Virus record (IMG/VR): IMGVR_UViG_3300020450_000054
Span: 1-34,684 of that record
Reading direction: 5' to 3' (one strand)
Origin: a virus
Length of the DNA: 34,684 bases
Position numbers and translations under genes: made by a program. The stretch's first letter is position 1. Every line of letters starts with the position of its first letter. Under the pieces are notes generated by a model that saw only the letters and a list, made by a program, of their open reading frames with translations, ran no database searches and had not been told where the DNA came from. Below, in pieces: positions 1 to 34,684 of this stretch.

Positions 1-1
1 A

Positions 2-211
2 CTTGCTACATTTGACAGACATCAACTTAACTATGATAATGTCGCTCTTGGACGATTGCCCACTAATGTTACAAGCGATCCCAATGTTAGGTCACTTCGT
101 GAACTTACATATCTACCCAAGGGTGAAATGGATCCCCATACAGTAAAGGACAGTGACCCAAGAGTGGGTAAACTTCCATCAGAGGTACTCGATTGGATGA
201 ATATTAAATAA
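2..211 (+). CDS. C-terminal end of an unidentified phage protein (5' truncated)
   Basis: An open frame enters from the left edge and ends at TAA 209-211, giving 69 residues that start [13 protein letters not shown] and end LDWMNIK. The readable part is hydrophilic and soluble, with many Asp, Pro and Arg residues and no membrane segment. The next gene begins one base after the stop, so it probably belongs to the same transcription unit. I do not recognise the family. A virion or accessory protein is possible, but nothing seen here decides it. The coding call rests on the uninterrupted frame and the tight junction with the next gene. Confidence 0.6.
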
Positions 212-212
212 A

Positions 213-722
213 ATGTTTACGATACCTTTTTATCAATACAAAATAGAAGATTGGAAAAATAAAAAACAAGAATTTGTTAAATTAGCTAATCAAAAAGAAT
301 ATTATATTGATCCTGTATCTAATGTTTATACAAACTATGGAAGAAGTAGTTCATTGTGTATAACAAATGTTTTTAACTTAGTAAAAAATGAATTTGTTTT
401 ATTTAATCAACAGGCAAATCTAAACTCTTCATATATTAGTGACCTTTGGTTTCAAAAGTATTATGAAAATCAATATCATGGTGTACATAATCATGGAGCA
501 ATAGGATTTAGTTCAGTTTTGTATATTGAATTTGATAAGAATGAACATAAAGGAACTCAGTTTATCTCTCCATTTACAAATCCAAAGGGTTTAACAGAAA
601 CTTTTAATGCAGAGGTTGAAGAAGGAGATTTAATAATTTTTCCTTCTGTAATTAATCATTTTACAATCCCTACTCAAAGTAAAAAATTAAGAATGATTTT
701 GTCTATGAATATTAAATTTTGA
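213..722 (+). CDS. Putative 2OG-Fe(II) oxygenase
   Basis: The 169-residue protein looks like the short phage 2-oxoglutarate/Fe(II)-dependent dioxygenases, which oxidise an unknown substrate with O2 and 2-oxoglutarate. The family core is visible: a His cluster HGVHNHG (His89, His92, His94) followed by a strand SSVLYIEF, then GDLIIFPSVINHF with His149 as the likely distal iron ligand, and Arg160 (KKLRMILSMN) as the likely 2-oxoglutarate-binding arginine. The first metal pair would be His92 and His94, an HxH rather than the more usual HxD. Such genes are common in marine T4-like cyanophages, often near structural genes, and the substrate is generally unknown. Start and upstream stop are separated by one base. 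Family call fairly secure; role is inference. Confidence 0.75.
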   Translation: MFTIPFYQYKIEDWKNKKQEFVKLANQKEYYIDPVSNVYTNYGRSSSLCITNVFNLVKNEFVLFNQQANLNSSYISDLWFQKYYENQYHGVHNHGAIGFSSVLYIEFDKNEHKGTQFISPFTNPKGLTETFNAEVEEGDLIIFPSVINHFTIPTQSKKLRMILSMNIKF

Positions 723-747
723 AAGATGTTAAGAAATAATAAAATGT

Positions 748-755
748 TATAAATA
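748..755 (+). promoter_or_regulatory. T4-type late promoter TATAAATA
   Basis: Exact match to the TATAAATA late promoter element used by T4-like phages with gp55/gp33. It lies in the gap after the oxygenase gene, and a start about 12 bases downstream would give an 18-20 base leader for the small ORF at 779. Confidence 0.65.
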
Positions 756-778
756 GTAACAAATCTTAACACTTCCTT

Positions 779-886
779 ATGATTAATTACATCTCTATAC
801 TAAAGATGGTCTTGATGACTGTAGGCGGTGTGTCTATGTTTACACTAATGTGGATCACAATGATGTCATTTATGATGGATGACTGA
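779..886 (+). CDS. Predicted 35-residue membrane peptide
   Basis: A 35-codon ORF, Met-rich and almost entirely hydrophobic from residue 4 to 32 (ISILKMVLMTVGGVSMFTLM and on), ending MMDD. It would form one transmembrane helix with a short acidic tail. No clear Shine-Dalgarno sequence is visible. An exact late promoter element lies 24 bases upstream of the start, and the ORF fills a gap that would otherwise be empty, which is the main reason for listing it. A very short T4-like phage membrane peptide of this kind could affect the host envelope, but that is speculation. Confidence 0.45.
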   Translation: MINYISILKMVLMTVGGVSMFTLMWITMMSFMMDD

Positions 887-887
887 C

Positions 888-916
888 TTGACAAATCCTA
901 AAGAGAATGTTAATAT
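888..916 (+). promoter_or_regulatory. Sigma70-type promoter, TTGACA-N17-TAATAT
   Basis: Perfect -35 TTGACA (888-893), 17-base spacer and a -10-like TAATAT (911-916, 4 of 6 matches). It would start transcription near 923, just before the structured leader of the exported-protein gene at 1040. It overlaps the late element at 914-921, so the gene could be expressed in more than one phase of infection. Confidence 0.5.
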
Positions 917-921
917 AAATA
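914..921 (+). promoter_or_regulatory. T4-type late promoter TATAAATA
   Basis: Exact TATAAATA that overlaps the -10 region of the sigma70-like promoter at 888-916. A start near 928 would place the whole 932-1024 leader structure in the late transcript of the gene at 1040. Confidence 0.65.
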
Positions 922-931
922 TCAACAGAAA

Positions 932-1024
932 CAAAGGACTCGAAAGATCGTAACCCTTTGCGTATGCTAAAACCATTCCATGTCGGGAGTGGTATCATCC
1001 GCAAGGGTATTTTTTTGCCTTGCG
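932..1024 (+). ncRNA. Structured leader with mutually exclusive helices (attenuator-like)
   Basis: Four segments can pair in sequence. Segment 1 CAAAGG (932-937) pairs with CCTTTG (955-960). That second segment, read as CCCTTTGCG (954-962), also pairs with CGCAAGGG (1000-1007) with one bulged T. CGCAAGG (1000-1006) also pairs perfectly with CCTTGCG (1018-1024). An inner hairpin ACCATTCC/GGAGTGGT (972-979 with 986-993) is compatible with the 2:3 form. Seven T residues (1010-1016) follow segment 3, so the 2:3 form would look like an intrinsic terminator, while 1:2 plus 3:4 would be the read-through form. The gene start at 1040 lies just downstream. The pairings are seen directly; regulation is inference. 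Confidence 0.5.
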
Positions 1025-1039
1025 AGAGAAAATAAAAAC

Positions 1040-1414
1040 ATGTCAATTAAATCAACAATAGCTGCAGTAGCAGCGACTCCTCTTCTAGTATCTGGTGCAG
1101 CTTTTGCTGGTCCATATGTTAATATCGAAGCAAATGGTTCTTATCCTGATGGTGCTTATTCATCTGGAAACTTAGAACTTCAAGTTGGATATGAAAAAAC
1201 AACAGAGAGTGGTCTTTCATGGTATGTTAGTGGTGGTCCTACTGTTCAGCACACTGAAACTGCTGATGAGTTTGGCGACGTAGAACTAGCAGGTTACCTT
1301 GGAGCATCTAAAGGTATAGGTAGTAAAGTTTCTTTATATGGAGAACTTTATGGTGCTACAAACCAAGATGACGTAGACGTTGCAGGTAAAGTTGGAACAC
1401 GTTTCAGTTTCTAA
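1040..1414 (+). CDS. Exported, outer-membrane beta-barrel-like protein
   Basis: A 124-residue protein with a clear Sec signal peptide: MSIK, a hydrophobic stretch, then SGAAFA with cleavage expected before GPYV (about residue 23/24). The mature part is rich in alternating polar and hydrophobic strands, Gly and aromatic residues (LELQVGYEK, LSWYVSGGPT, GYLGASKG, SLYGELYG) and ends in KVGTRFSF. A terminal Phe is the usual signature of outer-membrane beta-barrel proteins. It is too short for a full porin, so a small barrel or a surface-modifying protein is likely. The frame is open back to an ATG at 980, but that falls inside the leader hairpin and would put 20 non-signal residues in front, so 1040 is chosen. 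A terminator follows directly. Confidence 0.7.
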   Translation: MSIKSTIAAVAATPLLVSGAAFAGPYVNIEANGSYPDGAYSSGNLELQVGYEKTTESGLSWYVSGGPTVQHTETADEFGDVELAGYLGASKGIGSKVSLYGELYGATNQDDVDVAGKVGTRFSF

Positions 1415-1442
1415 ATAAAACTGTTCGAGATGGATCGAATAT

Positions 1443-1469
1443 GAGGGGTGCTTGACACCCCTCTTTTTT
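1443..1469 (+). terminator. Rho-independent terminator
   Basis: Perfect 8-bp stem GAGGGGTG/CACCCCTC (1443-1450 with 1456-1463), five-base loop CTTGA, then six T residues. It ends the unit containing the exported-protein gene. Confidence 0.9.
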
Positions 1470-1470
1470 A

Positions 1471-1499
1471 TTGCTAGTATAGACATGCCTTATTATAGA
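1471..1499 (+). promoter_or_regulatory. Weak sigma70-like promoter, TTGCTA-N17-TATAGA
   Basis: Four of six matches at each hexamer with an ideal 17-base spacer, directly after the terminator and 28 bases before the glutaredoxin start. Some promoter is expected here because transcription from the left should stop at 1469. Moderate support only. Confidence 0.35.
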
Positions 1500-1526
1500 T
1501 AAAATTAAAAGAATTATTTTCACCAT

Positions 1527-1769
1527 ATGTTGAAGAACATAACCGTATACTCCAAGGATGACTGTCCTTATTGTCAAAAAGTTTGTAAATTATTTGACGC
1601 TCTTAAAGCATCTTATGTTGTATACAAACTAAACGATCACTTTAATAAGAAAGAGTTTTACAATGAGTTCGGTGAAGGTTCGACTTTCCCACAAGTCACC
1701 ATAGGAACACTCAAACTTGGTGGATCTAAAGAAACAGTTACTTATTTAAAAGAAAATGGATTGGTATGA
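1527..1769 (+). CDS. Glutaredoxin
   Basis: An 80-residue single-domain glutaredoxin. Visible motifs are the dithiol active site C13-P-Y-C16 after a first beta strand (NITVYSKDD), the cis-proline motif TFPQV (53-57) and the GG pair at 65-66 that contacts glutathione. The length is typical of small phage and bacterial glutaredoxins. In T4-like phages glutaredoxins supply electrons to phage ribonucleotide reductase; no nrd gene lies in this window, so the partner is inferred. The start follows an intergenic stretch after a terminator, and the 3' end overlaps the next gene by 14 bases, which implies translational coupling. Confidence 0.92.
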   Translation: MLKNITVYSKDDCPYCQKVCKLFDALKASYVVYKLNDHFNKKEFYNEFGEGSTFPQVTIGTLKLGGSKETVTYLKENGLV

Positions 1770-2130
1770 GGATGAGTTCTATCCATTGGTAGAACGTGCC
1801 ATAGAAGAATCATTTAGAGGTAGATTTTTATTCAACTGCTACCTTTATCTTAAAGCAAATAAAGCAACTAAACCACAAATTAGAAAATTTTGTGCAAGTT
1901 CAACTGCAGAAGAGTTGAGTCAAACATCTTTAGAATTAGAGATGTATATCAAGGGAGGTGATACAACACTTCGTGAAGCTTACGGTCACATACCCAAACC
2001 ACAAGCACGTAAGATTAGAAATTATCTTTATGGAATTTTAGAGGATGCATGGAAGTATGAACTCGAAAGAAAACCAGGACGAAAACCGAAACCCAAAACA
2101 AAAGCAAGAAGAAAAGTTGCCACTAAATAA
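1756..2130 (+). CDS. Hypothetical protein with basic C-terminal tail
   Basis: A 124-residue soluble protein that I do not recognise. The first 100 residues look helical and acidic to mixed (MDWYEDEFYPLVERAIEES, then LFNCYLYLKANKATKPQ). The last 20 are strongly basic and Lys/Pro/Arg-rich (KPGRKPKPKTKARRKVATK), a tail type often seen in nucleic-acid-binding proteins. It overlaps the glutaredoxin gene by 14 bases and is followed after 13 bases by the next gene, so it is probably co-transcribed and co-translated. Coding confidence comes from the overlap and absence of competing frames; function unknown. Confidence 0.7.
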   Translation: MDWYEDEFYPLVERAIEESFRGRFLFNCYLYLKANKATKPQIRKFCASSTAEELSQTSLELEMYIKGGDTTLREAYGHIPKPQARKIRNYLYGILEDAWKYELERKPGRKPKPKTKARRKVATK

Positions 2131-2143
2131 AGGTGATGAGTTC

Positions 2144-2500
2144 ATGCTACGTAGGAGGTTAGGCAAAGAACCCGAACCAAAAGATAACCCAACTATAGTT
2201 TTAAATGGAGGTAAAGCCATGGATATGGCAGTTGTTCTTACCCTGTCCACCCTGATGGTAATCGGTGGGACAATTATTGGATTTATTATTGGATGGTTTG
2301 CGAATAATTATTATTTAAATTATCTAGAAGTTATCTCAGGTGAAGATGATACCGAAGAAACTATCAAACTTACAGCACATCCAGAGATGATGGATGAGCA
2401 TGGTAATCCCATACCATTTCAAATTGCTAAATTAATCAGCGTCGAATTTGATGAGAAGGATGTATTCTCACGTGACCCCTTTACAGATTCAGACGATTGA
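2144..2500 (+). CDS. Hypothetical single-pass membrane protein
   Basis: A 118-residue protein with a basic N-terminal region (MLRRRLGKEPEPKDN), one strong transmembrane segment (VVLTLSTLMVIGGTIIGFII and on, about residues 29-53) and an acidic C-terminal half containing HPEMMDEHGNPIPFQIAKL. Two starts have good ribosome sites: 2144, preceded by AGGTGAT at 2131-2137, and 2219 (MDMAVVLTL), preceded by GGAGG at 2207-2211 with a seven-base spacer. I chose 2144 because it leaves a 13-base gap, but a shorter 93-residue product or both products are possible. The frame is open back to 2045, but that overlaps the upstream gene and lacks a ribosome site. Function unknown. Confidence 0.65.
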   Translation: MLRRRLGKEPEPKDNPTIVLNGGKAMDMAVVLTLSTLMVIGGTIIGFIIGWFANNYYLNYLEVISGEDDTEETIKLTAHPEMMDEHGNPIPFQIAKLISVEFDEKDVFSRDPFTDSDD

Positions 2501-2508
2501 TATATAAT
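2480..2508 (+). promoter_or_regulatory. Strong sigma70 promoter, TTTACA-N17-TATAAT
   Basis: Five of six matches at -35 (2480-2485), a 17-base spacer and a perfect TATAAT (2503-2508). It sits across the stop codon of the membrane-protein gene and would start near 2515, 14 bases before the DUF6433 gene. It probably drives the long early/middle unit through thyX, ho1, phoH and the replication accessory genes. Confidence 0.7.
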
Positions 2509-2528
2509 ATTACTATTGACGTAAAACT

Positions 2529-2954
2529 ATGAAACTTTTGATTTCTGAAATTATTAAGAAGGCATCTAATGCCAAAACTAAAGCAGAGAAAATTAAAATA
2601 CTACAAGAGAACAATAGTCAAGCACTACGTTCAGTTCTTAAGTGGAATTTTGAATCAAAGATACTCTCTGATATACCAGAGGGTGATGTTCCTTTCAAAA
2701 GAAATGATGCACCCATAGGTACAGAACATACTATGCTTGAGAGGGAAGGTAAAAATTTATGGAGATTTATCAAAGGTGCTAACTCTCTTACCAGATTTAA
2801 ACGTGAACAGTTGTTCATACAAATGTTAGAAGGTCTTCATGAAAGTGAAGCAGATATAGTATGTTTGGTAAAGGATAAGCAATTGCATAAAAAGTATAGA
2901 ATTACAAAAGCAGTTGTTACTTCAGCATTTCCTTCTATACAATGGTCAGAATGA
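2529..2954 (+). CDS. DUF6433 family protein
   Basis: A 141-residue protein matching, from memory of the family, the DUF6433 proteins conserved in T4-like cyanophages. Typical features are an N-terminal helix with a KTKAEKIKILQEN-type stretch, the core PFKRNDAPIGTEHTMLERE, and a C-terminal FIQMLEGLHESEADIVCLVK followed by the basic KDKQLHKKYRIT. The function is unknown. It is the first gene after the strong promoter at 2480-2508 and overlaps the next gene by four bases (ATGA). No recognisable Shine-Dalgarno sequence precedes the ATG. The family assignment is by motif recall and could be settled with a profile search. Confidence 0.8.
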   Translation: MKLLISEIIKKASNAKTKAEKIKILQENNSQALRSVLKWNFESKILSDIPEGDVPFKRNDAPIGTEHTMLEREGKNLWRFIKGANSLTRFKREQLFIQMLEGLHESEADIVCLVKDKQLHKKYRITKAVVTSAFPSIQWSE

Positions 2955-3286
2955 CAACAGAAACTCCAACTAAATCTAGAGTATCATTTACTCCCGAAGA
3001 ACAAACAGATTATCAAATAAGAGTATTCAAAACTGATATTTTAGAAAAAGATATTGACAAGACAAAGTATCCACAGGGAACTACTCTTGTCATTTATAGT
3101 ATAGGTGATGAGATTATTAATGATCTTGTACTTTCTCAAAAGTCAGTACATATATTTGATGCTTATTATGATAAACTCAGAACATTAAGTGGTAAACTAT
3201 TGCACTTAAACAATTGGTATGGTACAATCAGTCCAAAGATGTGGGATGAAAATCCTAAACCTAAACAAAAAAAGAAAAGAAAATGA
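2951..3286 (+). CDS. Hypothetical protein
   Basis: A 111-residue soluble protein (MTTETPTKSRVSFTPEEQT) ending in a very basic tail, KPKQKKKRK. I do not recognise the family. The start at 2951 makes an ATGA overlap with the preceding stop and is preferred over an in-frame ATG nine bases upstream (2942). The central part (VFKTDILEKDIDKTKYPQGT, then LVIYSIGDEIINDLVL) looks like a mixed alpha/beta fold with no catalytic motif. The lysine-rich end suggests nucleic-acid contact, which is inference. It also overlaps the next gene by ATGA. Confidence 0.7.
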   Translation: MTTETPTKSRVSFTPEEQTDYQIRVFKTDILEKDIDKTKYPQGTTLVIYSIGDEIINDLVLSQKSVHIFDAYYDKLRTLSGKLLHLNNWYGTISPKMWDENPKPKQKKKRK

Positions 3287-3474
3287 TTGATGATCTAGAA
3301 ATTAAAAGTAGAGAGGTATGTATGACCTCCTTGTCTCACAATGCTATTGAATTTGATAACAAAGCATATACTTTTTGTCAAAAAGCAATTGAAGTTGGTG
3401 ACATCAAATGGAATACTTCTGAAGAAGATATTCAAACGATGTATGGTTACTATAAAGACAAAGGATTTATTTAA
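3283..3474 (+). CDS. Small hypothetical protein (63 aa)
   Basis: A 63-residue acidic protein that begins in an ATGA overlap with the previous gene and ends three bases before thyX. It contains two cysteines (C13 and C32) and a C-terminal helix with ISW-free polar composition (EEDIQTMYGYYKDKGFI). I recognise no domain. Its position inside a run of overlapping genes is the evidence that it is translated. It may be a small regulator or thyX-linked protein, but nothing in the sequence shows this. Confidence 0.65.
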   Translation: MIDDLEIKSREVCMTSLSHNAIEFDNKAYTFCQKAIEVGDIKWNTSEEDIQTMYGYYKDKGFI

Positions 3475-3477
3475 TCT

Positions 3478-4104
3478 ATGGTAAAACTTATTAGTATTAC
3501 TCCTGACGCTGAAAAGACAATGGGATTCATCGCTAGGGTATCAAACCCTAAGAACCAAGACAACCCAAATGTATCAGGACTTTTGAAATATTGTATTAAA
3601 CATGGGCATTGGTCTGTGTTTGAGCAAGCACATATGACTCTAGAAATAGAGACAACCAGAGGTCTTGGAGCACAAATTTTAAGACACAGATCATTTACTT
3701 TCCAAGAATTTAGTCAAAGGTATGCTGATACCAATTTACTTGGTGCTATACCTGTACCAGATTTGAGGAGACAAGACAAAACTAATAGACAAAATTCTAT
3801 CAATGATATCCCCAAAGTTCAGAAGGAGAATTTACAAAAAGAAATCTCTCGTTACTTCGCTGAGGGAATTGACTTATACAATGAACTTATACGTGAGGGT
3901 GTTGCGAAGGAATGTGCGAGATTTGTTCTCCCGTTAGCAACTCCAACTAAAATATACATGACTGGTAGTATAAGGTCATGGATACATTACATAGAACTAC
4001 GTTCTGCTCATGGTACTCAAAAAGAACACATGGATATAGTAGAAGAATGTAGGAATGTATTTAAACAAAATTTACCTGTAGTAACAGAGGCATTATCATG
4101 GTAA
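3478..4104 (+). CDS. thyX: Flavin-dependent thymidylate synthase ThyX
   Basis: A 208-residue ThyX, which makes dTMP from dUMP with methylene-tetrahydrofolate, NADPH and FAD, supplying thymidine for phage DNA synthesis. The signature stretch RHRSFTFQEFSQRY (69-82) is the ThyX motif RHRxxxxxExSxRY, and a conserved HWSVFEQAHMTLEIE block precedes it. The C-terminal KECARFVLPLATPTKIYMTG and SWIHYIELR stretches correspond to the nucleotide-binding region with the conserved Arg in ECARFVLP. Length is normal for the family. ThyX replaces T4's td in many cyanophages. The gene overlaps heme oxygenase by seven bases. Confidence 0.96.
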   Translation: MVKLISITPDAEKTMGFIARVSNPKNQDNPNVSGLLKYCIKHGHWSVFEQAHMTLEIETTRGLGAQILRHRSFTFQEFSQRYADTNLLGAIPVPDLRRQDKTNRQNSINDIPKVQKENLQKEISRYFAEGIDLYNELIREGVAKECARFVLPLATPTKIYMTGSIRSWIHYIELRSAHGTQKEHMDIVEECRNVFKQNLPVVTEALSW

Positions 4105-4808
4105 CTGACTTTGCAAAACAAATAAAAGTGGGAACAAAGAAATCTCACTCAATGGCAGAAAATACTTCATTCGTTACATCCTTCTTAAGAGGGGTTGTAG
4201 ACAAAGAAAGTTATCGAACCTTAGTTTCTAACCTATACTTTGTTTACTCTGCCTTAGAGGACGTTGGAGCACACTTAAAGGAGGATCCTATAGTAAGTCC
4301 TATATTATTTGATGAATTAAAACGTCATAAACCATTAGCAGAAGATTTAGATTACTTTTATGGAGAGAGTTGGCATAAAGAAATATATCCTAGTGATGCT
4401 ACCAAGGTTTATATTGATAGAATTAGAGAAGTAGGTCGTTTTGAACCACATTTATTTGTAGGACATCATTACACAAGATACATGGGTGATTTATCTGGTG
4501 GACAAATACTAAAAGGTATTGCACAGAAATCATTGAAGTTAGGTGATGAAGCATTTAACTTCTATGATTTTAAAGATATAGAAAGTTCAGTTAAATTTAA
4601 AAATAACTATAGAGAAACATTAAATAACTTACCCTTGTCACAATCCCAAGTTGATGGTATAATAACTGAAGCAAACTATGCTTTTAGATTAAACATGTAT
4701 ATGTTTGAAGAATTAGTAGGTGATGCACCTAAAACTGTTCTTCAAATTATATTTGGTATTCTACAAGACATACTTGCTGAAATGATAGTATCTAAGAGGT
4801 TTAGGTAA
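4098..4808 (+). CDS. ho1: Heme oxygenase (biliverdin-producing, ferredoxin type)
   Basis: A 236-residue heme oxygenase that opens heme to biliverdin IXalpha, CO and Fe2+, the first step of phycobilin synthesis. The proximal heme ligand is His17 in GTKKSHSMAEN, and the distal-helix signature HHYTRYMGDLSGGQ (123-136) has the conserved GDLSGGQ. Length and motifs match cyanobacterial HO1. It is an auxiliary metabolic gene of cyanophages, where it usually works with the bilin reductases PebS or PcyA. Neither lies in this window, so here it appears alone among nucleotide-metabolism genes. It overlaps thyX by seven bases and shares one base with the next gene, so it is part of the early/middle unit. 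Confidence 0.96.
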   Translation: MVTDFAKQIKVGTKKSHSMAENTSFVTSFLRGVVDKESYRTLVSNLYFVYSALEDVGAHLKEDPIVSPILFDELKRHKPLAEDLDYFYGESWHKEIYPSDATKVYIDRIREVGRFEPHLFVGHHYTRYMGDLSGGQILKGIAQKSLKLGDEAFNFYDFKDIESSVKFKNNYRETLNNLPLSQSQVDGIITEANYAFRLNMYMFEELVGDAPKTVLQIIFGILQDILAEMIVSKRFR

Positions 4809-5056
4809 TGCCTACTTATGAATTTAAAAATAAAGAGACAGGAGAGATCACCGAAAAACGGATGTCCTTTACTGTTCTCGATAAATATAAGGAGGATAAC
4901 CCTCACTTAGAACAGTATCATTCCACTTATCCTGGTTTGGTTGCTGATGCTCATGTAAGAGACAAGAGACCAGATGGTTTCAAAGATGTTCTTAAGAGTA
5001 TTAAGAAAGCAAATCCTGGCTCAACTATCGACACCAATTTCACTAGCAACATTTAA
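4808..5056 (+). CDS. Hypothetical protein with FmdB-like N-terminus lacking cysteines
   Basis: An 82-residue protein beginning MPTYEFKNKETGEITEKRM. The first residues resemble FmdB-type zinc ribbons (MPTYEYxCxxCG), but the protein contains no cysteine at all, so no zinc site can form. Similar short proteins are common in T4-like cyanophages, with unknown role. The rest is charged and probably helical (LDKYKEDNPHLEQY). It starts on the last base of the heme oxygenase stop codon and ends directly before phoH, so it belongs to the same operon. Relation to FmdB is inferred from the N-terminus only. Confidence 0.75.
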   Translation: MPTYEFKNKETGEITEKRMSFTVLDKYKEDNPHLEQYHSTYPGLVADAHVRDKRPDGFKDVLKSIKKANPGSTIDTNFTSNI

Positions 5057-5809
5057 ATGCCACGTAAAAGAAAAACTTCTGATTTTGATTTCGTAAACAG
5101 TTCCCCTAAAAAGATGAGACGTAAGAAACCTATTAATACAGAACAACTTACAGACATACAACCTCTGACAGATAATCAGAAGTTAGTTTTTGATGCTTAC
5201 GAACAAAATAAGAACTTATTTTTGTATGGTTGTGCAGGTACAGGTAAAACATTTATTGCAATGTACCTAGCATTAAAAGAAATTCTATCTAATAGGACAT
5301 CGTATGAAAAATTATACATTGTACGTTCTCTTGTTCCTACTAGAGAAATAGGTTTCTTACCAGGTGATCACGAAGACAAAGCACATCTATATCAAATACC
5401 TTACCAGAATATGGCAAAGTATATGTTCAAGATGCCTGACGATCCTGCCTTTGAAATGTTATACGATAATTTAAAGGCACAAGAGACAATTTCTTTTTGG
5501 AGTACATCATTCTTACGTGGTACAACTCTAGATAATGCTATTGTACTTGTTGATGAGTGTCAGAATTTAAACTTTCATGAGTTAGATTCAATCATGACTC
5601 GTGTTGGTAATGATTCTAAAATTATATTTGCAGGTGATATAGCACAGACAGATCTAGTTAAGACCAATGAAAAGAATGGTATACTTGACTTCATGAAAAT
5701 ACTTGAAGTCATGGATGAGTTTGCTAACATCGAGTTTGGTGTTAATGACATAGTTAGAAGTGGATTAATTAGAAACTACATTATTACTAAATTACAAATG
5801 GGTCTCTAA
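5057..5809 (+). CDS. phoH: PhoH-like P-loop ATPase
   Basis: A 250-residue PhoH-family protein. After a basic N-terminal tail (MPRKRK, then KKMRRKKP) comes an ATPase core with Walker A GCAGTGKT (58-65), the PhoH-type VRSLVPTREIGFLPGD (89-104), Walker B IVLVDECQN (162-170) and a sensor stretch IIFAGDIAQTDL (189-200). PhoH is among the most common genes of marine phages; it is an ATPase related to helicase domains and has been linked to phosphate stress, though its phage role is not settled. It directly follows the preceding gene and ends in a TAATG overlap with the nuclease gene. Confidence 0.95.
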   Translation: MPRKRKTSDFDFVNSSPKKMRRKKPINTEQLTDIQPLTDNQKLVFDAYEQNKNLFLYGCAGTGKTFIAMYLALKEILSNRTSYEKLYIVRSLVPTREIGFLPGDHEDKAHLYQIPYQNMAKYMFKMPDDPAFEMLYDNLKAQETISFWSTSFLRGTTLDNAIVLVDECQNLNFHELDSIMTRVGNDSKIIFAGDIAQTDLVKTNEKNGILDFMKILEVMDEFANIEFGVNDIVRSGLIRNYIITKLQMGL

Positions 5810-6468
5810 TGTTTAATCATTTAATTATGGAGATGTCTTTAGAAGACATCAGTGCAACTACTATCAAAGGTAAGAGAGTGTACGAGATAGGAGATCAAAA
5901 GTATCCATCTATCTCTACCATTTGTTCTTATAGAAAAAGAAAATCTATTGCTGAATGGAGACAAAGAGTTGGTGCTGAGGAAGCAAACAAAATCTCTAGA
6001 CGTGCTACTGCTGCAGGTACTACTGTTCATAGTATGATTGAAGATTATCTTAATAATGAACTAGACCTTGAGAAGTATAAGGACAAACATCTTGCACAAA
6101 TACTTTTCAAACAAGCAAAACAAATGCTTGCACGAATAAACAACATTCACTTTCAAGAAGCACCACTATACAGTCACGAGTTTGCAATAGCAGGTAGAGT
6201 TGACTGTATAGCAGAGTTTGATAGTAAGTTATCAATTATCGACTTCAAAACATCCTCTAAAGAAAAGAAAGAGGAATGGATTGAAGGATACTTGGTACAA
6301 GAGACAGGTTATGCTAAAATGTATGAGGAAAGATCTGGTATTAAAGTCGAACAGATTGTTACTCTTATAACTTGTCAAACTGGGGACACACAGGTCTTTG
6401 TAAAGAACCCTGATGATTACGTGCCTTTATTGAAAGATTATATCAGGGAGTATAAAAATGCCCAGTAA
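5809..6468 (+). CDS. PD-(D/E)XK superfamily exonuclease (RecB/Cas4-like)
   Basis: A 219-residue nuclease. The superfamily residues are in order: GTTVH (His74), YSHEF (Glu124), GRVD (Asp132), IIDFKTS with Asp145 and Lys147, and QETGYAKMY (Gln164, Tyr168). This is the His-Asp-Asp-x-Lys-Gln pattern of RecB- and Cas4-type exonucleases acting on DNA ends. Its place between phoH and the replication genes gp33/gp59/gp32 suggests a role in phage recombination or host DNA degradation, but the substrate cannot be read from sequence. Start at 5809 overlaps the PhoH stop by one base; an in-frame ATG at 5827 is an alternative. Overlaps gp33 by 11 bases. Confidence 0.88.
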   Translation: MFNHLIMEMSLEDISATTIKGKRVYEIGDQKYPSISTICSYRKRKSIAEWRQRVGAEEANKISRRATAAGTTVHSMIEDYLNNELDLEKYKDKHLAQILFKQAKQMLARINNIHFQEAPLYSHEFAIAGRVDCIAEFDSKLSIIDFKTSSKEKKEEWIEGYLVQETGYAKMYEERSGIKVEQIVTLITCQTGDTQVFVKNPDDYVPLLKDYIREYKNAQ

Positions 6469-6727
6469 ATCTAAAAACATTAATGAATTAATTGACGACA
6501 CTTTTATGGACAAGAACAAATTCTCTATGACTATTGAAAATATAGTTAAAGATAGCAATAGATCCTTGAGTTATATTGATGCCATCGTTGATTTCTGTGA
6601 GTCCAAAGACATAGAGGTTGATACAGTTACTAAATTGATAGCACCTACATTAAAGGAAAAGATTAAAGCAGAAGCAATTAAATTAAATTTTATAAAGAAA
6701 ACTTCTAAAGCAGTATTGCCAATATGA
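6458..6727 (+). CDS. 33: gp33, late-promoter transcription coactivator
   Basis: An 89-residue protein matching the phage late-transcription coactivator family (T4 gp33). Visible features are the N-terminal acidic helix (NINELIDDTFMDKNKFSMTI), the conserved SYIDAIVDFCESKDIEVDTV (38-57), then KLIAPTLKEKIKAEAIKLNF. gp33 binds the RNA polymerase beta flap and couples it to the sliding clamp so that gp55 can read TATAAATA promoters. Several such promoters occur in this window. It is shorter than T4 gp33 (112 aa), as is usual in cyanophages. Gene order gp33-gp59-gp32 also supports the call. Confidence 0.85.
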   Translation: MPSKSKNINELIDDTFMDKNKFSMTIENIVKDSNRSLSYIDAIVDFCESKDIEVDTVTKLIAPTLKEKIKAEAIKLNFIKKTSKAVLPI

Positions 6728-7296
6728 GTGCCTTTGATTGTTATGTAATTTACTTAGCATTAAAAGCACACTTCTCTAGGAAAGGATACGATTACTTTAA
6801 ATACAATGGTCGTACAAAAGCATCAGTAGAAAATTTTAATGTAAGAACAGACAGATACTTCTTTGAGAAACTTACCAAGAGATATTCTAAAGAAGAAATA
6901 GAATCATACTTTGTATCTAATTACTTATCTAACTCCAACCTATGGGTGGGAGAAATGAATGATAAGAACTTCCTTGATTGGAAGAAAAGGATACAGAGTA
7001 TTTCTTATTTGTATGAGAATGATTTGAAAATTATTACTGATAGGTGTGGTAGTTTAGACAATGCTATGAAATGTAAGAACTCATCACACTCTACATTAAT
7101 TAAACTATACCTTGGTGATCATATCATGCCAGAAACTATGGTATTGTTAAATAGAATTACAACTTTCATAGAAAGATATGATACACTATTAAGTGATTCT
7201 ATCTGGAAGAAAGTATCAAACCTCTTGCAAAAATATGATCCATTTGTTATAGTGGATTATAATAAAATTAAATCTATTACAATAGGAAATTTATGA
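6724..7296 (+). CDS. 59: gp59, loader of replicative helicase gp41
   Basis: A 190-residue helical protein matching T4 gp59, which binds fork DNA and gp32 and loads the gp41 helicase. The N-terminus (AFDCYVIYLALKAHF, then GYDYFKYNGRTKAS) is characteristic of the family, and the rest is helical with many Lys and aromatic residues. It is a little shorter than T4 gp59 (217 aa). The ATGA overlap with gp33, and the location just upstream of gp32, its direct binding partner, fit this role. Confidence 0.9.
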   Translation: MSAFDCYVIYLALKAHFSRKGYDYFKYNGRTKASVENFNVRTDRYFFEKLTKRYSKEEIESYFVSNYLSNSNLWVGEMNDKNFLDWKKRIQSISYLYENDLKIITDRCGSLDNAMKCKNSSHSTLIKLYLGDHIMPETMVLLNRITTFIERYDTLLSDSIWKKVSNLLQKYDPFVIVDYNKIKSITIGNL

Positions 7297-7631
7297 GCAG
7301 ATTATTCGATTCAGAAATAGTTCAAAAAGAAATGGATGAAATGACTGAAACTTATACGGACTTGATGATGAAAGTTCCATACTTTGCTGTCATGAATAGA
7401 GAACAAAGAGAAGAAGTAATAGATGATATAGAAAAATTATGTGATAAACAAGAGATTCTATATAGTAGGGCAACACTTATGAATGATGAAGATAGTGAAA
7501 AACTTAAACAAAACTTTAAAAATGCTGCCATAGATTTGGGTATACCAGAGGAGATGGTAGGTCTTTCAATTTTTAAAGAAGCGAGAAAAGTGTGTCAAAC
7601 TATGAGGGATAATCTTGACAATCTCTTATGA
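7293..7631 (+). CDS. DUF1825 family protein (cyanobacterial-type)
   Basis: A 112-residue helical protein starting MSRLFDSEIVQKEMDEMTE. The FDSEIVQ start, the following long helices and the length match DUF1825, a family otherwise found in cyanobacteria, so a host origin is likely. The function is unknown. It lies between gp59 and gp32 in the T4 replication cluster, with an ATGA overlap with gp59; T4 has no counterpart there. Its 3' end carries the gp32 promoter (7615-7643), so the last codons are also regulatory DNA. Confidence 0.8.
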   Translation: MSRLFDSEIVQKEMDEMTETYTDLMMKVPYFAVMNREQREEVIDDIEKLCDKQEILYSRATLMNDEDSEKLKQNFKNAAIDLGIPEEMVGLSIFKEARKVCQTMRDNLDNLL

Positions 7632-7643
7632 ATACTGTATAAT
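7615..7643 (+). promoter_or_regulatory. Perfect-consensus sigma70 promoter, TTGACA-N17-TATAAT
   Basis: Both hexamers match consensus exactly (7615-7620 and 7638-7643) with the ideal 17-base spacer. A start near 7650 gives a leader of about 33 bases with the ribosome site CGGAGAA ahead of the gp32 start at 7683. This would allow strong, independent early expression of gp32, needed in large amounts at the fork. Confidence 0.85.
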
Positions 7644-7682
7644 ACAGACAATCCTACAATACAACTAATACGGAGAATACGT

Positions 7683-8567
7683 ATGTCATTTGCTGCATTA
7701 AAAAAGCAAGGTTCTTTGCTTGATAAACTCAACAAAGAAATTAATAAGACCGAAGTAACTTCTGGTTTTATAGATGACCGTCTTTGGAAACCACAGATGG
7801 GCAAAGAAGGAATCGGTAGTGCTGTCATCAGGTTTCTACCACCTGCTAAGGGTAATGAATTACCTTGGGCAAAGGTATGGAGTCATGCATTCCAAGGACC
7901 AGGTGGATGGTACATTGAAAACTCATTAACTACAATAGGTCAAAACGATCCTGTCGGTGAATTAAATAGATCTTTATGGAACAGTGGGTTAGATTCAGAT
8001 AAAGAAGTAGCACGAAAACAAAAACGTAAGTTATCATACTACAGCAACATCTATGTTATCAAAGATGCTGCATCTCCAGAGAATGAAGGAAGAGTATTCC
8101 TTTATAAGTATGGTAAGAAGATACATGATAAAATTATTGCATCAATGCAACCAGAGTTTGAAGGTGAGACACCAATTAATCCTTTTGATTTCTGGCAAGG
8201 TGCTGACTTCAATTTAAGAATTAAAAAAGTTGCAGGTTACTGGAACTATGATAGTTCTACTTTCGGTAGTGTCTCTCCACTGGGTGGATTTGATGATACT
8301 AAACTAGAACAGATTTATGATCAGATTCATGATCTTAATGAGTTTACAGGTGCTTCTAACTTCAAGACATATAATGAACTTAAGGCAAGATTAGATCTAG
8401 TTCTTAAGGGTACTAATCCTAGACGTATAGACGAAGAGGAATTAGAAAATGAAGTTGATGCCACGTTGGAATCGAAACCAACACCAGTAGAAACTACACC
8501 ATCATCAGTCAACACGGACGACGATGCATTTAGTTACTTCGATCAATTAGCGAACGAAGAATTCTAA
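7683..8567 (+). CDS. 32: gp32, single-stranded DNA-binding protein
   Basis: A 294-residue homolog of T4 gp32, which coats ssDNA in replication, recombination and repair. The block KLSYYSNIYVIKDAASPENE with GRVFLYKYGKKIHDK (116-150) aligns with the T4 OB-fold core. The N-terminal segment (FAALKKQGSLLDKL) would be the cooperativity domain, and the acidic tail (NTDDDAFSYFDQLANEEF) is the protein-interaction tail. The T4 zinc ligands (His64, Cys77, Cys87, Cys90) are absent: the corresponding WYIENSLTTIGQNDPVGEL has no Cys, and the whole protein has none. It has its own consensus promoter and ends just before a strong terminator. Confidence 0.95.
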   Translation: MSFAALKKQGSLLDKLNKEINKTEVTSGFIDDRLWKPQMGKEGIGSAVIRFLPPAKGNELPWAKVWSHAFQGPGGWYIENSLTTIGQNDPVGELNRSLWNSGLDSDKEVARKQKRKLSYYSNIYVIKDAASPENEGRVFLYKYGKKIHDKIIASMQPEFEGETPINPFDFWQGADFNLRIKKVAGYWNYDSSTFGSVSPLGGFDDTKLEQIYDQIHDLNEFTGASNFKTYNELKARLDLVLKGTNPRRIDEEELENEVDATLESKPTPVETTPSSVNTDDDAFSYFDQLANEEF

Positions 8568-8570
8568 AAC

Positions 8571-8604
8571 AAAAAGACCTCTACATATCGTAGGGGTCTT
8601 TTTT
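8571..8604 (+). terminator. Strong terminator, likely bidirectional
   Basis: A 14-bp stem (8571-8584 with 8590-8603) with one T-G pair and a five-base loop ATATC, followed by T residues. The stem starts with five A residues, so the other strand also ends in a T run; it could stop leftward transcripts as well. It ends the gp32 unit. Confidence 0.92.
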
Positions 8605-8610
8605 ATTGCT

Positions 8611-8784
8611 ATGAAATATCTTACTCACCCATTGACAGTCACAAACCTATGTCTTGTGGGTTCTCTTCTCTTGATACAGATAGTTCATACTCGTGCTCAT
8701 CATAAAATGGAGATAGATGTTCATGCATATTGTAAAAACAATATGGAATATCAAGAGTCCTTAAACTCAGAGGAAGATTGGTGA
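8611..8784 (+). CDS. Predicted 57-residue membrane peptide
   Basis: A 57-codon ORF starting MKYLTHPLTV, with one hydrophobic segment (about residues 8-25, LTVTNLCLVGSLLLIQIV), a His/Arg-rich turn (HTRAHH) and an acidic tail ending NSEEDW. It looks like a single-pass or signal-anchored peptide. It lies just after the gp32 terminator, and no ribosome site or clear promoter is visible upstream, so expression is uncertain. It is the only reasonable coding content between 8605 and 8881. No family recognised. Confidence 0.45.
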   Translation: MKYLTHPLTVTNLCLVGSLLLIQIVHTRAHHKMEIDVHAYCKNNMEYQESLNSEEDW

Positions 8785-8795
8785 TAGGTGAGCGA

Positions 8796-8863
8796 AATCG
8801 ACCTTTTTGTTTCAAAAAACGGGCAAAAAAAATTCGGGGGAAAAATGGTCAAAAGGGTCGATT
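8796..8863. repeat. 14-bp inverted repeat around a 40-base purine-rich loop
   Basis: AATCGACCTTTTTG (8796-8809) pairs with CAAAAGGGTCGATT (8850-8863) over 14 positions with one G-T pair. The loop is dominated by A and G runs on the plus strand. There is no T run directly after the stem on either side, so it does not look like a simple terminator. It lies between the convergent ends of the gp32 and gp53 units. Confidence 0.75.
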
Positions 8864-8866
8864 AAG

Positions 8867-8874
8867 TATTTATA
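8867..8874 (-). promoter_or_regulatory. Leftward T4-type late promoter TATAAATA
   Basis: Exact TATAAATA on the minus strand, seven bases past the gp53 stop codon. A start near 8860 would fall at the outer edge of the inverted repeat, so the RNA would begin with the hairpin and run antisense to the 57-residue ORF toward the gp32 terminator. Confidence 0.5.
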
Positions 8875-8880
8875 CCTATT

Positions 8881-9504
8881 TTAGTTTTTAGATATACGAA
8901 GAGATTCATTTTTAAATTCTGTACTTGGTGAATATCTCATTTGCTCTATAAACAGTTGATTGAATTGTGGTATTAAATCTGGTTTTAACAGGATTATTTC
9001 TCTTTTTTTCTCATTTTGGTCTATTTCGTAAGTGTAATTAGAAACAGATATTCTTGATTGTAATTTAGGTAAAGTAACTCCTTCTGGAGTGATAAACTGA
9101 TATTCTTCGGGAACAGTTACACCTCCTCTTAATATTATTTGACCATTATGGGATTGTTCTAAAGATTCATAATGATGCACTGCCTCAGGATCTTCGTAAG
9201 TAAAATTGACATAATTATCTAATGACATTTTAGATTTAGGCCAATCTTTGTAAAAATTTACTATATTGTTCAATAATAGTATAGTCCAATCATAATTAGG
9301 ATCTTGATATAAATCCATTGATATGGTATCTGGTCTATCTCCATCTTCTATGATATAGTCGTCAAATGTGGTAATATTACCTTTTACACCATCAACTACT
9401 TTGATTCTAGAGAATATATTCTTAATTTGAATCCATTGACCATCAAATGGGTTCTTGGTATATTTAAGATATAAGAGATTTGGTATTTTATTGAAATATG
9501 CCAT
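8881..9504 (-). CDS. 53: gp53, baseplate wedge subunit
   Basis: A 207-residue homolog of T4 gp53 (196 aa), which joins adjacent wedges into the hexagonal baseplate. Family features are the N-terminal region with a DIYRS-like segment (IKNIFSRIKVVDG), the block DGDRPDTISMDLYQDPNYDW followed by TILLLNNIVNFYKDWP, and a C-terminal REIILLKPDLIPQF. It is the last gene of the leftward late operon and starts on the final base of the gp48 stop codon. Confidence 0.9.
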   Translation of the reverse strand: MAYFNKIPNLLYLKYTKNPFDGQWIQIKNIFSRIKVVDGVKGNITTFDDYIIEDGDRPDTISMDLYQDPNYDWTILLLNNIVNFYKDWPKSKMSLDNYVNFTYEDPEAVHHYESLEQSHNGQIILRGGVTVPEEYQFITPEGVTLPKLQSRISVSNYTYEIDQNEKKREIILLKPDLIPQFNQLFIEQMRYSPSTEFKNESLRISKN

Positions 9505-10508
9505 TATCTGTACTCCGAGTTATAGTTCTTTTTAGATCTTTCATAGTTCATGAAATTCAGTTCTTCTGGTGTTGCAGTATCTTCAATTTCATGAATATCC
9601 TGTCTTGTGAGTGTTGTTAGTTCAGAGAAGGATAAAGTTAATCTAACTGCTTGTACAAAATTATTAGGAGTTAATGCTAAAACGTTATCTGGAGTATAAT
9701 TGACAGCAACGTTTGTTAATGCACAATATTTTGTATTTGGTAAAAATTGAGATATGTCCTTTTTACCAGATTGAACAATTCTATAGATAAAAGGATATTC
9801 TAAAAATAAACTATTGTTTGAACCACTTCTTCTACTGCCAGGATGCATACCTAACTTAAAGAATTTAATTATCTGTTTAATATCCTTTTCTTCATTACTA
9901 TTTCTTGCTGCTAATAAGTAATCAAATCCAAACTCACGAACATTCATTTTTTCAAATGTTTGTAATGTGTTATCATTAAATGTAATTCCAAAAGCACCAC
10001 CTAAAACTGAATCAGCATTCACACCTGATGTTTTAGGTGCTTTATTTATATTATCACTAATAATTTTATCAAAAGCAATTTGGGTTGCAGATGCAGCACC
10101 AGCACCTACTGCTTCACCTACACCACCAAAGGCAGCACCTGCAGCACCAAATGATACTTTATTCCAGTTAGCAGAGTATTTGTATTCTAAACTAGGGGGT
10201 ATATACATTCTAACACATCCATTTCTACTATTTGATGGATCGTCACTTGATCTATTCCATTCTACTCTATCTGATGTTTGATCATTATTATTGCTTGTTT
10301 CTATTTGGTTTTTAGTTGCATTTGGTAAATTTGATTTTATTTCTTTATTAAGTCCTTTTGATCCCGAAATGGAACCAGAAAGCATATCTCTAATACTTTT
10401 AACTCCTAGAGATTGTGCTTTATTATAATCATACGAATAAAAATTGAGGTAGTATCCAGTTTTTTCAACTGACCTCGGATATGTTAATGATACTCCTGTA
10501 TTTTTCAT
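9504..10508 (-). CDS. 48: gp48, baseplate tail-tube cap
   Basis: A 334-residue protein matching cyanophage gp48, which sits on the baseplate hub and starts the tail tube. Features are the VRMYIPPSLEYKYSANWNKV strand region, a small-residue hydrophobic helix (SFGAAGAAFGGVGEAVGAGA), and the conserved REFGFDYLLAARNSNEEKDI with KQIIKFFKLGMHPGS, LEYPFIYRI, and the C-terminal LTNVAVNYTPDN plus LTLSFSELTTLTRQDI. This C-terminal part is the tube-like fold shared with gp19 and gp54. It shares single bases with its neighbours, which implies translational coupling. Confidence 0.85.
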   Translation of the reverse strand: MKNTGVSLTYPRSVEKTGYYLNFYSYDYNKAQSLGVKSIRDMLSGSISGSKGLNKEIKSNLPNATKNQIETSNNNDQTSDRVEWNRSSDDPSNSRNGCVRMYIPPSLEYKYSANWNKVSFGAAGAAFGGVGEAVGAGAASATQIAFDKIISDNINKAPKTSGVNADSVLGGAFGITFNDNTLQTFEKMNVREFGFDYLLAARNSNEEKDIKQIIKFFKLGMHPGSRRSGSNNSLFLEYPFIYRIVQSGKKDISQFLPNTKYCALTNVAVNYTPDNVLALTPNNFVQAVRLTLSFSELTTLTRQDIHEIEDTATPEELNFMNYERSKKNYNSEYR

Positions 10509-10960
10509 TAGATTTGTACTTTTTTGGCACTAACAAACTTACTACGATCATTATAAAACTGTTCTAAAGGCAAAACTGCCATTTCTAACACATCAGATTC
10601 TGGAATCTTAAAGAATAGATTATCTGCTTTGTCTATAATATATCTATGCCAAAGATATGGTGGTATTTTAGGGTTATTTTTATTTAGTATCTTTTCTGCA
10701 AGATTTACTCTTTTTCTTGCTTCCATATAATGAAGATTTGCTCCATAAAACCCATCATCGGTTGGTTTACCTACAATTACCATGGGATATCTATCCCAGT
10801 GTTCTAATCTTTTAAGAAATTTAGGTTTATATTCAAAAAGGTAAAACTCAGCAGGTTTTACATTATCCTCAGCAGTATCAAAGAGGTAGTTAAATGCTTC
10901 CGTTCTTTGTCTTGCTCTATTTCTTATTCCTTTTTCTTTTAAGTGAGATAAAATACTCAT
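10508..10960 (-). CDS. Conserved T4-like morphogenesis protein of unknown function
   Basis: A 150-residue protein between gp4 and gp48. After a basic start (MSILSHLKEKGIRNRARQRT) it has PAEFYLFEYKPKFLKRLEHW followed by DRYPMVIVGKPTDDGFYG and ANLHYMEARKRVNLAEKIL. I recall this YxPK...WDxxPM...GFxGxNLHY pattern from small proteins in head/tail completion clusters of marine T4-like phages. T4 has gp2 (DNA end protector) next to gp4, so an equivalent is possible but unproven. It overlaps gp4 by ATGA. Confidence 0.75.
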   Translation of the reverse strand: MSILSHLKEKGIRNRARQRTEAFNYLFDTAEDNVKPAEFYLFEYKPKFLKRLEHWDRYPMVIVGKPTDDGFYGANLHYMEARKRVNLAEKILNKNNPKIPPYLWHRYIIDKADNLFFKIPESDVLEMAVLPLEQFYNDRSKFVSAKKVQI

Positions 10961-11391
10961 ACCTTTAATTCTTTTTCTGTTAGTATTTTAAATTGCATAT
11001 TTCTTGATTTGCAGTATTTTTCTGCTGCTATCCATTTTGCCTCATTGATTGCATACCTTGTTACCTCTGCTAGGTACTTTTTAGTTACTCTTGATTTCTT
11101 TACAGGTCGTTCAGTTTGTTTTGCTGGTTTTACTTCAATAACATACTTTGCTGTATTACCATGTGTAGTACGACATTTTACATAAAAATCAGGAAAATAC
11201 CTGTGAACTCTACTATCAACAGGAGAACGATACGGTATAAAGAACTCTTCAGAACCCCATTCTAGTATATTTGTGTTAAGATCACACCATTGCATAAACT
11301 TTCGTTCCCATAATGACCTATAAATTACATTAGTTGGATCACCTTTGTACTTTCTAGGGTTAGTTGGTCTATACTTTCCAGAATATGCCAT
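10957..11391 (-). CDS. 4: gp4, head completion nuclease
   Basis: A 144-residue homolog of T4 gp4, needed for head completion before tail joining. It begins MAYSGKYRPTNPRKYKGDPT, the conserved family start, so ATG 11391 is chosen although the frame is open to 11454. The upstream extension would cover the promoter region and the start of the divergent gene. A TnsA-like PD-(D/E)XK nuclease core is visible: SLWERKF (Glu29), YFPDFYV (Asp68) and YVIEVKP (Glu86, Lys88). It is the first gene of the leftward late operon. Confidence 0.92.
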   Translation of the reverse strand: MAYSGKYRPTNPRKYKGDPTNVIYRSLWERKFMQWCDLNTNILEWGSEEFFIPYRSPVDSRVHRYFPDFYVKCRTTHGNTAKYVIEVKPAKQTERPVKKSRVTKKYLAEVTRYAINEAKWIAAEKYCKSRNMQFKILTEKELKV

Positions 11392-11397
11392 ACTAAA

Positions 11398-11405
11398 TAT
11401 AAATA
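11398..11405 (+). promoter_or_regulatory. T4-type late promoter TATAAATA
   Basis: Exact TATAAATA in the 36-base gap between divergent gp4 and the gp54-like gene. A start near 11412 gives a leader of about 16 bases. It is the likely promoter for the long rightward tail operon. Confidence 0.75.
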
Positions 11406-11420
11406 AACCGTCTATAGACC

Positions 11421-11427
11421 TATTTAG
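11421..11427 (-). promoter_or_regulatory. Leftward late-promoter-like CTAAATA
   Basis: CTAAATA on the minus strand, 30 bases before the gp4 start, directly in front of the divergent ATG at 11428. It matches the TAAATA core but not the full octamer. The gp4-gp48-gp53 operon needs a promoter here. Confidence 0.45.
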
Positions 11428-12117
11428 ATGAAAATCAACGATATTAAAACGCATATAATTGGTAAATATGGTATTGCCAACTCAAATAGGTATCAAATAT
11501 CATTTGTGCCTGGTCGAGACCTTAGTGGGTGGTTAAATTATTCACCAATGCAACAACCACAGTCATATGATAAGAACTGGAATACAAATAGTGGAAGAGC
11601 ACAGATATTTAGTTGGTTAGCAGATGAGATACAATTACCAGGATATAACGTTGTTACTGGAGATTTGAAGGGATATGTACCTGGCATTAATATGAAGTAT
11701 GCACACACTAAATCATTCCAAGAGTGTCAAATTGCATTCATATTAGATAGAGAGCATACACCTTATAAAATTATGCAAAAATGGGGTGAATATATTTTTG
11801 AGCATAATGATGAACCAACTATATCAGGAGAAAGAGGACGTGCAGCACCTGATTCTTATATAAAGACACGTTATTATGATGATTATACTGCAGATTTATT
11901 AATAGATAAGATTGAAACAAAAGATGAAAATGGGAAAGAAGTAGTATCAAGATATAGATTAACTAATGCATATCCATTTACTGTATCTGCTCTTACATAC
12001 TCTAATGGTCCTAATCAACCACTCAGATTTATGGTAAATTTTAATTTTGAGTATATGAGAGAACTTGATCCACCAGATGTTGATCCCACTGAGGAAATAG
12101 TTGTTGGAAATCCGTGA
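11428..12117 (+). CDS. 54: gp54-like baseplate tail-tube initiator
   Basis: A 229-residue protein with the tail-tube fold pattern of T4 gp54/gp19: SNRYQISFVPGRDL near the N-terminus, the insertion-free strands EIQLPGYNVVTGDLKGYVPG and FQECQIAFILDREHTPYKIM with QKWGEYIF, then YYDDYTADLLIDKI and the terminal LTNAYPFTVSALTYSNGPNQ plus FMVNFNFEYM. T4 gp54 is 320 aa, so this is shorter. It could also be called a gp19 relative, but its place beside gp48, gp53 and gp26 favours the initiator. It is first in the rightward late operon, directly behind TATAAATA. Confidence 0.65.
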   Translation: MKINDIKTHIIGKYGIANSNRYQISFVPGRDLSGWLNYSPMQQPQSYDKNWNTNSGRAQIFSWLADEIQLPGYNVVTGDLKGYVPGINMKYAHTKSFQECQIAFILDREHTPYKIMQKWGEYIFEHNDEPTISGERGRAAPDSYIKTRYYDDYTADLLIDKIETKDENGKEVVSRYRLTNAYPFTVSALTYSNGPNQPLRFMVNFNFEYMRELDPPDVDPTEEIVVGNP

Positions 12118-12142
12118 TATATAATATACCTATATTATACTT

Positions 12143-12844
12143 ATGGCATTACCTAAATTAGAGACCCCAACGTATGAATTGACAGTACCTTCTACTAAAA
12201 AGAAAATAAAATATCGCCCATTCTTAGTTAAAGAAGAGAAAATTCTCTTATTAGCGTTAGAATCTGAAGATGATAAAGAAATTGCAAATGCAATGAAAGA
12301 TTTGATAAGGGCATGTGTATTGACTAAAGGTATAGATCCAGATAACCTTGCTACATTTGATGTTGAATACATTTTCTTAAACATTAGAGGTAAATCTATT
12401 GGTGAAACCATTGATGTTAAAATATTATGTCCAGATGATGAAAAAACTGAAATAACTACACAAATACCGATAGATAAAATTAATGTTAGATTTACTAAAG
12501 GACATACTAATCAAATACAAGTTAGTGACGACCTTTGGGTTGAAATGAAATATCCAAACATTGATTCTCTTGCTGTACAAGAAGAAACTGTAGATGATAC
12601 ATTTAAGTTAGTATCTAAATCTATTAAAAAGATTTACAACGCTGAAGATGTGTGGGATTCTTCTACTACAACAGAGGATGAGTTTATGGAATTTATTGAA
12701 TCAATGAATAGTAAGCAATTTGCTAAAATTCAAAAGTTCTTTACTACTATGCCATCATTGAAGCATACAGTCAAAATAATAAATCCTAATACAAGGGTTA
12801 AAAGTGAATACACAATTGAGGGATTATCCAATTTTTTCATATAG
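12143..12844 (+). CDS. 26: gp26, baseplate hub assembly protein
   Basis: A 233-residue protein of the T4 gp26 baseplate family (T4 gp26 is 208 aa). The conserved start LPKLETPTYELTVPSTKKK followed by YRPFLVKEEKILLLALES is distinctive. The C-terminus is GLSNFFI, encoded over six T residues that form the heptamer T TTT TTC (12832-12838) in the correct frame for a -1 slip. Sliding back would continue, without a stop, into the gp51-like ORF. In other tailed phages the chaperone gene just upstream of the tape measure behaves this way. The zero-frame product alone also looks complete. Confidence 0.9.
   Translation: MALPKLETPTYELTVPSTKKKIKYRPFLVKEEKILLLALESEDDKEIANAMKDLIRACVLTKGIDPDNLATFDVEYIFLNIRGKSIGETIDVKILCPDDEKTEITTQIPIDKINVRFTKGHTNQIQVSDDLWVEMKYPNIDSLAVQEETVDDTFKLVSKSIKKIYNAEDVWDSSTTTEDEFMEFIESMNSKQFAKIQKFFTTMPSLKHTVKIINPNTRVKSEYTIEGLSNFFI
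12832..12838 (+). other. Candidate -1 ribosomal slippery site T TTT TTC
   Basis: In the gp26 frame the codons are AAT TTT TTC ATA TAG, so T TTT TTC has the X XXY YYZ arrangement. After a -1 slip the frame reads CAT ATA GCC CTC and stays open through 13032, joining gp26 to the gp51-like ORF. CATACC (12853-12858) and GGTATG (12889-12894) form a downstream inverted repeat. The site is seen; slippage is inferred. Confidence 0.5.
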
Positions 12845-12890
12845 CCCTCTTCCATACCTCACTTGAGACCCACATACGGATCAATTTTGG

Positions 12891-12907
12891 TATGATGCAA
12901 CATCATA
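12891..12907 (+). promoter_or_regulatory. Hairpin over the gp51-like start codons
   Basis: TATGATG (12891-12897) pairs perfectly with CATCATA (12901-12907) across a three-base loop CAA, enclosing both adjacent ATG codons. No Shine-Dalgarno sequence precedes them. This would reduce independent initiation and would favour expression by frameshift or by unwinding through upstream translation. Confidence 0.45.
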
Positions 12908-13032
12908 AGTATGGTTTCGAGGACATTAATAATATGCTTCCTTGGGAACGAGACGTATATGTTGAGTTGTTAAGACAACATCTGGAAGAGGAAAAGAAGA
13001 AATTAGAAGAACAAAGGCAACGTAACCGATGA
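12892..13032 (+). CDS. 51: gp51-like baseplate hub assembly protein
   Basis: A 46-residue ORF (45 if the second ATG, 12895, is used) reading MMQHHKYGFEDINNMLPWER and on to a Glu/Lys/Arg helix ending RQRNR. The GFEDINNMLPWERDVYVELL pattern is the PWExxxYxxLLxxHL element typical of small tail or hub assembly proteins, and the place right after gp26 matches cyanophage gp51 (T4 gp51 is a catalyst of hub assembly and is longer). It may be made mainly as a gp26-gp51 -1 frameshift fusion. It overlaps the tape-measure-like gene by ATGA. Short length and the hidden start make independent translation uncertain. Confidence 0.7.
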   Translation: MMQHHKYGFEDINNMLPWERDVYVELLRQHLEEEKKKLEEQRQRNR

Positions 13033-14633
13033 GTTCTCTTACTAAAGTTAATACAGAAGATTTACAAATGCGAGGGTATGTTGACCTTCAGCAGTCAATT
13101 TTTGATGTCAAATCAGCAATCTTTGGTAAGAAAATGCCTGAAAAGGTAGACGAACCTGAAGAGACAGAAGAACCATCAAGTGGTAATAATTTTAAAGTAT
13201 TAACAAAACAGTCATTAAAATTAAGGAATACTGCTGTACTTATCCATAAACAAGCATTAATGGAGTTTAAGTATGAAAAGAGATTATTTGGTAATATTAA
13301 ATTAAGTAATGCCCCTAAAAAGTATCAGACATCTGCTACTTTTAGAAAGAGATTAAAATTAAAAAAAGATTCTGAAAAGAAGTTAGATACTAGTAGTTTA
13401 AGAAATTTAATAGATGATTTGATAAAGAAATTTCTTAGGAAAGGATGGTTAAAAATAAAAAGAGGTATAAAGAGATTAATAGGAAAAAAAGGTATTAAAT
13501 TTATACGAAGTATAAGAAAGTTATTTAGAAAAATTAAGATTAATTATAAACTGTTTAGAAGATTTGCATTTAAACCTTTTAGACAAGCAAGAAGATTTGT
13601 TCAAAGTTTACCTAAAAAGGCATTTAATCTTAGTAAGAGTTTAGTTAAAAAAGGTATATCTAGTGTTAAAACACAACTTTTAAAAAGAGGTGGTGTAAAG
13701 GGGATAAAATCTAGTGTTGGTAAGGTAGTTAAAAATACAGGTAAAATGTTATTAAAACGTTTTAAACTGTTTTATAAGGCAGGACCTGGTAGATTTATTA
13801 AAAAGATTCCATTAGTTGGTTCTATAATTGATTTTGCTATAAACTACTTTATTTTTAAAGAACCTTTAGGTAAAGCAGTATTAAAGGCAGCAGGTGCAGG
13901 TATTGGTGCTTGGGCAGGTGGACTTGCAGCAGCTGCTGCTGGATCTGTTATTCCATTTTTGGGAACAGCAGTAGGTGGTACTTTAGGTGCTATTGCTGGT
14001 GGTATGATTGGTGATGCTTTAGGTGGTTTATTATATGATGTTATTACAAATGTTGGTAAAGGTGGAGGTAGTAAACCAGTAGAATCTAAAGATAAAATTA
14101 AAGGTGCTAAAGATGGTGCTAAAGTCATGAAACCTCAGTTTGTACTTGTTGGTGAGGGTGGGGAAGATGAATGGATTGTACCTAAGAGTAAATTAGGATG
14201 GTGGATTGCACCATTGGTAGGAGATATTATTCAAGATACAGTTGATTCTGAACAGAAAGAAAGTGAAAAAATAAAAAGAACAGTAGATAAGATTCAAACT
14301 GGAACTACCACTGATAATAAATCAACTGATATAAAAAAAGAATTATCTGTTGTTAAATCACAGGAAAATATAGTTAAGAATATTCAACCAGTTAATAATA
14401 CAGTTAATAATACCACAATTACTAATTCTCCAAAACCTGCTAATACTGCTCTAAATACTATTGAACCAGATCCAGAACCAGATTATTCTGAAGTGATACC
14501 ATCTCTACTGGAACAACAAATAACTGTGGTAGAAAACGAACCAGAATTATTACCATTCCCAATTCCTATGGGAGGTGGATCAGAAAAAGATACTCCATAT
14601 CCAGTATGGGGTCGTAGAGTGGTAGGTAATTGA
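13029..14633 (+). CDS. Tape-measure-like tail protein (T4 gp29 position)
   Basis: A 534-residue structural protein. Residues about 100-260 are extremely basic and helical (many KK, KR and RR pairs such as KRGIKRLIGKKGIKFIRSI). Residues about 280-340 form a Gly/Ala-rich hydrophobic zone (AAGAGIGAWAGGLAAAAAG), typical of tape-measure membrane-active segments. Then FVLVGEGGEDEWIVPKSKLG matches the AGExGPEwIvP-like motif common in tape-measure proteins, and the tail is Asn/Pro-rich. The position directly after the gp26/gp51 chaperone-like pair supports the role. No sequence resemblance to T4 gp29 is evident to me. Starts in an ATGA overlap. Confidence 0.7.
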   Translation: MSSLTKVNTEDLQMRGYVDLQQSIFDVKSAIFGKKMPEKVDEPEETEEPSSGNNFKVLTKQSLKLRNTAVLIHKQALMEFKYEKRLFGNIKLSNAPKKYQTSATFRKRLKLKKDSEKKLDTSSLRNLIDDLIKKFLRKGWLKIKRGIKRLIGKKGIKFIRSIRKLFRKIKINYKLFRRFAFKPFRQARRFVQSLPKKAFNLSKSLVKKGISSVKTQLLKRGGVKGIKSSVGKVVKNTGKMLLKRFKLFYKAGPGRFIKKIPLVGSIIDFAINYFIFKEPLGKAVLKAAGAGIGAWAGGLAAAAAGSVIPFLGTAVGGTLGAIAGGMIGDALGGLLYDVITNVGKGGGSKPVESKDKIKGAKDGAKVMKPQFVLVGEGGEDEWIVPKSKLGWWIAPLVGDIIQDTVDSEQKESEKIKRTVDKIQTGTTTDNKSTDIKKELSVVKSQENIVKNIQPVNNTVNNTTITNSPKPANTALNTIEPDPEPDYSEVIPSLLEQQITVVENEPELLPFPIPMGGGSEKDTPYPVWGRRVVGN

Positions 14634-14634
14634 A

Positions 14635-16773
14635 ATGGAATATAAAAATTATACTAGAAGAGAAATATTAGATAAAGCTGAATATTATAGAAGTATTGGT
14701 AAAAAGAAAGAACAAAGAAAATTAGAAGATTATGTTAAAGCAGTAGATTATGGAACTGATGGATTTGGAGTTCCATATAAAACAATAAGTGAAAGTGAAC
14801 TAAAGAAATTAATAGATGCAGATCCAGAACCAGAGAAACTTCCTACAGCAGCGAAGAGTGATAAGATGGGAGCAATAGATATTGAAGTTACTTCACCACC
14901 TGCTAAGACAACATTAGCATTACCACCAACACGTCAACTAGCATTACCACCTGCAAAAGAAGAACCTCCTAAACCTACTTCTATAGAATCAGATGAGGAT
15001 TGGGAAGGTGATCCAATGGATCATCGTGATATTCCATGGGCTATGAGAGGTATAGATGATTTAAGGGATCAAATAGATAAAGATCCTAATATACCTTTTG
15101 GGGATGATAAAACTCCATATGAAGATGATATTACTCAGATTCTCAAAGACCGTGATAAGTCAATGGATGAAGATGAGAAAGAAAACTCTATACAACCTGA
15201 GGTATTATTAGATGGTGATTCTAGAGGTGATAATGCCAAACCATTACCAACTGCCAATGGTAAGAAACAAAGAAGAAAAACCAAAGGTAAACCAAAAATA
15301 AATTTAGGTAAAAAGATGCCTAAAAAATCTACAGGTGGATTAACTGGTGGATTGAAAGAAATAGCAGATAATATAAATGATGCAAGACAAGCATTGTTTG
15401 ATTTTTATAAAGTTCAAAAAGATAGATTTAAGTTTAGAAAGAAACTTGATAAGCAACTTGCTACTAGAAGAGATGCTTTGAAGGATGAGAGAGCTTTAGA
15501 AGGAGTTTCTACTGATGACGAAGGAAAGAAAGATAATGTAACAAAACCAGAAAAAAGAGAACAAAGTGAACTTGAGAAGGGTATATTGGATGTTGGTGCA
15601 AGTGCACTTGCTGTTATGTTATTACCTTTAATTGTTAAAGGTATGAGTCCTTTATTTTCAGAACTTTCGGATGATTTAGAAAAACAAGAAGTAGAAGAAC
15701 CTGATACAAAAGAGGAAGAACAACTTGCTGATGATTTTGAAAAAGATACTAATGAATTAAAAAAACAAGAAGAAAAAGTAGAAGAGGGAGGAGAAGAAAC
15801 TACAACTGAAGCACAGAATACTGAAGAAACAACAGTAACAAATGTAGAATCTTCTCAAACTCAAGATACTAATTTAGAGTCAAATACTTCCACTATGGAA
15901 ACTAACGTCTCTAATGAACAGCAATCAGAACAAGAAGAGATACCAGCTTTTGCTGAAGGTGGTAAGATAACGTCTGCAGAAGCACCTAGTCAAGGCACTA
16001 AAATGAGTGGTGTTATGTCACCACCAAAAACAGATAGTAATACCAGACAAGGACTGCAACAACTTTCTATAAAAGATCTATCTACTAAAGGGACAAAGGC
16101 ACTTAGCACATTTGTAAAACCTATAAAAAGTGTATTTAAATTACCTAATATTGTTGCTAAAAAGACCTTAAATATAGGGAAAACAGTTTTAAATCCAGTA
16201 TCAAAAATTGTAGGTAAAGCATTTGATATGACTCCAATGGGTATGGGAATGTCTATCTTAAAATCAATGAAAGGTGATAAGGGTGATAAAGGTGAAGAGG
16301 GGTTATCTAATCGTACAGGTGATTCTAATTATTTCCATCCTGATGATGGTGTTGTAAGGGGATATAGAAATTTAAATAATTTTACATATAGCAATAACTA
16401 TTCAAATTCTGATGAAAAAACAAATAATGTTAATAATAAAACAAATAGTTCATTTGGTAATAATATACTAACTGATATTAAAAATAGTGGTATTAGTGGT
16501 GTAGCAGGCGGTATTGCTGATCTATTTACTGCTAATTTATTTGATTTTGATGGTAAAAATTTAAAACCAGAAAAGAAAAATCCTATGATAGATAAAGGTG
16601 AGAGTGTAACTACAAAAATGGTAGATGCATTGAATCGTATTAATACAAGACAAGTATCAATGAATATTTCTAAAAATAATTCTGGAAAAGGAAAAACATC
16701 AAAAATCAGTAGTGCACCTTCATCAAAATCATCTAAAATTTCTAGAGATACATCATTACAACCTAGTTTATGA
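14635..16773 (+). CDS. Large virion structural protein, tape-measure-associated
   Basis: A 712-residue protein with several zones: an N-terminal basic helix (YTRREILDKAEYYRSIGKKK), Pro-rich linkers (LALPPTRQLALPPAKEEPPK), a basic region around KKQRRKTKGKPK, a helix NDARQALFDFYKVQKDRFKF, one hydrophobic segment near residues 323-337 (ALAVMLLPLIVKGM), a very acidic Glu/Thr-rich stretch, and AFAEGGKITSAEAPS, a short motif also seen in tape-measure-like proteins. The C-terminus is Ser/Lys-rich. No catalytic domain. It lies between the tape-measure-like and hub genes and may be part of the tail lumen or hub. Starts one base after the previous stop. Confidence 0.65.
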   Translation: MEYKNYTRREILDKAEYYRSIGKKKEQRKLEDYVKAVDYGTDGFGVPYKTISESELKKLIDADPEPEKLPTAAKSDKMGAIDIEVTSPPAKTTLALPPTRQLALPPAKEEPPKPTSIESDEDWEGDPMDHRDIPWAMRGIDDLRDQIDKDPNIPFGDDKTPYEDDITQILKDRDKSMDEDEKENSIQPEVLLDGDSRGDNAKPLPTANGKKQRRKTKGKPKINLGKKMPKKSTGGLTGGLKEIADNINDARQALFDFYKVQKDRFKFRKKLDKQLATRRDALKDERALEGVSTDDEGKKDNVTKPEKREQSELEKGILDVGASALAVMLLPLIVKGMSPLFSELSDDLEKQEVEEPDTKEEEQLADDFEKDTNELKKQEEKVEEGGEETTTEAQNTEETTVTNVESSQTQDTNLESNTSTMETNVSNEQQSEQEEIPAFAEGGKITSAEAPSQGTKMSGVMSPPKTDSNTRQGLQQLSIKDLSTKGTKALSTFVKPIKSVFKLPNIVAKKTLNIGKTVLNPVSKIVGKAFDMTPMGMGMSILKSMKGDKGDKGEEGLSNRTGDSNYFHPDDGVVRGYRNLNNFTYSNNYSNSDEKTNNVNNKTNSSFGNNILTDIKNSGISGVAGGIADLFTANLFDFDGKNLKPEKKNPMIDKGESVTTKMVDALNRINTRQVSMNISKNNSGKGKTSKISSAPSSKSSKISRDTSLQPSL

Positions 16774-18056
16774 ATATTAATCAACCACTACAAATAGACA
16801 GTTTTGAGATAGAATCCTGTTTCATATATCCACATGAAGGTAAATCTCAAAAGGTTGCTATGGATGTTTCTTCTATAAAGCAATTTGAATATGCTGAGGG
16901 ATTGATGCAAAAATATGTAACTGTAACGTTACAGATAGAAGATACAACTTCTAGTTTATTTGAATCAATTTATGGTATGGAAGAAATTGAAATAGTTGTG
17001 TTTGATAAATTTAGTGATAAAAGATTAGAATTTACAAGAAAATCTGCTAATGGATCTTTATTCATATATGAAGTTCATAGTAAAGATGTAAATGATACTA
17101 TAAAAAGATTTGTACTTGAATTGTGTAGAGAAGATGCTTTAAATAATGCAGTAACTAAAATAGGTAAAAAATATACATCTGTTAGTGCTATTGAATTAGT
17201 TAAAGATGTTATAGAAAAAGAATTAAAATCAAAGAAACCAATAAATTTAGAAAATATATCAGATAGTTATAATAAAATAACATTTATACCACCAAACTCA
17301 AAACCATATGAATTATTAGTTTGGACAAGAAATAAATTTATATCTGTAGATCAAAAATCAACCAAAACTAATGGTGCTAATTGTAGTGCAGGTTATTTCT
17401 TTTGGGAAGGGTATGATACATATAATTTTCAATCATTTGATTCTCTTGCTACACAAGGTGGGCAAGCTGCTGCATACAGTACAGGAGATGGATCTGGAGG
17501 TATGGATGAAGCATTTAGATTGCAAGGAGTTAATTTTCCTAAAACATTAAACATGATGGAAAATTTTGATAAAGGATTTTACTCTGGAGAAATAGATTTC
17601 TTTGATATTACTGATTGTGAGGTAGATACATATAGGTATAATATTAAAGATAATTATGCAAAATGGGAGAAGGTTGCTGCACAGAAAGACCTTCCTGCCC
17701 TATATAAAGAGGCACTGTCCGACGTATCAACACGTACAATGGCAGTTGCTTATACTAAAGATCTGTTCTTAGGGTCTAATGAAGATAACACTGACGATAA
17801 GTTAATGTTTCTTGAGACCGTTGGGCAAGCAGTTAGTAGATTCGGTGTATTTACCAGTCAGGTTCTAACTGCTAGTTGTATGTCAAACTTAGAATTACGT
17901 GCTGGTAACATTATTTCAATAGAAATATACGGTGCAGATGGTGAAGTTGACAAGAACCAATCAGGACGTTATATTCTATTTGAGTTGCGTCACATTGGAA
18001 CTGGTGCTACAATGAGAACAAATCTTACACTTGTAAGAGATTCTTTCGGAGTTTAA
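16770..18056 (+). CDS. Baseplate hub subunit, gp27-like
   Basis: A 428-residue soluble protein beginning MNINQPLQIDSFEIESCFIY, with a beta-rich first third (VTVTLQIEDTTSSLFESIYG), a central block (ITFIPPNSKPYELLVWTRNK, then CSAGYFFWEGYDTYNFQSF) and an OB-like end (LRAGNIISIEIYGADGEVDK, then GRYILFELRHI). This domain order resembles gp27/gpD-type hub proteins that carry the spike, and the gene lies just upstream of the gp5-like OB-fold protein, as gp27 precedes or neighbours gp5 in related phages. The detailed family match is inferred. ATGA overlap with the gene before it. Confidence 0.6.
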   Translation: MNINQPLQIDSFEIESCFIYPHEGKSQKVAMDVSSIKQFEYAEGLMQKYVTVTLQIEDTTSSLFESIYGMEEIEIVVFDKFSDKRLEFTRKSANGSLFIYEVHSKDVNDTIKRFVLELCREDALNNAVTKIGKKYTSVSAIELVKDVIEKELKSKKPINLENISDSYNKITFIPPNSKPYELLVWTRNKFISVDQKSTKTNGANCSAGYFFWEGYDTYNFQSFDSLATQGGQAAAYSTGDGSGGMDEAFRLQGVNFPKTLNMMENFDKGFYSGEIDFFDITDCEVDTYRYNIKDNYAKWEKVAAQKDLPALYKEALSDVSTRTMAVAYTKDLFLGSNEDNTDDKLMFLETVGQAVSRFGVFTSQVLTASCMSNLELRAGNIISIEIYGADGEVDKNQSGRYILFELRHIGTGATMRTNLTLVRDSFGV

Positions 18057-18062
18057 ACAATT

Positions 18063-18290
18063 ATGAAAAGTATAGAAGATCACATTCAGCATGATAAAGA
18101 GATCGCTAGTGATCCATTAGCAAATCCTGCTGCAAGAAGACATGCAAAAGAAGAGTTGCATGAACTAGAAGAGTATGTAGATCATCATAAAAAAGAGATT
18201 GAAGCAGGCGATCATCATGATCCAAATGCTTTAGAACTATTTTGCGATATGCATCCTGATGAACCTGAGTGCTTGATGTACGATGATTAA
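18063..18290 (+). CDS. Small protein with CP12-like C-terminus
   Basis: A 75-residue acidic, His-rich, helical protein. Its end, LELFCDMHPDEPECLMYDD, closely resembles the C-terminal loop of CP12 (LExYCxxNPxxxECRxYDD), including the C61-x8-C70 pair, the Pro, the Glu-Cys and the terminal Tyr-Asp-Asp. CP12 uses this loop to bind GAPDH and, with PRK, to shut the Calvin cycle. The central HAKEELHELEEYVDHH would take the place of the CP12 helix, but the usual AWDxVEEL core and N-terminal Cys pair are absent. It lies between hub and spike genes and abuts the spike gene by one base, so a structural or chaperone role is equally possible. Confidence 0.7.
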   Translation: MKSIEDHIQHDKEIASDPLANPAARRHAKEELHELEEYVDHHKKEIEAGDHHDPNALELFCDMHPDEPECLMYDD

Positions 18291-20416
18291 TGGCAGTTGC
18301 TAATACACTAGAATCAAATTATTGGTTTGGAGCACAAGGCAATCGTCTTTGGGTTGGTCAAGTTGAGGGTGATGGTGCCATCGACATAGATCATGAAGAT
18401 CTAATTGATAAACAGGAGAATAATAGAGTTAAAGTTAGAATCATGGGTTATCATGCTCGTGATAGACAAACTCTGCCACCCAAAGATTTACCTTGGGCAA
18501 CTGTTATGATGCCTACTAATGCCCCACAATGGCATAAAAGTCAAGGTGCTATTCATGGACTAGGAATTGGTGCATGGGTCATTGGTACATTTATGGATGG
18601 AGAAAGTGCCCAACAACCATTGGTTTTTGGGTCTCTTGGTGTGGTTGAAAAAGGAAAAACTTATGGTGATGTTGCAGGTAATCTTGGTTTAAGTAATAAT
18701 TATGAAGCACAACGTATAGATACTGTTGCTAATAATAAACCTGCAGGCGGTAAAGGTACAGTAGGACCATCAGGAAGAGGTTTAAGAACAGGTAAAAATA
18801 GTAATAATGACAGTCAACAATTAGATATAGAAAAGATTACATTTTCAGTATCAAATGGAAAATGTGGTCATAGACCAGAAGCAGAGTTTCAAAGAATACT
18901 TGGTGAATTATTTGACAGAAAACGTAGAAGTGATATAGTTGGAAACACTCTTGTAGATAAAGTAACTGGAAAAATATTTGATAAAGATGATTTAACTAGA
19001 GCATATGTTTCAAGATTACAAGCAGTTTCAAATGGTATATTAGGTGATATAAAACAGGTAATATTATATGAATTAAAGAAGTTCTTTCAAGATAATGTTA
19101 TCACACCATTGACTACAGCATTAAATTTATCTCCAGAAAAGAATCCTACTGTTGTATTCAATGCTAGTGAAATATTTGATACATTCATGGATATCGTTAA
19201 ATGTCTTTTTGATAATCTTGCTAAACAATTACTAGGTACTCTTACAGACATGGTAAATGATTTATTTGAAAATTTACTAAATGCTGGTTTTTGTGTTGCT
19301 AGAGATCTAACTGAATTATTAGTATCACAAATAGGTGATGGTATTCAATCTGCAATAGATGCAGTCAGTAATGCAGCGTCAATTATAGAATCAAAAGGAA
19401 GTTATGAGGTTGGTTTTTCAGATAAATTAGGAGACACATTATCACAATTTTGTAATATAGATATTTCTTGTTATACAGGAACTGGTGAGTATACTACTAA
19501 AGAAGGTGATAGACCAGATACAATGGTAACAGAATTGTTTAATAGAGTAGAATCATTTGGTGATAATCTTGTTCCAAATTTATTTGGTGATTCTGCTTTC
19601 TTTAAAGATATGGATAGCACTAGAATTAAAAATGGTGCCAAAGCGACTGATAGAGTTATTAATTGTTCTAAAGCAAATAGTACGTTAATACCTGCATTCC
19701 CTAGTACATTCTTTACTGGTTGGCAAGGAATTCCTGGTACTACTATTGAATCACCAAGAGGAATACCTGCAATTAATCATTTTGGAGAAGTAGTTGCTGT
19801 CAACGTTACTAATGGTGGTAATAATTTAAAAAGATCACCAAGTATTTCTATAATATCATATGCAGGTTATGGTGATGGTGCTACAGCAGAATCAAGAATT
19901 AAAGATGGAAAGGTTAAAGATGTAGTTATTACAAAAAATGGTGGGGGTTATCCATATTTTGATGGTTCTGTATCTAACAATCCTCTAAAACTTGACGATA
20001 ATGGAGATCCATTATATGATGAAATGTATGGAATAGATGTAGAGAATCCTTATTGGATTGGTATCATCACTTTTGCTGAACCACCTGCAATATTTAATGC
20101 AGGATATGGTTTGACTGCAGGCACTAAAGTTTGTGTTAAAAAGGGTAAAAAGGAAACTGGTAATCCTGTTTTACCAGAATTTCATCCTATATTACATGAT
20201 GGTAGATTGACTTCATTAAAGATTATTAAAGAGGGATTTGGGTTTACTGCTCAACCTGAGATATTTCTTTGTGGTGAAGGAGATATAGGTGGATTAAGAT
20301 CTGCTGTAATTGTACCAGTAATTAATTATGTTCCTAGAAAAGATGCTGAAATTTACATCACAGATTACGCTGTATATAAAACCGTCATTGATTGTGTCGG
20401 TCATCCTGGAGATTAA
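18290..20416 (+). CDS. gp5-like baseplate hub/spike protein, OB-fold part
   Basis: A 708-residue protein. Residues about 15-125 form the gp5/gpV-type OB fold: RLWVGQVEGDGAIDIDHEDL, RVKVRIMGYHARD, LPWATVMMPTNAPQ, GIGAWVIGTFMDGESAQQPL, FGSLGVVEKG. The middle is helical (FFQDNVITPLTTALNLSPEK, then FENLLNAGFCVARDLTELLV), and the last third is beta-rich with NGGN/NGGGY repeats (VTNGGNNLKRSPSISIIS, ITKNGGGYPYFDG). I see no T4 gp5 lysozyme domain, and the beta-helix needle is encoded by the next gene. It starts on the last base of the CP12-like stop codon. Confidence 0.8.
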   Translation: MAVANTLESNYWFGAQGNRLWVGQVEGDGAIDIDHEDLIDKQENNRVKVRIMGYHARDRQTLPPKDLPWATVMMPTNAPQWHKSQGAIHGLGIGAWVIGTFMDGESAQQPLVFGSLGVVEKGKTYGDVAGNLGLSNNYEAQRIDTVANNKPAGGKGTVGPSGRGLRTGKNSNNDSQQLDIEKITFSVSNGKCGHRPEAEFQRILGELFDRKRRSDIVGNTLVDKVTGKIFDKDDLTRAYVSRLQAVSNGILGDIKQVILYELKKFFQDNVITPLTTALNLSPEKNPTVVFNASEIFDTFMDIVKCLFDNLAKQLLGTLTDMVNDLFENLLNAGFCVARDLTELLVSQIGDGIQSAIDAVSNAASIIESKGSYEVGFSDKLGDTLSQFCNIDISCYTGTGEYTTKEGDRPDTMVTELFNRVESFGDNLVPNLFGDSAFFKDMDSTRIKNGAKATDRVINCSKANSTLIPAFPSTFFTGWQGIPGTTIESPRGIPAINHFGEVVAVNVTNGGNNLKRSPSISIISYAGYGDGATAESRIKDGKVKDVVITKNGGGYPYFDGSVSNNPLKLDDNGDPLYDEMYGIDVENPYWIGIITFAEPPAIFNAGYGLTAGTKVCVKKGKKETGNPVLPEFHPILHDGRLTSLKIIKEGFGFTAQPEIFLCGEGDIGGLRSAVIVPVINYVPRKDAEIYITDYAVYKTVIDCVGHPGD

Positions 20417-20418
20417 TA

Positions 20419-21342
20419 ATGGCAATAGATCCTAAGACACAAGAGGTATTAAATTTTCTTGCCGAAAATAACGACGGTGGAGAAAAAAGGTATCCCTATA
20501 ATAGGGTAACTCAATATTCTTGTGGACATAAAGTAGAATTTTATGAAGAGAAAGGTGAAGAGTATATTAATATAAGACATGGAACTACTGGGTCTTATAT
20601 TAAGATGTATCCTACTGGTGACATACAAATTCATTCACCTGCTAGAGACGTAAACATAGTTGCTGCTAGACATATTCATGTTAAAACAGGTGAAGTTTTA
20701 GATACGGAACAAAAAGATGCTAGTGATAGATTTGTATTACATGTAATTGGTAATGCACACGTTGATGTTGAAGGTGATATGCACACTCATGTACGTGGTA
20801 ATAGACATGATAAAGTAGATGGTTTATACACTCTTGATGTTGGTGATAAGTACATAGCAAACGCTGCAGAAGGTGGTCTTAATATTAGAGGAACATATCA
20901 AGTAGATGTAAACAAATACTTTTTAAATGGTGCTTATTTATTTCGTAATTTAAAAAAGGGTGGAGTCATGAAAGATTCCTTTGATGGAACATATATTATA
21001 GAACAAACAAGTAAAGGTGGAGTCCTCCAACTTAAGAGTGAAGGTGATATGCAAATAGATGTAAAGGGTCATTTGCGAACAACTGTTAAGAGTAATTCAA
21101 TAAATGATATAACTGGTAAAGTTGAATGGAAAGTAGGTGGTGACAGGATTATTGGGGCACCAACTGCTCAATCGTTCGGTTCAATAGGAGCATCAACACC
21201 CTCCTTTAGCATTACTACACAATCTGGTAAAATAAATATATCAGCAGCAGGAGAGTTCGGGATGGATTGTGGAAGTAAGTCATTCTTTGATTCTAAAGGA
21301 AACATGACCCACAAAGCACCTCGTATTGACCTTAATCCTTGA
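20419..21342 (+). CDS. gp5 C-terminal-like beta-helix spike (needle)
   Basis: A 307-residue protein (MAIDPKTQEVLNFL) made largely of short repeats typical of the T4 gp5 trimeric beta-helix: HVIGNAHVDVEGDMHTHVRG, NRHDKVDGLYTLDVGDKY, LQLKSEGDMQIDVKGHLRTT, IRGTYQVDV. The end is strand-rich and low in aromatics (ISAAGEFGMDCGSKSFFDS). It is predicted to extend the membrane-piercing needle below the OB-fold protein encoded just upstream. ATG 20419, two bases after the preceding stop, is chosen over 20392, which lies inside the upstream gene and adds nine unlikely residues. Confidence 0.8.
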   Translation: MAIDPKTQEVLNFLAENNDGGEKRYPYNRVTQYSCGHKVEFYEEKGEEYINIRHGTTGSYIKMYPTGDIQIHSPARDVNIVAARHIHVKTGEVLDTEQKDASDRFVLHVIGNAHVDVEGDMHTHVRGNRHDKVDGLYTLDVGDKYIANAAEGGLNIRGTYQVDVNKYFLNGAYLFRNLKKGGVMKDSFDGTYIIEQTSKGGVLQLKSEGDMQIDVKGHLRTTVKSNSINDITGKVEWKVGGDRIIGAPTAQSFGSIGASTPSFSITTQSGKINISAAGEFGMDCGSKSFFDSKGNMTHKAPRIDLNP

Positions 21343-21367
21343 CATACAATTTAATTTGTGTTACAGT
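21339..21367 (+). promoter_or_regulatory. Sigma70-like promoter, TTGACA-N17-TACAGT
   Basis: Perfect -35 (21339-21344) overlapping the stop codon of the spike gene, 17-base spacer, and TACAGT (4 of 6). It would start near 21374, 15 bases before the ORF at 21389, marking a likely switch from late structural to other expression. Confidence 0.45.
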
Positions 21368-21388
21368 TAACTCTGTTGCTTATAAGCA

Positions 21389-21568
21389 ATGGAAACAGAC
21401 GAATTTGTATCACGAGTTATCGTTAGCATACCTGCTAGAAAATTTACTGTCCTTTCTAACAAAGGGAAAGTATTAAAGGTCAATTGTGACACTCCGAAGC
21501 AATTTCAAGATGTTCTTGCTGTCTGTAAAGAGACACAAGATATTATTGAGTTGGAGTTCGAGTACTAA
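21389..21568 (+). CDS. Small hypothetical protein (59 aa)
   Basis: A 59-residue ORF reading METDEFVSRVIVSIPARKFT, then VLSNKGKVLKVNCDTPKQFQ, to a C-terminal ELEFEY. It looks like a compact beta-alpha-beta fold with two cysteines. No family recognised. It follows a sigma70-like promoter and is followed after six bases by the next ORF. The continuous amphipathic pattern and the tight spacing support coding. Confidence 0.6.
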   Translation: METDEFVSRVIVSIPARKFTVLSNKGKVLKVNCDTPKQFQDVLAVCKETQDIIELEFEY

Positions 21569-21574
21569 TGACCA

Positions 21575-21850
21575 ATGTGGGAATTCAAGGTAAGATGTGA
21601 GTACAAATACGTAGATACTCAAGGAATATGCCTCGTCTATAATATAAATGGTATGGATTTTACCTTCGATTATATTACAGACGAAGAAAAAGAAGATCAA
21701 TTAGTAGTTGCTGTAGCACTATCTGAACCTTCTGTTACCCTAGAAACGATTACTAAAAATAGCGAATACTTAATGGATGAAGAACTTCATCCACTATTAT
21801 TTCCTGTAAATATCGACAAGTACTCAATTCTACCCGAAGAAGTTTACTAA
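21575..21850 (+). CDS. Small hypothetical protein (91 aa)
   Basis: A 91-residue acidic protein (MWEFKVRCEYKYVDTQGICL, then YNINGMDFTFDYITDEEKED). The first half is beta-strand rich, and the second half has an acidic helix and a Pro-containing end (HPLLFPVNIDKYSILPEEVY). No membrane segment and no known motif. Six bases separate it from the previous ORF and seven from the next one, so it belongs to a run of small genes with shared transcription. Function unknown. Confidence 0.65.
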   Translation: MWEFKVRCEYKYVDTQGICLVYNINGMDFTFDYITDEEKEDQLVVAVALSEPSVTLETITKNSEYLMDEELHPLLFPVNIDKYSILPEEVY

Positions 21851-21857
21851 ACAATTT

Positions 21858-22016
21858 ATGACAAGATTAGACGGTTATGATTATGACCTATTAATAGGTG
21901 CTGTTGAATACACATCAATAAGATTAAATCACGATAAAGATTTCTTAAATGACATGGAATTACTATTGGACAAATTAAAGAAATCACGTCCATTATTACC
22001 AGAAAGATTTACATGA
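21858..22016 (+). CDS. Small hypothetical protein (52 aa)
   Basis: A 52-residue ORF, MTRLDGYDYDLLIGAVEYTS, continuing IRLNHDKDFLNDMELLLDKL to PLLPERFT. It is predicted to be helical and amphipathic. It follows the 91-residue gene after seven bases and overlaps the next ORF by ATGA, the pattern seen for real genes across the window. No family recognised. Confidence 0.55.
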   Translation: MTRLDGYDYDLLIGAVEYTSIRLNHDKDFLNDMELLLDKLKKSRPLLPERFT

Positions 22017-22126
22017 AAAGTGACACATTATTAAGAATTTACCTTGCTGTAAAAACTAAAAAAAGAATTGTAAAATTTAATTACCCTCCTGTTCGCAAAA
22101 GTTACAACATTAATACTTATGGGTAA
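22013..22126 (+). CDS. Small basic hypothetical peptide (37 aa)
   Basis: A 37-residue ORF (MKSDTLLRIYLAVKTKKRIV, then KFNYPPVRKSYNINTYG), strongly basic, starting in an ATGA overlap with the previous ORF. The size makes chance possible, but the ATGA junction and continuous frame support it. No function suggested by sequence. Confidence 0.4.
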   Translation: MKSDTLLRIYLAVKTKKRIVKFNYPPVRKSYNINTYG

Positions 22127-22174
22127 CTAGGCATAAATTTTTGTTAAAGAACCTTAATTTTGATCCTATAAAAA

Positions 22175-22182
22175 TCTAAATA
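22175..22182 (+). promoter_or_regulatory. Late-promoter-like TCTAAATA
   Basis: Matches seven of eight positions of TATAAATA in a 124-base gap. A start near 22189 would give a leader of about 60 bases for the gene at 22251, which has a very strong ribosome site. Confidence 0.45.
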
Positions 22183-22250
22183 ATAGTAGAATTAAGGAAA
22201 ACAAGATGCATTAAATCTCGTATATTATGCTGTATTTAAGGAGGAAAACT

Positions 22251-22415
22251 ATGCATAACATAATGTCACGGAATCAATTAGCAAATTGGAATCATTTTGA
22301 GACAAACACTGATAGTAAAACTAGGAACGAATCAATGAATGATTACTATAACTGTTTGATAACGTGTGAAAGTGAAGGTCAAAGTACACGAATGTGCAAA
22401 GAAATGCTAAAGTAA
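22251..22415 (+). CDS. Small Cys-containing conserved-type protein (54 aa)
   Basis: A 54-residue polar protein with a near-perfect ribosome site, AAGGAGG, seven bases before its ATG, the strongest in this region. The start at 22251 is therefore preferred over an in-frame ATG at 22227. The C-terminal half has NCLITCESEGQSTRMCKEML, a C35-x3-C39-x9-C49 arrangement that could bind a metal or form a disulfide. No known domain is recognised. A late-type promoter lies about 70 bases upstream and a strong terminator starts five bases after the stop, so it looks like a separately and highly expressed single gene. Confidence 0.7.
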   Translation: MHNIMSRNQLANWNHFETNTDSKTRNESMNDYYNCLITCESEGQSTRMCKEMLK

Positions 22416-22420
22416 AATCA

Positions 22421-22445
22421 AGGGGGTTGTCAAACCCCCTTTTTT
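22421..22445 (+). terminator. Rho-independent terminator
   Basis: Perfect 8-bp stem AGGGGGTT/AACCCCCT (22421-22428 with 22433-22440), four-base loop GTCA and a run of six T residues. It ends the small Cys-protein unit. Its loop contains part of the -35 box of the next promoter. Confidence 0.92.
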
Positions 22446-22455
22446 GTTGTATAAT
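22427..22455 (+). promoter_or_regulatory. Sigma70 promoter overlapping the terminator, TTGTCA-N17-TATAAT
   Basis: TTGTCA (22427-22432, five of six) lies in the terminator hairpin, followed by a 17-base spacer and a perfect TATAAT (22450-22455). Transcription would begin about seven bases later, near 22462, the A of the methyltransferase start codon, predicting a leaderless message. Confidence 0.6.
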
Positions 22456-22461
22456 AAATTT

Positions 22462-23559
22462 ATGAAAGATTTAGTTCTATTTGGTGATTGTAGGAAAACT
22501 TTACCTGCATTTATAGATGAAGCAAGGATGTGTGTAACTTCACCTCCTTACTATGGTTTACGTGATTATGGTACAGCAACATGGATAGGGGGAGACCCTA
22601 ATTGTAATCATAGAAGAGATACTAAAGTTATACCTGAGAACTGTATTACTGGTCATAAAAACCATGATAAGATGTCAGGAGTTGGAGATGCAATATATAA
22701 AACAACATGTCCTAAATGTGGTGCAGTCAGACAAGACAATCAAATTGGATTGGAGCAAACACCAGAGGAATATGTTGAGGAAATGGTTAAAGTATTCAGA
22801 TTAGTAAGAGATAATCTTACTGATGATGGCACATTATGGTTAAACATAGGAGATAGTTATTATAACTATCGTAGTGATGGTAATTATCCAAAACAAACAG
22901 TATCTAAAACTAGACAGGATTTACCACAAAGTACACCAGTAAGGGGTAATAAACTACAAGGATTAAAAAGTAAGGATCTTATTGGAATTCCTTGGATGTT
23001 AGCATTTGCATTACGTGCAGATGGGTGGTATCTACGTCAGGACATTATATGGCACAAACCAAATCCAATGCCAGAGAGTGTTAAAGATAGATGCACAAAA
23101 GCACACGAATACTTATTTTTGTTTAGCAAGAATAAAAATTACTACTACAACAATGAAGCAATCAAAGAACCTGCAAAAGATTGGGGAACAAGAGACAGAA
23201 CCAATGGAAAGTACCACAATGAAGGAACGGGACTTTCACCACATACAGGACTTACTAAAAGTTATCCAACAAAGAATAAACGTTCTGTCTGGTCGGTAAC
23301 AGTCAAACCATATAAAGAAGCACACTTTGCTACATTTCCACCTGACTTGATTGAACCATGTATATTAGCAGGTTCTGAAAAGGGAGATATAATTCTTGAT
23401 CCATTTATGGGATCTGGAACCACTGCTATGGTGGCAAAGAAACATGGTAGACATTACATAGGTTGTGAATTAAATGAAAATTATAAAGATCTAATACATA
23501 ATAGAGTTCCAGATCCAGAAATTGAAAAACAAACAGGATTAGCAGACCTTTTCATATAA
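22462..23559 (+). CDS. Site-specific DNA methyltransferase (beta-class, SPPY) with zinc insertion
   Basis: A 365-residue S-adenosylmethionine-dependent DNA methyltransferase. The catalytic motif IV VTSPPYYGLRDYG (about residues 25-37) comes before the SAM-binding motif I DPFMGSGTTAM, which is the beta-class order. SPPY is common in N4-cytosine enzymes, though N6-adenine cannot be excluded. Between them lies a probable zinc-binding insertion, CNH...CPKCG, and the block DDGTLWLNIGDSYYNY. The target site cannot be read from sequence; a role in resisting host restriction is inferred. Start 22462 is preferred over 22444, which lies in the terminator T run. No ribosome site is present, consistent with the leaderless prediction. 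Confidence 0.9.
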   Translation: MKDLVLFGDCRKTLPAFIDEARMCVTSPPYYGLRDYGTATWIGGDPNCNHRRDTKVIPENCITGHKNHDKMSGVGDAIYKTTCPKCGAVRQDNQIGLEQTPEEYVEEMVKVFRLVRDNLTDDGTLWLNIGDSYYNYRSDGNYPKQTVSKTRQDLPQSTPVRGNKLQGLKSKDLIGIPWMLAFALRADGWYLRQDIIWHKPNPMPESVKDRCTKAHEYLFLFSKNKNYYYNNEAIKEPAKDWGTRDRTNGKYHNEGTGLSPHTGLTKSYPTKNKRSVWSVTVKPYKEAHFATFPPDLIEPCILAGSEKGDIILDPFMGSGTTAMVAKKHGRHYIGCELNENYKDLIHNRVPDPEIEKQTGLADLFI

Positions 23560-23568
23560 TTTTTGTGT

Positions 23569-23576
23569 TATAAATA
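23569..23576 (+). promoter_or_regulatory. T4-type late promoter TATAAATA
   Basis: Exact TATAAATA ten bases after the methyltransferase stop and 42 bases before the giant structural gene, which is preceded by the ribosome-site-like AGGA. Confidence 0.75.
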
Positions 23577-23617
23577 CTTTCAAGGAATATAATCACGTGT
23601 CATAATAGGATTACTCG

Positions 23618-26600
23618 ATGGCATTAACACGCTTACAAAATATTATATCGTCCGTAGAAGGAAGGATTCTCTATGTAAATCCAGATGACTTTGACGCTAC
23701 AGATGCAATTGATAATAAAGGAAATTCACCAATAAGACCGTTTAAGTCCATTGCAAGAGCAGTTCTTGAAGTGGCAAGGTATTCTTATGTCAGTGCTGGT
23801 AACGCTGATGATAAGTTTGATCAATTTACTATACTTCTATATCCTGGCGATCATATTGTAGATAATAGACCTGGTACTGATGCATATGCAATTAATGCAG
23901 GTAATTATGTTGCAGGTGTTGGAACGTTCACAGATACACCACAACCAGGTAATTATGGTTGGAATGCAGCAACAAAGCAATATGATGAACTATACAAGAT
24001 AACAAATGCCCCTAGAGGTGGATTAATCATACCTAGAGGTACTTCTATAATTGGTTTAGATTTAAGAAAGACAAAAATAAGACCAAAATATGTTCCTTCT
24101 GGTGGTACAAATACTGCACCTACTGAAGTAACACTTAACTATACTGCAGATCCAAATAATCTTAGTCAAATTACAATAGATCAGGTTGCTATAGGTGGAA
24201 CTCCTACAGATATTAATGATCTTATATTAGAATCGGCATTTGAAAAAGGTGTATTAGGACCTAAGTTTTTCACTCCAACAGGTGCTGCATATACTGCATC
24301 TACTGGTGATTTAGTTCTTGATTTAGGTAATGGGCATGGATTAACTGTTAATGATTTTATAAAAATAAACACCAATTCATTGACATATGAATGTTCAATG
24401 GATGGTAATAGTCAAAGAAAAACATATCCACGTCCATCTGATCCATATGCTAACACACAAATACCTGTTGATTCAATCACAAATAGTACTATTACAGTTA
24501 ATGTAGGTCCATCACCAAACATTCAACATAATGTAACTAATGCCACATATAGTGCTACGACTGGTATTATGCAAGTTAATATCGGTTCTGGTCATGGTAT
24601 TTCTACTGGTGAAACTGTTAAGATTGCAGATAATTCAATGAGATTTACCTGTGATATGGATAATACAAATGATGTAAAAACATATCCAAGAAATTTAATT
24701 AAAACTTTTACTGCAAGTGATGCCTCTTATGATCCAAATACAGGTATAGTAACTATAACTGTCAATAACCATGGTATGGATGATGGGTCATGGGTTAAGA
24801 TTGCTGATAATTCATTGACATTCAGTTGTGGATTTGGTGGTGCTACAGGTGCTGCTGCTGAGAAATCATATCCACGTTCAACTGACCCAATTAGTGGGCA
24901 TTGGATACCAGTTTCTAATACTACAACAAATACTTTTGATATTCAAAGTTTACATGATATTCCATCTACAAACTTAGATCCACATTCATTCGTATCTGCT
25001 GTAGCAGACGGTATAACACATAAAGTAGACAGATCATTTGATTCTCCAGTAGAAGTTGTTGGTGCTGATGATAATGCAGGTACAATTGATTTACAAGTTG
25101 GTAAATCACCTATAGTTAATTGGGATGTTACTGACGCTGATTTTAGTCATACTAATGGTGATTTAGAACTTACTATTGGTGCTCATGATTTTGCAATTGG
25201 TCAACATATAAAACTGGCAGATAATTCATTATCATTTGAATGTACATTAAATCCTGGTGTAGCTAAAACATATCCTCGTGCTTCTGGAGAGGGTGCTAAT
25301 GCAGGTACTCCTGATTATGCTTATCAGAAATCTTTAGAAATTACTGCAGTTACTGCAACTACTATTACTGTCAATGCCACTGGTGGTGGTCCTATTAGTC
25401 AAGGTGGTGCTCACACATATGTCGGTGGTACAGCATCTAACGCTGTGATTGCAGGTGGTAATTATAATCATGTATGGCAAGTTGGATATACAGCAACTAA
25501 CGCTATTACAAGTGGTGGTGATTATGTACATACTTTCATTTCTGCTCTTAATGATTCAGTTGTAGCAGAAACAGGAATTGTTGTTATTGAACCAGGTACA
25601 AAGATCAGTAGTATTGATACTCAACTAGGTTCTTCAACTATTAAAGTTAATCTATCTAAACCTCATGCTTATACATCTGCAAATGGTTATTCAACTAATA
25701 CTTCTGAAACAGGTAAGATAGTTAAAATACCTTATGAGGATGATAACTCTCGTGCTGCATTGTTTAGAATTACTGGTGGTTGTTACTTCTGGCAATTTAC
25801 TATGTTGGACGGTGATCCCGTTGGTATCTACAATACAAGTACAGTAGAACCACAATCATCTTGGCCAGGTTTAGTAAGTCCAGTAAGATCACATACTAAA
25901 CTTACTATCTTTGAATTTGCATCACAGCATGACCTGTTCCATTTTTATAGAAAAGTTGCTGATTCAATTACTTTAATAAACGCTGAGAAGATTGAACCTA
26001 AGATACAAGAGAACAGAATTGTTGGTGCTCTTGGAGATCAAGTTAATATTCTATCTGTATCAAGAAATTCAAATATTGTTACTGTTACATTAGAAGAAGA
26101 ATTAAATCTTACTGCAAATAACTTTGTGGTAATTGCTGGTGATATTACTGGAAATGCAGGCATTAACCCATATTATGTTGGAGAAAAAGAAGTAAGTTCT
26201 GTAATAACTAAAACACAATTTACATTCCAATTAACACCATCAGATGAAGGTGGTTTAAATTCACTAGAAGTAGACCAAGATGTTAACACTGCTAACTGGC
26301 AAGTTACATATACACCTACTGGATCTACTGCACAGGTAGAGATTGATACTGTTGAATCTGCTTCACCATACATCTTTAATATATCACTACGTTCTACTTA
26401 TGGTACATGTGGTATGCATGCTGATGGATCACGTGCATCTGGATTTAAATCTATGGTGGTTGCACAGTATACAGGTATATCACTACAAAAAGATGATGGT
26501 GCATTCTTAAAATATAGTGAAGGTAGTGGTGTCTATTCTAATGATGGTACAACTGCATACCATACAGATATTAATGCAGTATATAATCCGTTACAAAGAA

Positions 26601-29600
26601 GTTATCATGTAAAGGCATCTAATCGTGCTGTTATACAGGCGGTATCAGTATTTGCTGTTGGTTTTGCTGATCACTTTATTGCTGAAGATGGTGGTGACAT
26701 GTCTGTTACCAACTCTAACTCTAACTTCGGTTCAAACGCTATGCGTTCTATCGGATTTAGTGATGTAGCATTTAATAAAGATGCTTTAGGTGAAATAACA
26801 CACATAATTCCCCCTAGAAATATTGAGTCAACTGATACTAATTTCTACTGGGAATCTATTGATACACAAGCAACAACAAACTCTAGAATATACTTAACTG
26901 GAAGAACAGATCCTGCAACAATCACTGCAGGCGGTAGTAAATTTAAAAATATTCCAGGCGTTAACATTCAGCAAACTGTAGGTGGTGTTACATGGGAATT
27001 AGGACAAACTAATGGCGTTATTACAAGTATAATAAGTTATAGTGGATTAGGAACATCTAATTTACAACCAGGCGATGTAATTACTATTGATGCCCCTAGT
27101 CAATATCAGGATTCTAGTTCACCTGGTTTACCATGTACATTGACTGTTGGTGGATCATTAACCACAAAAGCAGGTAAATTTACTGTTGGTGGTAGAACAA
27201 AAAATAAAGATGGAAGTACAGTAAAAGATAAGATATATGTTCCATTATATGTAAGTGGTTCATCATCAACATCTGAACAATTTGCAGAGATTGATCCTAA
27301 CAATTCACCACAAGGGAATATATTTGATTATGATGTCTCTACTACACAATGGTATGTAAATGTTTCAGTTGGTTCTAATAGTATATTCAATACAATAAAT
27401 GGTAATCCTAGTAAATATGGTCCTAGTGGTATTCTGTCAACTCCTAGTTCTTACCTTAAGAGAATTGTAGATGAAAGAGTTGATAATGATAAGATATACA
27501 GATTACGTTATGTAACTAAGAGAGATCAAAGCACAGGTATATTACCATCATTCCCACAAACAGGTTATGTACTACAAGTTAAGAAAGGAAGTGGAATACC
27601 TGGTATAGGTGATAGATTTACTGATGGTGCTAACTTACTATTACTTAATAAGAGATTCCTTGCATGGGAAACTGTTGCAAGATATAAGGCAGCAAACCCA
27701 ACATACACTGTACCTGATGTAAACGGTGATGGTGGTGATTGGAATTGTCAAGATGATATTATCAGTATTGTAGATGCTGTAGCGTATAACTTACGATACG
27801 GTGGTAATACTGAAGTATATGATGCTGCAAATCTTTATAATAATCTAATAGCTGGACAATACTTAGGATCAAGAGATGTCATCGTTGATATGATTGACAC
27901 ATATCTAAGACCTCTTATGCAGAGTGTGATTTATAACACAGCAGTATCAGGTGCTATATTAAATAGAAATCCAGCAAATACAGCAAACATATATTTTGAT
28001 CAAGTTACTATAAACAATCCTGCAAATCTTAACTATACTCAAGGTACTTGTGCTAACGTAAGAAACTCTTCTTATACATTATTGAATATTATCACAACTG
28101 CATTAGGAACTGATGCAACGCCAGGTAATTTAGGTGGTGTTACTAGAACTCCTCCTTCTCAAACTTATACTAGAAGATCTGGATTTAGTTTTGATGATGT
28201 ATATTATGTCTTTGATGTTGAAGAAATTACACCATATGCATTTGATGGAACTAATGAAACACCAGGTGTTTACTACTTAACTATTGTTAAAGGTTCTATA
28301 GGTGTTGATACATCTGTTTTACCAGGTAATACATTTAAGTTTAGTCAAAACACTGACACATTAATACCTAAAATAGATATTGATAATCCTGTTAGTGATC
28401 CTATTATAGCAAGAAGTAGTGCTGATCCAGTATTGATAGGTGCTGTTAAAACTTCTACAGGATATAATGCTGCTACAACTGATCCTGCAGATTCATCATT
28501 CAGTATTACTAAAGAAGCAATATCATGTTACTTCTATGAATACTTTAATAATGAATTAGAATGGACATGGGCAGGTGAAAACACTATTAATAGTGAGGTA
28601 ACACATACTGTTAACAATAATAATCCTGATGGTACACATAGTGAAACAGTTGTTACTATTCAATCTGGAGATGGTGATGGAGAGATTAGAAAGATTGATA
28701 TCAATCCAACTAGAAGTGGTGACTCCTATGCAATAGAACTTAGAAGACCATCTACCATACGTTCTGGTAACCATACATTTGAGTATGTTGGTTTTGGTCC
28801 AGGTAACTATTCAACTGCATTCCCAATTAAACAAACCAAGATTCTTTCTCCTGATGAGCAAAAATATGCTCAATCACTTAAGGAACAAGGTGGTATTGCA
28901 TTCTACTCAGGTCTTAATAGTAATGGTGACTTGTATATTGGTAACACAGTTATTAATGCTGTTACTGGTAAGACAACAGAAAATGAAATTACAGAACTTA
29001 AAGAACTTACTATTACTGATAACTTAAATGTTATTGGTGGTTCTGGTAATATATTAAATACTAACTTCCAAGGACCTGTAACATTCCTCAAGTCAATTAC
29101 TGGTGAGGGAGACAATATATTCTCCAGTATAAGTTTACGAAATGCTGATGGTATAATTAGTAAACTTATTAATAATGATGCCACACCTACAGGTGGTGTT
29201 ACAGGTGACTTCCAATTTAACACTGATCCACAACATGGTGGATACTTCGGATGGTCTAAAGGTGCTGATGGAGTATGGAGAACTTCTGGTTTAACAGAGT
29301 TAGATAAGATCCATTCATATAAAGATGGCACTAATTATTGTTTAAACATTGGATCTGATATAGTAGATCTCAGTAGTGATACAACAATAAACACTAACTA
29401 TGCATTAGATATTACAACCAATCAAAGAATTGGTGGATATCTTGATATCGGAAGTCCCTCTAATAAAGCAACAGCAATAACTTCTAATGTTACAAATAAG
29501 GATACTCAGTTGAGTGTATTCCAAGATTGGAATAATAATACAACTGTATTCAAACCAATAGAAGTTATAATTAATCCTGGTGCATTCACTGGTGCAACTG

Positions 29601-30082
29601 GTTCATCTCTTTTAGATTTAAGAAATGGAACTGATAGCGTCTTTAATGTAGATAAGGATGGTAACGTTGCTATTAAAGAAGGATCTACATATGGTATATC
29701 TGATAATGCATTCTTCTTAAAATTAGAAGTCATTGGATCAGTTCCTTCTGCTAGTGATATATCAGCTAATAAAATATCATTTACAGGAGAAACCAATACA
29801 ATGGTTGATATATTTGAATATACTGGTGCATCACAAGGTAATGCAATTACCAATGTAACTTTTGGTTTTAAAACTACTGTTGCTTTAGATAACTATAAAA
29901 CAAGAGGAAGTTCAACTGGAGGTGCAATGTATTGGAATCAATTCAATGCAAGATCTATATTATTATTTGTTAATGGTGTTCTACAAACACCATATGAAGA
30001 TTATGATTTTGATGGATCTTTGATATACATGTCAAGTTCTAGCACTGGTGATATAATAACAATTCGTGCCTTAGCAAACTAA
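23618..30082 (+). CDS. Giant virion structural protein (tail fibre/baseplate type)
   Basis: A 2154-residue protein, the largest in the window. The N-terminus MALTRLQNIISSVEGRILYV with IRPFKSIARAVLEVARYSYV is typical of large cyanophage structural proteins. Residues about 225-555 hold four repeats of a 46-50 residue module (IADNS...F.C...YPR). The middle has beta-helix-like passages (SYHVKASNRAVIQAVSVFAV), then helical and Tyr-rich parts (WNCQDDIISIVDAVAYNLRY), and the last 300 residues contain fibre-like VTGDFQFNTDPQHGGYFGWS and a C-terminal LLFVNGVLQTPYEDYDFDGS. Host recognition or baseplate periphery is likely but unproven. No catalytic motif was recognised. Confidence 0.85.
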   Translation: MALTRLQNIISSVEGRILYVNPDDFDATDAIDNKGNSPIRPFKSIARAVLEVARYSYVSAGNADDKFDQFTILLYPGDHIVDNRPGTDAYAINAGNYVAGVGTFTDTPQPGNYGWNAATKQYDELYKITNAPRGGLIIPRGTSIIGLDLRKTKIRPKYVPSGGTNTAPTEVTLNYTADPNNLSQITIDQVAIGGTPTDINDLILESAFEKGVLGPKFFTPTGAAYTASTGDLVLDLGNGHGLTVNDFIKINTNSLTYECSMDGNSQRKTYPRPSDPYANTQIPVDSITNSTITVNVGPSPNIQHNVTNATYSATTGIMQVNIGSGHGISTGETVKIADNSMRFTCDMDNTNDVKTYPRNLIKTFTASDASYDPNTGIVTITVNNHGMDDGSWVKIADNSLTFSCGFGGATGAAAEKSYPRSTDPISGHWIPVSNTTTNTFDIQSLHDIPSTNLDPHSFVSAVADGITHKVDRSFDSPVEVVGADDNAGTIDLQVGKSPIVNWDVTDADFSHTNGDLELTIGAHDFAIGQHIKLADNSLSFECTLNPGVAKTYPRASGEGANAGTPDYAYQKSLEITAVTATTITVNATGGGPISQGGAHTYVGGTASNAVIAGGNYNHVWQVGYTATNAITSGGDYVHTFISALNDSVVAETGIVVIEPGTKISSIDTQLGSSTIKVNLSKPHAYTSANGYSTNTSETGKIVKIPYEDDNSRAALFRITGGCYFWQFTMLDGDPVGIYNTSTVEPQSSWPGLVSPVRSHTKLTIFEFASQHDLFHFYRKVADSITLINAEKIEPKIQENRIVGALGDQVNILSVSRNSNIVTVTLEEELNLTANNFVVIAGDITGNAGINPYYVGEKEVSSVITKTQFTFQLTPSDEGGLNSLEVDQDVNTANWQVTYTPTGSTAQVEIDTVESASPYIFNISLRSTYGTCGMHADGSRASGFKSMVVAQYTGISLQKDDGAFLKYSEGSGVYSNDGTTAYHTDINAVYNPLQRSYHVKASNRAVIQAVSVFAVGFADHFIAEDGGDMSVTNSNSNFGSNAMRSIGFSDVAFNKDALGEITHIIPPRNIESTDTNFYWESIDTQATTNSRIYLTGRTDPATITAGGSKFKNIPGVNIQQTVGGVTWELGQTNGVITSIISYSGLGTSNLQPGDVITIDAPSQYQDSSSPGLPCTLTVGGSLTTKAGKFTVGGRTKNKDGSTVKDKIYVPLYVSGSSSTSEQFAEIDPNNSPQGNIFDYDVSTTQWYVNVSVGSNSIFNTINGNPSKYGPSGILSTPSSYLKRIVDERVDNDKIYRLRYVTKRDQSTGILPSFPQTGYVLQVKKGSGIPGIGDRFTDGANLLLLNKRFLAWETVARYKAANPTYTVPDVNGDGGDWNCQDDIISIVDAVAYNLRYGGNTEVYDAANLYNNLIAGQYLGSRDVIVDMIDTYLRPLMQSVIYNTAVSGAILNRNPANTANIYFDQVTINNPANLNYTQGTCANVRNSSYTLLNIITTALGTDATPGNLGGVTRTPPSQTYTRRSGFSFDDVYYVFDVEEITPYAFDGTNETPGVYYLTIVKGSIGVDTSVLPGNTFKFSQNTDTLIPKIDIDNPVSDPIIARSSADPVLIGAVKTSTGYNAATTDPADSSFSITKEAISCYFYEYFNNELEWTWAGENTINSEVTHTVNNNNPDGTHSETVVTIQSGDGDGEIRKIDINPTRSGDSYAIELRRPSTIRSGNHTFEYVGFGPGNYSTAFPIKQTKILSPDEQKYAQSLKEQGGIAFYSGLNSNGDLYIGNTVINAVTGKTTENEITELKELTITDNLNVIGGSGNILNTNFQGPVTFLKSITGEGDNIFSSISLRNADGIISKLINNDATPTGGVTGDFQFNTDPQHGGYFGWSKGADGVWRTSGLTELDKIHSYKDGTNYCLNIGSDIVDLSSDTTINTNYALDITTNQRIGGYLDIGSPSNKATAITSNVTNKDTQLSVFQDWNNNTTVFKPIEVIINPGAFTGATGSSLLDLRNGTDSVFNVDKDGNVAIKEGSTYGISDNAFFLKLEVIGSVPSASDISANKISFTGETNTMVDIFEYTGASQGNAITNVTFGFKTTVALDNYKTRGSSTGGAMYWNQFNARSILLFVNGVLQTPYEDYDFDGSLIYMSSSSTGDIITIRALAN
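24290..25279 (+). repeat. Four degenerate repeats encoding a KIADNS-YPR module
   Basis: Copies at 24290-24433 (48 codons), 24548-24691 (48), 24728-24877 (50) and 25142-25279 (46). The shared pattern is Y/F...TG.(L/M).(L/V).(I/L)G.(G/H), then (I)K(I/L)(A)DNS(L/M).F.C, ending in YPR. The first copy is the most diverged (KINTNSLTYEC). Spacing between copies varies, so this is a duplicated domain rather than a simple tandem array. Confidence 0.8.
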
Positions 30083-30090
30083 TCTAAATA
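30083..30090 (+). promoter_or_regulatory. Late-promoter-like TCTAAATA
   Basis: Seven of eight matches to TATAAATA in the 31-base gap between two structural genes, 23 bases before ATG 30114. The same variant occurs at 22175. Confidence 0.5.
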
Positions 30091-30113
30091 TAGTATAGGA
30101 AACCGTAAAATAA

Positions 30114-33100
30114 ATGGCATTAACCAGGATTACATCCAACGTCATTAAAGATCAAACTATTCAAGAAGGAAAGTTTGATAAGACCTATTTGGATGCTACT
30201 CAAGCAGACATAGCAACACAAAAGATTACCTTCCAATCTGATTTAGATATCAAAGTTGGAAGCACTGGTGCTACTTATTTTAATGCTTCTGGAAATTTAG
30301 TAACAATAACAGCAGTTCAAGCTGGCGATCCAGCATTGACAATTGGGCAAGGAAATTTAACACTTGATAACGGTAATATTACATTAAGTGGTACAAATAC
30401 AGTCAATACACCATTTTTAAATTTATCAACTGACGGTAATGCAGCTGCACCTTCATTATATTTTGGTACTGGTAATTCAGCAACTGGTTTATTTCATATA
30501 GACACTCCTGATACAATTGGACTTGCTGTTGATGGTGCTAGTTTACTTGAACTAACTACAACTAATATTTTATTTAATAATAGAACTTTAAATATTCTAT
30601 CAGAGAGTAATGCTGTTGATTCGGTAATAAGATATGATTTAGCAAGTTCTACAATAAGATATGGTGGGTCAACTAATTTACTAGAAATATACACTGGTGA
30701 TGATGTAGTAATTAATGTAAGAAGTATTGATGGTACTGGTTCAGCATATCCTAATGATGAAAATAGAGTCGGTATTAATAATACAAATCCTTCAGCAACT
30801 TTAGATGTTACTGGTTCAATAAGAGCAACTACTTATCAGAATTTAACTCTTACTGATTTTCCAACAATTACACCACAAAAAGGTGGTACTGGATTAACAC
30901 AACTTGGTCAACCAGAACAATTATTACGAGTCAATCAAGCAGGCACTGAACTTGAATACTTTACAGATAATCCTGGTGACGTTAGTAATCTTGCAGGTTT
31001 TGGTGTAGCAGGCGATCCTCATGTATATGAGGTAACTTCTAGAGGTACTTCTAATGGTAATTTAACTTTAACTATTGGATCACCAGGTGTTGGTTCTTTC
31101 TCTGTACATACACCAGATGTTCCACAATTTGTTAAAATATTTGGTATAAACACAAAAAATATTGATCAATATGATGTAAATACTGCAGGCACTACAATAT
31201 ACAGTAATTGGAAAAATACTATTGATGATTTAAATTCATCAAATGCCACTGCACAAGGTGCTAGTAATTCAGCAGCAGTTAACTATACATATTATGCTGC
31301 ATTAATTAATGTTAAAACAGGTGTTATTTCTTCATTAAAGAAATTAAAACATAGTGCAAACAATACACAGGATTATATTACTAATGATTCATTAAGTACA
31401 TTTAATCAAGAAAGATATAATAGTGTTGCTATCTATAGACCTGATTCTTCTCATGGTATTCTATTATATCGTTTTACTAGTGATATACAAGGTGTGACTG
31501 ATAGAGATGGAAATAGTTTACCAGGACATTTAAGTAATAATTTAAATTTAATAGCAATATTAGGACAAAGAGATATAGGTTCATCAACCACAACTCTATT
31601 CACATATAGAGATTATGGTCCTTACGATAAAACTACTTGGGGTGATTTTAATAGTGATAGTTCATACAACCCAACATATCAAAAAATTAGTAGTATAAGA
31701 TGTCAAGTAGCAACAAATCAAATTTCTGGTTACGGACCTTATCCTGGTTGTGCTGAACGTAAAGTTACTGCAGTAGACAGAAATAATAATATTCTTACAA
31801 TAAGTGATGCTGAAGTTGCTAATGCAACTTTTGATGCTACTGATACAGCATCAGGATACCTTGATAATAATTATATTCAAGTTATTCATGATGACACAGC
31901 ATCACTTGAAAAAGTTATAGCAAGTGCTATATCAAAAGGTTTAAATTCTTTATTATTACTTGGTGGAACATATCATGTTAAGAATTTAACTATTCCTGAT
32001 AATTTTTCACTAAATGGATCTGGTAAAGCAACTGTAATTAAAAAACAATACTTTGATAGTTATTATCAAGGAACTGCAAGTCCAGAATATTCAAGATACT
32101 ATTCTCCTATATGGATGAGAAATCCATGGGGAGCAAATGGTAGTTATGGAGATCGTACTGAAGGTGCTAATCTTTACAGTAAGAATACATCTCTTCCAAT
32201 TAAAAACAGTAGTATTAAATCACTTGTTGTTGATGGTAATTATAATTCTAACTGGAGATTGGGGGATCTTACAAGACCAGAGGGAAATGCATTGATATAT
32301 CTAGAAGGAGCAGAAAATTGTTCTATAGAAAGTGTTGATGCAAAGAATTCTGTTGGTGATGGTATTTGGGCTAAGAGTGCTCGTAGATTATCAATACAAA
32401 ATACAGCAGTATTTGATAATTCAATTACATATGTTACTTTTGATAATCCATTAAATGCCACTGATGCTGAGGTATTAAAAGTATCTGACTCATCATTCTT
32501 AAGTAATCCAGGACCAGCAGATATAACTACAACTCAAGTTGTAGCATTTAACTCCTGTATTATTAGAAATTCTGGTAGTGGTTTAAGAACATATGGTTCA
32601 AGAAGTGCCAATGTAGAAAACAATTTAATATTAGGTCCTGATGATGAGTGGATTCCATCATCTGACATTTATGATAGTGACTTTAATTCAGTTAATATTA
32701 CATGTAATAAAACAACTGGTGTTGGTACTGGTGGAGAGATTAAATTTACTTACATTGAAGATAATACTGCTAAGGATATGACCAATGTACAACTCTTCCC
32801 ATATGTTGCTAAAGTTAACGTTGATAATTTAGGTAATGAAATAGTAGATAGTAATTTCTTAACCTACTCACCTGTAGGTGCACAAAATTCTGTATCTGTA
32901 TTATCTGCCACATATGAAGATCAAGCAAATGGTATTGTACAAATATCAATACCTTCTGCTATCAATCCAGCTTCACCTACAATTAATGATGCAATCTTCC
33001 ATATTCCATATAGATTTACTAGTAGTTTATCAACTCAAAATTATAACTTCTTAGTTTATTATCTAAATGGTCTTGAACAGGTTGCTATTGGTTCACCAGA

Positions 33101-33452
33101 TAATTATATTATCAATGGTGTTATTGAATATGATGATGCAACACAATTCTATACTGTAATGATTGACTCAGATTACCTAGGTGATTTTCAAAAAAATGAT
33201 GTAGTTACATTACAAGAACACAATCCCTCTACTGGTTACAGTTTACCTCAAAACTTGATAGTTTCTGATATTAGATTTACACAACAAACATATGTGTTAG
33301 ATCTTTTCTCACCAAACTTTAATAACTTTATAACATCAACTCTTGGTAAGACAATAACAACTTTCCAAAGTGAAGTAGACCAAACGGCCAGAGGATATAT
33401 AAAGAAGGACAAAAACTTTACTATCGCTAAGGGTGTCATCGGAGTAGTTTAA
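30114..33452 (+). CDS. Tail-fibre-like structural protein with beta-helix domain
   Basis: A 1112-residue protein whose start MALTRITSNVIKDQTIQEGK is typical of cyanophage tail fibres and shares MALTR with the preceding giant gene. The first third is fibre-like beta structure (LTLDNGNITLSGTNTVNTPF, and AAPSLYFGTGNSATGLFHID). Residues about 620-850 look like a right-handed parallel beta-helix of pectate-lyase type (KNLTIPDNFSLNGSGKATVI, NSSIKSLVVDGNYNSNW, AENCSIESVDAKNSVGDG, SSFLSNPGPADIT, SANVENNLILGPDD). It probably binds or cleaves surface polysaccharide; no catalytic residues can be assigned. It has its own late-type promoter. Confidence 0.8.
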   Translation: MALTRITSNVIKDQTIQEGKFDKTYLDATQADIATQKITFQSDLDIKVGSTGATYFNASGNLVTITAVQAGDPALTIGQGNLTLDNGNITLSGTNTVNTPFLNLSTDGNAAAPSLYFGTGNSATGLFHIDTPDTIGLAVDGASLLELTTTNILFNNRTLNILSESNAVDSVIRYDLASSTIRYGGSTNLLEIYTGDDVVINVRSIDGTGSAYPNDENRVGINNTNPSATLDVTGSIRATTYQNLTLTDFPTITPQKGGTGLTQLGQPEQLLRVNQAGTELEYFTDNPGDVSNLAGFGVAGDPHVYEVTSRGTSNGNLTLTIGSPGVGSFSVHTPDVPQFVKIFGINTKNIDQYDVNTAGTTIYSNWKNTIDDLNSSNATAQGASNSAAVNYTYYAALINVKTGVISSLKKLKHSANNTQDYITNDSLSTFNQERYNSVAIYRPDSSHGILLYRFTSDIQGVTDRDGNSLPGHLSNNLNLIAILGQRDIGSSTTTLFTYRDYGPYDKTTWGDFNSDSSYNPTYQKISSIRCQVATNQISGYGPYPGCAERKVTAVDRNNNILTISDAEVANATFDATDTASGYLDNNYIQVIHDDTASLEKVIASAISKGLNSLLLLGGTYHVKNLTIPDNFSLNGSGKATVIKKQYFDSYYQGTASPEYSRYYSPIWMRNPWGANGSYGDRTEGANLYSKNTSLPIKNSSIKSLVVDGNYNSNWRLGDLTRPEGNALIYLEGAENCSIESVDAKNSVGDGIWAKSARRLSIQNTAVFDNSITYVTFDNPLNATDAEVLKVSDSSFLSNPGPADITTTQVVAFNSCIIRNSGSGLRTYGSRSANVENNLILGPDDEWIPSSDIYDSDFNSVNITCNKTTGVGTGGEIKFTYIEDNTAKDMTNVQLFPYVAKVNVDNLGNEIVDSNFLTYSPVGAQNSVSVLSATYEDQANGIVQISIPSAINPASPTINDAIFHIPYRFTSSLSTQNYNFLVYYLNGLEQVAIGSPDNYIINGVIEYDDATQFYTVMIDSDYLGDFQKNDVVTLQEHNPSTGYSLPQNLIVSDIRFTQQTYVLDLFSPNFNNFITSTLGKTITTFQSEVDQTARGYIKKDKNFTIAKGVIGVV

Positions 33453-33456
33453 AACA

Positions 33457-34684
33457 ATGCCTGAGAATACTAATGTCAATAATAATTCGTCGGTTGTCGT
33501 AGTTGGTAGGACTGCCCCAGTTCCTACTGGACAACAATCTGCGGATAAATCAATCCCCGTTGTTATAGCAAGTGACCAATCTGCTATTCCCGTTGAGGAA
33601 CAGAATAAACAACAATCTGAAGTTGCCTTATCTTTACTTGGTATACCACGTTCAGAGGTTGCTTTAGGTATCTTTGCTGACGTTAACACATATGATGTTA
33701 ACCCAACTGAGTGGACTGCTACACCTGTACAGTTAAAAACAGTACTGTCAGATGCTCAAGATGATTACGGTGGAATACCTGGTCAACAGGATTGGGGTTT
33801 AAGTCATGTACCTTCTGAGGCAGGTGCACACATAGAGGCACCAGCAGGTGAATTTGCTATACTAACCTCTAAAAGATTCTTTAGATACCAACCAGGTCGT
33901 GTTTCTGCAGGTACATTTGGTGTTAAATTTGGACGTGCACCATATACTGTACATACTACTTCTGAATTAGCAGGTATTAGTGGTAATAACCAAGCAGATT
34001 ATCAATTATCAGAAGCAGGCAAACAGGTAGCACATCCATCAGTTAAGAAATATGGTATATTTGATAAGTTTGATGGTTACTATTATGAGAGTATAAATGA
34101 GGGACGTGGAGATAATTTTACTTGTGTAAGAAGAACACAGTCATTAACACAACAAAAAGGACCAGGATTCTTTAGTTACAATGGTGCTACATTTGAGTTT
34201 GGTGACAAACAATATGATGATTATGGCATCATGCAATTAAAGCAGATGTATCCTATTCGTAGTGATAATGTTGATAGTAAAAATGTATGCCCAATAGGAA
34301 ATACAATTATATTTCGTGATGGTTTAGTTAACATACATGCAGGTTTATTTGATGCATCTCTGTTAAAGGAAAAGAGAGATATTAAAATTATTGGATCAAA
34401 TGGTGACTGGTTAGAATTAGATCCAATAGAAGTAGATGTAAATACATTCTCATATAACAATACAACTGGTAGATGTTCATGTACAACAGTTGGTGATCAT
34501 GGATTGAAAGAAGGTGATAGTATCACCATGAGAGATTTGTTAATGACTTGTAATACAGGTACAAAAAATTATCCCAACAAATTTTCTCAAAAGACCTTTT
34601 ATGTTGAATCCAAAACAGGAAATACATTAAATATTTTTATAGGTAAATCATTATACAACTCAACAGCATATCCAGGTTCTACTC
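33457..34684 (+). CDS. Virion structural protein, 3' truncated by window end
   Basis: An open frame from ATG 33457 to the edge of the window, 409 codons without a stop. It starts four bases after the fibre gene. The N-terminal part reads MPENTNVNNNSSVVVVGRTA, then PVVIASDQSAIPVEEQNKQQ and SEVALSLLGIPRSEVALGIF, followed by FAILTSKRFFRYQPGRVSAG and IFRDGLVNIHAGLFDASLLK. The pattern is that of the large cyanophage structural proteins encoded with fibre genes, with no catalytic motif seen. The position at the end of the late operon suggests a tail-fibre or baseplate-periphery component. Family call is by context and style; the true end and size are unknown. Confidence 0.75.
   Translation, partial: MPENTNVNNNSSVVVVGRTAPVPTGQQSADKSIPVVIASDQSAIPVEEQNKQQSEVALSLLGIPRSEVALGIFADVNTYDVNPTEWTATPVQLKTVLSDAQDDYGGIPGQQDWGLSHVPSEAGAHIEAPAGEFAILTSKRFFRYQPGRVSAGTFGVKFGRAPYTVHTTSELAGISGNNQADYQLSEAGKQVAHPSVKKYGIFDKFDGYYYESINEGRGDNFTCVRRTQSLTQQKGPGFFSYNGATFEFGDKQYDDYGIMQLKQMYPIRSDNVDSKNVCPIGNTIIFRDGLVNIHAGLFDASLLKEKRDIKIIGSNGDWLELDPIEVDVNTFSYNNTTGRCSCTTVGDHGLKEGDSITMRDLLMTCNTGTKNYPNKFSQKTFYVESKTGNTLNIFIGKSLYNSTAYPGST

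Follow-up and report, generated by a model that had tools for sequence, protein, structure and literature searches.

In many tailed phages, −1 ribosomal frameshifting yields two forms of the tail assembly chaperone, one short and one long. In phage lambda these are gpG and gpGT, a short form and a −1 frameshifted long form encoded between the tail tube and tape measure genes; Xu, Hendrix and Duda reportedly described in 2004 a conserved tail-gene frameshift system which includes this pair. A related arrangement of signals occurs in the dnaX gene of Escherichia coli, where a Shine–Dalgarno-like (SD-like) element about 10 nt upstream of an A AAA AAG heptamer and a downstream hairpin accompany a shift that yields the shorter product. 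For T4-like phages, PMC12846349, which treats short and long chaperone forms, refers to Vladimirov, Gautam and Davidson 2022 (Virology 566:9–15) for poly-T slippery sequences in TAC-N genes. PMC10885494 cites the same study for T4-like phages with separate short and fused long genes. Going by these citations, a recoded tail assembly chaperone system has already been identified in T4-like phages, and the locus described here belongs to this known system.

The window, i.e. the whole stretch of DNA analysed (IMG/VR virus record IMGVR_UViG_3300020450_000054, 34,684 nt), contains a gp26 gene whose 3′ end reads AAT TTT TTC ATA TAG. The zero-frame codons over the heptamer T TTT TTC are TTT TTC, so that it stands in the canonical X XXY YYZ register in the zero frame, before the gp26 stop (Table 1). 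The −1 frame is interrupted 22 nt ahead of this stop and beyond it stays open as far as 13032. The first ATG, at 12892, comes 53 nt after the heptamer and 47 nt after the stop codon. Inspection of ORFs and sequence thus bore out the sequence-only reading, which had noticed at the gp26 end a heptamer in the exact frame for a −1 slip and a −1 frame open over the 53-base interval and the gp51-like ORF. The fusion ORF is present as claimed, but its length is 296 aa and not about 297. Judged by sequence comparison, a −1 frameshift very probably makes a gp26–gp51 fusion.

Table 1. Features at and around the gp26/gp51 junction (positions in the window).
Feature	Position	Strand	Evidence
Tail tube protein homologue, upstream neighbour	11428–12117	+	PF23849 (E 5e-20); phrog_45
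gp26 (233 aa in the zero frame), predicted short form of the tail assembly chaperone (TAC-N)	12143–12844	+	PF12322; phrog_150; AlphaFold model against three solved chaperones
GAGGGA, SD-like element; 10 nt separate its GAGG from the heptamer	12818–12823	+	GAG bias; GAGG in distant phages
Slippery heptamer T TTT TTC	12832–12838	+	81/81 loci; T6 in 134 distinct loci, −1 frame open in all
−1 frame C-terminal extension (gp51 domain) of the predicted long form TAC-NC; stop codon 13030–13032; fusion 296 aa	12838–13032	+	phrog_634 (E 9e-25); phrog_150 positions 231–280; pN/pS
Zero-frame stop codon of gp26, passed by the −1 slip in the proposal	12842–12844	+	Window sequence
Possible downstream stem CATACC (12853–12858)/GGTATG (12889–12894), begins 14 nt past the heptamer	12853–12894	+	Predicted fold (weak)
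Tape-measure-like candidate, downstream neighbour, 534 aa	13029–14633	+	Several PHROG tape measure families matched weakly, over an Ala/Gly-rich stretch

As an in-window control, three other ORFs were found to have a slippery heptamer near their end and a long open −1 frame. Such coincidences are therefore not rare in the window; the heptamer by itself proves little and was rejected as proof of a frameshift, and the question turns on conservation. In the ORF at 2942–3286, A AAA AAG stands five codons upstream of the stop, and the −1 frame continues for 62 open codons into the ORF that follows; this probably reflects ordinary gene overlap, with the ATG at 3283. Two further ORFs, 3478–4104 (ThyX-type thymidylate synthase) and 6724–7296 (helicase loader), end near A AAT TTA with a long open −1 frame, and can serve as chance controls.

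With such controls at hand, slippery site and open −1 frame at gp26 could also be a chance coincidence of two adjacent genes, and the sequence-only reading had itself conceded that an open stretch of 18 codons could arise by chance. We fetched 80 IMG/VR loci with gp26 relatives and compared them together with the window. In all 81, gp26 ends in TTT TTC, one codon and the stop, and a T precedes the TTT. A wider census, made up of IMG/VR loci, isolates and further scans, gave 134 distinct T6-bearing loci; scans with the Cr30, T4, PG216 and K469 proteins returned few or no loci. The base after T6 is C in 129 of the 134, T in four and G in one. Beyond the gp26 stop the −1 frame is open for 54–65 codons in every one of them, while upstream of the slip site it closes within 52 nt in all but one. 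The expectation that slippery heptamer and open −1 frame are retained among relatives thus held without exception in the marine T4-like group (81/81; 134/134), the lineages being related to each other and the counts therefore non-independent trials. Chance is refuted by this conservation and is also opposed by the protein-level selection on the interval (see below); we give it next to no credence.

At the codon level, 36 lineages less than 90% identical to each other were compared. The codon before TTT is AAT, AGT, TCT or GCT: its T is invariant, the residue is not. The following TTC is fixed, though TTC makes up 29% of the Phe codons elsewhere in gp26; this constraint may partly stem from coding in the −1 frame, which presupposes that this frame is translated.

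The −1 peptide, taken from the slip codon on, matches 475 phage records, and the alignments listed start at its first residue. In the window's clade no ATG, GTG or TTG occurs in the −1 frame from the gp26 stop until 12892, i.e. 47 bases are free of start codons. We calculated pN/pS from pairwise differences within this clade. It is 0.117 for the start-less interval in the −1 frame and 0.095 for the gp51 body; the same interval gives 2.17 in the +1 frame and is without any synonymous change in the zero frame. By these substitution patterns, the interval evolves under protein-level selection in the −1 frame. Translation beginning at the first start would lose the segment ALFHTSLExHIRINFG, which is conserved and selected, and standard initiation therefore cannot make it in the window's clade.

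This bears directly on the possibility that gp51 is a separate small protein, made without any fusion when translational coupling or re-initiation starts translation at an internal ATG past the gp26 stop. In isolate records gp51 is given an ORF of its own; none of those examined joins it to gp26. Moreover, the first start lies at +5 in 62 of the 134 loci and overlaps the stop in 20, and TRATG stop-start overlaps occur in several distant phages. In 28 loci, however, it lies 50–56 nt downstream, counted from the stop's first base, and in the window's clade, with the first start 47 nt past the stop codon, the conserved segment would be missing from the product. A separate gp51 also leaves the invariant heptamer and the GAG bias described below unexplained, and T4 gp51 is one ORF across the junction. 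We therefore consider exclusive internal initiation very unlikely and keep to the fusion. In loci with a start at +5 or overlapping the stop, a separate gp51 may be made in addition to the fusion.

Upstream of the heptamer, the Glu codon at the GAGG position is GAG in 30 of the 36 lineages, compared with 27% expected from codon usage (binomial p 2e-12, treating the lineages as unrelated). GAGG recurs in the distant phages Aeh1, Vibrio PG216 and D481, and RL38J1 despite different residues (Arg-Gly). Downstream, the gp51-like ATGs do lie inside a 7-bp hairpin (TATGATG-CAA-CATCATA, 12891–12907, by inspection), as had been stated. The flanking CATACC and GGTATG are also present and able to pair, but we did not accept them as a firm stimulator: z of the downstream fold in the window's clade, about −2 at 57 nt, weakens to about −1 when 64 nt are folded, and two loci (L009 and L010) lack the outer stem in their predicted fold.

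The hairpin was evaluated by shuffling the synonymous codons of the −1 frame and comparing fold strength. For Kyanoviridae-like relatives, it exceeds what the protein requires in most cases, often with z of −2.4 to −5.5 (p < 0.05 in 68% of 47 loci). Tentatively, marine T4-like phages may have a dnaX-like three-part recoding cassette consisting of the SD-like GAGG, the invariant T TTT TTC and a downstream hairpin that persists despite sequence turnover between clades. The window's clade might then have swapped the short hairpin for a longer-range stem, and the start-less interval would make the fusion the sole route to a full gp51 domain. Relatives that differ in having a start close to the stop and in hairpin strength offer a natural series on what drives −1 slippage.

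The sequence-only reading had cautioned that T4 is not known to use such a system. A profile was built from 25 fusions, with T4 left out, and used to align T4 gp26 and gp51. T4 gp51 aligns over profile positions 23–281, across the junction, and T4 gp26 over 11–234 only. Independently, phrog_150 gave 13–280 for T4 gp51 and 14–235 for T4 gp26, of 282 positions. According to these alignments, T4 gp51 is the single-ORF counterpart of the fusion and T4 gp26 that of the short form. In T4, then, each of the two products has a gene of its own; these genes, 26 and 51, are divergent, and T6 is absent from the end of T4 gene 26. In another locus (L186), gp26 is 58% identical to T4 gp26 and ends GAG TTT TTT AAA TTA CTA TGA, possibly a remnant of the slippery site in a T6-less lineage.

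gp26 of the window matches PF12322 (E 2e-68) and phrog_150, the family of T4 gp26/gp51, and the extension matches phrog_634 (Table 1). The AlphaFold model covers the gp26 chain only (pLDDT 88.6). Its residues 1–96 align with 3FGX, 2OB9 and 3KLU, which are phage tail assembly chaperones (PMC9603447), at Z 8.1, 7.6 and 7.1, values which are moderate; the next match has Z 2.5. A Foldseek search with the model gave no significant E-value, and a PDB sequence search with the gp26 profile found nothing. The gene upstream is a clear tail tube gene, and the one downstream is called tape-measure-like from weak PHROG matches and has no Pfam match. Fold and, as far as the downstream gene is a tape measure candidate, gene order support the comparison with lambda-type chaperones drawn from the sequence. 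Taking sequence and model together, the gp26/gp51 pair very likely acts as tail assembly chaperones.

The frameshift might instead make a fusion whose parts, gp26 and gp51, are baseplate hub components. They are so annotated in isolate records, and genetic work cited in PMC3004832 locates T4 gp26 in the hub. The same paper, however, counts both T4 proteins among the hub assembly chaperones and describes gp51 as required yet absent from the particle. The chaperone fold of the gp26 model and the location of the short and long forms, flanked by tail tube and tape-measure-like genes, also argue against hub components, which we regard as improbable. Under the chaperone assignment, gp26 and gp51 of marine T4-like phages, labelled ‘baseplate hub’ and ‘hub assembly catalyst’, would move to tail assembly chaperoning.

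Taking the locus as a frameshifted chaperone, gp26 and the downstream −1 frame would be one tail assembly chaperone gene. The majority of ribosomes would stop at the gp26 stop and release the short form. A minority would slip back one base on T TTT TTC, the two Phe tRNAs re-pairing on TTT TTT, and would pass the stop to make the long form with the gp51 domain. The slip is probably aided by GAGG pairing with 16S rRNA and, in most relatives, may be aided by the hairpin just downstream. Both forms would hold the tape measure protein during assembly of the tail tube, like lambda gpG/gpGT. Comparison has established the conservation of the site, coding in the interval, the fold and the correspondence with T4; actual slippage, the slip rate and binding to the tape measure and tube proteins we infer.

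Junctions in other phages vary. Ackermannviridae (Vi01, L097, 3200–3405; Menlow, L090; L190–L206) have a conserved −1 ORF after gp26, LIFEIDLLSYFVMCDELK..., which is unannotated in Vi01 and Menlow. Their junctions have no dual-slip heptamer and carry an invariant RATTTTCATYTAA instead; in most Ackermannviridae loci examined, no start codon was found within 30 nt past the gp26 stop. The junction reads CTT TTT GCG TAA in Vibrio phage K469 (L095) and GTT TTT CGC TAA in VAP7 (L096). At both, the second tRNA alone could re-pair, and a start codon overlaps the stop; the VAP7 junction resembles the GTTTTT motif of PMC12846349. In Pelagibacter phage Mosig (L099) the zero frame has ten codons from slip site to stop, where three are usual, so that its short form would have a longer, unrelated tail. 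In Rhizobium phage RL38J1 (L094) an annotated repeat region (3130–3449) overlaps the gp26–gp51 junction, and the −1 frame is already open a long way ahead of the slip site.

The locus shares with lambda gpG/gpGT a short form and a predicted −1 long form, next to a tail tube gene and a candidate tape measure gene, but differs in the heptamer, and gp26 is larger than the solved chaperones. As in dnaX, an SD-like sequence precedes the heptamer by about 10 nt, and most relatives also have a hairpin downstream. In dnaX, however, the shift on A AAA AAG leads to the shorter product, whereas here that on T TTT TTC would lead to the longer one. The chaperone of phage Adele and of the Vandenendeviridae/Andersonviridae (PMC12846349) likewise has a conserved −1 frameshift, a T-rich site and a −1 frame that stays open across sequence annotated as intergenic, but with a GTTTTT motif and in another phage family. 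Reading gp26 and gp51 as one recoded gene corrects a common annotation gap. The closest described system is T4-like gp26/gp51 (Vladimirov et al., 2022), in which, as far as the citing texts convey, the protein family is the same, short and long forms occur and poly-T slippery sites have been reported. T4 itself has two separate genes without T6, compared with one gene with T TTT TTC here. What our analysis adds to this system is the window's clade, a start-less coding interval with measured selection, the GAG bias and the hairpin test.
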